A stretch of 64,000 nucleotides of DNA from NCBI RefSeq assembly GCF_017377795.1, contig NZ_JAFRDR010000002.1, forward strand, positions 558,001-622,000, given 5' to 3'. The position numbers and the translations under genes are program-made. The DNA comes from Williamsia soli. Its GTDB lineage: Bacteria; Actinomycetota; Actinomycetes; Mycobacteriales; Mycobacteriaceae. Positions 1 to 64,000 of the stretch are shown here, piece by piece (the first letter of the stretch is position 1; each line of letters begins with the position of its first letter). The notes under the pieces are model-generated. The model saw nothing but the letters and a program-made list of their open reading frames with translations, was not told the origin of the DNA and did no database searches.

Positions 1-328
1 ATTCGTCCATGTCGTAGCGCTGCACACCTACGACGGCACCGGTCGGCAGCGCACCGTAGAGATGCGGGAACTGGGTGCCCGCCGCGTCGGGTGGATCACC
101 GTCCTCCCAGACGATCTCGGCGCCCACGCGCAGGGGATCGATGCTCAGCAGGACCAGATCCGCCTGATCGCGGTACAGCAGGTTTGCCGGGATGTGCACC
201 TGCGTGCGATCCGAGAGATGCACGAAGCCTTGAGACGCCAGGGACGCAGGTTCGATCGCCCCTGTCGTCCTGGCTTCGAGCCAGTCGGAGATCGAGCACA
301 GATGGACCAGATGTACGTCGCCGCTCAC
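1..328 (-). CDS. DUF952 domain protein (3' end cut by window edge)
   Basis: Reading the minus strand from a GTG at 328 gives about 109 residues running off the left edge without a stop. The start VSGDVHLVHLCSISDWLEA and the later stretch GFVHLSDRTQVHIPANLLY are typical of the small DUF952 family (roughly 110-120 aa), so only the last few residues should be missing. A GAAGG lies just before the GTG. It follows the EamA gene at a 17-bp distance on the same strand and is probably co-transcribed with it. The biochemical function of DUF952 proteins is unknown to me. Confidence 0.75.
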   Translation of the reverse strand, partial: MSGDVHLVHLCSISDWLEARTTGAIEPASLASQGFVHLSDRTQVHIPANLLYRDQADLVLLSIDPLRVGAEIVWEDGDPPDAAGTQFPHLYGALPTGAVVGVQRYDMDE

Positions 329-345
329 ACCTTCAGCCTGCCGTA

Positions 346-1326
346 TCAGCCGGTGCCCGCGCCAGAGGCAATATCTGCGGTGCGCGCGGTGAAGACAATG
401 GCGGCGATCACGAGAGCCATACCGCACAACTCCGGCCACGTCGGCACCTGCGCGAGTGCAGCCGCACCGACAACCGACGCGGTGACCGGGAGCAGCGCCA
501 GCAGGAGCGCGAACTGCGACCGACCCAACTTCGACAGCACGATCTGATCGAGCAGATACGGGATCGCGCTCGAGAGCACACCGAGCCCGACCCCGATCAG
601 CAGGATTCGCCAACTCCACAGTGCGCCCGGGTCCGCGGCGCCGCTGATCGCGATCATCACCGGCGCGGCGAGAGCGCCGGCGACCGTCAGTCCGATGGCC
701 AGGTCGTCGATCCCATCGCGCCACGGAGCGGTCTCACGGTCCGATTCGCCGGTCGGCGCTCCCTCTTTGCGTCGCACCGGTCCACCGGCGACCTTTTTGC
801 CCACCACGATGTACGCGGCCCACAGGCCGGCAGCCAGCAACGCGAACAGGACACCCATCGGTGAACCCTCGAGACTCGCACCGCTGAGCAACACCACACC
901 CACGAGGACGGCGCCGACGGCGAAGCCGTCCGAACGTGTCCGCGAGCCCGCTGCAGCCACCACCACGGGCCCCAGGAACTCGATGGCCACCGCCACGCCG
1001 AGGTCGATCGAATCGATGGCGAGATAGAACGCCATGTTCATTCCCAGGGTGACGAGCCCGAAAGCAGAGGCGATCAGGAGCCGCCGCGGCGGAAACCGGA
1101 CGCCAACCCGCGGCCATCGGCGCGCCGCGAACGGCCACCACACCGCGAACAGCACCGCACCGGCGCCGCTCGCCCGCAACCAGGCGACCGTCGCAGGGTC
1201 GAGTTCACCGAAGAGTGGAACCGCGATCGAGGCCCCGATGTACTGGCACACGGCCCCGATCACGAAGAGAACCGAGAGCTTCGAGAGCCCGCTCACCGAC
1301 CCTGAGGTTTCGGCGGCGCGCGACAT
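346..1326 (-). CDS. EamA/RhtA-family inner-membrane exporter
   Basis: A 326-aa polytopic membrane protein built from two EamA (drug/metabolite transporter superfamily) repeats, about ten hydrophobic segments in total. It resembles the RhtA-type exporters of threonine/homoserine and other small metabolites; the substrate cannot be read from sequence. A charged loop rich in R, K, E and D (about residues 185-210) separates the two repeats and is longer than usual. No ribosome-binding site precedes the ATG; instead a TACAGT hexamer lies 6 nt upstream, suggesting a leaderless mRNA. The downstream DUF952 gene follows after 17 bp. Confidence 0.85.
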   Translation of the reverse strand: MSRAAETSGSVSGLSKLSVLFVIGAVCQYIGASIAVPLFGELDPATVAWLRASGAGAVLFAVWWPFAARRWPRVGVRFPPRRLLIASAFGLVTLGMNMAFYLAIDSIDLGVAVAIEFLGPVVVAAAGSRTRSDGFAVGAVLVGVVLLSGASLEGSPMGVLFALLAAGLWAAYIVVGKKVAGGPVRRKEGAPTGESDRETAPWRDGIDDLAIGLTVAGALAAPVMIAISGAADPGALWSWRILLIGVGLGVLSSAIPYLLDQIVLSKLGRSQFALLLALLPVTASVVGAAALAQVPTWPELCGMALVIAAIVFTARTADIASGAGTG

Positions 1327-1332
1327 TGCAAC

Positions 1333-1338
1333 ACTGTA
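1333..1338 (-). promoter_or_regulatory. Putative -10 hexamer for a leaderless EamA transcript
   Basis: On the minus strand TACAGT is followed by 6 nt and then the ATG at 1326, so a transcript starting 7 nt after the hexamer would begin exactly at the start codon. No Shine-Dalgarno sequence is visible. Confidence 0.45.
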
Positions 1339-1577
1339 GGTGGGTCACATGTCGTCACCCGCCCGCCGGTTACCGGCTGGGATCTGTCTCACACCGAAAA
1401 GACGGTCGATGTTGCCGATCGCAGCTCAGCTGTTACGGGTGAGTGACGACACACCGGAGGGCCCCCGGGAACAAAGCCGATTGCCAAATCGTCTGAAAGA
1501 GTGAGAGTGGATGTACCACCCCGATACATCAGCTCGCGAAGGGACCGCGTAAGCGCAGGCCCTGGACGGAGGAAAAC

Positions 1578-1784
1578 ATGTCAGACACCATCACCACGCC
1601 CCCGATCCACATGCCACTGACCACTGCCGACCGCTGTGATCGTTGCGGTGCGGCGGCACGTGTACGCGCGGTTCTCTCCACAGGTGGAGAGCTGCTGTTT
1701 TGCCGTCACCACTTCAACGAGCACGAAGCACGCCTGATCGACATGGGCGCGACCGTGGTCACCAACGAAGAAGAGCTGGTCTAA
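1578..1784 (+). CDS. DUF7455 small zinc-binding-like protein
   Basis: A 68-aa protein containing a CDRCGAAARVRAV segment and, 20 residues on, CRHHFNEHE. The C-x2-C plus C-x-H-H pattern suggests one bound metal ion. The actinobacterial DUF7455 family has this architecture and size. A GGAGG (about 1568-1572) precedes the ATG by a good distance. The roughly 250-bp upstream region separates it from the divergent EamA gene, and a strong hairpin follows it. Role unknown; family genes lie near principal-type sigma factor genes in related bacteria, as here. Confidence 0.8.
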   Translation: MSDTITTPPIHMPLTTADRCDRCGAAARVRAVLSTGGELLFCRHHFNEHEARLIDMGATVVTNEEELV

Positions 1785-1796
1785 GAACTCCCGTCA

Positions 1797-1833
1797 CGCC
1801 GCCGCGGTTCACATCATGTGGGCCGCGGCGGTG
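1797..1833. terminator. Hairpin terminator between DUF7455 and the helicase
   Basis: CCGCCGCGG(TT)CACA-TCA-TGTG(GG)CCGCGGCGG forms a 9+4-bp stem around a 3-nt loop, with one 2-nt internal mismatch. It lies 12 bp after the DUF7455 stop and before the convergent helicase stop, so it can serve both strands. There is no clear U-tract, which is usual in high-GC actinobacteria. Confidence 0.65.
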
Positions 1834-1874
1834 CTGTATCCGGGCCCGACGGGCCAGCCGTGCGCACGGGACGA

Positions 1875-3617
1875 TCATCGCCACTTACGCAACGCCTCGA
1901 TCCTGGCCTGCAACTGGTCCGCCGTCGCCATTGCGGTGGGAGGTCCTCCGAGTCGCTCCCGAAGGTCGTTGTGGACCTGGCCATGCGGCTTACCGGTGCG
2001 GTGATGATGCATGGCCACCAGGCTGTTCAGTTCACGACGCAACGCGGTCAGTTGCTTGCCCACCGACGGTTCGTTCTTCACTACCGGCGCAGGAGGGGGT
2101 TGGGCGCTCCGCGCCTCGATCTGGGTCGCCTGGCGTTGTTGCAGGAGATCGCGGACCTGATCGGCATCGAGGAGGCCAGGCAATCCCAGATAGTCGGCCT
2201 CCTCGTCGCTACCGGAGAAAGTGGCAGTGCCGAACGACGACCCGTCGTAGATCACCTGGTCTAGTTCGGCGTCGGCGTGGAGGGACTCGAATCCCCGCTC
2301 GTCCTCCCCGTCTTCGTCTTTTTGTTTGTTCGCGTCATTGAGCAGTGCGTCGTCGAGTCCCTCGGACTCCCGGTGCGGTTTCCCGAGCACGTGGTCGCGC
2401 TGGGCCTCGAGCTGCGCGGCCAACTGCAGCAGCACGGGGACCGACGGCAGGAACACACTGGCGTTCTCACCAGGCCGACGCGACCGCACGAAACGACCGA
2501 TTGCCTGCGCAAAGTAGAGCGGTGTCGACGCACTGGTGGCGTAGACACCCACGGCGAGACGAGGAACGTCGACGCCCTCGGACACCATGCGCACCGCGAC
2601 CATCCACTCGTCCTGCGACTCACTGAACTCTGCGATCCGACTCGACGACTTCGGGTCGTCCGAGAGCACCACCGTGGGCATCTTGCCGGTGATCGCCTGT
2701 AGCAGTTCGGCATAGTCCCGGGCCACGGTCTGATCCGTCGCGATCACCAGGCCGCCTGCGTCGGGCATACCGGACTTGCGCAACTGCCGCAGCCGGGTGT
2801 GGGCAGCCTGCAGCACTGCGGGGATCCAGTCGCCATGGGGATCGAGGGCGGTGCGCCAGGCGCGCGCGGTGTGTTCGGCCGAGAGCGGTTCGCCGAGCCG
2901 GGCGGTGAACTCCTCGCCCGCGTTGTTCCGCCAGCTGGCCTCACCCGAGTACGCCAGGAAGACCACCGGGCGCACGACGCCATCGGCCAGGGCGTCGGAG
3001 TAGCCGTATACGTAGTCGGCGACCGATCGGCTGCCGCCTCCAGCCTCGGGCTCGTAGGTGATGAAGGGGATGGGGCTGTCGTCGGACCGGAACGGGGTAC
3101 CGGTCAGTGCCAGCCGCCGGGTCGCGTCGGAAAAGGCCTCGCGGATCGCCTCGCCCCAGCTCTTCGCATCGCCACCGTGGTGGATCTCATCGAGGATGAC
3201 CAGAGTCCGGCGATTCTCGGTGCGGACGCGGTGCCGGGCGGGATGGGTGGCGATCTGCGCGTATGTGACGACCACACCCTGATAGTCCGAGCTCGTCTGT
3301 CCCGCGGAGTTGCTGAAGCGCGAGTCCAACGCGATGCCGGCGCGCGCGGCGGCGGCGGCCCACTGGTGCTTGAGGTGTTCGGTGGGAGCGACGACGGTGA
3401 TCTGATCCACCGTGCGGTCAGCGAGCAGCTCCGCTGCGATCCGCAGTCCGAAGGTCGTCTTACCGGCGCCCGGCGTCGCCACCGCGAGAAAGTCCTTGGG
3501 TGCCGCGGACAGGTACTTGGTCAGGGCGCGCCGCTGCCAGGTACGCAGCGGCGAGGCAGCCGGCGGAGGCGCCGGTTCGGTGACCTGAGATCCGGAGAGG
3601 GCAGAGGGTCGGGTCAC
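1875..3617 (-). CDS. DEAD/DEAH-box superfamily II helicase, XPB/UvsW-like
   Basis: A protein of about 580 aa. Motif I is TPGAGKTTFGLRI, motif II is the DEIH box in VILDEIHHGGDAK, motif III is LTGTPFRS, and the second RecA-like domain ends with an arginine finger region IGRFVRSRRPGEN. This set places it with the ResIII/XPB-like DNA helicases. The acidic region before the C-terminus is poorly conserved. The longest frame starts at a TTG (3629), which would leave no room for the AAGGAG at 3630-3635, so the GTG at 3617 is preferred. Its start region is almost back-to-back with the BrkB-like gene. Precise DNA-repair or recombination role is not established. Confidence 0.8.
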   Translation of the reverse strand: MTRPSALSGSQVTEPAPPPAASPLRTWQRRALTKYLSAAPKDFLAVATPGAGKTTFGLRIAAELLADRTVDQITVVAPTEHLKHQWAAAAARAGIALDSRFSNSAGQTSSDYQGVVVTYAQIATHPARHRVRTENRRTLVILDEIHHGGDAKSWGEAIREAFSDATRRLALTGTPFRSDDSPIPFITYEPEAGGGSRSVADYVYGYSDALADGVVRPVVFLAYSGEASWRNNAGEEFTARLGEPLSAEHTARAWRTALDPHGDWIPAVLQAAHTRLRQLRKSGMPDAGGLVIATDQTVARDYAELLQAITGKMPTVVLSDDPKSSSRIAEFSESQDEWMVAVRMVSEGVDVPRLAVGVYATSASTPLYFAQAIGRFVRSRRPGENASVFLPSVPVLLQLAAQLEAQRDHVLGKPHRESEGLDDALLNDANKQKDEDGEDERGFESLHADAELDQVIYDGSSFGTATFSGSDEEADYLGLPGLLDADQVRDLLQQRQATQIEARSAQPPPAPVVKNEPSVGKQLTALRRELNSLVAMHHHRTGKPHGQVHNDLRERLGGPPTAMATADQLQARIEALRKWR

Positions 3618-3643
3618 GACAGGGCACAACTCCTTGACATGCG

Positions 3644-4969
3644 ATGAGGTTCTTCAATCCGGGCCAACCGGTCCGGCCGGATGGCGTGTGCTCCACTTTG
3701 TCGGGCGATTCGGCGCACTGCGCTCGTACCGCCGGGGCACCGCAAAATGCTACCGCGCCGAGCGGCGATCAGCCCACAGCGTCGGCGGCGCGGCATCTCC
3801 CATCACGCTCGATCTTCCGTAATGCTGGTCTCATCACACAGCCAACCGAACCCTCCCCCGACCCCGCGACGCCACCTCCGTCGCAGGTCGATGACACCCG
3901 TCGACAGGAAGACGCCGGCGACCGGCCGCGCGTACTCAAAAGCCTGCCCTGGATGCTCTGGCGCACCATCACCAAATCCTGGGACGACTCGATCTTCGCG
4001 ATGTCGGCCCAGGCCGCGTTCTGGCAGACGCTGTCCTTGCCTCCGCTGCTCCTCGGTCTTCTCGGTTGCGTCGGTTACGTCGCGAATTGGTTCGGGCCGA
4101 ACACCGAGGAGATCATCCAGGACCGGATCATCAGCTTCGCCGAACGCACCTTCAGCCAGAATGTCGTCGACGAGATCATCACCCCCACCGTCGACAACGT
4201 GCTCGTCAGCGGGCGCGCCGAGGTCATCTCTCTGGGTTTCGTGCTGTCGCTGTGGGCGGGGTCCTCCGCCATGTCGAGTTTCGTCGACTCCATCGTCGTG
4301 GCACATGGTCAGCACAACGTCCGGCACGCGGTGACGCAGAGGCTGTTCGCGTTGTGGCTGTACGTGTGTTTCCTGGTGCTCGCCGTCCTCACGCTGCCGC
4401 TCGTGGCGCTCGGACCCGCCTATATCCGCGAGGTGATACCTGACTCGTGGCACCCGGCCAGCTCGGTCGCAATCGAATACGGGTACTTCCCCGCCGTTGC
4501 GTTGCTCTTGCTCGCGGGTTTGACGACCCTGTATCGCGTCGCCCTGGCCAAGCCCCTCCCCTGGCATCGGCTGGTACCCGGCGCGCTGCTCGCGGGCCTC
4601 GTGTTCTGGTGCGCGAGTGCGATCCTGCGGTGGTACCTGGCGACGATCACCCAGACCGGGTACAGCTACGGCGCGCTCGCCACACCGATCGCATTCTTGC
4701 TCTTCACGTTTTTCCTCGGCTTCGCCATCGTGGTGGGTGCGGAGTTCAACGCGATCGCCCAGCAACTGTGGCCCGCGAACCCGACCAAGATCGATCAGGT
4801 CCGTGACTGGGTCTCCCAGCAGACGAGCGACATCACCGACCAACTCAAAGGTGTCCCGGCGTGGCTGCCGTCCGGGCCGATCAAACGCAGCGAAGCATCA
4901 GCGACCGCACCCATTCCTACGCCGCAGGAGAAAGACGCTCCATCCTCAGGGCCGGATGCACCGCGCTGA
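3644..4969 (+). CDS. YihY/BrkB-family integral membrane protein (start uncertain)
   Basis: The conserved part begins around LPWMLWRTITKSWDDSIFAM (from about 3940) and shows the family layout of six hydrophobic segments and the motif AQAAFWQTLSLPP near the first one. It is the positional equivalent of M. tuberculosis Rv2707. The protein was once called ribonuclease BN in E. coli, but that assignment was wrong; a transport or envelope role is more likely. The first roughly 60-100 residues of the longest frame (from 3644) look unlike the family. The only in-frame ATG/GTG/TTG codons are at 3644, 3686, 3698 and 3953, so the true start is unresolved. The C-terminal tail is hydrophilic and Pro/Ser/Ala-rich. 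Confidence 0.75.
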   Translation: MRFFNPGQPVRPDGVCSTLSGDSAHCARTAGAPQNATAPSGDQPTASAARHLPSRSIFRNAGLITQPTEPSPDPATPPPSQVDDTRRQEDAGDRPRVLKSLPWMLWRTITKSWDDSIFAMSAQAAFWQTLSLPPLLLGLLGCVGYVANWFGPNTEEIIQDRIISFAERTFSQNVVDEIITPTVDNVLVSGRAEVISLGFVLSLWAGSSAMSSFVDSIVVAHGQHNVRHAVTQRLFALWLYVCFLVLAVLTLPLVALGPAYIREVIPDSWHPASSVAIEYGYFPAVALLLLAGLTTLYRVALAKPLPWHRLVPGALLAGLVFWCASAILRWYLATITQTGYSYGALATPIAFLLFTFFLGFAIVVGAEFNAIAQQLWPANPTKIDQVRDWVSQQTSDITDQLKGVPAWLPSGPIKRSEASATAPIPTPQEKDAPSSGPDAPR

Positions 4970-4981
4970 GCGCAGAACCTG

Positions 4982-5221
4982 TCACTCGCCCTTTTTCATG
5001 CGTCCGTAGATCTTCTTGCACTTCGGGCACACCGGTGAGCCTGGTTTGGCCGAACGGGTGACGGGGAAAGTCTCACCACACAGGGCGACGACGATGTTAC
5101 CCATCACAGCGCTCTCGACTATTTTGTCTTTCTTCACGTAGTGGAAGAACTTGGGGGTGTCGTCCTCTGTCGTCTCGTCGGTTGTGACTTCGGGCTTGTC
5201 GAGGGTCTGCGTATCCACCAT
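4982..5221 (-). CDS. DUF3039 protein
   Basis: A 79-aa actinobacterial protein matching DUF3039: an acidic N-terminus, then FFHYVKKDKIVESAVMG, a GxVVALCGETF segment and a closing CPKCKKIYGRM. The cysteines (one in ALCGE, two in CPKC) suggest a small metal site. It corresponds to Rv2708c, which sits between the Rv2707 and Rv2709 homologues as here. It converges with the BrkB-like gene, 12 bp apart. Function unknown. Confidence 0.85.
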   Translation of the reverse strand: MVDTQTLDKPEVTTDETTEDDTPKFFHYVKKDKIVESAVMGNIVVALCGETFPVTRSAKPGSPVCPKCKKIYGRMKKGE

Positions 5222-5350
5222 GGGGACAATTCTGCCCCGACAAGCCGCGATGGGCCAACGCGTGTGTCGGGCCGGGCCGGTACGCAGACCACATCAGGCC
5301 GACACAACTGCAGGTGGCCGTCCGGCAACGAAAGTGGGACAGTGGAAAAC

Positions 5351-5695
5351 ATGGCTCCGAAAGAACACGCGCCGGAGACTTTTCTCATCACCGAGGCTCA
5401 AACCTCTCTGGAAGAACAGCACCGGGCCCGCGTACGCAAGTACCTGACGTTGATGGCGTTCCGTGTCCCCGCACTGGTTCTCGCGGGAATCATCTACGGG
5501 GCAACACAGAACGGTTTCCTGGCGCTCGGAGTGATCATCCTGTCGATCCCGATCCCCTGGGTCGCGGTGTTGATCGCCAACGATCGGCCGCCTCGCGCCA
5601 AAGGCGAAGTGCCTCACTACAAATACGGCACCGAGCGGACTAATCAGCTGACGGAGAAGCGCTCCTTCTTCGGTCTCGATCGACGCGAGGAGTGA
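5351..5695 (+). CDS. DUF3099 membrane protein
   Basis: A 114-aa protein matching DUF3099 (Rv2709 equivalent). It has a short soluble N-terminus with LITEAQTSLEEQHRAR, two hydrophobic helices (about residues 37-75) and a C-terminal region with HYKYGTER. The ATG at 5351 is chosen because the family begins there; an in-frame GTG lies 9 nt upstream. The stop overlaps the GTG of the next gene by 4 bp, so the two are translationally coupled. It sits just upstream of sigB in this group of bacteria; function unknown. Confidence 0.85.
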   Translation: MAPKEHAPETFLITEAQTSLEEQHRARVRKYLTLMAFRVPALVLAGIIYGATQNGFLALGVIILSIPIPWVAVLIANDRPPRAKGEVPHYKYGTERTNQLTEKRSFFGLDRREE

Positions 5696-7230
5696 GCGCT
5701 CTGGCTTCAGCTGCGGAGTTGCACACCCTGGCCGGCGACCTACGGACCGCGTTTCGGCAGGCCGGTTACACGACCGACGGAGTGCTCGAGCTGCTCGGCG
5801 ACGAGGCCCACGGGGCGTTGGGGCGTGGTGAACCGGTACCTGTTCGGCGGGCGTGCGCCGACAGCGGCGATCTCGGAACCCTGATCCGGCTCCTGCTCCT
5901 CGGCGATACCTGCACCCGATCACAGGTGTCTTCCGCGCTCTCACCGGTGGACATCGACCAGGCGATCGGCGTCGGACTCCTGGAGGCCGATGGCACGGGG
6001 TTCTGCGCGGCCATCGATGTGCGTCCGGTCGACCTCGGGTCGGGCAACCGCTGGCTGTTCTCCGACCTCGACGGCACGATGCGCCGCAAGGCGATCACCG
6101 AGGACCACGTACTCGGAGTCGGACACGCATCGTTGTCCCTGCTGAAGGCGACCGCGACTGATCCTGTCGCCTCCGTGCTCGACGTCGGCACCGGTTGCGG
6201 CGTCCAGGCGATTCACGCCGCAGATTTCGCGGGCCACGTCACGGCGACCGACATCACCGACCGTTCCCTGGCGATGACCCGCGCAGGCTTCGCGATCAAC
6301 GGTATCGACCCCGGACGGGTCACTTTGTCCAAGGGCGCCTGGTTCGGGCCCGTCGGCGGTCAGAAGTTCGACCGGATCGTCGCGAATCCGCCCTTCGTCG
6401 TCGGTCCACCTGAGGTCACGCACACGTACCGCGACTCCGGCCTGGATCTCGACGGGGCGAGCGAACTCATGTGCCGCACCGCGCCGGAGTTCCTCACCGA
6501 GAGTGGTACCGCCTCGATGTTGGCCTCCTGGGTCATCACCGGGGACGACTGGCGGACGCGGATCTCACAGTGGATCCCGGACAACGGGATCGACGCGTGG
6601 GTGGTACAGCGCGATGTCGCCGACCCCGCTCTGTACGTGGGGACCTGGTTGCGCGACGCCGGTCACGACCCCCGCGACCCCGCATCCGCAGAACTCGCCG
6701 ACCGGTGGCTCAGACACCTCGACCGGTCCGGGGTGTCGGGCATCGGGTTCGGGTTCGTTTTCCTGCGCCGCACCGACGAGCCGACCGACCTGCTCGCAGA
6801 GGAGCTCGGGCACTCGTTCGACGATCCGCTCGGGCCCGAAGCCGACGACTATCTCCGCCGCACCGCGTGGCTGCGAACTCATGATCTGACGAACGAGCGC
6901 TTCTCGGTCACCGCGGGCGCAGCCCTCGAACGGGTGGCGACACTCGACCCTGACACCGGATGGCAGGACGTGGTGATGCGTATCCACCGGCCCGACGGTC
7001 CGCGGTGGAGTCACGAGATCGACACCCTCGGGCAGGCGCTGCTCGCAGGCCTCCGTCCGGACGGGTTGACGCTGGGCGAGATCACCGACCTGCTCTCGGT
7101 CGCAACCGGTGACGAGCAGATCGACACTGCGGCCGTGGAGCACCTCGTGGAGGGTTTGATCCGTCACGGAATCGTTCTCCCGGCGGGTTGGAATGCATCC
7201 TGCCGGGAAACCTCAGGGCACTCTCAGTAA
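5692..7230 (+). CDS. Two-domain SAM-dependent methyltransferase (DUF7059 N-terminus)
   Basis: A 512-aa protein. Residues about 1-150 form an all-helical actinobacterial DUF7059-type domain. A class I Rossmann methyltransferase follows: SAM motif I is VLDVGTGCGVQAIHAADFAG and motif IV is VANPPFVVGPPEVTH. The NPPF motif is the signature of enzymes that methylate an amide or amino nitrogen on glutamine, adenine or guanine (HemK/PrmC, RsmC, N6-adenine types). The substrate cannot be decided from sequence. It starts with GTG inside the DUF3099 stop codon and ends about 60 bp before the sigB promoter. Confidence 0.8.
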   Translation: MSALASAAELHTLAGDLRTAFRQAGYTTDGVLELLGDEAHGALGRGEPVPVRRACADSGDLGTLIRLLLLGDTCTRSQVSSALSPVDIDQAIGVGLLEADGTGFCAAIDVRPVDLGSGNRWLFSDLDGTMRRKAITEDHVLGVGHASLSLLKATATDPVASVLDVGTGCGVQAIHAADFAGHVTATDITDRSLAMTRAGFAINGIDPGRVTLSKGAWFGPVGGQKFDRIVANPPFVVGPPEVTHTYRDSGLDLDGASELMCRTAPEFLTESGTASMLASWVITGDDWRTRISQWIPDNGIDAWVVQRDVADPALYVGTWLRDAGHDPRDPASAELADRWLRHLDRSGVSGIGFGFVFLRRTDEPTDLLAEELGHSFDDPLGPEADDYLRRTAWLRTHDLTNERFSVTAGAALERVATLDPDTGWQDVVMRIHRPDGPRWSHEIDTLGQALLAGLRPDGLTLGEITDLLSVATGDEQIDTAAVEHLVEGLIRHGIVLPAGWNASCRETSGHSQ

Positions 7231-7289
7231 CTTCTCAGACCGGTTCTCGGAAAGCGCTGGTCACAGCGTCGGCCTCGGGGAACCCTCGT

Positions 7290-7316
7290 GGAACTATCTG
7301 GGCGGTCTCCTCCGTT
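7290..7316 (+). promoter_or_regulatory. ECF (SigE/SigH-type) promoter of sigB
   Basis: GGAAC at 7290-7294 and CGTT at 7313-7316 are separated by 18 bp, the GGAAC/CGTT architecture of mycobacterial SigE/SigH promoters. The start of transcription would lie near 7325, just before the GAGGAGG and ATG of sigB. In M. tuberculosis sigB is transcribed by stress sigma factors from such a promoter. A second GGAAC at 7279-7283 has no partner at the right distance. Confidence 0.75.
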
Positions 7317-7353
7317 GAACCAAGTGAAGACAACCGCACTTGAGGAGGCCGAC

Positions 7354-8322
7354 ATGTCCAGCCCCACCACCATCCGTCCGGCGATGACCGAACAGGACCT
7401 GGATGCGCAAAGCCCGGCCGCGGACCTTGTTCGCGTCTATCTGAACGGCATCGGCCGCACCGCACTTCTCAACGCGGAGCAAGAGGTGGAACTGGCGAAG
7501 CAGATCGAGGTCGGCCTCTACGCCAAGCACGTTCTTGCCACCAGGAAGCGCCTGTCGGCAGTCAAGAAGCGCGATCTCGCGACACTGATCCGTGAGGGTG
7601 AGTCGGCTCGCTCGCATCTGCTGGAGGCGAACCTGCGGCTGGTCGTCTCGCTGGCCAAGCGATACACCGGCCGCGGGATGCCGTTGCTCGACCTGATCCA
7701 AGAGGGCAACCTCGGTCTGATCCGGGCCATGGAGAAGTTCGACTATGCCAAGGGCTTCAAGTTCTCCACGTACGCCACCTGGTGGATCCGTCAGGCGATC
7801 ACGCGCGGCATGGCGGATCAGAGCCGCACGATCCGGCTGCCGGTCCACCTCGTGGAGCAGGTCAACAAGCTGGCCAGGATCAAGCGCGAACTCCACCAGC
7901 AGCTCGGTCGCGAGGCCACCGACGATGAACTGTCGTCGGAGTCGGGCATCCCCGCCGAGAAGATCGCCGACCTGCTCGACCACAGCCGGGACCCGGTGAG
8001 CCTGGACATGCCGGTCGGCAGCGACGAAGAGGCACCGTTGGGTGACTTCATCGAAGACGCAGAGGCCACCTCCGCCGAGAACGCTGTCATCGCAGGACTT
8101 CTGCACACCGACGTCCGTACGGTTCTCGCCACGCTGGATGAGCGGGAGCAGCAGGTCATCCGGTTGCGGTTCGGGCTCGACGACGGTCAGCCGCGCACCC
8201 TGGACCAGATCGGCCGAATGTTCGGTCTCTCTCGCGAGCGGGTTCGTCAGATCGAGCGGGAGGTCATGTCTAAATTGCGTCAGGGCGACCGCGCGGAGCG
8301 GTTGCGCGCCTACGCCAGCTGA
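7354..8322 (+). CDS. sigB: Principal-like RNA polymerase sigma factor SigB
   Basis: A group 2 sigma-70 factor of 322 aa, the same length as mycobacterial SigB (323). Region 1.2 begins [16 protein letters not shown]. Region 2 contains [19 protein letters not shown] (core binding) and [17 protein letters not shown] (the -10 recognition helix). Region 4.2 contains the helix-turn-helix [20 protein letters not shown]. The ATG at 7354 is preceded by GAGGAGG (7342-7348), so an in-frame upstream start at 7288 is rejected. It directs general-stress and stationary-phase transcription and is followed by ideR a few genes on, as in M. tuberculosis. An ECF-type promoter lies upstream. Confidence 0.95.
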
Positions 8323-8347
8323 CCATCACTGCAACTTCTCTCCTGCC

Positions 8348-8377
8348 CAGCCGCCACTGAATCATCAGTGGCGGCTG
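8348..8377. terminator. sigB terminator hairpin
   Basis: CAGCCGCCACTGA-ATCA-TCAGTGGCGGCTG: a perfect 13-bp stem with a 4-nt loop, 25 bp after the sigB stop and before the convergent acetyltransferase gene. It can stop transcription from both sides. Confidence 0.8.
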
Positions 8378-8424
8378 GTGCCTTGTGAGGATGGGGTCCG
8401 TGTGCCCGGGACTGCCGATCCTCG

Positions 8425-11142
8425 TCATCCCAACCGGCGGGGGCCCGAATCGTGTTTGGTGGGAACAGCTCCCACCCGCATCCGCGCAGCCAGCACCGCG
8501 ACACCGCCTGGGGTCGCGTGGATGGGGTCGCAGACAACGTCGCGCGCCTCCGGGATGTCGTCGACCAGCGCCGAGATGCGCGTCACCAGATCGATCAAGG
8601 CGTCCTTGTCGACGGGTTCCTGTCCCCCGTAACCCGAGAGCAACGGTGCCGACCGCGGCGCGGCAATCAGGTCCGCGGCATCATTTTCTGTCAGCGGCAG
8701 CGCGCGATACGCGCGATCACCCAGGAGATCGCTGGTGACGCCGGCCAGTCCGAACGACATCAGGGACCCGAAGGACGGATCGTCCCGGACCCGGATCACG
8801 GTGCTGATCCCCTTCGGCGCCATCTGCTGCACATGCAACCTCGACTCGCCGGTGACCTCCGTCAACTCGACGACGGCCAGCTCCACCGAATGCTGATCGG
8901 GTAGGTCGAGTCGCACACCTTCCCGGTCCGCCCGCCCCCGCCAGCTCGGCGAGAATGCTTTGATGGCAACGGGATACCCGAGTTCGTTCGCCGCCGCAAC
9001 ACCTTCGTCCGCACTGCTGACCTCCTTGAACGGGACGATGTGAATCCCGTAACAGGCAAGGATCTGAACGGTCCGAGCGTCATCGAGTTCGGTGACCGCA
9101 CCCGCCGAAGCAGCGACCGCCTCACGGACCAGACGCCGCGCGGTGTCGGGATCGGCGTCGGCAGGCCTGCGCACCTCCGACGCCGGCCGGGACTTCCATT
9201 GGGCATACTGCCAGGCATGCCCGAGAGCCTCAGCGGCTCGCTCCGGCCCGGGAAACGACGGTATCGACCCTCGGGCGGGGGTGCCGTATGCGCCTAGTAC
9301 CGACAGGTTCTGCGGGATTCCTTCCACGGCCAGGAATGTGGTGACCACCGGTTTGTCGGAGTCGGCCATGCCCGACATCAGCGCCTGCGCGTACCTGTCG
9401 ACGCTGACGGCGACCGGTGGCACGAACACCGCGATCAATGCATCAACGCCTTCGTCTGCGGCTGCGGTCCGCACGGCCTCTTCGAACGCCTCGGGCGATG
9501 CGCTCGGGCCCAGATCGACCCGTTGGACGACCTCGAGCCCGAAGTGGCTTCCTGCCTCCTGGGCGAGCACGCCGAGCGCCGTGGAATTGCCGACGATACT
9601 CACGCGCGGTCCGCGCGGTAGCGGCTGATACGCGAACACGGTTGCGCAATCGAACAACTGAGGGATCGTCGCGACCTGGATCACCCCGGATTGTGCGAGC
9701 AGGGCACGGGTGCTCTCGTCGTCGAGCGAGTGATCGACGGCGGCCATCGCCGGCGGGACAGCCCCTCGCCCGGATTTCACCGCGACCACCGGCTTGCCGC
9801 TGGCGACCCGGCGCGCCAATCGCGTGAACTTCCTGGGGTTGCCGAAGCTCTCGAGGTACAGCAAGACGACCTCGGTGTCCGGGTCGGTGTCCCAGTACTG
9901 CAGAAGATCGTTGCCGGAGACGTCGGCGCGGTTGCCTGCGGAGACAAATGTCGACAATCCGAGCTGCCTACGCGCCGCCGCGTCCAGGATGGCTATACCC
10001 AGCGCACCAGACTGGCAGAAGAACCCGACTGTGCCCCGACCCGGGACCAGCGGTGCCAGGGTGGCATTGAGAGACACCGCAGGATCGGTGTTGGCCACCC
10101 CCAGGGCGTTCGGACCGACCAGGCGCATGCCGTGTTCCCGGATCGATTCCACCAGCCGGTGCTCCGACTCGAGGCCCGAGTCGCTCGTGTCGCCGAACCC
10201 GGAAGACAGCACAACCATGGTTTTGACGCCCTTGTGCAGACAATCGTCGAGGACTTCTTCGACGGCGTCGGCCGGGACGGCGACGATCGCGAGGTCCACG
10301 GGGTCCGGAATGTCGCGCACCGTCGAATAGGCGCGGATCCCGCGGACCGCCCGGTGTTCGGAGTTCACCGGGAAGACGGGTCCCGTGAAGCCGCCGGCTA
10401 TCACGTTCGCGAGTACCGCGTTTCCGACCTTCAGACGGTCGACGGAGGCTCCGATGACCGCGACGGACGTGGGCCGTAGCAGGTTCGCGACACTGCGCGC
10501 CTCCGACCCGCGCTCGCGGGCATTGCGCACCGACAGCAGCGCCTCGGACGGGTCGATCGTGAACTCGACGTGGATGGTGCTGCCGTCGAAGCTGCGGCGC
10601 ACCTGGTATCCGGCGTCGCGGAACACTGCCACCATGTTGGGGTTCTCGGCCAGCACTTCTGCTTCGAAGCGCTCGAATCCGCACTCGGCTGCGGCACCGG
10701 CGAGATGTTCGAGCAGAATCGGCCCGAGGCCGCGACCCTGGTGCTCGTCGGCCACGACGAAGGCAACTTCTGCCGTGCTGTCCTTGCCATCGGCAGCCAG
10801 GCCTTCGTAGATACCGATGGCGATGATCTCTCCGCCGAGCAATCCGACGAACGCGACACGGCTGTAGTGATCGACGGTGGTCATCCGGGCGAGCTCGCGG
10901 GGCGGGATGTGCGGGAACGGACCGAAGTACCTCAAGTATCTGGTGCGTTCGGACAGCGCCGAGTGGAACCGGACCAGTCCATCTGCGTCCTCAGGCACGA
11001 TCGGCCGAAGGTGGACCACGCCACCGTCACTGGCGAGGACGTCAGCGATCCAATGTCTCGGGAAATCGTGCGGTCCGCGCTTGTCCGGGGCGATCGTCGA
11101 TTCCGTTGCGTCGCTGCGGTTCGTCTCTGGCAAGTCAGTCAC
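8425..11142 (-). CDS. GNAT acetyltransferase fused to NDP-forming acyl-CoA synthetase (PatA-type)
   Basis: About 905 aa. Residues about 35-190 form a GNAT acetyltransferase with the acetyl-CoA loop VADEHQGRGLGPILLEHLAG. The rest is an NDP-forming acyl-CoA synthetase: a CoA-binding domain (SVAVIGASVDRLKVGNAVL), a succinyl-CoA-ligase-like domain (GFFCQSGALGIAILDAAARR) and an ATP-grasp domain. Such fusions are protein lysine acetyltransferases that inactivate AMP-forming acyl-CoA synthetases; this GNAT-first order is that of actinobacterial PatA rather than Salmonella Pat. A histidine in AAVDHSLDD occupies the position of the catalytic phosphohistidine. The GTG at 11142 has GGAGG 8 nt upstream and overlaps the acuC stop by 8 bp. 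Confidence 0.85.
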   Translation of the reverse strand: MTDLPETNRSDATESTIAPDKRGPHDFPRHWIADVLASDGGVVHLRPIVPEDADGLVRFHSALSERTRYLRYFGPFPHIPPRELARMTTVDHYSRVAFVGLLGGEIIAIGIYEGLAADGKDSTAEVAFVVADEHQGRGLGPILLEHLAGAAAECGFERFEAEVLAENPNMVAVFRDAGYQVRRSFDGSTIHVEFTIDPSEALLSVRNARERGSEARSVANLLRPTSVAVIGASVDRLKVGNAVLANVIAGGFTGPVFPVNSEHRAVRGIRAYSTVRDIPDPVDLAIVAVPADAVEEVLDDCLHKGVKTMVVLSSGFGDTSDSGLESEHRLVESIREHGMRLVGPNALGVANTDPAVSLNATLAPLVPGRGTVGFFCQSGALGIAILDAAARRQLGLSTFVSAGNRADVSGNDLLQYWDTDPDTEVVLLYLESFGNPRKFTRLARRVASGKPVVAVKSGRGAVPPAMAAVDHSLDDESTRALLAQSGVIQVATIPQLFDCATVFAYQPLPRGPRVSIVGNSTALGVLAQEAGSHFGLEVVQRVDLGPSASPEAFEEAVRTAAADEGVDALIAVFVPPVAVSVDRYAQALMSGMADSDKPVVTTFLAVEGIPQNLSVLGAYGTPARGSIPSFPGPERAAEALGHAWQYAQWKSRPASEVRRPADADPDTARRLVREAVAASAGAVTELDDARTVQILACYGIHIVPFKEVSSADEGVAAANELGYPVAIKAFSPSWRGRADREGVRLDLPDQHSVELAVVELTEVTGESRLHVQQMAPKGISTVIRVRDDPSFGSLMSFGLAGVTSDLLGDRAYRALPLTENDAADLIAAPRSAPLLSGYGGQEPVDKDALIDLVTRISALVDDIPEARDVVCDPIHATPGGVAVLAARMRVGAVPTKHDSGPRRLG

Positions 11143-12415
11143 GGGGATCCTCCGGGTCGAGACCACACAACGGATAAACAGCACGCCGGGTTGCCATGAT
11201 CGTGGCGTCGGTTCGGGTCTGCGCGGCGTCGGTGATGCCGTCCATCAGTGGACCACCGCCATCACCATCCCAGGGCAGGTAATCGGTCTCGCCGCCGTCG
11301 GTCATGACTGCGACCGGATCCGCACGCAGTGTCTCGTCGAGCATTCTGGCCTCGGCTGTCGCCGCAGCACACCAGCTCTCGTCGATCACGGTGTCCGGAG
11401 CGAGGTCGGCGCCGGTGACCGCGGAAATGAGGTGGGTCCAGCTGCGGGGTACGACGTTGATGATCCCGTACCCACCGCCGCCGACCGCGAGCCACCTGCC
11501 CTCTGAATACTTGTCGGCCAGGTCGCGCATCGCATAGATGGCGGCCCGCTGCCCGTCGACCGTCAGTGACAGGTCGGTCAACGGGTCTTGGATGTGGCTG
11601 TCGACACCGCATTGGCTGACGATGATCTGGGGCCGGAAGTTCTCGACCACCCCGGGCACGATTGCGTTGAACGCCCGTAGCCACAGCTTGTCCGAGGTCT
11701 CGGGCATGAGCGCGATGTTGACCGCACTCCCTCTCCCGTCCTGTTCGCCGACCTCTTCGGGCCAACCGCTGCCCGGCCACAACGTCGCCGGATGCTGGTG
11801 CAGCGAGATCGTCAGTACGCGCGGGTCTCCCGCGAACACCTTCTGCACGCCGTCCCCGTGATGTGCGTCGATATCGATGTAGGCGATCCTGTCGTACCCC
11901 TGCTCGAGCAGCCAGCGAATCGCGACCGCGCAGTCGTTGTAGATGCAGAAGCCGGCAGCATGGCCCGGCATCGCATGGTGCATTCCACCGCCGATGTTGA
12001 CGGCGCGGCGCACGGATCCGGAGGCGATGGCGGCTGCCGCGGCCATCGTGCCGCCCACCAGCACACCGGCAGCACCGTGCATCCCCTCGAAGACCGGGTT
12101 GTCGACGCTTCCCAGACCGAACAACCGCTCCAGGACGTGGGAGGACCCGCCCACATAATCATCGACCGATGAGGCGCTACGCACCGCATCCAGATACGCG
12201 GCGGTGTGCACTGTTTGCAGCAACCTGTCGTCGACAGCCATCGGAGGGATCGAGGGGACACCGTCGAGGACCCCGAGCGACGTCGACAGTGACATCGTCA
12301 ATGCCAGCCGGATAGGGTTCATCGGGTGCGTGGGCGCCCATCGGTACCCGAGGAAATCATCGCTCCAGATCACCGCGGCGGACTGCGCGTTCGCCGGACC
12401 GGCGTCAATGCTCAT
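11135..12415 (-). CDS. acuC: AcuC-type class I histone-deacetylase-family protein
   Basis: 426 aa, HDAC fold. The Zn site and charge relay are visible in GGGMHHAMPGHAAGFCIYND, IAYIDIDAHHGDGVQKVF and the C-terminal VGGGGYGIINVVPR with its tyrosine. AcuC removes acetyl groups from lysine in acetyl-CoA synthetase and so reactivates it. Here it is the first gene of a two-gene operon with the acetyltransferase/acyl-CoA-synthetase fusion, so acetylation and deacetylation are encoded together. No Shine-Dalgarno is seen; a TAGGCT hexamer lies 6 nt before the ATG, suggesting a leaderless mRNA. Natural substrates in this organism are inferred, not shown. Confidence 0.9.
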   Translation of the reverse strand: MSIDAGPANAQSAAVIWSDDFLGYRWAPTHPMNPIRLALTMSLSTSLGVLDGVPSIPPMAVDDRLLQTVHTAAYLDAVRSASSVDDYVGGSSHVLERLFGLGSVDNPVFEGMHGAAGVLVGGTMAAAAAIASGSVRRAVNIGGGMHHAMPGHAAGFCIYNDCAVAIRWLLEQGYDRIAYIDIDAHHGDGVQKVFAGDPRVLTISLHQHPATLWPGSGWPEEVGEQDGRGSAVNIALMPETSDKLWLRAFNAIVPGVVENFRPQIIVSQCGVDSHIQDPLTDLSLTVDGQRAAIYAMRDLADKYSEGRWLAVGGGGYGIINVVPRSWTHLISAVTGADLAPDTVIDESWCAAATAEARMLDETLRADPVAVMTDGGETDYLPWDGDGGGPLMDGITDAAQTRTDATIMATRRAVYPLCGLDPEDPRD

Positions 12416-12421
12416 GTACCG

Positions 12422-12427
12422 AGCCTA
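12422..12427 (-). promoter_or_regulatory. Putative -10 hexamer for leaderless acuC mRNA
   Basis: TAGGCT on the minus strand, 6 nt (CGGTAC) before the acuC ATG at 12415. It directly borders the tandem repeat array that fills the rest of the acuC-ideR gap. Confidence 0.45.
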
Positions 12428-12430
12428 GAG

Positions 12431-12535
12431 GGCGGAGACGGAGCGCAGCGGAGCTCGACCCGATTGCCGGAGACGGAGCGCAGCGGAGCTCGACCGGATT
12501 GGCGGAGACGGAGCGCAGCGGAGCTCGACTGAGTT
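12431..12535. repeat. Tandem array, three 35-bp units (dispersed family, array 1)
   Basis: Three copies begin at 12431, 12466 and 12501, with an exact 35-bp period. Each contains the core GGAGACGGAGCGCAGCGGAG followed by CTCGAC and a short variable AT-richer tail. The array fills most of the gap between divergent acuC and ideR. The same core occurs on the opposite strand at 39301-39427 inside dapF, with a 36-bp period. It is a dispersed repeat; the class is not one I recognise. Confidence 0.9.
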
Positions 12536-12596
12536 GTCGGCGTGTGACGTATCACGGTCACGGGAAGGGTTGACCGAAACCGGACGTTGTTACAGG

Positions 12597-12602
12597 TAGC
12601 CT
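12597..12602 (+). promoter_or_regulatory. Putative -10 hexamer of ideR
   Basis: TAGCCT lies 26 nt before the ideR GTG, giving a short leader that contains the GAAAGGGA ribosome-binding site. No good -35 hexamer at the standard distance is visible; a TTGACC lies 21 bp upstream. Confidence 0.35.
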
Positions 12603-12628
12603 GGTGCAGGACGAAAGGGATGGGGATC

Positions 12629-13312
12629 GTGAACGAACTGATCGACACCACTGAGATGTATCTTCGGACGATCTACGACCTTGAGGAAGAAGGCATCGTT
12701 CCGTTGCGGGCACGCATCGCCGAACGCCTGGAGCAGAGCGGTCCGACGGTGTCACAGACGGTCGCCCGTATGGAGCGCGACGGACTGGTACTGGTCGCCG
12801 GTGACCGCCACCTCGAACTGACCGACAAGGGCCGAAGTCTTGCGGTCTCGGTGATGCGCAAGCATCGTCTGGCGGAGCGGTTGCTGGTCGATGTGATCGG
12901 GATGCCGTGGGAGGACGTCCATGCGGAGGCGTGCCGCTGGGAGCATGTGATGAGTGAGAACGTCGAGCGCCGCCTGCTGGAGGTATTGGATCACCCGACG
13001 ACGTCGCCGTACGGTAACCCGATTCCCGGACTCGATCAGCTCGGATTTTCGGATCTCGTTCCTCCCGCGCCGATGACACGCATCTCGGAGCTACCCCAGG
13101 GCGAGCCCGTCGCGGTCATCGTACGGAGGTTGTCCGAGCATGCTCAGGCAGACATCGAGTTGATCAGCGCACTACGCGAAGCCGGTGTGGTCCCCAACGC
13201 GCGGGTCAGCGTGACGGTCAATCCCACGTCAATCGTCATCAGCACCCCGGGTCATCAGGGGCTGCAGTTGTCCGAGGAGATGGCGCACTCGGTTCAGGTC
13301 GAGAAGGTCTGA
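12629..13312 (+). CDS. ideR: Iron-dependent repressor IdeR (DtxR family)
   Basis: 227 aa, nearly the length of mycobacterial IdeR (230). The start at GTG 12629 aligns with family members beginning NELIDTTEMYLRTIYDLEEE. Metal ligands known from IdeR/DtxR are all in register: Met10, Cys102, Glu105 and His106 for the primary site, and His79, Glu83 and His98 for the ancillary site. The helix-turn-helix spans about residues 27-50 (SGPTVSQTVARMERDGL). With Fe2+ it represses siderophore and iron-uptake genes and can activate iron storage. galE follows after 12 bp, the same pairing as dtxR-galE in Corynebacterium. Confidence 0.95.
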   Translation: MNELIDTTEMYLRTIYDLEEEGIVPLRARIAERLEQSGPTVSQTVARMERDGLVLVAGDRHLELTDKGRSLAVSVMRKHRLAERLLVDVIGMPWEDVHAEACRWEHVMSENVERRLLEVLDHPTTSPYGNPIPGLDQLGFSDLVPPAPMTRISELPQGEPVAVIVRRLSEHAQADIELISALREAGVVPNARVSVTVNPTSIVISTPGHQGLQLSEEMAHSVQVEKV

Positions 13313-13324
13313 CCGAACTCTTTC

Positions 13325-14317
13325 ATGAAACTCCTGGTCACCGGCGGCGCCGGTTATGTGGGTAGCGTCTGCGCCCGGGTCATGGTCGAGCACGGTCATG
13401 ACGTCACGATCGTCGACAACCTGAGTACCGGAAATGTCGAGGCATTGCCGGAGGGTGTTGCCTTCATAGAGGGCAATGTCCGCGACGTCGCCGCCGATGT
13501 ACTCGGTTCCGACGCCTTCGACGGGGTTTTGCATTTCGCCGCCCAGTCGCTGGTCGGCGAATCAGTGGAACACCCTGAGCTGTACTGGTACGGCAACGTC
13601 GTCGAATCGCTTGCCCTCCTCGAGGCCGTCCGCAGCACCAAGACCCCGCGTTTGGTGTTCTCGTCGACAGCCGCCACCTACGGCGAGCCCGAATCGGTGC
13701 CCATCCTGGAGTCCGCGCCCACGCGTCCGACGAATCCGTATGGTGCGACCAAGCTCGCCATCGATCACGCGATCACGTCGTACGCGGCGGCCCACGGACT
13801 CGCCGCGATGTCCCTGCGGTACTTCAACGTCGCGGGTGCCTACGCCGGTGCCGGTGAGAATCGGGTCATCGAGACCCACTTGATCCCACTCGTTCTCCAG
13901 GTCGCCCTGCGTCATCGTGAGCACATCAAGATGTTCGGGACCGACTACCCCACCGACGACGGCACAGCCATTCGTGATTACATCCACGTCCTCGACCTCG
14001 CGCAGGCCCACGCACTGGCCCTCGAGGCCGCGGTCGCCGGCCGACATTCGATCTTCAACCTCGGCAGCGGGACCGGTTTTTCTGTGCGCCAAGTCATTAC
14101 GGCCTGCGAGGAAGTAACCGGCTTGGAGATCCCGGTGGTCGCCGCACCCCGACGCGCCGGCGACCCGGCCGTCCTGATCGCGTCCAGCGACAAAGCCATC
14201 GCAGAACTCGGCTGGTATCCCGAACACACCGACCTGTCGGTCATCGTCGCCGATGCGTGGGAGTACACCAGAGCTCTCGGCGACCGCGCCCACTCGGCAT
14301 CCCTCGCGACGCGCTGA
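13325..14317 (+). CDS. galE: UDP-glucose 4-epimerase
   Basis: A 330-aa short-chain dehydrogenase/reductase of extended type. The NAD-binding loop [19 protein letters not shown] opens the protein; the catalytic Ser is in [10 protein letters not shown] and the YxxxK pair in [12 protein letters not shown]. It interconverts UDP-glucose and UDP-galactose, needed for galactan in the arabinogalactan cell wall and for galactose use. It lies 12 bp after ideR, so both are probably on one transcript, and converges with the DUF4192 gene 6 bp beyond its stop. Confidence 0.93.
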
Positions 14318-14323
14318 TCACCA

Positions 14324-15589
14324 TCAGGCCGCCGGCCGGAGTATCGGCGGTGGCAGTTCCACCCCGAGCGACCGGGCGACCAGATAGCCGGTCTCCGCGC
14401 ACCGATTGATCACACCGGGCGGTATCCCGCGCGTCAGCGCGTCGTTGTAGAGGGTCGCCATCGAGTACCCGGGACTGACCTCGAGCGCCACGTCGAACGC
14501 CGTGCCCGCCATCGCACCGTTGCCGTGCACGTAATGGACGAACCCCAGCAGGGTCGCGGCAGCTGCTTGCCCTCGTCCGCGCAGCCTCCGGGCGGCCTGC
14601 GTGAACAGGTATTCGGCATCAGACCACAGGTCCGTCACGGCGAGCGACACGAGCGCATCACGCACATAGAGTTCGCGGAGGGCCTTGTCGAGCCGCTGGA
14701 GGTCAGCACAATCCAGATCGCCGCAGCCGCGCACGACCAGGTCCAGGACGAACTCCAGGTCAGATCGCTCTTGGATCCGACGCACCTGCTCGACCAGCAG
14801 GTGCAGCGGGACGCGTCCGCTTCCCGTGCACGCATAGTCCTGCAACACTGCCGGATCGATCGTGGTCTGATCCACCGGTCCCGCTATCGACGCCGACTCA
14901 TCGTCGTCCACGATGTCCGACCATTCGTCCGCGGCGGCTCCGTTCAGCTTCGATTGGATCAATTCTGCGTAGTCGCGATCGTCGATCGCCGAGATCTCGT
15001 ACGCATCACACTCCGGAGAAGCACAGTGAGGCAGCGGCGAGAGGTTCTCGACCATCTCGTCCCGGGTCATCAGGACACGCCGCCCGCCGGCCACCGCACG
15101 CGCGATGGCGACCGGGCTGATCGTCGGATCACCCACGACCCCATCGGCAATCCGATCGGACTCGTTCACCTCGGATCGGCGGTCCCACAGCGTGATCCAT
15201 GGGCGATCGAGAGTGATCGCCGACGTCCAAAAGGCACCGTACAGCCCACCCACGGCGATCAGGTTGCGGTCGATGACGGCCGCAAGGCGACGGTAGACGG
15301 GCCCGTGGGGATCCATCCGATCATCGATGATCACGGCGACGACACGCGTCGCGTTGTACGACTCGCACACCCGGGCGAGGTGATCGATGACGCTGAGCAT
15401 CAGCTCGGTGGGTGTGCCGTCCGGTTCCAGGGTCAGGTCGTGACGCATCGTGGTGCCGATCTCGTCGCCGTTGCCTTCGAAGGTGATCAAGACGAGGGAA
15501 CGCTCCGGGACGAAGCCGAGCAGTGCAGGTATGGCGGTGATCAGCGCTGCGGGGCCCGATACCGAGGTTTCGAAGTTGTCAGATGTCAT
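14324..15589 (-). CDS. DUF4192 protein
   Basis: 421 aa. It matches the actinobacterial DUF4192 family (Rv2712c equivalent) with the N-terminal stretch ISGPAAL-like ALITAIPALLGFVPERSLVLI and a central CASPECDAYE segment. The second half is helical and ends with a region resembling tetratricopeptide packing (LLGFVHYVHGNGAMAGTAFD). No catalytic motif is recognisable. In M. tuberculosis this gene lies next to ideR and sthA; here sthA is not present in the window. Function unknown. Confidence 0.85.
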   Translation of the reverse strand: MTSDNFETSVSGPAALITAIPALLGFVPERSLVLITFEGNGDEIGTTMRHDLTLEPDGTPTELMLSVIDHLARVCESYNATRVVAVIIDDRMDPHGPVYRRLAAVIDRNLIAVGGLYGAFWTSAITLDRPWITLWDRRSEVNESDRIADGVVGDPTISPVAIARAVAGGRRVLMTRDEMVENLSPLPHCASPECDAYEISAIDDRDYAELIQSKLNGAAADEWSDIVDDDESASIAGPVDQTTIDPAVLQDYACTGSGRVPLHLLVEQVRRIQERSDLEFVLDLVVRGCGDLDCADLQRLDKALRELYVRDALVSLAVTDLWSDAEYLFTQAARRLRGRGQAAAATLLGFVHYVHGNGAMAGTAFDVALEVSPGYSMATLYNDALTRGIPPGVINRCAETGYLVARSLGVELPPPILRPAA

Positions 15590-15686
15590 GCACCGATAGT
15601 CGGCCGCCTTCTGGACCTCGCATGCGGCCGGCGGACCCGAATCGAGAGGTTATCCACCGATCGGGGCTGTATCCACAGGCAGGCAC

Positions 15687-16394
15687 TCAGCCCCGGGATC
15701 GCGCGAGTGCAGTGGTGTACAGCTGGTCCAAGGCCATGCCGTCTGGAGGCCGCTGCCCCGACGCGACATAGGTGACATAGACCCGGATGCCGTCGTTCTG
15801 ACCCACCAGCGCGGTCATCGTCTGGGTCATCGCACCTGACGACGTGACACGCCGGAACGCCAGCGATTCCTCGGATTGTGCGGGCGAAGACGGCAGAACC
15901 GTCGTTGTCACAGTCGCTTTCGCGCCCTCGGTGTCGGTTGTGTAGGTGGGGCACCTCGTCAGGTCTGCCTTCAACTCCGCCAACGGGGTGTCCACCAGAA
16001 CCGTGACCGCGGACAACGCACCGGCGTTGGCGCCGGTGCCCGTCGCCACGAACGCGGTCGCGTCGCCGGGGTCGGATGGGAGTTGTCTCGGCGCGCAGGT
16101 CGGTGGGTCAACTGTCCCGCCCGCGGCCACGCCTGCGGTGTCGCCCAGCAGAGCGCCCAGTTGTCCGCCGGTGACCTCCGTCGCGGAGTATCCGACCGGG
16201 AAATCGGCCGGGGCGACTGATCGCTCTCGGAGATCGCTCGACCCGTTGGAGTTGTTCGGGCTCACCCCGGTGACCGGAGCGGCCGTCGGATCACCGTCGA
16301 CCTCGGTTGTGCACCCACCGATGACCAGGACGGCGGCAAGCATCGCAACCGGTATCCACCGGCGCCCGGTTCGCTCCACTAAGACCCGACTCAC
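15687..16394 (-). CDS. Predicted secreted lipoprotein
   Basis: About 235 aa. After a basic start (VERTGRRWIP) comes a hydrophobic stretch ending in the lipobox LVIGGC, with the acylated Cys at about residue 26, then a Thr/Ser/Pro-rich linker. The extracellular part (about 180 aa) contains two conserved-looking cysteines (PTCAPRQLP and DLTRCPTYTT) likely forming a disulfide. The layout resembles mycobacterial lipoproteins of the PknH-sensor/DUF5642 type, but I cannot assign it firmly. The GTG at 16394 follows GGGAGAG; longer starts run into the divergent SPFH promoter. Confidence 0.65.
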   Translation of the reverse strand: MSRVLVERTGRRWIPVAMLAAVLVIGGCTTEVDGDPTAAPVTGVSPNNSNGSSDLRERSVAPADFPVGYSATEVTGGQLGALLGDTAGVAAGGTVDPPTCAPRQLPSDPGDATAFVATGTGANAGALSAVTVLVDTPLAELKADLTRCPTYTTDTEGAKATVTTTVLPSSPAQSEESLAFRRVTSSGAMTQTMTALVGQNDGIRVYVTYVASGQRPPDGMALDQLYTTALARSRG

Positions 16395-16451
16395 CTGACC
16401 ACTCTCCCATCGCGAGCAGGCCATGTGGCCGTGCGACACGGCCGGTGTCAC

Positions 16452-16457
16452 TAGACT
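16452..16457 (+). promoter_or_regulatory. Putative -10 hexamer of the SPFH operon
   Basis: TAGACT at 16452-16457 would start transcription near 16464. That gives a leader of about 70 nt before the GGGAGA ribosome-binding site and ATG at 16535. The hexamer lies between the divergent lipoprotein gene and the SPFH gene. Confidence 0.35.
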
Positions 16458-16534
16458 GATCAATGGCTGGGTGCATCACATCGGCCTTCTTCAGACACCG
16501 CGATCACGCGACGCCGCTAGGGAGAACACCGAAT

Positions 16535-17677
16535 ATGGGGATCATCGGCAAGATCAAAGGTGAGCTCGTCGACATCATCGAATGGATCGACGATTCGCGT
16601 TCGACGTTGGCGTGGCGTTTTCCGCGCTACAACAACGAGATCAAGAACGAGGCAGAACTCATCGTTCGCGAAGGTCAGCAGGCGGTTTTCGTCTATCGAG
16701 GGCAGCTCGCAGACCGGTTCGGACCCGGGCATTATCAACTGACGTCGGAGAACCTTCCGATCCTGAGCACCCTGCAGGGCTGGAAGCACGGATTCAACAG
16801 CCCGTTCCGATCCGAGGTGTATTTCATCAACACCCGTCCGGTGACCGATCTGCGCTGGGGCACCGCCAATCCCGTCACCGTCCGCGATCCGGATTTCACG
16901 ATGGTGCAGGTTCGGGCCAACGGTTTGTGTGTCGTTCGGGTGGCTGATCCTGAGATATTTCTGCGGGAGGTCATCGGCACCGACAGTGCGGTCGATGTGG
17001 ACGAGATATCTGAATTGCTACGACGGGTCATCACTCTCGCGTTCTCGGACATGATCATGGAGACCCGCCTCGGTGTCATCGACCTTCAAGGTCGTCAGGT
17101 GGAGTTGTCCGACAAGCTCCGCGCGTTCGTATCCGAGCGCGTCGACGACGAGTTCGGGTTGGCCATCGATTCGATCACCATGAACATCTCTCTGCCAGAC
17201 GAGATCACCTCCGCCATGACCCGTGGCGTTGCCCGCGGTGTCGAGGAGGGCGGGTTCCTCGACAACGTCGGCGATCTCGGTCGTTACCAGCAAGGAAAGG
17301 CGGCCGACGCGATGCTCGCTGCCGCTCAGAATCCGGGCGGCGGTGCGATGGGCGACATGATGTCCGCCGGGATGGGGGTCGCGCTGGGTAGTCAGATGGC
17401 CGGTCAGTTCGGCCGAGCAGGACAGGGGCAACCCGCTCCCGCGGCAGGTCCCCCGCCCTTGCCCGGTGCGGCGACGTTCCACATCGACAACGGTGGCCAG
17501 CCCGCGGGTCCGTTCACCGTCGCTCAACTGCAGGGGGCAGCGACCGCGGGGCAGTTCACCGGCGCCACGCTGGTGTGGAGTCAGGGCATGCCCGGCTGGG
17601 TGCAGGCCTCCTCCGTGCCGGTACTCGCCGGACTCTTCGCCACACCTCCCCCGCTTCCGACGACTCCCACCACCTAG
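16535..17677 (+). CDS. SPFH/Band-7 protein with C-terminal GYF_2 domain
   Basis: 380 aa. Residues about 25-240 form an SPFH domain of the virion-core/YdjI type (AELIVREGQQAVFVYRGQL; NPVTVRDPDFTMVQVRANG; ITLAFSDMIMETRLGVID). A Gly/Ala/Met-rich linker and Pro-rich segment follow, then about 60 residues with the GYF_2 pattern (GPFTVAQLQGAATAGQFTGA ... VWSQGMPGWVQASSVP). GYF-like domains bind proline-rich peptides. No transmembrane helix is present. It is first in a three-gene operon; the next ORF starts 4 bp after its stop and its N-terminus is Pro-rich, a plausible ligand for the GYF domain. The ATG at 16535 has GGGAGA upstream. Confidence 0.8.
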   Translation: MGIIGKIKGELVDIIEWIDDSRSTLAWRFPRYNNEIKNEAELIVREGQQAVFVYRGQLADRFGPGHYQLTSENLPILSTLQGWKHGFNSPFRSEVYFINTRPVTDLRWGTANPVTVRDPDFTMVQVRANGLCVVRVADPEIFLREVIGTDSAVDVDEISELLRRVITLAFSDMIMETRLGVIDLQGRQVELSDKLRAFVSERVDDEFGLAIDSITMNISLPDEITSAMTRGVARGVEEGGFLDNVGDLGRYQQGKAADAMLAAAQNPGGGAMGDMMSAGMGVALGSQMAGQFGRAGQGQPAPAAGPPPLPGAATFHIDNGGQPAGPFTVAQLQGAATAGQFTGATLVWSQGMPGWVQASSVPVLAGLFATPPPLPTTPTT

Positions 17678-17681
17678 GCCG

Positions 17682-18893
17682 ATGAACGATTCGCAGAACC
17701 CGCCTCCCCTACCCGACGGTTCGGCCGGCCCCCCACCGCCTCTGCCTCCGATGCCGCCGCGTCCTGCTGCCTCCGACCCGGAACGGGCTCTGTTCCAGGT
17801 CACCGAGCAGACACGCACCTATCCCTGTGACAGTTGCGGCGCGCAGCTCGTGTTCGACCCGACGACACAGAATCTGTTGTGCCCCAGCTGTGGTCGCTCG
17901 CACGCCATCGTCCTCGATCCCGCGCGCCGGGTCGTCGAACACGATCTGGCCTCGACCATGACCCAGTTGCGCGGCTTGCTCGCCGCGGGACCCCCGGCGA
18001 CGACACCGGATTCAGAGCGGGAAATCGTCTGTCAGAGTTGCGGGGGCCGAACGACATTCACCGGCACTCTGACCGCGACCCGATGCCCCTACTGCGCCAC
18101 GCCGATTCAGCGTGACGACATCCACGCAGCCCCCACAAGGCTCCCGGTCGACGGGATCCTGCCGTTCCAGGTCGACGACGCGCGCGGCCGGGAGGTGATC
18201 GAGCACTGGATCAACAGCAGGTGGTTCGCCCCGACCGAGTTCAAGAAGTACCGGGAAGTCGGTTCGTTCTCCAGCCTCTATGCGGCCTACTTCACCTACG
18301 ACGCGAACACGACGACCTCGTATACGGGGATGCGCGGCGACAACTACACGGTGACCACCGGTAGTGGAGACAACCGGCGCACCGAAACCCGTACCCGCTG
18401 GAGTCATCGGTCGGGTGTGGTGGACAACAATTTCGACGACGTAGCGGTCTTGGCGAACACCGGATTCGACACCGACAAGGTCCACGAACTCGAACCGTGG
18501 CCCACCGGACAGGCAACTCCGTTCAGTCCGGAGTTCATCGCAGGCCATTTGTGCCGAACCTACGATCTCGATGCCGATCAGTGCTTTCCGGTGGCCCAGT
18601 CCCGGATCGACGCCGGTATCGACGCTGCCATCCGCCGCGATATCGGCGGAGACCATCAGCGGATCAACAACAAGGACACCCGCTACAACTCGCTGCGGTT
18701 CAAGCATGTGCTGCTGCCCATCTGGTTGCTGACCGTGGTGTACGCGGGTACTCCGTTTCAGGTGTTCATCAACGGCGTCACGGGCGAGGTTCAGGGCCAG
18801 CGGCCGTGGAGCAAGGTCAAGATCGCGTTCGCGGTGGTGGCGGCGTTGATTGTGCTCGTCTCGATCGTGGCAGCGTGGACGGCGCTCACATGA
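17682..18893 (+). CDS. Double zinc-ribbon protein with C-terminal membrane helix (YdjG-like)
   Basis: 403 aa. A Pro-rich N-terminus (runs of PPPLP) precedes two zinc ribbons: CDSCGAQLVF ... CPSCGRSH at about residues 48-72 and CQSCGGRTTF ... CPYCATPIQ at about 117-140. A conserved globular region follows (GILPFQVDDARGREVIEHW; YVTYDANTTT-like YFTYDANTTTSYTGMRGDN), then hydrophobic segments near the C-terminus (about 348-400). The fold order resembles B. subtilis YdjG. It sits between the SPFH gene and a small membrane gene, overlapping the latter by 4 bp (ATGA). Helicase or replication-factor names sometimes attached to such proteins are not supported. Confidence 0.75.
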   Translation: MNDSQNPPPLPDGSAGPPPPLPPMPPRPAASDPERALFQVTEQTRTYPCDSCGAQLVFDPTTQNLLCPSCGRSHAIVLDPARRVVEHDLASTMTQLRGLLAAGPPATTPDSEREIVCQSCGGRTTFTGTLTATRCPYCATPIQRDDIHAAPTRLPVDGILPFQVDDARGREVIEHWINSRWFAPTEFKKYREVGSFSSLYAAYFTYDANTTTSYTGMRGDNYTVTTGSGDNRRTETRTRWSHRSGVVDNNFDDVAVLANTGFDTDKVHELEPWPTGQATPFSPEFIAGHLCRTYDLDADQCFPVAQSRIDAGIDAAIRRDIGGDHQRINNKDTRYNSLRFKHVLLPIWLLTVVYAGTPFQVFINGVTGEVQGQRPWSKVKIAFAVVAALIVLVSIVAAWTALT

Positions 18894-19366
18894 CCACTGT
18901 GATCGTGGTCGTGGTCGTGGTCGCGTGTATCGCGGCGGCCGGCGGCGTGTTCATCATGACGCGCCGGATCCGGCAGAGTGCGTTGCAGGCCAACGAGATC
19001 GTCCCCGGCCGGCCGACGCGGGCGCCCGCGTCGTGGGCGGGATCGCATGACCCGGAGGCCCGATTGCACCGCCGAATCCGTGATGCCTTGGCGTTGTTGC
19101 GATCCGATCCGAAGCTGGATTACGACGGTGCCCGTATCGACGCCCGGGTCCGGATCGAAATCGCTGCCACTGAGCTCGACGATCGACTCATCACCGCGGC
19201 CCAGTCACCGCAGCGCCTGCGGGGACCGCTTGTGGCGCACGCTGAAACATCGGTGGCCGAACTCGAAAACCTCGCCTCGGAGATCTCAGGGGGCGCGGAG
19301 CTGCGTCTCGACCACGTCGATGCGGTCATCAGCCGGATGACGTCACCCCCACGACTCGACGGATAG
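18890..19366 (+). CDS. Small single-pass membrane protein of the SPFH operon
   Basis: 158 aa. The N-terminus is one hydrophobic helix (TTVIVVVVVVACIAAAGGVF), followed by a cytoplasmic helical, charged region of about 130 residues with coiled-coil-like spacing (IDARVRIEIAATELDDRL; HAETSVAELENLASEIS). No known domain is recognised. The ATG overlaps the stop of the zinc-ribbon gene, so it is translationally coupled. A perfect inverted repeat follows 8 bp after its stop. It could be the membrane partner of the SPFH protein; this is inferred from the operon only. Confidence 0.75.
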   Translation: MTTVIVVVVVVACIAAAGGVFIMTRRIRQSALQANEIVPGRPTRAPASWAGSHDPEARLHRRIRDALALLRSDPKLDYDGARIDARVRIEIAATELDDRLITAAQSPQRLRGPLVAHAETSVAELENLASEISGGAELRLDHVDAVISRMTSPPRLDG

Positions 19367-19374
19367 CTCGCTCG

Positions 19375-19434
19375 CCCACCCGAATTCGCGCCACCCACCA
19401 GCAATTGCGGGTGGGTGGCGCGAATTCGGGTGGG
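19375..19434. repeat. Perfect 25-bp inverted repeat between convergent genes
   Basis: The arms at 19375-19399 and 19410-19434 are exact reverse complements. The left arm starts CCCACCCGAATTCGCGCC and ends ACCCACC; the 10-nt spacer AGCAATTGCG contains a further palindrome GCAATTGC. It lies between the stop of the SPFH operon (19366) and that of the metallo-hydrolase gene (19456), so it can act as a bidirectional terminator. The arm length and internal structure are well beyond an ordinary terminator. Confidence 0.9.
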
Positions 19435-19455
19435 TGGGAACGCGAGGAGCAGATG

Positions 19456-20082
19456 TCAGCTCCCGCGTTTGATCCATTCCTCGAGGTGTGGTGACTCGTC
19501 TCCGACTGCCGTGGAGTCGCCGTGTCCGGTGTTGACTTTCGTCTCGGCGGGCAGGGTGAAGATCTTGGTCTGGATTGATTCGATGATCGTCGGGAACGAG
19601 GAGAATGAGCGGCCAGTCGCGCCGGGCCCGCCGGAGAACAGGGTGTCCCCGCTGAACAGCACACCGAGTTCGGGGGCGTAGATCGAGCACGATCCGGGTG
19701 AATGACCCGGCGTGTTGATGATGACGAGATCGGTGCCGCCGACGGTGATCTTCTGCCCGTCCTCGAGTTCGCCGGGCCCGATGTCGGGGTGGGTCTGATC
19801 CCACAGCATGCGGTCGCCGGGGTGCAGGAGCATCGGCGCATCGAGTCGTTGCGACAGCTCCGGTGCCACGGTGACGTGATCGTTGTGGCCGTGGGTCAGC
19901 AGGACAGCGGTGACGGTCCGGCCGGCGACGGCGTCGATGATCGGCGTCGCTGAGTGCGCGGCGTCGATGATCACCACCTCGGAATCGTCGCCGATGAGCC
20001 AGATGTTGTTGTCGACGTCCCAGGTTCCGCCGTCGAGGCTGAACTGGCCGGACGTGACGACGTTCTCGATGCGTACGGTCAC
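19456..20082 (-). CDS. MBL-fold metallo-hydrolase (S-formylmycothiol hydrolase candidate)
   Basis: 208 aa. The metal motif HxHxDH appears as [19 protein letters not shown], with the later ligands in [12 protein letters not shown] and [10 protein letters not shown]. It is the glyoxalase-II-like subgroup. The ATG overlaps the stop of the mycothiol-dependent dehydrogenase gene by 4 bp, the same pairing as Rv2259-Rv2260 in M. tuberculosis. The pairing suggests hydrolysis of the S-formylmycothiol made by the dehydrogenase, giving formate and free mycothiol; this is inferred from context. Confidence 0.8.
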
Positions 20083-21167
20083 AGGATCACCACCGAGCGG
20101 AGCACTTCGCCGGCCTCCATCTTGTGGAAAGCGGCTTCGACATCGTCGAGACCGACCCGCTCGGAAACGAACTTCTCCAAAGGCAACCGGCCCTGCTGGT
20201 ACAGGTCGACGAGCATCGGGAAGTCGCGTTCAGGCAGACAATCGCCGTACCACGACGACTTGAGCGCACCGCCGCGGGAGAAGAAGTCGATCAGCGGGAG
20301 TTCGAGCTTCATCTCCGGCGTCGGCACGCCGACGAGCACGACGACCCCGGCGAGATCTCGCGCATAGAACGCGGTCGTGTAGGTCTCGGGGCGACCGACC
20401 GCATCGATCACGACGTCGGCGCCGTTGCCGTCGGTGAGATCCTGGATCGCGGTGACGACGTCGTCGACCGTCGAACCGTCGATGGTGTGCGTGGCACCGA
20501 GGTCGGTGGCCCATTCGAGCTTGCGGGCGTCACGATCGACCGCGATGATCTTGGTTGCGCCGGCTAGGCGGGCACCGGCGATGGCCGCGTCACCGACACC
20601 GCCGCAGCCGATCACCGCGACGCTGTCGCCGCGGACGACGCCGCCGGTGTTCATCGCCGCACCCAGGCCGGCCATGACGCCGCAGCCCAGCAGCCCCACG
20701 ACCGCAGGGTCGGCGTCGGCAGCGACCTTGGTGCACTGCCCTTCGTGGACGAGGGTCTTGTCGGCGAACGCGCCGATCCCCAACGCCGGGGTCAACGCGG
20801 TGCCATCGGCCAGGGTCATCGGCTTGCTCGCGTTGTGGGTGTTGAAACAGTACTGCGGGCGGCCTCGCTTGCAGGCCCGGCACTCACCACACACCGCACG
20901 CCAGTTCAGGACCACGAAATCGCCGGGTGCCACCAATGACACCTCATCGCCGACCGTTTCGACGATGCCCGCAGCCTCATGTCCGAGCAGGAACGGGTAC
21001 TCGTCGTTGATCCCACCTTCCCGATACGCCAGGTCGGTGTGGCACACGCCGCACGCCTGGATCTTCACCACCACATCGCGTGGCCCCGGATCGGGGATGG
21101 TGATCGTCTCGATGGTCGTCGGAGCACCCTTGCCCGCCGACACCACACCACGAACCTGCTCTGCCAT
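20079..21167 (-). CDS. mscR: S-(hydroxymethyl)mycothiol dehydrogenase (mycothiol-dependent formaldehyde dehydrogenase)
   Basis: A 362-aa zinc-containing alcohol dehydrogenase. Catalytic zinc ligands: Cys in [16 protein letters not shown] and His/Glu in [10 protein letters not shown]. Structural zinc: four cysteines in [18 protein letters not shown]-binding GxGxx[16 protein letters not shown]. Length and motifs match MscR (AdhE2-type). It oxidises the formaldehyde-mycothiol adduct and also acts as an S-nitrosomycothiol reductase in mycobacteria. A GAGAGGCAG precedes the ATG at 21167; the longer frame upstream is not expected to be translated. It forms an operon with the metallo-hydrolase gene. 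Confidence 0.9.
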
Positions 21168-21453
21168 GACTGCCTCTCGCCGCTGTCCATAGTTGTCGCT
21201 CGGCACCAACCCTAAGCGATGACGAGATGGCCATGCGTGCATGGATCGGCGCCGCAGCGACCGGAGACGGCCGGTGTTCGCACTGAGCGAACTCACTGGT
21301 GGGAATCCCGCGCGGACGACGGCTGTTGTCATATACAAGTCCATGGGAACAACGTCACCGCCGAGCCGGCCGAACGCCGGAATTGGTGGGTAGGGGTGCT
21401 CATGAGAGACAATGAACGACACACCGCACGACTGGGCAGCGAGGAGGTTCGCC

Positions 21454-22437
21454 ATGGACGAGAAGTCCACGCTCTACGAACTCGAATTCCCAGCACCACA
21501 ACTGGCTGGTGACGAGGGTGACGGTCCGGTGCTGATCCACGCCCTCGAAGGATTCGCGGACGCAGGACACGCCATCAAGTTGGCGTCCGACCATCTCCGG
21601 CAGAGTCTCGACTCGGAGCTGGTCGCCACGTTCTCGACCGACGAACTGATCGACTACCGGTCGCGGCGCCCGTTGATGACCTTCACTGGCGACGAGTTCA
21701 CCGCAGCGGCCATGCCGGAGCTGACCCTGCATGCGATCCGTGACAACAACGGGACCCCGTTCCTGCTGTTGTCAGGTGCCGAACCCGACCTGCGCTGGGA
21801 ACGCTTCGTCGCTGCCATCGGTGCTCTCTCCGATCAGTTCGGGGTGACCTCGGTGATCGGGCTCAACGCCATTCCGATGGGTATCCCCCACACGCGCCCC
21901 TCGACGATCACCGCCCACGGGAACAGCAAAGACCTGATCGGTTCGCTGCCCCGGTGGGGTTCGGAGCTCAAGGTCCCCGGCAGCGCGTCCATGCTGCTCG
22001 AACTGCGGCTCGGAGAGCGCGGGCTGGCGACCGCGGGTCTCTCGGTCCACGTCCCGCACTACCTCTCACAGGCTGAATATCCCGCCGCGTCGCACAAACT
22101 GCTGGAATCCCTGGCCGAGGTGACCGGTCTCGATCTCCCGACAGCCGCTCTGGCCAACGCAGCAGAAAAGGTGCGCACCCAGGTCGATGCCGAGGTGTCG
22201 GGTAATCAAGAGGTCGAGTCGGTGGTTGCAGCACTGGAGACCCAGTACGACACGTTCAACCAGGCACAGCAGGAGAAAGCGTCCTTGCTGGCCGCCGAGG
22301 GTGACCTGCCCACCGGCGACGAGCTCGGAGCCGAACTCGAACGCTTCCTGGCCGATCACGCCCAGAACGAGGCCACGACCGAGAACGACGCGGAATCGCG
22401 CGACGGCGACGACAAGGGTGACGGCGCTGCGGGCTGA
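21454..22437 (+). CDS. PAC2-family protein (Rv2714-like)
   Basis: 327 aa. It contains the PAC2 core ([20 protein letters not shown] ... [20 protein letters not shown] ... [19 protein letters not shown]), related to archaeal and eukaryotic proteasome-assembly chaperones and to actinobacterial Rv2714. A charged C-terminal extension of about 40 residues, rich in E, D and N, follows. GAGGAGG at 21441-21447 sets the ATG at 21454. In actinobacteria PAC2 proteins are suspected of assisting the proteasome or other assembly processes; no such link is visible here. The DUF3516 helicase gene follows 27 bp on. Confidence 0.85.
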
Positions 22438-22452
22438 CCGCCCTCGGTGCCA

Positions 22453-22458
22453 TAACCT
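22453..22458 (+). promoter_or_regulatory. Putative -10 hexamer for leaderless helicase mRNA
   Basis: TAACCT lies 6 nt before the second of two adjacent GTG codons (22465). That spacing equals the one before EamA, acuC, argA and others in this window, and so favours 22465 over 22462 as the start. Confidence 0.4.
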
Positions 22459-22464
22459 GCAGTG

Positions 22465-24972
22465 GTGACCCACCCGCCGCAGGTCCGGCCCCTCGAGTTC
22501 CCAGCCGACGCCGAGCCTGATCTCGATGAGCTGTACGGTGCCTTCACCGCGTGGTGGGCGGCGCGGGGGATCTCACTGTATCCGCACCAAGATGAGGCGC
22601 TCATCGAACTCGCGGCCGGATCCAACGTCATCATCTCGACCCCCACCGGTTCGGGAAAGTCACTGGTGGCCAGCGGGGCTCTGTATTTTGCTGCGGCGCA
22701 GGGCCAAAGGGCCTTCTACACTGCACCGATCAAGGCCCTCGTCAGCGAGAAGTTCTTCGATCTGTGCGCGCAGTTCGGCGCCGACAACGTCGGGATGCTC
22801 ACCGGCGACGCCTCGGTGAACCCCACCGCGCCGATCATCTGTGCCACAGCGGAGGTCGTCGCGAACATCGCCCTGCGCGAGGGTGAGCACGCTCCCATCG
22901 GCGTCGTCGTGATGGATGAGTTCCACTATTACGCCGAACCCGATCGCGGGTGGGCGTGGCAGGTCCCGTTGATCGAACTGCCCGGCAGCCAATTCGTGTT
23001 GATGTCGGCAACCCTCGGCGACGTGAGCTTCTTCGTCGACGACCTCCAGCGTCGGACCGGCCGCGACACGGCGGCCATCACCGGCACCACCCGGCCTGTT
23101 CCCCTGGATTATTCGTATTCGACCCGGCCGGTCCACGAGACCATCGAAGAACTGATCCACAAGGACCGGGCACCGGTCTACGTGGTCCACTTCACCCAGC
23201 TGTCTGCGATGGAACGGGCTCAGTCCCTGCTCAGTGCCAACATCTGCAGCCGCGCCGAACGGGACGCGATCGCCGAGGAGATCGGCAACTTTCGTTTCAG
23301 CACCGGCTTCGGGAAGACCCTGTCGAAAACCGTCCGAGCGGGCATCGGGGTCCACCACGCCGGGATGCTCCCCCGCTACCGTCGCCTGGTCGAACGTCTT
23401 GCCCAGCAAGGTCTGTTGCGGGTGGTGTGCGGCACGGACACTCTCGGCGTCGGTATCAACGTCCCCATCCGCACGGTGTTGCTGACAGGACTGACAAAGT
23501 ACGACGGCGTCAGGCAACGCCATCTCAAGGCGCGCGAGTTCCACCAGATCGCCGGTCGTGCGGGGCGCGCCGGATTCGACGTGCGTGGATTCGTGGTCGC
23601 CCAGGCACCCGATCACGACGTCGAGAATGCCCGGCTGGTCGCCAAGGCCGGTGACGACCCCAAGAAACTCAAGAAGATCCAGCGCAAGAAGGCACCTGAA
23701 GGATTCGTCTCGTGGGGCGAGGCCACCTTCTCCAAGCTCATCGTCGCGCCACCAGAACCACTTCGCTCCCGATTCGCCGTGACCACTTCGATGTTGCTGG
23801 AAGTCATTGCTCGCCCGGGCAATTGCTTCACCGCAATGCGACATCTGCTGGAAGACAACCACGAGACCCGCACCCGCCAGCGTTGGCACATCCTGCGAGC
23901 ACTGCGCCTGTACCGCTCGCTGATAGACAGTGGTGTGGTGCGACGTCTGGACGAACCTGATGAGTACGGTCGATATGCCGTTCTGGCCGTGGACCTTCCA
24001 GCGAACTTCGCTCTCAACAACCCGCTGTCCCCTTTTGCCCTGGCGACGTTCGAGCTGCTGGACGTCGAATCAGAGAGCTACACCGTGGACTTGATCTCGA
24101 TCGTGGAGGCGACCCTCGACGATCCCCGACCGGTTCTCATGGGCCAGCAGAAGAGTGCCCGCGATGAGGCGATCGCACGGATGAAGGCCGACGGGGTGGA
24201 GTACGAGGAGCGGATGGAGCTGCTGACCGAGGTCACCTGGCCTCGTCCGCTGCGTGAGTTCATCTTCGAAGCATTTGGTATCTATCAGCAAGGACACCCG
24301 TGGGTCGCGGATACGCCTCCCCGGCCGAAGTCTGTGGTGCGCCAGATGATCGAGGAAGGGATGGACTGGGGCGATCTGATCTCCCGGTACTCCCTCGCCC
24401 GCAGCGAAGGCGTCGTCCTGCGCTACCTGACCGACGTCTATCGAACACTGCGGCAGAGCATCCCGAACTCCGCCCGGACCGACGAAGTCGACGACGTGGT
24501 CGAATGGCTTGGCGACCTGGTCCGTCGCGTCGACTCGAGCCTGCTCGACGAGTGGGAGCAACTCACCCACCCCGAGTACGGGCCCGTCGACCCGATCGCC
24601 GCCGGCTCACCCACACCAGGACGGGCACCGAATGCCCGGGCCATTCGCGTCCACTTGCGCAATACGATGTTCCGGTACGTCAACCTGTTGTCGCGGCGCG
24701 CCTGGTTCGAACTACAGTCCGCGTACCCTGACCTCGACTGGGCCGAAGAGATGTCCGATTTCCTCGACGAGTACGGCGACGTCGGCGCCGGCCCGGCGGC
24801 GCGAGGACCGGCACTGTTCAGCGTCACGCGCGAGGACGATCAGTGGGTCGTCAGACAGGTACTCGACGACCCCGACGGACACCGCGGCTGGTCGTTGCTC
24901 GCCCGGTTCAGCGCCCCCGACACCGCTGATGACGAACCGGAACTGCAGGACATGGAGATCATCGCGGGCTGA
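22465..24972 (+). CDS. DEAD/DEAH-box helicase with DUF3516 C-terminus
   Basis: About 835 aa. Motif I is ISTPTGSGKSLVASGALYFA, motif II is VVMDEFHYYAEPDRG (a DEFH variant), motif III is LMSATLGD, and motif VI is HQIAGRAGRAGFD. The C-terminal about 350 residues match the actinobacterial DUF3516 region. This resembles Ski2/Mtr4-like RNA helicases and HelY. Two GTG codons in tandem could start it. It follows the PAC2 gene closely and could share its transcript, but also has its own candidate promoter. Likely an RNA-processing or turnover helicase; substrate unknown. Confidence 0.85.
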   Translation: MTHPPQVRPLEFPADAEPDLDELYGAFTAWWAARGISLYPHQDEALIELAAGSNVIISTPTGSGKSLVASGALYFAAAQGQRAFYTAPIKALVSEKFFDLCAQFGADNVGMLTGDASVNPTAPIICATAEVVANIALREGEHAPIGVVVMDEFHYYAEPDRGWAWQVPLIELPGSQFVLMSATLGDVSFFVDDLQRRTGRDTAAITGTTRPVPLDYSYSTRPVHETIEELIHKDRAPVYVVHFTQLSAMERAQSLLSANICSRAERDAIAEEIGNFRFSTGFGKTLSKTVRAGIGVHHAGMLPRYRRLVERLAQQGLLRVVCGTDTLGVGINVPIRTVLLTGLTKYDGVRQRHLKAREFHQIAGRAGRAGFDVRGFVVAQAPDHDVENARLVAKAGDDPKKLKKIQRKKAPEGFVSWGEATFSKLIVAPPEPLRSRFAVTTSMLLEVIARPGNCFTAMRHLLEDNHETRTRQRWHILRALRLYRSLIDSGVVRRLDEPDEYGRYAVLAVDLPANFALNNPLSPFALATFELLDVESESYTVDLISIVEATLDDPRPVLMGQQKSARDEAIARMKADGVEYEERMELLTEVTWPRPLREFIFEAFGIYQQGHPWVADTPPRPKSVVRQMIEEGMDWGDLISRYSLARSEGVVLRYLTDVYRTLRQSIPNSARTDEVDDVVEWLGDLVRRVDSSLLDEWEQLTHPEYGPVDPIAAGSPTPGRAPNARAIRVHLRNTMFRYVNLLSRRAWFELQSAYPDLDWAEEMSDFLDEYGDVGAGPAARGPALFSVTREDDQWVVRQVLDDPDGHRGWSLLARFSAPDTADDEPELQDMEIIAG

Positions 24973-24990
24973 AGATACAGCCCGCATATC

Positions 24991-25028
24991 TTGACAGCAT
25001 GTTGTCAAATATGACAGTATGCTGTCAT
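24991..25028. promoter_or_regulatory. Twin palindromic operator upstream of pfpI-marR
   Basis: Two 18-bp palindromes follow one another: TTGACAGCATGTTGTCAA (24991-25008) and ATGACAGTATGCTGTCAT (25011-25028), each with only central mismatches and sharing the arm TGACA/TGTCA. The second ends in the ATG of the pfpI gene (25027), and a TTGACA lies within the first. They are the right size for MarR-family dimers, so the marR gene just downstream probably represses its own operon here. Confidence 0.8.
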
Positions 25029-25668
25029 GACTTCAGCAACTGAACCTCGCACCGTGCATCTCGCCGTCTACAACACACTCGCCGACTGGGAGACCGGACA
25101 CGCGGTCGCGCACATCAACAATCCCGAGTATCAGGCGCACCCCGGGAGGTACCGGATCCGGACCGTCGGGCCGACGACCGAGCCGATCACCACCGCGGGC
25201 GGAGTGCGCATCGTGCCTGACATCGCGCTCGCCGATCTTGACCCGCGAGACAGCGCCATGCTCATCCTGCCCGGAGCGTCGTATTACCAGAGCGGCGGCC
25301 TGACCGCATTCGTGGAGGCGGCAGCCGAATTCCTCGCAGCCGGAACACCCGTGGCCGGGATCTGCGGAGCCACGGTCGCGATGGCCCAGCGCGGACTGCT
25401 CGATGGTCGCCGTCACACCAGCAACGCGGCCGAGGCCCTGTCCTGGACCGGCTACGCGGGCGCCGCAGACTACGTGAACGAGCCCGCTGTCACCGACGAC
25501 AGCCGCCCCGGCCATCTGATCACCGCCGCAGCAATGCATCCGGTGCCGTTCGCGCGAGAGATCTTCGCCGAGCTGGACCTGTACACGCCCGAGACCCTCA
25601 CCGCATGGACCAAGCTCTACAGTGGCGATCCCGCCGGCTACTACGACTTGATGGCCGCCACCTCATGA
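25027..25668 (+). CDS. DJ-1/PfpI-family protein
   Basis: 213 aa, class I glutamine-amidotransferase-like fold. The nucleophile elbow is in PVAGICGATVAMAQRGLLDG with Cys at the turn. Members act as proteases, deglycases or chaperones or as detoxifying enzymes; which applies cannot be read here. No ribosome-binding site precedes the ATG, which itself lies in the putative MarR operator, so the mRNA may be leaderless. An in-frame GTG at 25054 is an alternative start. The stop overlaps the marR ATG by 4 bp. Confidence 0.8.
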   Translation: MTSATEPRTVHLAVYNTLADWETGHAVAHINNPEYQAHPGRYRIRTVGPTTEPITTAGGVRIVPDIALADLDPRDSAMLILPGASYYQSGGLTAFVEAAAEFLAAGTPVAGICGATVAMAQRGLLDGRRHTSNAAEALSWTGYAGAADYVNEPAVTDDSRPGHLITAAAMHPVPFAREIFAELDLYTPETLTAWTKLYSGDPAGYYDLMAATS

Positions 25669-26108
25669 GCGACGCCCAGCAACTACTCAGCGACTCGGCC
25701 CTCACCACTTTTCGTCTCAACGGTCAGTTCCTGGCCGTCGCCGAGGCCCTCGCCGCTCCTGCCGGGCTGACCGCAACCCGCTGGCAGGTCCTCGGAGCGG
25801 TTCTCTCAGAACCACTTTCGGTATCCGACATCGCCCGCGAGATGGGGATCACCAGGCAGAGTGTTCAACGGACCGCCGATCTTCTCGCCGAACAAGGCCT
25901 GGTGACCTTCCGCGACAATCCGGCGCACCGCCGGGCGAAACTCGTCGAAGTGACCGATGCCGGACTGTCCGCCGTCCGGCTGATCAACCCCGGGCACCGC
26001 GACATGGCCCGCCGATTGAGCGAACTCATCGACGAAACCACCTGGGCCACCGCGCTGTCCGGACTCCAGGAACTCTCCGAAGCCCTCCGAAAGCTCGATC
26101 GCCTGTGA
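25665..26108 (+). CDS. MarR-family transcriptional regulator
   Basis: 147 aa. The winged helix-turn-helix is at about residues 43-100, with TRWQVLGAVLSEPLSVSDIA, MGITRQSVQRTADLLAEQGL and the wing DNPAHRRAKLVEVTDAG. It is translated from an ATG overlapping the pfpI stop. The tandem palindromes before pfpI are the likely target. The ligand is unknown; a PfpI partner suggests an electrophile or oxidant signal. It converges with oxyR, 10 bp apart. Confidence 0.88.
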   Translation: MSDAQQLLSDSALTTFRLNGQFLAVAEALAAPAGLTATRWQVLGAVLSEPLSVSDIAREMGITRQSVQRTADLLAEQGLVTFRDNPAHRRAKLVEVTDAGLSAVRLINPGHRDMARRLSELIDETTWATALSGLQELSEALRKLDRL

Positions 26109-26118
26109 CACGCCGCCG

Positions 26119-27057
26119 CTAAGCCGATTTCACGGCCCCCAAACCCGCGCCCGTGATCGTCCCGGCGATCAGCGCCGCCAGCTGGCGATACTCGTCCTCT
26201 CGTCCGCTGGTAGCGCGCATCACCAGTCCTATCCTGCGGCCCGGACGGGGCCGGCCGAACCTGGCGATCGCCAGAGCGCCCCTGGCGGTTTCGGTCTGGA
26301 CCGCCGTCTGCGGAATCAACGTGACACCGAGACCACCCTCCACGCACTGGACAGCCGTCGCGAGCGACGCGGCCCGCGTGGAACCGACGTCCGGCCGGAC
26401 CCCGGCCAGCCTGCACACCTCCAGTGCCTGATCCCGCAAGCAATGACCTTCATCGAGCAAGAGGAGTGGCAGGTCCGCGAGCGCGGCGGGGTCGACTCGA
26501 CTTCGCCCGGCCAGCGCATGCCCCGGTGGCAATGCCAGCACGAAGTCTTCGTCATACATGCCGATCTCGATCATGCCGGGCGCATCGACGGGCAGGGCGA
26601 CCATCGCGGCATCGATCGAGTTGTGTCGCAACGCATCGAGCAGACGCGAGGTCTGATCCTCGACAACGCGTACGGCGAGCTCGGGCAGCTGCGTGGCCAG
26701 ATCACGCAGCATCAACGGCAGAACGTACGGCGCGACCGTGGGAATGAGTCCCAGTCGCACTGTCCCGGACAACGGCTGAGCCACCCCTACTGCTGCCGCG
26801 GTGAACATGTCCACCGCCTCGATGGCCGCGGTGGCACGCGGAAGGAGTGCCTCGCCCTCGCTCGTCAAGAAGACACGCCGCGTCGACCGCTCGACCAACC
26901 GCAGCCCCAGGCCCGTTTCGAGCGCCGCGAGCGCCTGAGACAACGAGGGCTGGCTCACACCCAAACCATCTGCCGCCGAACCGAAATGCCGCTTGTCTGC
27001 GATTGCTGCGAACGCCTTCAGCCCGGCGATCGTCGGCTGATAACTTTGATCGGTCAT
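26119..27057 (-). CDS. oxyR: Peroxide-sensing LysR-type regulator OxyR
   Basis: About 312 aa. The N-terminal winged helix-turn-helix is [20 protein letters not shown]. In the sensor domain [13 protein letters not shown] places two cysteines nine residues apart, the same spacing as E. coli Cys199 and Cys208, which form a disulfide on oxidation. The gene is divergent from ahpCD, 99 bp apart, the classical actinobacterial arrangement. The M. tuberculosis oxyR is a pseudogene; this copy is intact. The ATG at 27057 is preferred over the one at 27084 because the family begins close to it and the operator covers the earlier codon. Confidence 0.9.
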
Positions 27058-27060
27058 ACC

Positions 27061-27076
27061 TATCACTATAGTGCTA
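27061..27076. promoter_or_regulatory. Candidate OxyR operator in the oxyR-ahpC gap
   Basis: TATCACTATAGTGCTA contains the perfect 10-bp palindrome CACTATAGTG (27064-27073), with further paired ends. It lies 4 bp before the oxyR ATG and about 80 bp before ahpC, where OxyR binds in related bacteria. The core CTATAG resembles OxyR half-sites. Confidence 0.5.
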
Positions 27077-27156
27077 CTCATCACGTTTCCTTTTCACCGG
27101 CTTACCGGCAAGATTGGTAGCACCGCGAAAGAACATGTGAAATATAAGGAGCAACT

Positions 27157-27744
27157 TTGTCTTTGCTGACCATTGGCGACCAATTCCCCTCATACAATCT
27201 GACGGCCGTCATCGGAGGAGACCTCTCGAAGGTCAACGCCCAGCAGCCCGACGACTACTTCACGACCATCACGAGCGACGACTCCGCCGGTAAGTGGCGC
27301 ATCGTCTTCTTCTGGCCCAAGGACTTCACGTTCGTGTGCCCCACCGAGATCGCGGCATTTGGAAAGCTGAACGACGAGTTCGCCGATCGCGACGCCCAGG
27401 TGCTGGGCGCATCCGTCGACAACGAGTTCGTCCACTTCCAGTGGCGGGCACAGCACGAGGATCTCAAGACGCTTCCCTTCCCGATGCTGTCGGACCTCAA
27501 GCGCGAATTGGCTTCGGCTGCAGGAGTTCTGAACGCCGACGGTGTCGCCGACCGCGCAACCTTCATCGTCGATCCGAACAACGAGATCCAGTTCGTCTCT
27601 GTCACCGCCGGTTCCGTCGGCCGCAACGTCGACGAGGTCCTGCGGGTGCTCGACGCGCTGCAGTCGGACGAACTGTGCGCCTGCAACTGGAAAAAGGGTG
27701 ACCCGACCATCGACGCAGGCGAACTGCTGACTGCGAGCGTCTGA
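27157..27744 (+). CDS. ahpC: Alkyl hydroperoxide reductase C (2-Cys peroxiredoxin)
   Basis: 195 aa. The peroxidatic cysteine is in [12 protein letters not shown] and a resolving cysteine in [11 protein letters not shown], which also contains the extra third cysteine typical of mycobacterial AhpC. It reduces hydrogen peroxide, organic peroxides and peroxynitrite. It starts with TTG, following AAGGAG (27146-27151). ahpD follows after 2 bp and oxyR is divergent, so OxyR control is expected. Confidence 0.95.
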
Positions 27745-27746
27745 GA

Positions 27747-28277
27747 ATGAGCATCGACAACCTGAAGGAAGCTCTCCCCGAGTACGCAAAAGACCTCAAA
27801 CTCAACCTGGGGTCCATCTCGAGGACCACGGTTCTCAAGGACGAGCAGCTCTGGGGAACACTCCTCTCGACCGCAGCAGCCACCAAGAATGCCGTGGTAC
27901 TCAAGGAGATCGCCGACGAAGCCGCAGACAACTTGTCGGCGGAGGCATACAACGCCGCGTTGGGCGCCGCCTCGATCATGGGCATGAACAACGTCTTCTA
28001 TCGCGGCCGCGGATTTCTCGACGGCAAGTACGACGACCTGCGCCCCGGGCTGCGGATGAACATCATCGGTAACCCCGGCGTGGACAAGGCGAATTTCGAA
28101 CTCTGGTCATTCGCGGTATCGTCGATCAACGGTTGCGGGCATTGTGTTGCAGCACACGAGAACACCCTCCGCGTGGCGGGCGTCGATCGCGAGGCGATCT
28201 TCGAATCGCTCAAGGTTGCCTCGATCGTGGCTGGGGTGGCAGCCGCCCTCAGTACCGCAGAGGTGCTCGTCGGATAG
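27747..28277 (+). CDS. ahpD: Alkyl hydroperoxide reductase D
   Basis: 176 aa, AhpD-like carboxymuconolactone-decarboxylase fold. The catalytic CxxC with its relay histidine is in [14 protein letters not shown]. AhpD passes electrons from lipoylated SucB and Lpd to AhpC in mycobacteria. The start lies 2 bp after ahpC. A strong terminator follows at 28297-28328. Confidence 0.94.
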
Positions 28278-28296
28278 CTCCACCGGTGACATACGA

Positions 28297-28328
28297 AGAG
28301 CAGGGACTCCCTTCGGAGTCCCTGCTCT
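28297..28328. terminator. ahpCD terminator hairpin
   Basis: AGAGCAGGGACTCC-CTTC-GGAGTCCCTGCTCT, a perfect 14-bp stem with a CTTC tetraloop, 19 bp after the ahpD stop and 18 bp before the convergent aminotransferase stop. It can terminate both. Confidence 0.85.
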
Positions 28329-28346
28329 CTCGTGTCTTCAGGCGGC

Positions 28347-29585
28347 TCACGTCAACGCATCTGAGATGCGCTCGGCCAGTTCGGCGACCTGAGCCGCGGT
28401 CATCACGAACGCCGGCGAGATCTGCAGCGCACCTTGGCCTGCCGCCCTACCGCTGACCCCGTGACGCCGTAGCGCAGCGATGGCCGCAGGAGCCGTGGCC
28501 GGGTCCTCCAGCTGCACTGCGCTCACCGCGCCGAGCCCGCTGCGAACCTCACCGACCGCAGGCAGATCCGCCAGTGGAGCGAGCGCCACATGCAGATCCG
28601 ATTCCAGGCGTGCGGCCTCTTCGAGTAGTCCCTCGGACTCGATGATGTCGAGGTTCGCCATTGCTGCTGCCGCCGCACCCGCGTGCCCGCCGTAGGTGTA
28701 ACCGTGCCGCCACCACACCCCGCCGGAGTAAAACGGCTCAGCGATGTGGGGAGCGACGAACAACGCACCCATCGGCACGTATCCCGACGTCAAACCTTTC
28801 GCGGTCGCGATCATGTCCGGCTGCAGATCGAAACGTGTCGAGGCGAACCACGAACCACCGATGCGCCCGAAGCCGGTCACCACTTCGTCGGCGACGAACA
28901 GCACGTCGTTGTCGCGGCAGATCTGGCGCACCTCGGCCAGGTAGCCCTGCGGCGGCAGATAGATGCCGCCGGCCCCGATGATCGGTTCACAGAAGAACGC
29001 GGCGATGTTGTCGGCGCCGATCCGCTCGATCAAGCCGAGCAGGCTCTTCGCGTCGTCCCATTCGACCGTCGCCGCGTCGGTCATCAGTTCGCCGTAGCTG
29101 TCGCGGTTCGGCGGTAGCCCTGACAGTGCCGTTCCGCCGACGTGCATGCCGTGGTACGCCTTTGTGCGGCCGACCACGATCTTCTTGTCGGGCTTACCCA
29201 GTTCGTGCCAGTAGCGCCGTGCGAGTTTGACCGCTGAGTCGATCGAGTCGCTGCCACCCGAGGTGAAGAACACCTTGCTACCGGGGATGGGCGCGAGTTC
29301 GGCGAGACGGTCCCCGAGCGTCGCGGTGACGTCCGAGGTGATGTCCCCGAAGCCCGAATAATGGGCCAGCGTGCTCAGCTGGCGCGCGACCGCGTCGGCG
29401 ATCTGGGTGCGACCGTGGCCGACGTTCGTGAACCAGAGTCCCGCGGTGGCATCGAGGTATTTGTTGTCCGAGGTGTCCCAGATGTGTACGCCCTCACCCT
29501 TGGCGACCACGAATGGCCCGGTGGCGCTCACCGCACCCATATCGGCGAAGCCGTGCCAGAGACCGGCGGAAGTCGAAGCAGTCAT
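28347..29585 (-). CDS. Class III (omega-type) PLP-dependent aminotransferase
   Basis: 412 aa. The PLP lysine is in ATAKGLTSGYVPMGALFV, the aspartate that pairs with the ring nitrogen in LFVADEVVTGFGRIGG, and the phosphate-binding turn in FFTSGGSDSIDSAVKLAR. Members of the group act on omega-amino acids, diamines or beta-alanine; the closest subgroup is the aspartate-aminotransferase-family putrescine/beta-alanine:pyruvate type. The amino donor cannot be stated. No neighbouring pathway gene is present; it converges with ahpD and diverges from hrpA. Confidence 0.85.
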   Translation of the reverse strand: MTASTSAGLWHGFADMGAVSATGPFVVAKGEGVHIWDTSDNKYLDATAGLWFTNVGHGRTQIADAVARQLSTLAHYSGFGDITSDVTATLGDRLAELAPIPGSKVFFTSGGSDSIDSAVKLARRYWHELGKPDKKIVVGRTKAYHGMHVGGTALSGLPPNRDSYGELMTDAATVEWDDAKSLLGLIERIGADNIAAFFCEPIIGAGGIYLPPQGYLAEVRQICRDNDVLFVADEVVTGFGRIGGSWFASTRFDLQPDMIATAKGLTSGYVPMGALFVAPHIAEPFYSGGVWWRHGYTYGGHAGAAAAAMANLDIIESEGLLEEAARLESDLHVALAPLADLPAVGEVRSGLGAVSAVQLEDPATAPAAIAALRRHGVSGRAAGQGALQISPAFVMTAAQVAELAERISDALT

Positions 29586-29670
29586 GCGCTACATCATGCC
29601 TGCAGCGCTCAGCTGGACACCATCCTGGGCCGAACGCAGCACTCCCCCGCCGGACTATCATGGAGTAGAT

Positions 29671-32600
29671 ATGTCGACCGCGCCGAACGAGTCCAACAAG
29701 ACAGCCGACCAGGCACCCGGACGACGCAGACGCCGCCCCGATCAGCGTCGAGGACACCGGTCACGGCTGTCCCCGGCCGAGACCGAGCGTCGGCGCGCCC
29801 TGGTGCCCACCATCAGCTACCCCCCGGAGCTGCCGGTCTCTGCTGCCCGCGAGGAGATCGCGGCAGCGATCTCGCAGCACCAGGTGATCGTGGTGGCAGG
29901 TGAAACCGGGTCGGGCAAGACGACGCAGTTACCGAAGATCTGCCTTGAACTCGGCCGCGGCGTGTCCGGACGTATCGGGCACACCCAGCCGCGGCGACTC
30001 GCAGCCCGTTCGGTGGCCGAGAGAATAGCGGAAGAGACCGGCACCGAACTCGGCGAGTTGATCGGATACTCGGTGCGATTCACCGACAGGGCCGGTGACG
30101 ACACGCTTGTCAAGGTGATGACCGACGGCATCCTGTTGCGGGAGTTGTCCCGTGATCGGCAACTCCGCGAATACGACACCCTGATCATCGACGAGGCGCA
30201 CGAGCGCAGCCTGAACATCGACTTCATCCTCGGATACCTCAAGCAGCTCCTGCCCCAACGGCCGGACCTGAAGGTGATCATCACCTCGGCCACCATCGAG
30301 CCCGGTCGTTTCGCCGAACACTTCGCGACCGACGGCGCCCCGGTGCCGATCATCGAGGTGTCGGGGCGGACGTACCCGGTGGAGGTTCGGTACCGGCCTT
30401 TGATCGTGGAGGACGAGGACGAAGCGGACCTCGACCAACTACAGGCGATCGGCGCGGCCGTTGATGAACTCTTCCGACAAGGCCCCGGCGACATCCTGGT
30501 CTTTCTGCCCACCGAGCGTGAGATCACCGACACCGCCGCCTCGTTGAAACACCTGGAGGCCCGAGGTGTCGAGGTCATACCACTCTTCGCACGCCTGTCC
30601 GCAGCCGACCAGCACCGTGTGTTCTCACCGCACCGCGGACGCCGCATCGTACTGTCCACCAACGTCGCCGAAACGTCGCTGACAGTTCCCGGGATCCACT
30701 ACGTGATCGACGCGGGGACGGCACGCATATCCCGCTATTCGACCCGCACCAAAGTGCAGCGACTGCCGATCGAACCGATCTCCCAGGCCAGCGCGCGACA
30801 GCGCGCCGGTCGCTGTGGCCGCGTGGCGGCGGGTGTGTGCATCCGCCTGTACAGCGAAGACGACTTCGATTCGCGTCCGGAGTACACCGAACCAGAGATC
30901 CTGCGAACCAATCTCGCCGCAGTGATCTTGACGATGACCTCACTGGGCCTCGGCGACGTCGGTCGCTTTCCATTTGTTCAACCGCCCGACCCCAAAGCCA
31001 TTCGCGACGGGCAGCAACTGCTCGAAGAACTCGGCGCTCTCGCCGCCCCGACGACCGACACACCGGTGCGGCGGCTGACACCCATCGGGAAATCGTTGTC
31101 CCGCATCCCCGTTGATCCGCGGCTCGCCCGCATGCTGGTGGAGGCCGAGACACAGGGCGCCCTTGGGCCCATGCTCGTGATCACCGCCGCGCTCTCACTG
31201 CCCGACGTCCGCGAACGTCCCGCAGATCATCGCCAGGCAGCCGACGAGTCGCACAAACGATTTGCCGTGCCGGGTTCGGAGTTCTTGACCCTGCTCAACC
31301 TGTGGGTGTATCTCGAAGGTCTGCGAAAAGAGCTTTCGTCCAACCAGTTCCGAAAACGTTGCAGTCGCGAGTTCCTCCATGGTCTCCGGATCCGGGAGTG
31401 GCGGGACCTGCACTCCCAGCTCGTCCGGATCGCGCGCGATCTCGGCTGGACGGTGCCCGGTACCGTCGCCGCACCAGAGGCCGAAACGCCAGCGGCGACC
31501 GCCATTCATCAGTCCGTGCTCTCGGGCCTACTGAGTCAGATCGGCGTCCGCGAAGGTGACACCAAGGAGTTCCTCGGATCACGCGGCACCAAGTTCATGA
31601 TCTTCCCGGGGTCCCACCTGTCGAACAAACCGCCACGCTTCGTGATGGCAGCGGAGATCGTCGAGACATCGCGACTGTGGGCGCGCACAGCTGCCCGCAT
31701 CGAGCCCGAGTGGGCTGAGCGCCTCGCCGGAGACCTCGTCAAACGCCAGTACAGCGAGCCGCACTGGTCGGGGAAGCACTCTGCGGCAATGGCATACGAA
31801 CGGGTGACGCTCTACGGAGTCCCGCTGGTCATGCAGCGACGCGTCAACTATGGCTCGATCGATCCCGAGGCGGCCAGAGAATTGTTCATCCGGCACGCCC
31901 TGGTCGAAGGCGATTGGCGCACGCAGCACCCGTTCTTCCATCGCAATCGCGCGTTGCTCGAGGACGCCGAGGAGTCGGTACATCGGGTCCGCCGTACCGA
32001 CGTCATCGTCGACGACGACACGCTCTTCGCCTTCTACGATCAGCACATAGGACCGGAAGTGGTGTCGGGCAGGCACTTCGACACCTGGTGGAAGACTGCC
32101 CGCAAGAGCTCTCCCACGCTCCTCGACCTCGATCCCGCCGACCTGGTGGCAGCCGACGCCGGAAGCGACCCCGCCGGATTCCCCGACCGGTGGCGCCAAG
32201 GCGACACCGGCTACGACCTGCGCTATCGCTTCGAGCCCGGTACGGCCGATGACGGTGTCACCGTCCTGATCCCGCTGTCGCTCCTCGTCCGGGCCCGTCC
32301 GTCAGGGTTCGACTGGCTGGTGCCCGGTATGCGATTGGAGCTGATCACCGAACTGCTGCGCACACTTCCCAAAACCCTACGGCGACAAGTAGGTCCGGCT
32401 CCCGACCTCGCGGCGGAGATCCTGGCTTCGGTGACCCCGCGGGCCCGACCGCTGACCGAGTCGGTGGCAGAACAAGTCCGCGACCGCACCGGGGTGCCCG
32501 TCGCCGCGGGCGACCTGCGCGTCACCGCGCTACCTGCTCATCTCCGCATGACCTTCGCGGCCACCGATGCGGGCGGAAACGTACTCGCGACGTCGAAGTC

Positions 32601-33528
32601 GCTGCGGGAGCTGCAGGATTCTCTCGCCGCCCGGGCACGCGCAGCACTCGAGAGCGAGGCAGCCGCTGTGGCCGTCCCGGTGGCGACCACCTGGACCGCC
32701 GAGACCTTCGGCGACATCGACCGCACGGTGAGCGTGGTGGTCGCCGGTCAGGAGATCACCAGCTACCCCGCGCTGGTCCGGCGTGGTAAGGGCTTCACCG
32801 TGGTCGCAGCTGCGACCGCGGCCGAGCAAGAGACGAACATGTATCTTGCGGTCGTCGATTTGCTCATCGCCGGCCTGCCCGCCTTACGACAATCTGCCAC
32901 CGCGGCCTTGAGCACCGCCCACCGACTCGCGCTCAGTCAGAGCCCGTATCCCACCACCACCGCGCTGCTCGCCGACTGCGTGCGTGGTGCGGTGGTCGAT
33001 CTCGTCCCGCAGCATCCGAATGTGTGGACAGCAGCCGAGTTCGCTGCGCTCAGGGCACATGTCGCCGGTCAGGTGAACCGCCGCGCCGCCGAGAAGCTGA
33101 GCCAGGCGGCCGACATCCTCTCCCGCGTCGCGCCGCTGCGGCGCGTCGTCGAGTCGACATCGGTCACGGCCGCCAGGGACGACGTCGTCGAACAATTGGA
33201 CGAGTTGGTGTTCGATGGCTTCATCTCCGCGACCAATGCGGCTGCGTTACGAGAGATTCCGCGATATCTCGACGCGGCGATCTCGCGACTCGAACAACTA
33301 CCGGCGAGCGCCGCGAGGGATGCGCAGGCCATGGATGCACTCGACCGGGTGGTCGCAGCGTGGGCCGGGCACGTACGCACGGTTCCGCAACCGCGCCGCG
33401 ACGCCGTCAATGAGCAAGCAGGATGGATGGTGGAGGAACTACGGGTGGGCCTGTTCGCCCAGCACCTGGGTACCGCTTACCCGGTCTCGGAGAAGCGGGT
33501 GGTGAAGGCGATCAAAGCACTGCAATGA
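29671..33528 (+). CDS. hrpA: ATP-dependent RNA helicase HrpA
   Basis: 1285 aa, about the length of E. coli HrpA (1300). Motif I is VAGETGSGKTTQLPKICLEL, motif II is the DEAH box in LIIDEAHERSLNIDF, motif III is ITSATIEP, and motifs V-VI are STNVAETSLTVPGIHYVID and SARQRAGRCGRV. The ratchet, OB and DUF3418 C-terminal domains follow. HrpA resolves stalled ribosomes and processes mRNA. The ATG at 29671 lies after a GGAG; the gene is followed by convergent nrdR, as in Corynebacterium. Confidence 0.92.
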   Translation: MSTAPNESNKTADQAPGRRRRRPDQRRGHRSRLSPAETERRRALVPTISYPPELPVSAAREEIAAAISQHQVIVVAGETGSGKTTQLPKICLELGRGVSGRIGHTQPRRLAARSVAERIAEETGTELGELIGYSVRFTDRAGDDTLVKVMTDGILLRELSRDRQLREYDTLIIDEAHERSLNIDFILGYLKQLLPQRPDLKVIITSATIEPGRFAEHFATDGAPVPIIEVSGRTYPVEVRYRPLIVEDEDEADLDQLQAIGAAVDELFRQGPGDILVFLPTEREITDTAASLKHLEARGVEVIPLFARLSAADQHRVFSPHRGRRIVLSTNVAETSLTVPGIHYVIDAGTARISRYSTRTKVQRLPIEPISQASARQRAGRCGRVAAGVCIRLYSEDDFDSRPEYTEPEILRTNLAAVILTMTSLGLGDVGRFPFVQPPDPKAIRDGQQLLEELGALAAPTTDTPVRRLTPIGKSLSRIPVDPRLARMLVEAETQGALGPMLVITAALSLPDVRERPADHRQAADESHKRFAVPGSEFLTLLNLWVYLEGLRKELSSNQFRKRCSREFLHGLRIREWRDLHSQLVRIARDLGWTVPGTVAAPEAETPAATAIHQSVLSGLLSQIGVREGDTKEFLGSRGTKFMIFPGSHLSNKPPRFVMAAEIVETSRLWARTAARIEPEWAERLAGDLVKRQYSEPHWSGKHSAAMAYERVTLYGVPLVMQRRVNYGSIDPEAARELFIRHALVEGDWRTQHPFFHRNRALLEDAEESVHRVRRTDVIVDDDTLFAFYDQHIGPEVVSGRHFDTWWKTARKSSPTLLDLDPADLVAADAGSDPAGFPDRWRQGDTGYDLRYRFEPGTADDGVTVLIPLSLLVRARPSGFDWLVPGMRLELITELLRTLPKTLRRQVGPAPDLAAEILASVTPRARPLTESVAEQVRDRTGVPVAAGDLRVTALPAHLRMTFAATDAGGNVLATSKSLRELQDSLAARARAALESEAAAVAVPVATTWTAETFGDIDRTVSVVVAGQEITSYPALVRRGKGFTVVAAATAAEQETNMYLAVVDLLIAGLPALRQSATAALSTAHRLALSQSPYPTTTALLADCVRGAVVDLVPQHPNVWTAAEFAALRAHVAGQVNRRAAEKLSQAADILSRVAPLRRVVESTSVTAARDDVVEQLDELVFDGFISATNAAALREIPRYLDAAISRLEQLPASAARDAQAMDALDRVVAAWAGHVRTVPQPRRDAVNEQAGWMVEELRVGLFAQHLGTAYPVSEKRVVKAIKALQ

Positions 33529-33543
33529 TCTCGTGCTCGACGA

Positions 33544-33993
33544 TCATGGCTTGGCAGCGCGCAGATCGTCGATCTCCTTCTGAAAGTCCTCGACCGAGTC
33601 GAACGAACGGTATACAGAAGCGAACCGCAGATAGGCCACTTCATCGAGGTCGCGCAGCGGTCCCAGGATGGCCAGGCCGACCTCGTTGCTCGGAACCTCG
33701 GCCGACCCGGTGGCCCGAACCGCTTCTTCCACCTGCTGCGCCAACTGCTGGAGCTTTGCGTCGTCGACAGCGCGCCCCTGGCACGCCCGACGAACACCTC
33801 GCATCACCTTCTCGCGACTGAACGGTTCGGTGACTCCCGTGCGTTTGACGACCGCGAGCACCGCACTCTCCACGGTGGTGAACCGGCGGCCGCATTGCGA
33901 ACACGAGCGCCGGCGCCTGATCGCCTGCCCCTCGTCCGCCACCCGCGAATCGACCACTCGGGTGTCCTCGTTCTTGCAAAACGGGCAATGCAT
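33544..33993 (-). CDS. nrdR: Transcriptional repressor NrdR
   Basis: 149 aa. The N-terminal zinc ribbon is [17 protein letters not shown] ... [11 protein letters not shown], followed by the ATP-cone beginning [20 protein letters not shown]. NrdR senses ATP/dATP and represses ribonucleotide reductase genes by binding NrdR boxes. GAGGGA precedes the ATG at 33993, which the family alignment requires; upstream in-frame codons are not used. It is next to the divS-lexA pair, a conserved position in this group. Confidence 0.95.
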
Positions 33994-34088
33994 GCAGGGT
34001 CCCTCGACTGTCGGCGGCCCAGGCATGGTGACCGGGCACTCTGACGTCGAGGATACCGCCCAGGCAACGGGCTGCTGCGGCACTGCAG

Positions 34089-34601
34089 CTACCGCGCGTA
34101 CACCGGAATGAGCAACGACTGACCGACGGACAACGCCGAGTTGTTCATGCCGTTGAGCTCCATGATCTTGTCGACCACCGCGGCAGTGGGCATCTCGGGT
34201 GCGATCCGTGATGCGATGTCGCCCAAGGACTCTCCGGACCGTACGTGGACGACCGCTGTCCCGGTGTCAGCAGGCTTCGCGGATTGCTCGACCACGCCAC
34301 CGAAAAACGTCATGAAAACCACCAGCAGCATGAGACCCACACCGGCAACCGCGGCCGCGGCCCACGCCCGGCGGCGGGCGTACACACTCTGCGCAGATAT
34401 CGCCGGCCGCTGCGCTGCATTGTCCGATTCGCCGCACGTGACCGCGGCGCCGCGGCGGTCGACGCCATGGCGGCGATCTGCGGGCCTGCTGGTATCGGCC
34501 GGCCGGACCGGACGAATGGTGCGCGTACCGGCGCCGGAGTCGGCGAGTCGACGAACAGGCCGAGACGTTGCCGGCCGGCTGATGGTGGTGGCTGCAGTCA
34601 T
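34089..34601 (-). CDS. LysM-domain SOS-induced division suppressor (DivS/ChiZ-like)
   Basis: About 170 aa. The N-terminal cytoplasmic part is basic (about 70 residues); one transmembrane helix follows ([20 protein letters not shown]), then an extracytoplasmic LysM domain at the C-terminus ([16 protein letters not shown] ... [14 protein letters not shown]-like). The gene is divergent from lexA with LexA boxes between them, exactly as M. tuberculosis Rv2719c (chiZ) and C. glutamicum divS. Those proteins delay division during DNA damage and interact with FtsZ-ring components. The ATG at 34601 follows TGAGGATC; the earlier ATG at 34667 would be only 9 bp from a LexA box. Confidence 0.85.
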
Positions 34602-34675
34602 GGGTTCGATCCTCAGGTCACTCGGAGACCGAAACGCAGCGGACGCGACCGCGAGGGTTTCGATCACTCGTTCGA

Positions 34676-34691
34676 TTGAACGAATGTTCGA
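34676..34691. promoter_or_regulatory. LexA (SOS) box, divS side
   Basis: TTGAACGAATGTTCGA matches the mycobacterial SOS box TCGAAC-N4-GTTCGA at all but the second base. It lies 75 bp before the divS-like ATG (34601), a usual position for repression. Confidence 0.85.
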
Positions 34692-34727
34692 GTTGTATCA
34701 CGGAGGTCCGACACGCGCCACGCCCGC

Positions 34728-34743
34728 TCGAACAAATGTTTGA
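34728..34743. promoter_or_regulatory. LexA (SOS) box, lexA side
   Basis: TCGAACAAATGTTTGA matches TCGAAC-N4-GTTCGA with one mismatch. It lies about 90 bp before the lexA ATG and would provide autoregulation. Confidence 0.85.
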
Positions 34744-34833
34744 GAGTTGTGACGTTTTCCATTACCGTGAGGCCAATAAACCAAGGATGAACCCCGCTCC
34801 GACCAGGCCACACACCACGAAATGGAGGCCCTG

Positions 34834-35553
34834 ATGGCCGAAACAACTGATTCCCGAAGTCCGCAAGAGTCGGCGGCGACCACCGTGGTCAGCACCGAAC
34901 CCCTGGCCGAGGGCTCGCTGACACCCCGCCAGAAGGCCGTCCTCGAGGTCATCAGGGCCTCGGTGCGCGAGCGAGGCTACCCGCCGAGCATCCGCGAGAT
35001 CGGCGACGCCGTCGGACTCACCTCCACTTCCTCGGTCGCGCACCAACTGCGCACCCTGGAGCGCAAGGGATTCCTGCAGCGGGAGAACAATCGACCGCGC
35101 GCAGTCAACGTGCAGGACACCGACCTGAACCCAGCCACCGCAGCAGGTCAGGTCCAGATCCCGGACGAATCGCTGCCGACGCCCACGTTCGTTCCCGTAC
35201 TCGGCCGGATCGCGGCCGGCGGCCCCATCCTCGCGGAGGAGGCCGTCGAGGACGTGTTCCCGCTACCCAAGGAACTTGTCGGGGAAGGCTCCCTGTTCCT
35301 CCTCAAGGTCGTGGGTGAGTCCATGATCGACGCCGCCATCTGCGATGGCGACTGGGTGGTTGTCCGCCAACAGAACGTCGCCGACAACGGTGACATCGTC
35401 GCCGCCATGATCGACGGGGAGGCCACCGTCAAGACGTTCAAGCGCACGAAGGACGCCGTCTGGCTGATGCCGCACAACCCGGTGTTCGACCCCATACCCG
35501 GCAACGACGCGGTGATCCTCGGCAAGGTCGTCACCGTGATGCGGCGCCTCTGA
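34834..35553 (+). CDS. lexA: SOS repressor LexA
   Basis: 239 aa. The N-terminal helix-turn-helix is [20 protein letters not shown]. Self-cleavage occurs at the Ala-Gly of [10 protein letters not shown]; the catalytic dyad is the Ser in [11 protein letters not shown] and the Lys in [15 protein letters not shown] at 34824-34828 is 5 nt before the ATG at 34834, so the ATG at 34822 is not used. LexA boxes upstream of lexA, the divS-like gene and recA define an SOS regulon in this window. A 15-bp hairpin terminator follows. Confidence 0.96.
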
Positions 35554-35574
35554 ATCGACAGCACGCAAGCAACA

Positions 35575-35608
35575 AGCGGGGTGTACCGGTAATCCGGTAC
35601 ACCCCGCT
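35575..35608. terminator. lexA terminator hairpin
   Basis: AGCGGGGTGTACCGG-TAAT-CCGGTACACCCCGCT: a perfect 15-bp stem with a 4-nt loop, 21 bp after the lexA stop and before the convergent acyl-CoA dehydrogenase gene. Confidence 0.85.
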
Positions 35609-35631
35609 CGGCTGTAGTTCGTCAGGAGAGA

Positions 35632-36774
35632 TCAGATCCCCAGACTGCGACCGATCACTTCCTTCATGATCTCTGTCGTGCCACCATAAATCGTCTGCAC
35701 GCGCGAATCGACGAATGCCTTCGCGACCGAGTACTCACGCATGTACCCGTAGCCGCCGTGCAGCTGCAGGCAGCGATCTATGAGCTGGACCTGATTCTCG
35801 GTGGCGTAGTACTTGGCCATGGCCGCGTCCGGAACCGTCAGCTTCTTCTCGTTGAGCAGGCCGATGCAGTGATCGACGAACACGCGCGTCGTGGCGGTGG
35901 ACGTCGCCAGTTCCGCGAGCAGGAAACGCGAGTTCTGGAAATTGCCGATCGAGCGGCCAAAGGCCTTGCGATCCTTCGCATATTGCACGGTGGTCTCGAG
36001 AACGGCTTCCATTGCAGCAGCGGCGACAACCGCGATCGACAGGCGCTCGCGGGGCAAGTTCTGCATCAGGTAGATGAAGCCGAGGCCCTCTTCACCGAGC
36101 AGGTTCTCTGCGGGGACACGAACATTGTCGAAGCTCAACTCCGCGGTGTCCTGCGCCTTCATCCCGAGCTTGTCCAGATTGCGGCCCCGTTCGAAGCCTT
36201 GCATGTCGCGCTCGACGACGAGCAAGCTGAAGCCCTTGGCGCCGGCTTCGGGATCGGTACGTGCGACCACGATCACGAGATCGGCGTTGATGCCGTTGGT
36301 GATGAAGGTCTTCGATCCGTTGAGGACCCAGTGATCGCCGTCCTTCTTGGCGTTCGTCTTGATGCCCTGCAAATCGGAGCCCGTACCCGGCTCGGTCATG
36401 GCGATCGCGGTGATCAGCTCGCCGGACGTGAAGCCGGGAAGCCAGCGCGCCTTCTGCTCATCGTTCGTCAGTTCCAGCAGGTACGGGGCGATCACATCGT
36501 TGTGCAGCGGGAAGCCGAGTCCGCTGTAGCCCCCACGGGCCGACTCCTCGGCGACGATGGCGTTGTAACGGAAGTCCTGGACTCCACCGCCACCGAACTC
36601 CTCGGGAGCATCAACGGCCAGGAAGCCGTTCTTACCGGCTTCGATCCACACGTCGCGATCGACGATGTTCTGCTCCTCCCAGCGATCGTGGTTCGGCGCC
36701 ACGTGCTGGTCGAGGAAGCTGCGGTACGAATCACGGAAAAGTAGGTGCTCGGGCTCGAACAACGTGCGTTCCAT
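35632..36774 (-). CDS. Acyl-CoA dehydrogenase
   Basis: 380 aa. The FAD/CoA-binding motif is AIAMTEPGTGSDLQGIKTNA, and the C-terminal signature with the dimer-contact region is LHGGYGYMREYSVAKAFVD followed by IYGGTTEIMKEVIGRSL. The catalytic glutamate is probably in IYGGTTEIM, as in isovaleryl- and long-chain-type enzymes. It introduces the alpha,beta double bond in beta-oxidation or in amino-acid catabolism; the chain-length preference is not readable. GGAG precedes the ATG. It stands alone between lexA and hflX. Confidence 0.9.
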   Translation of the reverse strand: MERTLFEPEHLLFRDSYRSFLDQHVAPNHDRWEEQNIVDRDVWIEAGKNGFLAVDAPEEFGGGGVQDFRYNAIVAEESARGGYSGLGFPLHNDVIAPYLLELTNDEQKARWLPGFTSGELITAIAMTEPGTGSDLQGIKTNAKKDGDHWVLNGSKTFITNGINADLVIVVARTDPEAGAKGFSLLVVERDMQGFERGRNLDKLGMKAQDTAELSFDNVRVPAENLLGEEGLGFIYLMQNLPRERLSIAVVAAAAMEAVLETTVQYAKDRKAFGRSIGNFQNSRFLLAELATSTATTRVFVDHCIGLLNEKKLTVPDAAMAKYYATENQVQLIDRCLQLHGGYGYMREYSVAKAFVDSRVQTIYGGTTEIMKEVIGRSLGI

Positions 36775-36857
36775 CAGCGGATCTCCATCACTAAGGGGAT
36801 TAGACAGGACTAGGCAGGCGAACGGGCGCCGCCTCTGTTCCCATTAACTGTAACTGG

Positions 36858-36863
36858 ATTCTA
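36858..36863 (-). promoter_or_regulatory. Candidate -10 for the acyl-CoA dehydrogenase gene
   Basis: TAGAAT on the minus strand, 84 nt before the ATG, is the best -10-like hexamer in the 115-bp gap to hflX. No clear -35 and no obvious operator were found. Confidence 0.25.
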
Positions 36864-36889
36864 CATCTTGCCCAAAATGCGGGCCACGA

Positions 36890-38365
36890 TCACTGCTCGG
36901 CGGCCTCCGGCATTGCCAGAGTCGCCAACTGACGCGCGAGGCCGGAAGGAACGGTCGCGGTGATGGCGGTGCCGTCTGCGCCGTGCTGCTCAGTCAGCAC
37001 ATCGCCTTCGGCGTGGATCCGCGACACGAGATCGCCACGGGAGTACGGCACTCGCACGCTGACGTGGACATCGTGGCGGGCGATGGCCTCGCGGATCCCG
37101 GTGAACAACTCCTCGATGCCCTCCCCCGTCACCGTTGAGATGAACACCGCGTGGGGGAACAGACCGCGCAGCTGCGCCAGCACCAATGGGTCGGCCACAT
37201 CGATCTTGTTGATCACGAGGATCTCGGGCGGGGCCGTCGCCTTCTCCTCGGAGACCACTTGCTCGATCACGGTTCGTACAGCGGAGATCTGGTCGGTCGG
37301 AATCGGATCGGACCCATCGACGATGTGCAACAGAAGATCCGCGTCTGCAACCTCCTCCAGAGTGGACCGGAAGGCCTCCACCAGCTGGGTCGGCAGGTGC
37401 CGGACGAAGCCGACGGTGTCGGTGATGACGAGTTCCCTACCGTCCTCGAGGGTCATGCGTCGTGTCGTCGGATCCAGGGTCGCGAACAGGGCGTTGTGGA
37501 CCAGCACACCCGAGCCGGTCATCCTGTTGATGAGGCTCGACTTGCCCGCGTTGGTGTACCCCACGATGGTCACCGACTGGGCCACCGCCTGTTTACGCTT
37601 GCTGCGCTTGGTGTTTCGGGAGGTCTTCATCTCCCGGATCTCGCGCCGCAGTTTGGCGGTGCGTTCGCGGATCCGGCGGCGATCGGTTTCGATCTTCGTC
37701 TCACCGGGTCCGCGCAGGCCCACACCGCCGTTGCTGCCCGCCCGGCCGCCTGCCTGCCGCGACATCGATTCACCCCAGCCACGTAGTCGGGGCAACATGT
37801 ACTCCATCTGCGCCAGAGCCACCTGCGCCTTGCCCTCACGCGACGTGGCGTGCTGGGCGAAGATGTCGAGGATCAAGGCCGTGCGGTCGATCACCTTGAC
37901 CTTTACGACCTTCTCCAGCGCGGTGAGCTGCGCCGGGGTGAGTTCGCCGTCGCAGATCACGGTATCGGCCCCCGTGGCCAAGACGATCTCGCGGAGTTCG
38001 TGCGCCTTGCCCGAGCCGATATATGTTGCGGGATCGGGCTTGTCACGACGCTGGATGAGTCCCTCGAGCACCTCCGAACCCGCGGTCTCCGCCAGCGCGG
38101 CCAGCTCCGCCATGCTGGAGTCGGCTTGCGCCGTCGTACTGCCCTGGGTCCAGACCCCGACCAACACGACTCGCTCGAGCCGCAGCTGCCGATACTCGAC
38201 CTCTGTGACATCGGTCAGCTCTGTCGACAGCCCACCAACACGCTGCAGCGAACTTCGTTCGTCGAGTTGCAGTTCACCGGTCGTCGGGATGTGCTGCGTG
38301 CGTTCGGCCGGCAGCTCGTCAGTGATGTCTGGGGTCCCGCTCTGCGGGTTGGTGTCTTCGGTCAT
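36890..38365 (-). CDS. hflX: GTPase HflX
   Basis: 491 aa. The N-terminal nucleotide-binding domain (HflX-N, with VERRLVGVWTQG-like VLVGVWTQGSTTAQADSSMA) is followed by a coiled-coil linker (GPGETKIETDRRRIRERTAK) and the GTPase domain: G1 VTIVGYTNAGKSSLINRMTG, G3 DTVGFVRHLP, G4 INKIDVAD. HflX splits stalled 70S ribosomes under stress. It follows dapF after 45 bp on the same strand, the Rv2725c-Rv2726c order of M. tuberculosis. Confidence 0.95.
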   Translation of the reverse strand: MTEDTNPQSGTPDITDELPAERTQHIPTTGELQLDERSSLQRVGGLSTELTDVTEVEYRQLRLERVVLVGVWTQGSTTAQADSSMAELAALAETAGSEVLEGLIQRRDKPDPATYIGSGKAHELREIVLATGADTVICDGELTPAQLTALEKVVKVKVIDRTALILDIFAQHATSREGKAQVALAQMEYMLPRLRGWGESMSRQAGGRAGSNGGVGLRGPGETKIETDRRRIRERTAKLRREIREMKTSRNTKRSKRKQAVAQSVTIVGYTNAGKSSLINRMTGSGVLVHNALFATLDPTTRRMTLEDGRELVITDTVGFVRHLPTQLVEAFRSTLEEVADADLLLHIVDGSDPIPTDQISAVRTVIEQVVSEEKATAPPEILVINKIDVADPLVLAQLRGLFPHAVFISTVTGEGIEELFTGIREAIARHDVHVSVRVPYSRGDLVSRIHAEGDVLTEQHGADGTAITATVPSGLARQLATLAMPEAAEQ

Positions 38366-38410
38366 GAGATGACCATCGTGACATTGCGGTGTACTCGCTG
38401 CATACCGGTT

Positions 38411-39430
38411 TTAAAGCCATCCTTCGTTGAGCATGCCCGCTCCGACCAGAATGGACGGGCCACGTAATTCGCTGTCGTCATCCCCGACCGTCACAATGAT
38501 CCGTCCGCCGGGGACGTCGACGATGATGGTCCCCGTGGTCCGGCCGATCGAGCGCAGCGCGGCTGCAGCTGCGGCGACGGTCCCCGTGCCACAACTGCGC
38601 GTCTCGCCGACCCCGCGCTCGTGCACTCGCATGAGTACCTCGCCGGTGACACCGTCGACTGTCGACGGCACCGGCGGCGTGATCAGTTCGATGTTGACGC
38701 CGGCCGGAAAGTCGCCGCGGTCGAAACTGATCGGGGCGGTGAGATCGACGTCCTCGAGATCGGCCGCGGTCATACCCTCGATGACACAGGCCAGGTGAGG
38801 ATTGCCCACGTCGACCGCTACCCCTGCCACGGTGCGGCCACCGACGGTCGCCTTGCTGTCCGTACCGAACACGACTTTGCCCATCGACACACTGACCTCT
38901 GCGTGTGTCCCGTTGCGCTCGTGCACCACCACCGGCCTCGCACCGGCACGTGATCCGACGACGAACTCGTTACCGGCGACCAGGTCGTGCGCCGCGAGGT
39001 AGTGGGCGAACACCCGGACCCCGTTTCCGCACATCTCCGCGATGGAACCGTCCCCGTTGCGGTAGTCCATGAACCAGTCGTTGTCGGAGATGCCGTCCGG
39101 CACCGCCACGAGCACGCCGGCGTCACGGAGTGCTCCCGCGGTCGCGACCCGCAACACTCCATCGGCACCGATCCCGCGGTGCCGGTCACACAGCGCGGAA
39201 ACGAACTCGGGGGTCAGGTCCAACGCCACACCGGGATCGGGCAACAGCACGAAGTCGTTCTGGGTGCCATGGCCCTTCACAAAATCGACACGCGCCGCCG
39301 CGCTGCGCTCCGTCCCCGGCCATTCTGGTCGAGCTCCGCTGCGCTCCGTCTCCGGCCACCCTGGTCGACCTCCGCTGCGCTCCGTCTCCGGCCACCCTGG
39401 TCGACCTCCGCTGCGCTCCGTCTCCGACAT
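38411..39430 (-). CDS. dapF: Diaminopimelate epimerase with repeat-encoded N-terminal extension
   Basis: About 339 aa against roughly 290 in M. tuberculosis. The conserved enzyme starts at residue 48 ([20 protein letters not shown]). Both catalytic cysteines are present: MCGNGVRVF and [15 protein letters not shown]. It interconverts LL- and meso-diaminopimelate for lysine and peptidoglycan. Residues 3-47 consist of three and a part copies of a 12-residue unit [12 protein letters not shown], translated from a 36-bp DNA repeat. No start codon lies between the repeats and the enzyme core, so the extension is probably made. A GTG at 39460, overlapping the miaA stop, is an alternative start. Confidence 0.9.
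39301..39427 (-). repeat. Tandem 36-bp units inside dapF (dispersed family, array 2)
   Basis: Units begin with CGCTGCGCTCCG (plus strand) at 39301, 39337, 39373 and 39409, an exact 36-bp period; the first is more diverged and the last is cut short. On the minus strand the core GGAGACGGAGCGCAGCGGAG is shared with the three-unit array at 12431-12535. A 36-bp period keeps the dapF reading frame, giving twelve residues per unit, while the intergenic array has 35. Confidence 0.9.
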
Positions 39431-39459
39431 CTTGTCCACGATACGCGCCCTACCGGGCA

Positions 39460-40371
39460 CTACCCGCCGCCACGACCCGCGGCCAGCAATGCCTGCCCGA
39501 CCACGTCAGGAGCCGACGCGTCGAGCCACCGCACCCTCGGGTCCCGACGAAACCACGAGCGCTGCCTGCGGACGTACCTGCGGGTTCCGATGAACGTCAA
39601 TTCTTCGGCTCGCGCGAGGTCATACTCCCCGTCCAGTGCTGCGATCGTCTGCGCGTAGCCGATCGCCCGGGCAGCGGTCACCCCTTCGCGCAACCCGACG
39701 TCCAGCAAGGCCCGGACCTCGTCCACCAGACCTCCGGAAAACATGGCCGATGTCCTGCGTGCAATCCGCTCGTCGAGATCGGTCGTGTCCCTGTCGAGCG
39801 CGATGATCGTTGTGTCCCATCGAGGTTCACCGATCGTCGGAGCTGACGCGGCGAACGGTCTGCCCGTGATCTCGACCACCTCGAGCGCGCGGACGATCCT
39901 GCGGCCGTCGGTATCGAGGATGTGCTGCGCGGCCTCGCGATCCACCTCGGCGAGGCGCCCGTGCAACACCGCGGGACCGAGCTGCGCGAGTTGCTCCTCG
40001 TAGCGGGCCCTGATCTCGGGATCGGTAGCCGGGAACTGCCAGTCGTCGAGCAACGCCTGGATGTACATCATCGATCCGCCGACAATCACCGGAGTCAGTC
40101 CGGCAGCGAGGATGCTCTCGACATCGGCGCGTGCCGCCTGTTGATAGCGGGCAACGGTCGCCGTCTCGGTCACCCCGAGCACGTCTATCTGGTGGTGTCG
40201 GACCCCACGGCGATCGGCGACGGGCGTCTTGGCCGTGCCGATGTCCATACCCCGGTACTGCTGCATCGCGTCCACGTTCACGATCTCGCCGCCGAGGTCG
40301 CTCGCCAGCGCGAGCGCAAGGTCTGACTTACCACTTGCCGTGGGTCCGATGACAGCGATCGGCGTCAGCAC
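39460..40371 (-). CDS. miaA: tRNA dimethylallyltransferase
   Basis: 303 aa. The P-loop is [20 protein letters not shown], and the substrate-binding region contains [15 protein letters not shown]. The GTG at 40371 is required by the family, since the P-loop must lie near the N-terminus. It attaches the dimethylallyl group to A37 of tRNAs reading UNN codons; MiaB, also in this window, adds the methylthio group. The start overlaps the stop of the upstream gene by 7 bp, and the stop borders dapF by 1 bp, so the three form an operon. Confidence 0.93.
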
Positions 40372-41105
40372 CGCACGTCCCACCGGGCGACCACATAGCC
40401 CACGCCGAACGGCGCTTCGGCGCTGAGCAACCTGGCATCCACCGCGGCACCGTCCACGCCGGCACCTGCGAGCGCGCCGACCACCAGCTGCCAGACCGCC
40501 CGACCGGAGACCCCGAGGTGAGCACACTCTTCTTCGGCGAGAGCCCGGAGCGCGTCGAGATCAGCAGACCCCAACGCGTTCTCGATCACCGCCTGCATCG
40601 CTGCCGCCTCTGCCTGCTCGCCTCCCGGAGCCTTTGCCCCCAATGTGTTCGCACCGTCCGCGACCACCAGCAGCCCGATCGGTTCATCCGTTGCCGCCAA
40701 CGCGTTTCCCAGTACCCGACCGAGTTCGGCACTGTCGGCGGCCGACGTCTCGGCATCGACCAGGGTCACCGCCAAGTGCGGCCGCGGTTCTACCGCACCG
40801 GCCAGCCAGCCGGCCAGCAGAACCGAGGTCGGCATCAACGCGTCGGGGTCGCCGGGCGTCCGCGGATCGATCTCGACCTCGAGATCGGCGCCGAAACCGA
40901 CGAAGGTGCCGCGCGCCGCGACCGGTACGGCCGGATCTCCGATCCCGACGATCATCCAGCGACGCGCCCGCACTGCCAATTGATCACAAACCGCATGTGC
41001 AGCATCACGAATGGGGACGATCTCCGGAACGCCGGGACCGGACAGCTCGGGCACCAAAACCGGTGCGGCGGGGACGAATGCAGCGGCGACCAACACTTGC
41101 GCCAC
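40365..41105 (-). CDS. Class III extradiol dioxygenase-like protein
   Basis: 246 aa, equivalent to Rv2728c. It matches the subunit-B-like fold of class III extradiol ring-cleavage dioxygenases, with an alpha/beta core ([38 protein letters not shown]). The iron-ligand histidines of true dioxygenases are not clearly kept, so enzyme activity is doubtful. It overlaps miaA and is part of the Rv2728c-miaA-dapF-hflX run. Function unknown. Confidence 0.75.
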
Positions 41106-41286
41106 GGTAGCCGACTCTTCGATCTGATACCGCGCTGCACGATCAGAGCCACCTCATTGTCGATGAGTGTCCACGCCTACGGCCGTGACCTGCTTCAATG
41201 AGAGAGGCGATGGGCGCCACACCGGCGTCAGCGTCGGCAGACGAACGCAACTGGCAGCCGTGTCGCGCGGCAGGACAAGGAAGAAC

Positions 41287-42651
41287 ATGACCGAGCACAC
41301 CCCCGAACCTGCCGCAGACGCCACCCCGGTACCCGGCCCCAGGCCAGGACCACGGCCCGGCCCTCGACCCGGACCACGTCCGGGCCAGCACGCTCCACCC
41401 AAGGTGCATGCCCCTGCAGACGTCGTCAGGCCCGCGTCCGACCCGTCGAAGTTCGGCCGAATCGACGACGACGGCGCGGTGTGGCTCAGAAACTCCGAGG
41501 GCGAACACCAGATCGCGTCCTGGCAGGCAGGTACCGCCGCCGAGGGTCTCGCTCACTTCGGCCGCCGGTTCGACGATCTCGTCGTCGAGGTGGAATTGCT
41601 CGAGGAACGACTCGAGGCCGGCACCGGAGATCCGCGCAAGACGAAGATCGCAGCGGCCGCGTTGGTGGAGTCTCTCCCGACCGCCGCCGTGATCGGCGAC
41701 GTCGACGCGGTTGCAGCACGCCTGCAGACGATCATCGACGGCGCCGACGGCGCAGCCGAGAAGGTCAAACACGATCGTGACGAAGCACGCACCGCAGCCG
41801 TCGCGAGGAAAGAAGAGCTGGCCGCCGAAGCCGAGGAGATCGGCTCGGAGTCGACCCAGTGGAAGGTCGCGGGCGATCGCATGCGGGTGATCCTCGACGA
41901 GTGGAAGACGATCAAGGGCGTCGACCGTAAGACCGACGATCAGCTCTGGAAGAGATATTCGAAAGCGCGGGACACCTTCAACCGCAGGCGCGGCGCGCAC
42001 TTCGCCGAGATGGATCGCGAACGCGCGGGGGCACGTTCGCGCAAGGAAGAGCTCATCGCCGAGGCCGAGGCGCTGTCGGCGTCGACCGAATGGGCCGACA
42101 CCGCAGCCAAATTCCGTGGCCTCCTCACCCAGTGGAAGGCCGCAGGCCGCGCCCCCCGCGACCAGGACGATGCGCTGTGGGCCCGTTTCAAGGCGGCCCA
42201 GGACATTTTCTTCGGAGCCCGGAACGCCGCATCCTCCGAGCGGGACGCCGAGTTCGAGTCGAACGCCAAGGCGAAGGCCGAGTTGTTGACCCGGGCCGAG
42301 AAGTCGATCGATCCCGTAGCCGATCTGGACGCCGCCCGCCGCGAGTTCCGGTTGATCCGCGACCAGTGGGACGAGATCGGGAAGGTTCCGCGCGAGCAGA
42401 TGCACTCATTGGAGGCTCGCATCAAGGCGGTCGAGAAGCGGATCCGCGATGCCGAATCGGCACAGTGGCAACGCACCGATCCCGAGGTGAAGGCACGCGC
42501 GCAGCAGTTCGCCGACCGGGTCTCCCAGCTCGAAGATCAGGCGGCCAAGGCCGAGGCGAACGGCAAGGCCAAGGACGCCCGCAAATTACGCGAGCAGGCC
42601 GAGCAGTGGCGAGAGTGGGCCCGTGCGGCCGAGGGCGCAATCAGCGACTGA
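41287..42651 (+). CDS. DUF349 protein with proline-arginine-rich N-terminus
   Basis: 454 aa, the length of Rv2731 (450). Several DUF349 repeats form long helices ([80 protein letters not shown]), likely a coiled coil. The N-terminus has a PGPR unit repeated four times (about residues 16-32), unlike the rest. AAGGAAG is near the ATG at 41287. The protein is of unknown function, though some DUF349 proteins bind RNA or ribosomes. Lies divergent from Rv2728c-like and convergent with Rv2732c-like genes. Confidence 0.85.
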
Positions 42652-42659
42652 GCAGACTT

Positions 42660-43280
42660 TCAGCCCTCGGTGTCGGGATCGGCAGGCCGTGGCGCGCGTC
42701 GTCGCTGCAGGGCGAGTGCCCGTTGCTCCTCGGCAGCTGCCTCGTCGCGCCGTTGGGCCTCGAGGGTGAGTTGGTAGCTGGTGCGGGTCCACACGACTCG
42801 CGACCAGTGGAAAACGATCACGAACATTGCGATCCAGCCGACCACGAGTCCCACGCCGACGCCGCTCGGCGGTGCGTAGCCCGAGACCCCGGGGGTGTTC
42901 CGCGACCACCAGGCGAGCATCCCGGCGACGCAGGAGACCGCGCTGCCGCACAGGGCGACCCAGGCGAAGAACCAACGGCGGGTGATCAGGGCCAGAGCGG
43001 AGAACCCGACCCCGAACACCAACTGCAGCCAGACGAAAATTCGTGAGGTGATGGTGACGTTTTCGGCGGCGGCGTCCGAATTGAACGTCAAGACATCGAT
43101 GCCCGTGACCGAACCGGTGTGGGGCAGTACGAACGAGAGCAGCACCGCGAGCACCGCCACGGCGACGACCACCGCCCGGGCACCCGGATCGATCTCGCCG
43201 GCCACCTTTCGTTCGGCCTTGCGAAGATCACCCTTGAAATCTTCAAAAGCCGGGAATTGTCCACTATCTGGTTCGGCCAT
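42660..43280 (-). CDS. Four-helix membrane protein (Rv2732c-like)
   Basis: 206 aa. Four hydrophobic segments (AVVVAVAVLAVLLSFVL; IFVWLQLVFGVGFSALALI; WFFAWVALCGSAVSCVAGML; VGVGLVVGWIAMFVIVFHW) are followed by a basic, helical C-terminus rich in R, A and E. It is equivalent to Rv2732c. Its ATG overlaps the miaB stop by 1 bp, so the two are coupled. Function unknown. Confidence 0.8.
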   Translation of the reverse strand: MAEPDSGQFPAFEDFKGDLRKAERKVAGEIDPGARAVVVAVAVLAVLLSFVLPHTGSVTGIDVLTFNSDAAAENVTITSRIFVWLQLVFGVGFSALALITRRWFFAWVALCGSAVSCVAGMLAWWSRNTPGVSGYAPPSGVGVGLVVGWIAMFVIVFHWSRVVWTRTSYQLTLEAQRRDEAAAEEQRALALQRRRAPRPADPDTEG

Positions 43281-44815
43281 CACATCTCACATCCTGAGGC
43301 GCATGCGGATTCGACCGGTGCGCTCGTCGGTTTTCCGATTGTCGGCAGTCCCAGACCCACACCGATCGGCGGAGTCTGCGGTGTGGTGCCTGCGGCATGC
43401 GCATCCCCGGCCCGAGTGCGCCGATGCGCGGTGATGCCGTCGTCGGCCAGTAGGTAGTGCGGCGCGGCACCGGTGACCACCGCATTCACGAGGTCGCCCG
43501 GCCGGATGCCCTCACCAGCAGTTGCGAAATGCACGAGTCGCCCGTCGCGGGCACGACCGGTCATCCGGCCCTGATCCTTGCGACCGTCGGCCGTCACGAG
43601 AACCTCGACCGGCGTACCGATCAGCTTGTGATTCTCTTCGAGGCAGATCCTGTCCTGCAGCTCGGTCAAACGCATATACCGCTCGGACACAACGGCTTTG
43701 GGGACCTGATCGGCCATCTCCGCTGCTGGCGTCCCGGGCCGCGGCGAATACTGAAAGGTATAGGCGCTGGTGAATCTGGCCTTGGCAACAACGTCGAGAG
43801 TCTCCTGGAAATCTGCTTCGGTCTCTCCCGGGAACCCGACGATGATGTCGGTCGTGATGGACGCATGTGGCATTGCGGCGCGGACACGATCGATGATCCC
43901 GAGGAATTTGGTGCTGCGATAACTGCGGCGCATGGCTTTGAGGATCCGGTCTGAACCCGACTGCAACGGCATGTGCAATTGCGGACAGACATTCGCTGTC
44001 TGCGCCATCGCCTCGATCACGTCATCGGTGAACTCCGCCGGATGAGGGGATGTGAACCTCACGCGCTCGAGCCCCTCGATCTCCCCACACGCCCGCAGCA
44101 GGGCTGCGAAGGCACCTCGGTCACGACCGAGGTCGGGGTCTGAGAAAGACATCCCGTACGCGTTGACGTTCTGCCCGAGCAGGGTCACCTCACCGACGCC
44201 CTCGTCCACCAAGGCCTGCACCTCGGCCAGCACATCGCCGGGGCGACGGTCGACCTCCTTGCCGCGCAGGGCGGGGACGATGCAGAACGTGCAGGTGTTG
44301 TTGCAACCGACCGAGATGGACACCCACCCCGAATACGCCGACTCGCGCTTGGCGGGCAGCGTCGAGGGAAACGCCTCCAGTGCGTCGAGAATCTCGACCT
44401 GCGCCTGCTCGTTGTGCCGTGCTCGTTCGAGCAACACCGGCAACGAGCCGAGGTTGTGGGTACCGAAGACGACGTCGACCCAGGGAGCCTTCTTGACCAC
44501 CGTCGCGCGATCTTTCTGCGCCAGGCAGCCGCCGACGGCGATCTGCATTCCGGGTCGCCGTTCCTTGACCGGAGCAAGATGCGAGAGGTTTCCGTACAGC
44601 TTGTTGTCGGCGTTCTCACGCACCGCACATGTGTTGAACACCACGAGGTCGGGCTCGGCGCCGTCCTCGGCACGCACATAGCCCGCCTCTTCGAGTAGGC
44701 CTGAGATGCGCTCGGAATCGTGGACATTCATCTGACAGCCGTAGGTGGTGACCTGGTAGGAACGACCACTGGTCAGCGGACTGTCGGTCACCGGACTTGT
44801 CAACGAGATTGTCAC
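43280..44815 (-). CDS. miaB: tRNA-2-methylthio-N6-dimethylallyladenosine synthase
   Basis: 511 aa. The N-terminal UPF0004 domain carries the auxiliary cluster cysteines ([38 protein letters not shown]). The radical-SAM cluster is in [18 protein letters not shown], and a TRAM domain follows ([14 protein letters not shown]). It adds the methylthio group to i6A37. It begins with GTG with TACCCT 7 nt upstream, a leaderless candidate. The C-terminal 60 residues are a proline-rich, poorly conserved tail ending CASGCEM. Confidence 0.95.
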
Positions 44816-44822
44816 CCGATCC

Positions 44823-44828
44823 AGGGTA
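44823..44828 (-). promoter_or_regulatory. Putative -10 hexamer for leaderless miaB mRNA
   Basis: TACCCT on the minus strand, 7 nt before the GTG start of miaB at 44815, with no ribosome-binding site. Confidence 0.4.
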
Positions 44829-44960
44829 CTTGCCTGGCCCGACCAGGCGAAATGGACGCGACGACCTGCGTTTTAGATGGTCTGCCGGCCGAACGGCGGT
44901 CTGCCGGATGTCGGGTGTTGCGCTCACGGACCGATCGTCGACCCAATAGGGTCGTTATCC

Positions 44961-45761
44961 ATGACAACATCTCGGGACTCCTCGGGCGCGCATCCGGCCG
45001 GCAAAGTACCGGCAGGCGGCAGCAGCCAGACGATGATCAGCATGACGAACGTGCAGAAGCATTTCGGCGACCTGCACGTGCTCAAAGATGTCGACCTCGA
45101 GGTGCCGGCGGGGCAGGTTGTGGTGATCCTGGGCCCCTCGGGTTCAGGAAAGTCCACACTCTGCCGGACCATCAACCGGCTCGAACCGATCGACAGTGGT
45201 GAGATCCGCATCGACGGCAACATCCTGCCGGCAGAGGGCAAAGCGCTTGCAGCCTTGCGTGCCGACGTCGGCATGGTGTTCCAGTCCTTCAATCTCTTTG
45301 CTCACAAGACGATCCTCCAGAACGTCACCCTCGCTCCCATCAAAGTCCGCGGCAAGAGCAAGGCCGATGCGGAGAAGCGCGGCATGGAGTTGCTCGAACG
45401 CGTGGGGATTGCCAGTCAGCGCGACAAGTATCCGGCCCAGTTGTCGGGCGGTCAGCAGCAACGGGTGGCGATCGCACGGTCGCTGGCCATGGAACCCAAG
45501 GTCATGCTGTTCGACGAACCCACCTCGGCACTCGACCCCGAGATGGTCAACGAGGTCCTCGACGTGATGGTCTCACTCGCCAAGGAGGGCATGACGATGC
45601 TCGTGGTGACCCACGAGATGGGCTTCGCCAGAAAGGCTGCCGACCGGGTCATCTTCATGGCCGACGGCGCGATCGTCGAGGACGACGAACCAGAGACCTT
45701 TTTCACCAACCCCGAATCCGAACGCGCGCGCGACTTTCTCGGCAAGATCCTGGGCCACTGA
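44961..45761 (+). CDS. gluA: Glutamate ABC transporter ATP-binding protein
   Basis: 266 aa. Walker A is [18 protein letters not shown], the Q-loop is [13 protein letters not shown], the ABC signature is [16 protein letters not shown], and Walker B is [16 protein letters not shown]. The core from [13 protein letters not shown] is almost identical in layout to C. glutamicum GluA (242 aa). The start is either the ATG at 44961, with a TAGGGT eight nt upstream, or the ATG at 45033. The gene heads the gluABCD operon. It powers glutamate uptake via GluB, GluC and GluD. Confidence 0.93.
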
Positions 45762-45769
45762 GGACTGTG

Positions 45770-46825
45770 ATGAACCGACTCGAACGCACGAACACACCTA
45801 TCCCCGCCACGTCACAGCCACGACGCCTGACCTCGATCCTCGGTTTCGCGCTCGCCGCCCTGCTCATCGCGAGCGGCCTCGCCGCCTGCGGCAACACCAA
45901 TCCGAGAAACCTGCTCGAGTCCATCGAGGCGGGCTCGGTGATCGCAGGCACGAAGTTCGATCAACCCGGTCTCGGTCTTCGTCACCCCGACAAGGACTTC
46001 ACCGGCTTCGACGTCGCGGTATCCGAGTACGTGATCAACAACATTGCCGAGACCAACGGATGGGACAAACCGGATATCACGTGGCGGGAAACCCCCTCGG
46101 CCCAGCGCGAAACCCTGATCGCCAACGGTGAGGTCGACATGATCGCCGCCACCTACTCCATCAATGCCGCGCGATCGGAGAAAGTGGCGTTCGCGGGACC
46201 GTATCTCATCAACTATCAGGGTCTCCTCGTCCGCGAGGACGACGACAGCATCGCGGTGCTGACCGACCTGAACAACGGCAAGAAGTTGTGTTCGGTCACC
46301 GGCTCGACGTCTGCACAGAACGTCAAGAACCAGTTGCCCAACATCCAGCTCCAGGAGTACGACTCGTACTCGTCGTGCGTCGAAGCGTTGCGCCGCGGGA
46401 AGGTCGATGCGCTGACCACCGATGAGGCAATCCTTGCCGGCTTCTCGGACTTCTACCCCGACGAGTTCAAGCTCGTCGACATGACCTATCCCGACGATGC
46501 CTGCGTGACGTCGAGCGGAAAGAAGTCGCTGAAGAAAGCCGGAACACCGTTCTCGACCGAGCGATACGGCATCGGTATGGCCAAGGAGTATCCCGAGGCT
46601 GTCGAGGCCGCCAACAAGGCACTCGTCAACATGATGACGCCGCCGCCCGGTGGCGGTCCGTCCGCGTGGGAGACCGCGTTGCGCGACAACATCGGCAGTG
46701 CCCAGGTCGACTCCATGATCGAGCGGTCAGAGGGGCCCGACTCGACATACACGTTCACCCCTGAGCCGGGGAATCTCGAGTTCCTCACGTCCAAGTCCAC
46801 CCCCTGCCCGGAGGGACTGTCATGA
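45770..46825 (+). CDS. gluB: Glutamate-binding lipoprotein of the ABC transporter
   Basis: About 351 aa. The signal peptide (ILGFALAALLIASG) ends in the lipobox LAAC. The SBP_bac_3 domain contains FDVAVSEYVINNIAETNGW, RETPSAQRETLIANGEVDM and a KVDALTTDEAIL segment, the family hallmarks. A GAGGA precedes the start; GTG at 45767 directly upstream of the ATG is an alternative. It sits 9 bp after gluA, and its stop overlaps gluC by 4 bp. Confidence 0.92.
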   Translation: MNRLERTNTPIPATSQPRRLTSILGFALAALLIASGLAACGNTNPRNLLESIEAGSVIAGTKFDQPGLGLRHPDKDFTGFDVAVSEYVINNIAETNGWDKPDITWRETPSAQRETLIANGEVDMIAATYSINAARSEKVAFAGPYLINYQGLLVREDDDSIAVLTDLNNGKKLCSVTGSTSAQNVKNQLPNIQLQEYDSYSSCVEALRRGKVDALTTDEAILAGFSDFYPDEFKLVDMTYPDDACVTSSGKKSLKKAGTPFSTERYGIGMAKEYPEAVEAANKALVNMMTPPPGGGPSAWETALRDNIGSAQVDSMIERSEGPDSTYTFTPEPGNLEFLTSKSTPCPEGLS

Positions 46826-47505
46826 ATGAACTCTGGACAGACATCGGCCCTGGTCTGTGGCCGGCGTACTGGGTCACGATCAAACTGACGTTCTTCTCCG
46901 CCATCGGATCGCTCCTCTGGGGCACGGTGCTGGCGGGAATGCGGGTATCACCCGTGCCCGTCATGCGGTTCTTCGGCACCTGGTACGTCAACATCGTCCG
47001 CAACACCCCGCTGACCCTGATCGTCATCTTCTGCTCGGTGGGTCTGTATCAGAATCTCGGACTGGCGCTTGCTCCCGAGAACGAGAACTTCATCGACAAC
47101 AACAACTTCTGGCTCGCGGTGCTCGGCTTCACGCTCTACACCGCGACATTCGTGTGTGAGACGTTGCGGTCCGGGTTCAACACTGTCCCCCTCGGACAAG
47201 CCGAAGCAGCCAGATCCCTGGGCCTTCCGTTCAGCAAGGTCTTCGCTCTCATCGTGTTACCGCAGGCGATCCGGTCGGTCATAGGTCCGATGGGCAGCGT
47301 GTTGATCGCCTTGACCAAGAACACCACCATCGCCTCGGCAATCGGTGTCGCCGAGGCGTCGCTGCTGATGAAGGAACAGATCGAGAATCACGCCGACCAG
47401 GTGATCTGGATCTTCGCCATCATCGCCGCGGGCTTCATGGTGCTGACCCTCACCGAGGGTTTCGTGTTCGGTTATCTCGCAAAGCGATTGGCGGTCAAAC
47501 GATGA
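46822..47505 (+). CDS. gluC: Glutamate ABC transporter permease
   Basis: 227 aa, His/Glu/Gln/Arg-type permease with five membrane spans. The inner-membrane EAA-type loop, [20 protein letters not shown], contacts GluA. ATGA overlaps join it to gluB and gluD. Confidence 0.92.
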
Positions 47506-48374
47506 GCAGCTCAACTGTTCTGTACGACGCACCCGGACCAAAGGCGCGTAAGCGCAATCTCGTGATCGCAGTGATATTCGGCGCGATCGTGCTCGCCATC
47601 GCCGTCTACGTGCTGGTGGCACTGGGCAACAACGGTCAGCTGACCGCCGAGAAGTGGGACCCCTTCATCCAGCTGGACACGTGGACGACATATCTGCTGC
47701 CCGGCCTGTGGGGAACGATCAAAGCGGCCGTGCTATCCATCGTCTTCGCACTGGTGCTGGGTGCGATCCTCGGTATCGGCCGGTTGTCGGATCATCGGGC
47801 GATCCGGATCCTCAGCGGAGGAACCGTGGAGTTCTTTCGCGCGATCCCGGTGCTGATCCTGATGATCTTCGCCTACTACCTGTTCGCCGAGTACGCGGTC
47901 TTCCCGGCCGAACAACTTGCGTTCGCGGCAGTGGTCACCGGACTCACCCTCTACAACGGGTCGGTGATCGCGGAGATCCTGCGTTCCGGCATCAACTCCC
48001 TGCCCTCGGGACAACTCGAGGCTGCCAACTCGTTGGGCATGCGGAAGTCCCAGACCATGCGGTTGGTACTGCTGCCACAGTCGATCACGGCGATGCTCCC
48101 GGCGTTGATCTCGCAGATGGTCATCGCGCTCAAGGACAGTGCGCTCGGGTACGCAATCGGCTACATCGAGGTCGTGCGATCGGGCATTCAGTCCGCGTCG
48201 TTCTACGGCAACTACCTGCCGGCTCTGGTCGTGGTCGCTCTGATCATGATCGCGCTCAACTTCGGGCTCTCGTCCCTCGCAACGGTTGTCGAGCGTCGGG
48301 TTCGAGAAGGCAAGCGTAAAGGCACCGTCGGCGACGTCACGATCGCAGACGACGCCATCACCGCCGATCGGTGA
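47502..48374 (+). CDS. gluD: Glutamate ABC transporter permease
   Basis: 290 aa. An extra N-terminal membrane helix ([20 protein letters not shown]) precedes the permease domain, whose EAA loop is [20 protein letters not shown]. It is the last gene of gluABCD and is followed 7 bp on by a strong hairpin. The hydrophilic C-terminus (about 25 residues) is charged. Confidence 0.92.
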
Positions 48375-48381
48375 CACGGTC

Positions 48382-48420
48382 AGATCGACCGGCTGCGCTA
48401 GTCGCGCAGCCGGTCGATCT
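48382..48420. terminator. gluABCD/recX bidirectional terminator overlapping the recX 3' end
   Basis: The arms AGATCGACCGGCTGCGC (48382-48398) and GCGCAGCCGGTCGATCT (48404-48420) are a perfect 17-bp inverted repeat with a 5-nt loop. The right arm encodes the RecX C-terminus (IDRLRD) on the minus strand, so the sequence serves as both coding DNA and terminator. Confidence 0.85.
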
Positions 48421-49009
48421 CGGTCTTGACCAAGCCCAACGCCAAGGAGGGCGAGTATCCGCGGCGCACCAGCATCGCAACCAGGCGGCGGGTATGCCTG
48501 TCCCGAGCGTCCCGCTCGATGAGGTCCTCGGCGGTCAAGCGATGCGTTTTACGGCGCAGCAACTCTGCTGCACGGTCATGTTCGGCGTCGTCGTCGACCT
48601 GGCTCAGGGCATCGTCGATGATCACCTGATCAACGCCCTTGTTCCTCAACTCATGACGCAGGGCCGCCCGGCCCTTGCCACTGTGTAGGTGTCGCGAGCG
48701 CACCCACTGCTGGGCGAAATCGTTGTCGTCGAGCAGCTGTTGCCGCTCCAGACGCTCCATCACCGAATCGATCTCCTCGGCGGGAAAATCTTTGTCCTGC
48801 AGACGCTTCGACAACTCGGACCTGCTTCTCGCTCGTACCCCGAGCAACCGAAGCGCTGCGTCATAAGCAGACGCCGAGGTCGAGCCGAAGCCAGAATCGG
48901 CGCCTCGCCCTCGATTCGTGACGGTCTCTCGGGATGCTGCACCCGAGTCCGCAGATGCACTGCGGGAGAGGATCTCCGCGGTCGCATCCCGCAACTTCGC
49001 GGCGCTCAC
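48398..49009 (-). CDS. recX: Regulatory protein RecX
   Basis: About 203 aa. Three-helix repeats typical of RecX are visible (YDAALRLLGVRARSRSELSK; LDDNDFAQQWVRSRHLHSGK; RHTRRLVAMLVRRGYSPSLAL). It binds RecA filaments and inhibits recombinase activity. The GTG at 49009 follows GGGAGAGG by 8 nt. Earlier starts at 49039 or 49108 would overlap recA (49074). RecX and RecA are adjacent as in mycobacteria. Confidence 0.88.
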   Translation of the reverse strand: MSAAKLRDATAEILSRSASADSGAASRETVTNRGRGADSGFGSTSASAYDAALRLLGVRARSRSELSKRLQDKDFPAEEIDSVMERLERQQLLDDNDFAQQWVRSRHLHSGKGRAALRHELRNKGVDQVIIDDALSQVDDDAEHDRAAELLRRKTHRLTAEDLIERDARDRHTRRLVAMLVRRGYSPSLALGLVKTEIDRLRD

Positions 49010-49073
49010 GCGGGGATCCTCTCCCCCAGGGTTGATCACGATCTCGTGCGTTCTTCGAGGACTCGACGTGTTG

Positions 49074-50117
49074 CTAGAACTCGACCGGGGCGGGTGCGAC
49101 CTCGTCATCAGCGGTCAGCACAGCTCCGATACCGAGCTTTTCCTTGATCTTCTTCTCGACCTCGTCGCGGATCTCTGTGTTCTCCAGCAAGAACTTACGA
49201 GCATTCTCCTTGCCCTGACCGAGCTGCTCACCTTCGTAGGTGAACCAGGAACCCGACTTGCGGATGAAGCCGTGCAACACGCCCATGTCGATGAGCGAAC
49301 CTTCCTTGCTGATGCCCTGGCCGTACAGGATGTCGAACTCGGCCTGCTTGAAGGGCGGCGCAACCTTGTTCTTGACCACCTTGACGCGAGTGCGGTTACC
49401 CACTGCCTCCGTGCCGTCCTTGAGGGTCTCGATCCGACGCACATCGAGCCGGACAGAGGCATAGAACTTGAGTGCCTTACCGCCGGTTGTCGTCTCCGGC
49501 GAACCGAACATCACACCGATCTTCTCGCGCAGCTGGTTGATGAAGATCGCCGTGGTGCCGGTGTTGCTCATGGCGCCCGTCATCTTTCGCAGCGCCTGGC
49601 TCATGAGACGGGCCTGCAGACCGACGTGGCTGTCGCCCATCTCGCCTTCGATCTCCGCACGAGGGACCAGCGCGGCCACCGAGTCGATGACCAGGATGTC
49701 CAGTGCGCCGGAGCGGATCAGCATGTCGGCGATCTCGAGCGCCTGCTCACCGGTGTCAGGCTGCGACACCAGCAGCGCGTCGGTGTCGACGCCCAGCTTC
49801 TGCGCGTAGTCCGGATCCAGCGCGTGCTCCGCATCGATGAAAGCGGCGATACCACCAGCCGCCTGGGCGTTGGCGACCGCATGCAGCGCCACCGTGGTCT
49901 TACCGGAAGACTCCGGACCGTAGATCTCGACCACGCGGCCACGTGGCAGACCACCGATTCCGAGCGCGACATCCAGCGCGATCGAACCGGTGGGGATGGT
50001 GGCGATCGGCTGGCGAGCGTTCTCGCCGAGACGCATCACCGACCCCTTGCCGTAGTTCTTGTCGATCTGAGCCAAGGCCAGATCGAGGGCCTTTTCGCGG
50101 TCTGGTTGAGCTGCCAT
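49074..50117 (-). CDS. recA: Recombinase RecA
   Basis: 347 aa. Walker A is [19 protein letters not shown], Walker B is [17 protein letters not shown], and DNA-binding loops include [21 protein letters not shown]. Unlike M. tuberculosis RecA, no intein interrupts it. The start at 50117 (ATGGCAGC) follows AGGGGTAACC. It promotes strand exchange and triggers LexA self-cleavage. A LexA box lies at 50313-50328, about 200 bp upstream. Confidence 0.97.
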
Positions 50118-50312
50118 GGTTACCCCTAGTGGTGGTTGGGCCGAGTTGTCGGCGGTGGTGCCGCCGGTCTGGCGGGATCGGGCTCGTTTTCGCGTATTCG
50201 GCGTCTCTTTGCGCACTGGCGTCACGCTAGAGGAGCCCTCTGACAATTCACTTGTCCGGCGAATCCCGGTCTCGACATTTCTCATCGCCGCTTCTATCTG
50301 CTACCACTGTAG

Positions 50313-50328
50313 GCGAACGCGTGTTCGA
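50313..50328. promoter_or_regulatory. LexA (SOS) box before recA
   Basis: GCGAACGCGTGTTCGA matches TCGAAC-N4-GTTCGA at all but the first base. It is 196 bp before the recA start and 45 bp after the end of the DUF3046 gene, so it fits a distal SOS promoter of recA. Confidence 0.75.
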
Positions 50329-50372
50329 GTCAAAGACATACAGTGATGACACGCCGACAAAGATCGGAAGGA

Positions 50373-50567
50373 CTACCAGCGACTGCGGGGAACATCGAAG
50401 TCGCGGCAGAGCGCGATCCATACGTCCCTGGGATCGACCCCCGACTCGAGGGCTTGCGCTGCCGTCCGACCACCGAGATCGGTCAGCACGTGGTCGACGA
50501 GCAGCGAATCCGCGGTGGTGGCGCCGAACTCGGAGCTGATGAGTTCGGCGAATTCGGTCAGTCGCAC
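50373..50567 (-). CDS. DUF3046 protein
   Basis: 64 aa, equivalent to Rv2738c. It begins VRLTEFAELISSEFGATTAD and ends LCRDFDVPRSRW, both typical of DUF3046. It starts with GTG, overlapping the upstream glycosyltransferase gene by 10 bp. It lies upstream of recA in this group; function unknown. Confidence 0.82.
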   Translation of the reverse strand: MRLTEFAELISSEFGATTADSLLVDHVLTDLGGRTAAQALESGVDPRDVWIALCRDFDVPRSRW

Positions 50568-51778
50568 GCCACCGAGAGTAACGAAGCGCTCGGGCCGCCC
50601 GCCGCGCGGGCACACACCGCGACGGGATCGACCGTGTCTGCGGCGCTACTGCCTGCGCGCCGGGCCGACTCGGCAAACGATGTGCTGTCCAACACCTTTC
50701 GGCACGAAGCACTCAACCCCTGCACAGTGACGGGTCGTACCACCTCGGCACACCCCCATCGACGTGCCCGCTGGGCGAGCTCCCATTGGTCACCACCGCC
50801 GGGGACGAGCACCTGGGGAACCCCGGCGATCAGCGACTTGGCCAGCATGCCGTGTCCGCCTCCGCAGATCACGAGCGCGGCCCCGGCCAGCAACAGGTCC
50901 TGTCGGCCGTGTCCGGCGATCGCCCACGACGGCAGGTCGCTCACCTCGGGCGCGAGACCGGAGACCACCGCACGCACCGGCCTGCCCAACAGATCCGGCG
51001 CAAGTGCCTCCAGAGCCGTCTCGGCGAGACCGGCCGCACCCGTGGTCGCGGTGGACGGCGCAATCACCACCACCGGCGCATCGCCCGGCGGTGGGGTGAA
51101 CACCACGCCGGTGGGTTCCCACAGCAACGGGCCTACGATCTCGGCCTCAGCGGGCCAGTCCGATCTCGGGACCTCCAGGGCCGGCAACGTGGCGATCAGC
51201 CGCGCCGCTGGTACCTGTTCGTGTGTGGGTAGGCCTATCCCACGACGAGCGGACTCTCGTTGTCTTCGGCCGACTGCGATCGACCTGTCGGTGGCGGCCC
51301 GCATCAGCGTGTCACGCAGTCGCCCTCTGACACCGGTCCCTGGTGCCAGACCACTGCCGATCGGCGGCAACGCACGCGACGGACTGTAGAGCGGATGGGG
51401 CGACAGCTCAACCCATGGGATGCGCAGTGTCTCGGCGGCCCAGCCGCCGCACACGGTGATGACATCGCACACCACGAGATCAGGAGGGTCGCGGCGAAGC
51501 AACGGGACGAGCAACTCGCACATACGGGCGGCGCGGACGCCGAGTTTGGCGCCCGCGTCCGAATCGTCGTCATCGCGATCGGCACCAAGGCCCGGGAGTT
51601 CCCTCACCTGCAGGCCGCGCGCCGCCGCCGTCTCGATCCAACCCGAACCTGTGTAGACGACCGGATCAAAACCTCTGTCCTGCAACAGTTCCGCCAGCGC
51701 CAGCACCGGCAGAGCGTGTCCCGCATCGGAGCCTGCCACGAGTGCGACCCGCAGCGGGCCGGCATGAGAACGGGTCAA
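50558..51778 (-). CDS. UGT-type glycosyltransferase (Rv2739c-like)
   Basis: 406 aa, GT-B fold. The C-terminal nucleotide-sugar-binding half shows VVIAPSTATTGAAGLAETAL and the motif ALVICGGGHGMLAKSLIAGVP with PQVLVPGGGDQWELAQRARR, as in the macrolide/flavonol glycosyltransferase family. The acceptor is unknown. It starts with a TTG directly after the stop of the small membrane gene, so it follows that gene in the same operon. It resembles Rv2739c, which also lies beside the recA locus. Confidence 0.82.
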   Translation of the reverse strand: MTRSHAGPLRVALVAGSDAGHALPVLALAELLQDRGFDPVVYTGSGWIETAAARGLQVRELPGLGADRDDDDSDAGAKLGVRAARMCELLVPLLRRDPPDLVVCDVITVCGGWAAETLRIPWVELSPHPLYSPSRALPPIGSGLAPGTGVRGRLRDTLMRAATDRSIAVGRRQRESARRGIGLPTHEQVPAARLIATLPALEVPRSDWPAEAEIVGPLLWEPTGVVFTPPPGDAPVVVIAPSTATTGAAGLAETALEALAPDLLGRPVRAVVSGLAPEVSDLPSWAIAGHGRQDLLLAGAALVICGGGHGMLAKSLIAGVPQVLVPGGGDQWELAQRARRWGCAEVVRPVTVQGLSASCRKVLDSTSFAESARRAGSSAADTVDPVAVCARAAGGPSASLLSVACD

Positions 51779-51952
51779 CTACAGGCCGGAACGCGTGGAT
51801 TGTTTGTCGGAACTCGCCCACTTGACCACGGACACGATGCCGAGGATGACGAGACCGATCACCAGGACGTAGAGCAACCCCTTGACCAGAGCCATGATCA
51901 GGCCAAAGGCCAACCACACCACCAGAACTGCCAGCAATACTTTCCACCACAT
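51779..51952 (-). CDS. 57-aa membrane protein between pspA and the glycosyltransferase
   Basis: A short, almost wholly hydrophobic protein with two helices (WWKVLLAVLVVWLAFGLIMA and LLYVLVIGLVILGIVSVV) joined by KG, followed by a polar tail. GAGGAG is 8 nt before the ATG at 51952; a longer frame upstream is not used. It comes 145 bp after pspA on the same strand. M. tuberculosis has the membrane proteins PspM and PspN at this place; this protein is much shorter and may be an alternative partner, which is only a positional inference. Confidence 0.7.
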   Translation of the reverse strand: MWWKVLLAVLVVWLAFGLIMALVKGLLYVLVIGLVILGIVSVVKWASSDKQSTRSGL

Positions 51953-52097
51953 GATGCTTCTCCTCATTCCGGTGATCGTCTCCGGTGACCACAACGGTGC
52001 CAGGGGTATGGCCCGGTGTCACGGAAAAGCAGCCAAGATGGGTGGAAGTTCAGGGACTACCCCGAGAACCACCGGTCGGTCGACCGATCGACCGCAC

Positions 52098-52910
52098 TCA
52101 GTTCGCTTGCGGCTTCTCGATGTTGGGCCCCAGAGCGGCAGCCGGATCGGTCGCCGGCGTAGCGCTCGACTCACCGGCCGGCAAGGACTCGCCTGCCATC
52201 GAGGCCCGGATCTGCTCGAGCCGGGAATGGCCTGCCATCTGCACGCTCGCCTGCTGAACTTCCATCATCCGGCCCTGGACCGAATTGCGGGACAGCTCAG
52301 CCGATCCGAGAGCGTTGGCGTACCGGCGCTCGATCTTGTCACGCACCTGCTCGAGGTTCGGGGTGTTCCCGGGCGCCGAGAGTTCACTCATCTGGTTGAG
52401 CGACGCCGACACCTGCTCCTGCATCTTCGCCTGTTCCAGCTGACTCAGCAGCTTGGTGCGCTCAGAGAGCTTCTGCTGAAGCTGCATCGAATTCTGCTCG
52501 ACGGCGCGTTTGGCCTGCTCGGCCGCCTGCAACGATTGGTCGTGCAGGTTCTTCAGATCCTCGACACTCTGTTCTGCGGTCACCAATTGCGCGGCGAAAG
52601 CCTCGGCCGCGTTGGTGTATTCGGTCGCCTTCGCAGTGTCGCCCGCAGCGGCGGCCTTGTCGGCAAGGGTCAACGCCTGTCGGGTGTTCGCCTGCAGACG
52701 CTCGATGTCCTCGAGTTGCCGGTTGAGCTTCATTTCGAGCTGACGCTGATTGCCGATGACTGCTGCCGCCTGCTGCGACAACGCCTGATGCTGACGCTGC
52801 GCGTCCTCGATCGCCTGCTGAATCTGAATTTTAGGGTCGGCATTCTCGTCGATCTTGGCGTTGCCGAACGCCATCAAGTATCTCCACGCCTTCACGAATG
52901 GGTTAGCCAT
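52098..52910 (-). CDS. pspA: PspA/IM30-family phage-shock protein
   Basis: 270 aa. It is all-helical and coiled-coil, with the N-terminal amphipathic helix typical of membrane binding ([20 protein letters not shown]) and long heptad-rich segments ([19 protein letters not shown]). It is equivalent to the mycobacterial 35-kDa antigen Rv2744c. It protects the inner membrane under envelope stress. A 107-bp gap separates it from clgR upstream; both are probably on one transcript driven by the ECF promoter at 53378-53403. Confidence 0.92.
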
Positions 52911-53017
52911 TGCCCTGCCTTGTCTAGAAGTCCGTTTCCGAGCAGTTCGATGTCCAATCTATCGTCTGGCCCGTGCTGAGACAGCAAAGGCCGCGACACA
53001 GGCGCGCGTGACACTGA

Positions 53018-53347
53018 TCAGGCAGCCGCGAGCGCAGACGCCGGGGCCGGGATTACCACCTTGGTTTCCGTGGCGATGTTCGCGTGCCCGCCCTGCGGCG
53101 TCGCGTGTTCGGGATCGGTCCGCAAGGTGTCCCGCACATCGAGCAGCACGTCCGCGATCTCCACTGCCAATGCATCGCAAATGGCCGCGAGCAGTTCGCT
53201 CGAAGCTTCCTTCTGGCCACGTTCGACCTCCGACAGGTACCCGAGACTGACCCGGGCGCTCGTCGAGACCTCGCGCAGCGTCCGACCCTGATCCATGCGG
53301 ACCCGCCGCAGGCTGCCACCGAGCGCTTCCCGCAAAAGCAGTGCCAT
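53018..53347 (-). CDS. clgR: XRE-family regulator ClgR
   Basis: 109 aa. The helix-turn-helix is TLREVSTSARVSLGYLSEVE. It is equivalent to Rv2745c, which activates clp protease genes and pspA under envelope stress. GAGGAGG is 7 nt before the ATG at 53347. The C-terminus ends ALAAA, resembling the ssrA-type degron by which Clp proteases recognise ClgR. An ECF-type promoter lies upstream. Confidence 0.93.
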   Translation of the reverse strand: MALLLREALGGSLRRVRMDQGRTLREVSTSARVSLGYLSEVERGQKEASSELLAAICDALAVEIADVLLDVRDTLRTDPEHATPQGGHANIATETKVVIPAPASALAAA

Positions 53348-53377
53348 TTGAGTCCTCCTCAACACGTCAGTCTGTCC

Positions 53378-53403
53378 AACGCCACACGGCTCGATTCCGT
53401 TCC
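53378..53403 (-). promoter_or_regulatory. ECF (SigE/SigH-type) promoter of clgR
   Basis: On the minus strand GGAAC (53403-53399) and CGTT (53381-53378) are 17 bp apart, matching the GGAAC/CGTT pattern of SigE/SigH promoters. It is about 30 bp before the clgR ATG. In mycobacteria clgR is known to be SigE-dependent. sigB in this window has the same promoter type. Confidence 0.75.
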
Positions 53404-53544
53404 CAGAACTCCTGCGAGCGCGTCATGCGAACACTCGCGCCAGTCGAATGGTTCAGCGATCGACCGTGTGAACGAGACTAGACGAATATCTTATCGATCG
53501 CCCGGCAGCGACATGCGTTCCGACGCCGGTGGGTCGATCGAACG

Positions 53545-54210
53545 TCACCGGTGCGTGCGACCGTCGATCTGCCGGGCTGCGGCGGCGTCCCGGCGTCGCT
53601 GCGCTCTCTTGGCGAAGGCCTGCCAGACATAGTCGAAACCGGTGACAACCGTCGCGACGAGCGCGGCGGCCATGACGATGACCGCGAGCCAATGCAGCAA
53701 GCCGGGCAACGGCAGGATGTACAGCCCGATCGCCACGGCCTGCAGGAGGGTCTTGAGCTTGCCACCGCGACTCGCCGGGATCACACCGTGGCGCAACACC
53801 CAGAAACGCAGCACCGTGATGGCCAGTTCGCGGGCGAGGATCACGACCGTGACCCACCACGGGAGCTCGCCGAGAACCGACAGGCCGATCAACGCCGACC
53901 CGATCAAGGCCTTGTCCGCGATCGGGTCCGCCAGCTTGCCGAAATCGGTGATCAGACCACGCTGTCGCGCTATCCGGCCGTCATAGTGATCGGTGACCGC
54001 GGCAAGGGCGAATATCCCCCAGGCCAGGGTCCGCCACCACGGATTGTCGCCATCGTCGATGAACAGGACCACCACGAAGACCGGCACCAGAACGATGCGA
54101 AACATCGTGAGGATGTTCGCGAGATTGAGGACCGGGACGTCGGTGCTGACCGGGTCTGAGATGGGATCGGCTTCGGGGTCGTTGACCTCGCGCCGCAAAC
54201 GATCAGCCAT
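53545..54210 (-). CDS. pgsA: CDP-diacylglycerol-glycerol-3-phosphate 3-phosphatidyltransferase
   Basis: 221 aa. The CDP-alcohol phosphatidyltransferase signature is complete: AAVTDHYDGRIARQRGLITD with the following FGKLADPIADKAL (D...D...G...D...D). Several membrane helices follow. It makes phosphatidylglycerol phosphate, the first committed step to phosphatidylglycerol and cardiolipin. It corresponds to pgsA3 (Rv2746c), next to clgR. The ATG at 54210 is preferred over one 45 nt upstream because the family starts near it. Confidence 0.92.
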   Translation of the reverse strand: MADRLRREVNDPEADPISDPVSTDVPVLNLANILTMFRIVLVPVFVVVLFIDDGDNPWWRTLAWGIFALAAVTDHYDGRIARQRGLITDFGKLADPIADKALIGSALIGLSVLGELPWWVTVVILARELAITVLRFWVLRHGVIPASRGGKLKTLLQAVAIGLYILPLPGLLHWLAVIVMAAALVATVVTGFDYVWQAFAKRAQRRRDAAAARQIDGRTHR

Positions 54211-54270
54211 GGGCAACACCTGGTTCCGGTGATTCGCGTTGCCCAATACCCACACGCACAGGATAGGCGG

Positions 54271-54308
54271 CGGCCGTCGCGGTCACCGGCAGGGGTACGC
54301 GACGGCCG
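54271..54308. repeat. 11-bp inverted repeat between divergent pgsA and argA
   Basis: CGGCCGTCGCG (54271-54281) and CGCGACGGCCG (54298-54308) are exact reverse complements separated by 16 bp. They lie in the 113-bp promoter region between the two genes, just before the TACTGT of the argA-type gene. They could be an operator or a hairpin in the leader of pgsA. Confidence 0.6.
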
Positions 54309-54311
54309 TAT

Positions 54312-54317
54312 TACTGT
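54312..54317 (+). promoter_or_regulatory. Putative -10 hexamer for leaderless argA-type mRNA
   Basis: TACTGT lies 6 nt before the ATG at 54324, with no ribosome-binding site. Confidence 0.45.
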
Positions 54318-54323
54318 TCATCC

Positions 54324-54866
54324 ATGGCATCTGACGAGCGCTCCACACAGCAGGCTGCCGCCGCACCCGCGACCGCCGTGACAGTACGACGCGCCCGCAC
54401 CTCCGACGTACCGCGCATCAAGGAACTCATCGATCAGTACGCGGGCCGGATCCTGTTGGAGAAGAATCTCGTCACCCTCTACGAGGCAGTCCAGGAGTTC
54501 TGGGTCGCAGAGTTCGACGGCGCTGTCGTCGGATGTGGTGCCCTGCATGTTCTGTGGGCGGACCTCGGCGAGGTGCGCACGGTTGCGGTGGACAAGGCGC
54601 ACGCCGGACACGGCGTGGGACACCAACTCGTCGCCCGATTGATGGAGATGGCACGGGAGCTGCAGTTGAGCCGGGTCTTCGTTCTGACCTTCGAGACCAG
54701 GTTCTTCGCCAAACACGGCTTCACCGAGATCGCGGGCACCCCGGTCACCTCCGAGGTCTACGAGGAGATGTGCCGTTCGTACGATGCCGGTGTCGCCGAG
54801 TTCCTCGACCTCAGCTATGTCAAACCGAACACCCTGGGCAACACCAGAATGATCGCAAGCCTGTAG
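54324..54866 (+). CDS. argA: N-acetylglutamate synthase (stand-alone GNAT, Rv2747-like)
   Basis: 180 aa, a single GNAT domain starting VRRARTSDVPRIKELIDQYA, with the acetyl-CoA loop in DKAHAGHGVGHQLVARLMEM. It is equivalent to Rv2747, a short class of N-acetylglutamate synthases that starts arginine synthesis without the amino-acid-kinase domain. It also has the internal RFFAKHGFTEIAGTPV that this group shares. It diverges from pgsA. Confidence 0.88.
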   Translation: MASDERSTQQAAAAPATAVTVRRARTSDVPRIKELIDQYAGRILLEKNLVTLYEAVQEFWVAEFDGAVVGCGALHVLWADLGEVRTVAVDKAHAGHGVGHQLVARLMEMARELQLSRVFVLTFETRFFAKHGFTEIAGTPVTSEVYEEMCRSYDAGVAEFLDLSYVKPNTLGNTRMIASL

Positions 54867-54889
54867 ATCAGCACAACGAAAGTGGAATC

Positions 54890-55174
54890 TTGTCGACTTA
54901 CCTCGTCACCTATACGTTCTCGCCCGGCACCGCATCGGTCCGCGACGACACCCGCGCCACCCATCGAACCTGGCTGAAATCACTCCTGGACGATGGTGTG
55001 CTGAAGGCGTCCGGACCTTACACCGACGGGTCGGGCGCGCTGTTGATCTTCGACGCGCCCGACGTCGATTCGCTGTCCTCGATCCTCGCCGGCGATCCCT
55101 ACGTCCCGGTCGCCGCGATCGACGCAACGACCATCACCGAGTGGACGCCGGTGTTCGGACCCATCACCGACTGA
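54890..55174 (+). CDS. YciI-family protein
   Basis: 94 aa. It starts with a TTG after AAAGTGGA, reading STYLVTYTFSPG. The YciI fold is seen in the conserved His-Arg-containing segment TRATHRTWLKSLLDDGVL and DGSGALLIFDAPD. Members are small dimeric proteins with a conserved His-Asp pair and unknown chemistry. It follows the argA-type gene after 23 bp and may be co-transcribed. Confidence 0.8.
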   Translation: MSTYLVTYTFSPGTASVRDDTRATHRTWLKSLLDDGVLKASGPYTDGSGALLIFDAPDVDSLSSILAGDPYVPVAAIDATTITEWTPVFGPITD

Positions 55175-55201
55175 CCTCGGCCGGTCACGGGCTGAGCGCG
55201 G

Positions 55202-56221
55202 TTAAGGACTCAGCTCGGTCTTCTCCGACTTGCGGGCGTCGGATCTCGACTTCAGCAGACTCGCGATCGTGGTGATCACCAGCGTGCCGACGATCACGGA
55301 CAGCGACAACGGAGTCGAGATCTCCGGCACCTTCACGTGTTCGCCACCGTTGATGAAGCCCAGCGTGTTCTCGTGCAGGGCGTGCAGGACCAGTTTGATA
55401 CCGATGAACCCGAGGATGAACGACAATCCGAAGGACAGGTAGACCAGCTTGTCGAGCAGACCGCCGAGCAGGAAGTAGAGCTGTCGCAGACCCATCAGTG
55501 CGAATGCATTGGCGGTGAACACGATGTAGGGCTCGGAGGTCAGTCCGTAGATCGCCGGGATCGAGTCGAGCGCGAACAGCACGTCGGTGAAGCCGATGAC
55601 GATGAGGACCATCAGCATCGGGGTCGCGAGGCGCTTGCCGTTTTCCTTTGTGAAGAGCTTGTCGCGGTCGTAGTTGTCTGTGGTGCGCAGGACTCTCTTT
55701 ACGAAAATCTGGATGCGGCTGTCTCGTTCTTCCTCCGCCTCCTCCTCGTGGCCGGACTCGCGGACGAGTTTGATCGCGGTGTAGATGAGGAATGCACCGA
55801 ACAGGTAGAAGACCCACGAGTATGCGTTGATGGCCGCCGCGCCCACGGCGATGAACGCTCCGCGCATGACGAGCGCCATCATGATCCCGAACAGCAGTAC
55901 TTTCTGCTGGTATTCACGCGGTACCGCGAACTTGGCCATGATGATGACGAAGACGAACAGGTTGTCCACCGAGAGCGCTTTCTCGGTGACGAATCCGGCG
56001 TAGTACTCGGTGCCCGACGTCGAACCCCACTTCCACCAGACGAACCCACCGAAGATGAGCGCGACTGTGATGTAGAAGGCCGACCAGAACCCCGATTCCT
56101 TGATCGAGGGGGCGTGCGGGACGCGCACGTGGGCGAAGAAGTCGAAGATGAACAAGCCCAGGATCACCAGGATGGTGATGATCCACACGGTCGGTGACAC
56201 GTGCACAGTCGCAGCCTCCAA
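55202..56221 (-). CDS. TerC-family integral membrane protein
   Basis: 339 aa. About eight to nine membrane helices, with the TerC/Alx hallmark acidic residues in membrane segments (EKALSVDNLFVFVIIMAKFA; IGFTDVLFALDSIPAIYGLT). Alx-type proteins export manganese in E. coli; others are linked to tellurite resistance. The C-terminal tail is short and charged. It diverges from the alpha/beta hydrolase gene, with an inverted repeat GTAAAG-N4-CTTTAC between them. No ykkC/yybP riboswitch is obvious in the 58-bp gap. Confidence 0.88.
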   Translation of the reverse strand: MEAATVHVSPTVWIITILVILGLFIFDFFAHVRVPHAPSIKESGFWSAFYITVALIFGGFVWWKWGSTSGTEYYAGFVTEKALSVDNLFVFVIIMAKFAVPREYQQKVLLFGIMMALVMRGAFIAVGAAAINAYSWVFYLFGAFLIYTAIKLVRESGHEEEAEEERDSRIQIFVKRVLRTTDNYDRDKLFTKENGKRLATPMLMVLIVIGFTDVLFALDSIPAIYGLTSEPYIVFTANAFALMGLRQLYFLLGGLLDKLVYLSFGLSFILGFIGIKLVLHALHENTLGFINGGEHVKVPEISTPLSLSVIVGTLVITTIASLLKSRSDARKSEKTELSP

Positions 56222-56242
56222 AGCAGCAGTTCCAGTCGAACA

Positions 56243-56258
56243 GTAAAGACGACTTTAC
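56243..56258. promoter_or_regulatory. Short inverted repeat between TerC and hydrolase genes
   Basis: GTAAAG-ACGA-CTTTAC, a perfect 6-bp inverted repeat around 4 nt, in the 58-bp gap between divergent genes. It may be an operator controlling one or both; the protein is unknown. Confidence 0.4.
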
Positions 56259-56279
56259 CGAACGTTTGAGGAGATCTCG

Positions 56280-56996
56280 ATGAATGAGAGCAGGACCCCC
56301 GCCTGGTTGCTCCTGCACGGAGTACCGCTCACACCTGCGGTTTGGGCGCCTCTAGTGCAGCGATTGCCCGCAGCGTTCGCAGCAGACGCAATCATGCCAA
56401 CCATGATCGCCACCGAGAGTTCACCTGATGTTCAGGCGGGACTGGCCGGTGAACTGGTACGACGACACCGTCAGGATGCACGCCGACTGCACGTGGTCGG
56501 ACACTCGTTCGGTGGTCAGGTCGCGCTCGAGTTCGCCCTGCAAGCCCCGGCCTCCGTGGCATCACTGACGCTCTTGTGTACCCGCGACACCCCGTTCCCG
56601 GCCTTTGCCCGACTCGCCGAGACGGTACGGAATTCACCAATCGATCCTTCGCAATCGATTCAGCGCTGGTTCAACACGGCCGAGATCGAGGCGAACGGGC
56701 CTGCGGTGCGGTACGCCCGGGCCACGCTCGAACGCGCCGATCGCACGCAGTGGTCGGCAGCCCTGACTGCCATCTCGCGTTTCGATTGCTCTGAGCGCAC
56801 CGGCCAGATCACCGCGCCGACCACGGTGATCGCAGCCGATCGCGACCCCGTCTCCAGTGTGTCCGCGATGGGTGAGATGGCGGACCGAATCGTCGACGCC
56901 CGGATGTCGGTGTTGGCCGACGCCGGACACATGTCGCCGTTCAGTGACCCAGAACGTCTGGCAGACCTTCTACTCGCCTCCGCGCGCCGCGCATGA
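56280..56996 (+). CDS. Alpha/beta-fold hydrolase
   Basis: 238 aa. The nucleophile elbow is LHVVGHSFGGQVALEFALQA, the oxyanion region LLHGVPLTPAVWAPL, and a catalytic His is near the C-terminus (VLADAGHMSPFSDPE). The acid is probably the Asp of AADRDPVSS. Substrate unknown (esterase, lactonase or similar). GAGGAG precedes the ATG. The gene ends 3 bp before the convergent ftsK stop. Confidence 0.82.
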   Translation: MNESRTPAWLLLHGVPLTPAVWAPLVQRLPAAFAADAIMPTMIATESSPDVQAGLAGELVRRHRQDARRLHVVGHSFGGQVALEFALQAPASVASLTLLCTRDTPFPAFARLAETVRNSPIDPSQSIQRWFNTAEIEANGPAVRYARATLERADRTQWSAALTAISRFDCSERTGQITAPTTVIAADRDPVSSVSAMGEMADRIVDARMSVLADAGHMSPFSDPERLADLLLASARRA

Positions 56997-56999
56997 CAC

Positions 57000-59807
57000 T
57001 CAGTCGTCGGGATCGCCGTCGGCATCGGAGCCGCCACCGTTGATCGAAGCGATGACGCCTGCCAGATCCTCTGGCTTCACCAGCACATCGCGCGCCTTCG
57101 ATCCTTCCGACGGCCCGACCACGCCCCGGGTCTCCATCAGGTCCATCAGCCGGCCGGCCTTGGCGAAGCCGACCCGGAGCTTGCGCTGAAGCATCGAGGT
57201 CGAGCCGAACTGGCTGGTCACCACGAGTTCGATCGCCTGCAGAAGATCGTCGAGGTCGCCTCCGATGTCGGAGTCGATGTCCTTCTTGTCGGACACCTTC
57301 TTGGCGGTCACACCTTCGGTGTAGTCGGGCTCGCTCTGGTCCTTGGCGAAGTCGACGACCGCCTGGATCTCCTCATCCGTGATGAAGGCACCCTGCATGC
57401 GGACCGGCTTGCTCGCGCCCATCGGCAGGAACAGGCCATCACCCATACCGATCAGCTTCTCCGCGCCGGGCTGATCGAGGATGACCCTGGAGTCGGTGAG
57501 CGATGACGTCGCAAATGCCAGGCGTGAGGGGACGTTGGTCTTGATCAGACCGGTCACCACATCGACCGAGGGTCGCTGCGTTGCCAACACGAGGTGGATA
57601 CCCGCGGCGCGGGCCTTCTGGGTGATTCGGACGATGGCGTCTTCGACGTCGCGCGGAGCGGTCATCATCAGGTCGGCGAGCTCGTCGACGATCGCAAGGA
57701 TGTACGGGTACGGCTTGTAGACCCGCTCGGAACCGAGCGGAGTGGTGATCTCGCCCGAGCGCACCTTCGCGTTGAAGTCATCGATGTGGCGGACCCGGGA
57801 TGACTTCATGTCCTGATAGCGCTGTTCCATCTCCTCGACCAGCCACGCCAGGGCGGCAGCAGCCTTCTTCGGCTGGGTGATGATAGGCGTGATGAGGTGC
57901 GGAATACCTTCGTACGGAGTCAGTTCCACCATCTTCGGGTCGATGAGGATCATCCTGACCTCATCGGGGGTGGCGCGGGTCAGCAGAGACACCAGCATCG
58001 AGTTGACGAAGCTGGACTTACCTGAGCCGGTGGAACCGGCGACGAGCAAGTGCGGCATCTTGGCGAGGTTCGCGGTGACGAAGTCCCCCTCGATGTCTTT
58101 ACCGAGACCGATGACCAGCGGGTGCTTGTCCTTCCGGGTCGAACTCGCGGTCAGTACATCCGCGAGGCGGACCATCTCACGGTCGCTGTTCGGCACCTCG
58201 ATACCCACAGCGGACTTGCCCGGGATTGGTGCGAGCAATCGCACGTTGTCGGTGGCGGCAGCGTAGGAGATGTTGCGCTGCAACGCAGTGATCTTCTCCA
58301 CCTTCACACCGGGTCCGAGTTCCACCTCATACCTGGTCACGGTCGGACCGCGCGTGAAACCCGTGACGGCGGCATCGATCTTGAACTGCTCGAGGACGGC
58401 CGAGATCCGATCGATCATCTCGTCGTTGGCCGCGCTGCCCAACTTCGGCGGATCGCCGTCGATCAGCAGACTCGCCGGAGGCAGTTTGTAGTCGCCCTCG
58501 ACTGCGCGGTCGACCACCAGAGCGTCATGGTCGCCGCCCAGGTCATCGTCGTCGTCGTCGACCGGGGCGGGCTTGGGCGTCGGTTTGGGCACCGGCCGCT
58601 TGCGCACCGGCTTTGCTCCGGCGGGTGGAGTGGTGATGGCGGCCGTCACCGCGGTCGGGCTGCCGTCGTCGTCGATGATCGGTTCGGTCAGGGCTTCCGA
58701 AGCGGTCACCGCACTCGCCTGACGGCGCCGCGGCGGTCTGCGCAACGCCTCCGATCCGGCAACGGTCGGGTTCTCGTCCGGCGGATAGTTGTCGTATGGA
58801 TTGCCGAAGGCGGTGTCTGCGTAACCGCCGTCGGCATCATCATCGTCATCGGGTTCTTCGTCGTCCCAATCACGATCGACACCGATTCCGAGGTAGGAAC
58901 CGACTACTGCTGTCAGTTCGCGGACCGTCAGACCCGACAGTAGCAACAGCCCAAACGCCATGCACAGCAGGAGGATCGGGACGGAAAGCCAGGCGGTGAG
59001 GCCGGCGGTGAGCGGGCCGCCCACCGCGAAACCGATGAAGCCCCCTGCACCCTGCCTGCCGTCGAAGTCGTTCGGCATGCCCGAGAAGATGTGAAACAGA
59101 CCGGGCAGCGGCAACCCGATCAGCAGCGCGGCACCGATGAAGCGGCCGCGGTCGCGCGGGTTCGGTGCATGCCGCATCAGCAAGAAGCCGATCACGATCA
59201 GTACGACCGGAACCAGGGCGGCAACGGATCCGAGTACCGCACGGGTGGCGGAGTCCACGAAGGCGCCTACCGGACCGCCGGCGTCGAACCAGATTGCTGC
59301 GATCATCACGATCGCGGCTGCGATCAGAACCAAGGCGATGCCATCTCTGCCCTGGGTGTGCTCGGGCCCGTGGTCGCCACCGGGTCGCGCGTCCCAGTCG
59401 CCGCCGGCCTGGTCCCAGCCGTCGTCGGTGTCGTACATACGCTCGTCGTAGTCCGGGTCGCCGCCTCGTGAACCGACCCGGGCGACCGAACCGACACCCT
59501 TGGCGAGCATTCCCCAGCCTGCCCCGACCCCGCTACCCACTACCTTGGCGACGGATCGGCGCTGGCGGACCGGGCGTGCCGGGGTCGCTGAGGTCTTCCT
59601 CGTCGCAGCTCGCGCGGTCGGAGACTTCTTCGCGCCCGCCTTCTTCACGCCGGACTTCTTTGCCGCGCTCTTCTTCGGTCCGGTGGCCGGCGAGGCCTTC
59701 TTCGGAGCCGACGTGCGCGGCGCAGCCTTCTTGGCGCCGGCTTTGGTTGCCTGCGCAGAACTTCTAGCCGACGCGCCAGAACGACGGGCGGTGGACTTGG
59801 TTGCCAT
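57000..59807 (-). CDS. ftsK: DNA translocase FtsK
   Basis: 935 aa. A lysine/alanine-rich N-terminus (about 95 residues) is followed by four membrane helices ([18 protein letters not shown] and others, about residues 130-290), an acidic/proline linker, and the RecA-like motor with [19 protein letters not shown] and [12 protein letters not shown]-like [18 protein letters not shown] winged-helix gamma domain lies at the C-terminus ([20 protein letters not shown]). It translocates and helps to resolve the chromosome at the septum. The ATG at 59807 has TAGGCT 7 nt upstream, possibly leaderless. Confidence 0.96.
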
Positions 59808-59814
59808 GGCTGAC

Positions 59815-59820
59815 AGCCTA
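59815..59820 (-). promoter_or_regulatory. Putative -10 hexamer for leaderless ftsK mRNA
   Basis: TAGGCT on the minus strand, 7 nt before the ftsK ATG at 59807, without a good ribosome-binding site. Confidence 0.4.
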
Positions 59821-59928
59821 GTCGGCAACAGTCACACCTACCTCATCTACAACACGCGTATCGCGGGCCGTGTCAGATTCGTGACCCGAGGAGTGCCGAA
59901 CGCAACTTTGCTGACCTGCGCGGTTGCC

Positions 59929-60549
59929 TCAAAAACCGCGCTTGGCGGCCTTCACCGCCGCGATCGCGTCCACGTCGCCGGAAAAGTCGAGCACGGTCTT
60001 CGACCGTCCGAAGGCGAACAACAGCAGTTCGAGAGGTTCGCCGGTGACCCGAACGATGGGGCCGCGACCCCCGACACCGATCTGTTCGCCTGCGGGGGTC
60101 ACCAGTTCGACCGTCGCGGGCGACTTCGCGATCGCCCGCTTACCCATGGCCTTCAACGGCCCGAGTATCGCCTTGGTACTCGCGGCATCCAGTATCCGGG
60201 GCTCCCATTCGGTGCCACCGCGGCGAACGTCCTCGTGATGTACGAACATCTCGGTGACGTTCACGAATCGATCGACAAGCTTCAGCGGCGAGAACAGGGG
60301 CGGACCCGCAGCGAACTTGGTGACCATCGCATCCCAGTCCCCGGCCGCGACCTCGTTCTGGACTTTCGCTGTATGTCCGGCGAACGCCGAGATGAGAATG
60401 CCGGGCGACGCGTCCAGCCGGTATTCCCGCACGATCATGTGTGCGGTGAGATCACGCGCAGTCCAACCGTCACACAGTGTGGGCGCATCGGGTCCGACCG
60501 CTCGCAGGGTGGTTGCGAGCGCGGCGCGTTCATCTTGGGCAATGGTCAT
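59929..60549 (-). CDS. TIGR03085-family protein (mycothiol-dependent maleylpyruvate-isomerase-like fold)
   Basis: 206 aa. The N-terminal metal-binding four-helix part includes TLCDGWTARDLTAHMIVREY and NVTEMFVHHEDVRRGGTEWE, with His residues in the DinB/mycothiol-S-transferase positions. The actinobacterial TIGR03085 subgroup is defined by this. Function not assigned; mycothiol-dependent detoxification is possible. A TAGGGT hexamer lies 6 nt before the ATG. It stands between rnj and ftsK. Confidence 0.82.
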   Translation of the reverse strand: MTIAQDERAALATTLRAVGPDAPTLCDGWTARDLTAHMIVREYRLDASPGILISAFAGHTAKVQNEVAAGDWDAMVTKFAAGPPLFSPLKLVDRFVNVTEMFVHHEDVRRGGTEWEPRILDAASTKAILGPLKAMGKRAIAKSPATVELVTPAGEQIGVGGRGPIVRVTGEPLELLLFAFGRSKTVLDFSGDVDAIAAVKAAKRGF

Positions 60550-60555
60550 GTGAAC

Positions 60556-60561
60556 ACCCTA
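60556..60561 (-). promoter_or_regulatory. Putative -10 hexamer for a leaderless transcript
   Basis: TAGGGT on the minus strand, 6 nt (GTTCAC) before the ATG at 60549. Confidence 0.45.
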
Positions 60562-60573
60562 GTTGCCAGACGG

Positions 60574-63515
<2,942 letters not shown>

Positions 63516-64000
63516 TCAGCCTTCGAACACGAAGGGCGATGTTGCCACCTCGGTGCCGTCGGAGAGGGTCCCGATCTCGAAATCGCCGAACACCGTCGGC
63601 GCGACGTCGGTGAGTTGACGCAGGCATTCGATGGCCAGCTGCCGAATCTCGACGTCGGCGTGCTCGGTCGCCCGCATACCGATGAAGTGCCGCCACGCGC
63701 GATAGTTGCCGGTGACGACGATTTTGGTCTCGGTGGCGTTCGGCAGCACCGAACGGGCCGCCTGCCGCGCCTGCTTGCGGCGCAGGATGTTGTTGGGAAC
63801 GTCGGAGAACTTCTCCTCGAGCGCGGTGAGCAGTTCGGAGTAGGCCTGCCTGCTCGCGTCGGTCGCCGCCACGAACAGTGCTCCGAGTTCTTCGTCCCCG
63901 CGAATCGCCGGCGGCGGCACCACATTCGAATCATGCTCCGGCACAAAACGTTGCGAAAGCTGAGAATACGAGAAGTGCCGGTGCCTGATGAGTTCGTGGG
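63516..64000 (-). CDS. thyX: FAD-dependent thymidylate synthase (5' end beyond window)
   Basis: About 161 residues remain. The ThyX signature [19 protein letters not shown] (RHRx7S) is read upstream of the GTG at 63944, so that GTG is internal and the gene continues past the edge. The rest of the fold ([37 protein letters not shown]) matches ThyX, which makes dTMP using FADH2 and methylenetetrahydrofolate. The thyX-dapA-rnj order is as in M. tuberculosis. About 80 N-terminal residues are missing. Confidence 0.93.

Follow-up and report, generated by a model that had tools for sequence, protein, structure and literature searches.

How does dapF, an essential gene, come to open with a tandem DNA repeat in Williamsia soli, and what has become of its normal start codon? 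Within the 64,000-nucleotide stretch of DNA analysed here (the window), the gene lies on the minus strand and encodes a DapF protein (Pfam DAP_epimerase, 9e-51; best solved relative 3fve). A preliminary description of this DNA had placed three complete and one partial 36-bp unit ahead of the conserved core. That layout is borne out by the minus-strand unit starts (39425, 39389 and 39353 for the complete units, 39317 for the partial one, spaced by 36), by TRF (period 36, 3.5 copies, 95% matches, window 39301-39426), and by the lag-36 identity of the first 150 nt, which reaches 86 of 90 positions where the best of 1000 Markov resamples gave 45. The features concerned, including an array of the same element between genes elsewhere in the window, are these.

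38411-39430, minus strand: dapF, 339 codons plus stop, from the conserved ATG
39438-39443, minus strand: TATCGT, a -10 box of the TANNNT type (motif as in the excerpts used of PMC3898074), 7 nt before the ATG; probable leaderless promoter
39428-39430, minus strand: start codon ATG, corresponding by homology to that of relatives without the repeat
39399-39425, minus strand: 27-bp core, unit 1
39363-39389, minus strand: 27-bp core, unit 2
39327-39353, minus strand: 27-bp core, unit 3
39301-39317, minus strand: fourth unit, partial and diverged (GGGGACGGAGCGCAGCG)
39290-39430, minus strand: repeat-derived N-terminal tail of 47 codons, residues 1-44 predicted to be disordered (AlphaFold)
12433-12529, plus strand: intergenic array of the same element, period 35 (TRF)

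The DapF core begins with V48 at 39289, 47 codons past the ATG at 39430. No in-frame ATG, GTG or TTG lies between that ATG and the core, the next in-frame start being GTG codon 51, within the core itself; the earlier observation that no start codon separates the last unit from the core is correct, as is the 35-bp period that had been reported for the intergenic array. The window also contains a 69-codon ORF in another frame (39186-39395, minus strand) whose initial GTG lies in a repeat spacer, 8 nt behind a GGAGGT, and which is probably spurious. A 24-bp repeat at 41332-41386 (plus strand), coding for 10 residues near the start of a 494-codon ORF (41167-42651), is unrelated to the dapF element, and short 15-bp repeats at 57281-57317 and 59625-59677 possibly encode lysine/alanine-rich protein tails.

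In the preliminary description the normal start of dapF seemed to have been replaced, and it had proposed comparing dapF 5' ends among related strains. This comparison, made across nine genomes of the genus, argues against replacement, which we reject since the ancestral ATG is kept. Five of the nine have a short, repeat-free start, MF(A/G)RVDFVKGHG, while the other four, the window's genome included, have ATG-TCG followed by the repeat (protein MSET...), with the same ATG and the same upstream box ahead of it; the sequence upstream of the ATG can be aligned between carriers and repeat-free genomes. The codon that had not been taken for the old start is the ATG at 39430-39428, which lies inside the interval first described and opens the tail. 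Unit numbers differ among the carriers: the window has three complete units and one partial (47 residues ahead of the core V), G001 two and one truncated (35 residues), G007 three and a diverged stretch (50 residues), and G002 a single truncated unit (14 residues), the last of which (L369) is left out of the array counts below. Because the carriers form one clade in a tree built on dapF core DNA (support 99/99), a single insertion accounts for all four. Judged by this comparison, the old ATG is retained and the repeat inserted between it and the core. Two other starts were considered and not taken: a GTG 9 bases upstream of the ATG, which is missing in G007 and the five repeat-free genomes, and the GTG at 39460 that gives the longest ORF. 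Three further Williamsia-named records showing about 60% identity (L099, L102 and L112) fall outside this group, being repeat-free with other starts and a 6-nt gap. Another record, L096, is titled Kitasatospora arboriphila and has a Williamsia-type dapF and flank; it is probably mislabelled.

The box ahead of the ATG bears on how the gene might be translated. A TANNNT sequence stands exactly 7 nt ahead of the ATG in the seven nearest loci (L091-L097) as well as in the window, and one occurs 5-9 nt ahead of a dapF start in 71 of 79 loci, compared with 4.1% in shuffles that repeat the same search over start codons (L116, where a contig end cuts the gene, is absent from the 79). This is the placement, shortly before the start, that characterizes leaderless actinobacterial genes. 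According to the excerpts used of PMC3898074, mycobacterial promoters have TANNNT as their -10 motif, with its centre 7-12 bp ahead of mapped starts, and leaderless genes are numerous in Mycobacterium tuberculosis; dapF is not named in those excerpts. The dapF mRNA is thus probably leaderless, and we infer that translation begins at the old ATG. The earlier claim that translation passes through the repeat, giving a tail of about 47 residues, is very probably right.

One could instead suppose that the tail is never made, and that translation starts at GTG codon 51 with the repeat serving as 5' untranslated sequence. Such a reading could draw on the presence of this GTG in the window and in the three other carriers, and on the GGAG(GT) stretches of the repeat, which resemble ribosome sites. 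However, four of the five repeat-free relatives have GTC at the equivalent position and only one has GTG; the ATG, the box and the open frame are conserved in four species despite changing unit numbers; and, because AlphaFold places strand beta-1 of DapF at residues 48-54, initiation at codon 51 would truncate a strand of the core. We therefore regard an untranslated repeat as very improbable.

What the tail might do is a separate matter. In the AlphaFold model, based on 26 aligned sequences, the DapF core is predicted with high confidence and residues 1-44 have a pLDDT below 50. The simplest reading is a tolerated, unstructured passenger peptide. Alternatively, the tail could be adaptive, the number of units tuning the expression or stability of DapF, or the tail binding a partner. 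Its retention in four species would fit such a role, as would the close similarity of the first unit in three carriers, where the only differences are one Gly/Ala substitution and the third base of an arginine codon; early codons are also known to matter on leaderless mRNAs. Against this, the fourth carrier makes do with one truncated unit, 14 residues before the V, the spacer residues vary freely (GWP, GGL, VVG), and the same element turns up in numerous unrelated proteins, in antisense as well as in each of the three sense frames. An adaptive tail seems unlikely to us on balance, and a passenger peptide remains our preferred reading.

The dapF repeat belongs to a family dispersed through the genus. 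Its element is a 27-bp core, with the pattern GGAGACGNAGCGNAGCGGAGNTCGACC, followed by a spacer of mostly 6-9 bp. With up to two mismatches allowed, the pattern occurs in all nine genomes at 20-55 copies per genome (312 in total; none for the reversed control). Beyond the genus it appears as a single copy in each of 3 of 392 other sampled genomes of the family (at most one mismatch), and a shorter 22-base pattern matched in 3 of 95 others in all, one of these (G107) being an additional single match. The copies listed form 171 arrays, 168 in the genus and three in other genera, which group into 84 loci. Orthologous loci may differ in unit number, as with one unit at L201 and five at L289, and all spacers are identical in 20 of the 49 arrays that have two or more. 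The core pattern fixes 24 of its 27 positions, so part of the constancy of the core is due to the search itself; a less bound view comes from a 20-base search with two mismatches allowed anywhere (47 matches), in which 65 of 66 mismatched letters fall at core positions 8 and 13. Neither of the two varies within 74 of 89 multi-unit arrays, as against about 5 expected if units were mixed, and with the spacers this uniformity means that the arrays turn over locally. Between arrays, positions 8 and 13 may hold any base, with the other positions nearly fixed.

That confinement of mismatches to two positions, with uniformity inside arrays, would also suit a repeat that acts at the DNA or RNA level, as a binding site or a REP-like element, its place in dapF being incidental. 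Yet the core folds no better than shuffles (z-scores 0.2 to 0.7), for which reason we dropped an RNA hairpin reading; a search for RAYT transposases (Y1_Tnp) found none in the nine genomes, whereas a control search of 14 known genomes was positive in 5, including E. coli; and nearly half of the loci are coding according to the model set out below. We consider such an explanation improbable, if less so than the two discussed above. Mobilisation by a REP-type transposase is rejected for want of Y1_Tnp, and a phage or plasmid origin is rejected likewise, since a 124-bp array had no match in 72,556 plasmid and 50,697 phage records (E 1e-3).

A codon model for which 40 long ORFs from the window served as the training set, and whose score leaves out the arrays themselves, places 40 of the 84 loci inside genes, two of the 40 in other genera. 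The element is read in the sense orientation in 32 of them and in antisense in 8 (p = 2e-4); on inspection, its antisense frames never contain a stop. Of the 40, 13 sit no more than 20 codons from the start of the gene and 11 no more than 20 codons from its stop, which leaves 16 in the interior. The sense frames yield the peptides GD(x)A(x)RSST, ET(x)RSGARP (the dapF frame) and RRS(x)AELD. Scanning of 40 of the 45 representative host ORFs gave a Pfam family (E 1e-5) in 37 and none in three. The hosts include thiC (ThiC), metE (cobalamin-independent methionine synthase), hemA (glutamyl-tRNA reductase), a proteasome subunit, methylmalonyl-CoA mutase, an amino-acid kinase and a class I tRNA synthetase of the I/L/M/V type, which we take to be IleRS (ileS), with FtsW/RodA as an antisense host. 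The hosts of the single copies outside the genus are an S-adenosylhomocysteinase (L370) and a tRNA synthetase (L372, which was scanned, unlike its ortholog L371). Several dozen other Williamsia proteins besides DapF thus probably carry short repeat-made peptides. At L259, L282 and L361 the arrays lie close to the C-terminus encoded by a molybdopterin oxidoreductase gene, immediately ahead of the overlap between its stop and the start of the following gene, a placement reminiscent of MIRU sites. Five loci, L214 and L226 (called coding) and L221, L302 and L341 (not called coding), share one flank, the element probably having been copied with the gene; at L226 the core is in frame near the C-terminus of a DUF222 protein.

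Are these copies kept because they leave the reading frame unbroken? The preliminary description had seen a hint of selection in the 36-bp period at dapF, set against 35 bp in the intergenic array. At dapF alone the argument is weak, since no period is more frequent than 36 bp when all contexts are pooled (it makes up 62 of the 125 intervals among the first 100 loci), but it gains force once coding and intergenic loci are compared. Within ORFs, the interval is divisible by 3 in 62 of 63 cases (33, 36, 27 or 39, mainly 33 or 36 bp), as against 8 of 34 intergenic intervals, which are mostly 34 or 35 bp; arrays behind which the model's gene start lies ("open5", 34 of 55) and "partial" arrays (7 of 9) are intermediate. 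Counted per locus, and with 10 ambiguous loci set aside (five with all multiples of 3, five not), the frame is kept in 20 of 22 coding and 3 of 13 intergenic loci (Fisher test, 8e-5). The two coding exceptions are a locus whose called ORFs are on different strands (L225/L309/L338) and one where the gene stops inside the first unit (L260/L300). Since only an open frame can be called as an ORF, this division of the loci is not blind to the period. When the flanks alone were used, the frame is kept at 14 of the 17 loci whose two flanks code on the same strand, where one third would be expected (p = 5e-5); the three exceptions are no more than 16 codons away from a stop, and another gene follows. 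A second flank-only comparison set arrays entered by a gene (all multiples of 3 in 10 of 13) against the remaining ones (18 of 32) and showed no significant difference (p = 0.31). As far as the sequences indicate, in-frame copies seem to be kept because they leave the reading frame unbroken.

Repeat-free orthologs give some view of how copies may arrive. The tRNA synthetase gene is 36 bp longer in G004 than in the eight others; there, CTGTACC immediately precedes the core and recurs 2 bases after it. The FAA hydrolase gene of G007 exceeds those of the eight others by 33 bp. In G001, metE exceeds its close orthologs from G000 and G002 by 36 bp, and the nearby sequence of those two differs as well. 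At 10 of the 84 loci the flanks match over 4 nt or more at the distance expected, a number never reached in 500 shuffles, although array shrinkage could leave the same trace. This pattern suggests insertion with a short duplication.

The account that we favour, with a probability of roughly 85%, is as follows. A dispersed 27-bp element of this Williamsia group inserted just behind the dapF start codon in the ancestor of four species, and the insert then expanded and contracted as a 36-bp (12-codon) tandem unit. Translation would begin at the old ATG of an mRNA that is probably leaderless and continue through the repeat into the enzyme, with the tail as an unstructured, tolerated passenger. Intragenic copies persist where insertion and unit length keep the frame, dapF being one of about 40 such loci. 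The comparisons establish the kept ATG, the restriction of the insert to one clade, its varying unit number, the dispersed family and the keeping of the frame, whereas use of this start, a leaderless mRNA, absence of function and mobility are inferences. Against the account stand, besides the limits of the frame tests given above, the small number of loci (10 of 84) with flank duplications of the kind expected from transposition, and GTG codon 51, which could in principle start translation. A wider proposal is more tentative, and we hold it at somewhat less than even odds: a recently mobile, non-palindromic 27-bp element (33-36 bp as inserted) may enter genes mostly in sense, including the essential dapF and the class I tRNA synthetase gene, and then grow as an in-frame minisatellite, which would possibly make it the smallest protein-invading mobile element known.

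How does this compare with known systems? Rickettsia palindromic elements, according to the excerpts used of PMC2229807 and PMC10969869, are genus-restricted and lie in frame in many unrelated housekeeping genes as translated inserts; the former gives their size as 105-146 bp, with terminal inverted repeats and long stem-loops. The Williamsia element is like them in lying in frame in many unrelated protein genes (Pfam families in 37 of 40 hosts), but its core is only 27 bp, is not palindromic, has no stable fold and grows in tandem. MITEs such as ERIC and Correia (107 bp) are described in the excerpts of PMC2229807 as short, non-autonomous repeats with in-frame ORF fusions and some flank duplication. 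The Williamsia element is likewise short, fused in frame and in places flanked by what may be duplications, though it is much shorter and these are limited to 10 of 84 loci. No terminal inverted repeats or TA ends were seen on inspection, the ends GGAGACG and CTCGACC pairing only in the outer GG. REP sequences, of about 25 bp and with many dispersed copies, are similar in size and dispersal; unlike REP/RAYT systems, however, the Williamsia element is not palindromic, is often intragenic and has no Y1_Tnp in the genus. The MIRU-VNTR loci of Mycobacterium are tandem arrays between genes or at gene ends with lineage-specific copy number, and their unit size and sequence differ; many Williamsia copies, in contrast, lie inside genes or at N-termini. 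As in a minisatellite or VNTR, the units stand in tandem and their number varies between orthologous loci (dapF; L201 and L289). We found no description of the Williamsia repeat in the titles and first lines of open-licence papers, a search that does not by itself establish its absence from print.

In-frame repeats spread through housekeeping genes have been described mainly from Rickettsia and for some MITEs, going by the excerpts used of PMC2229807 and PMC10969869, and the present case is actinobacterial. To these it adds a very short core, tandem growth, repeat-free orthologs and intergenic copies, the last serving as an internal control for frame selection. In consequence, annotated gene starts and protein termini in Williamsia need to be treated with care.
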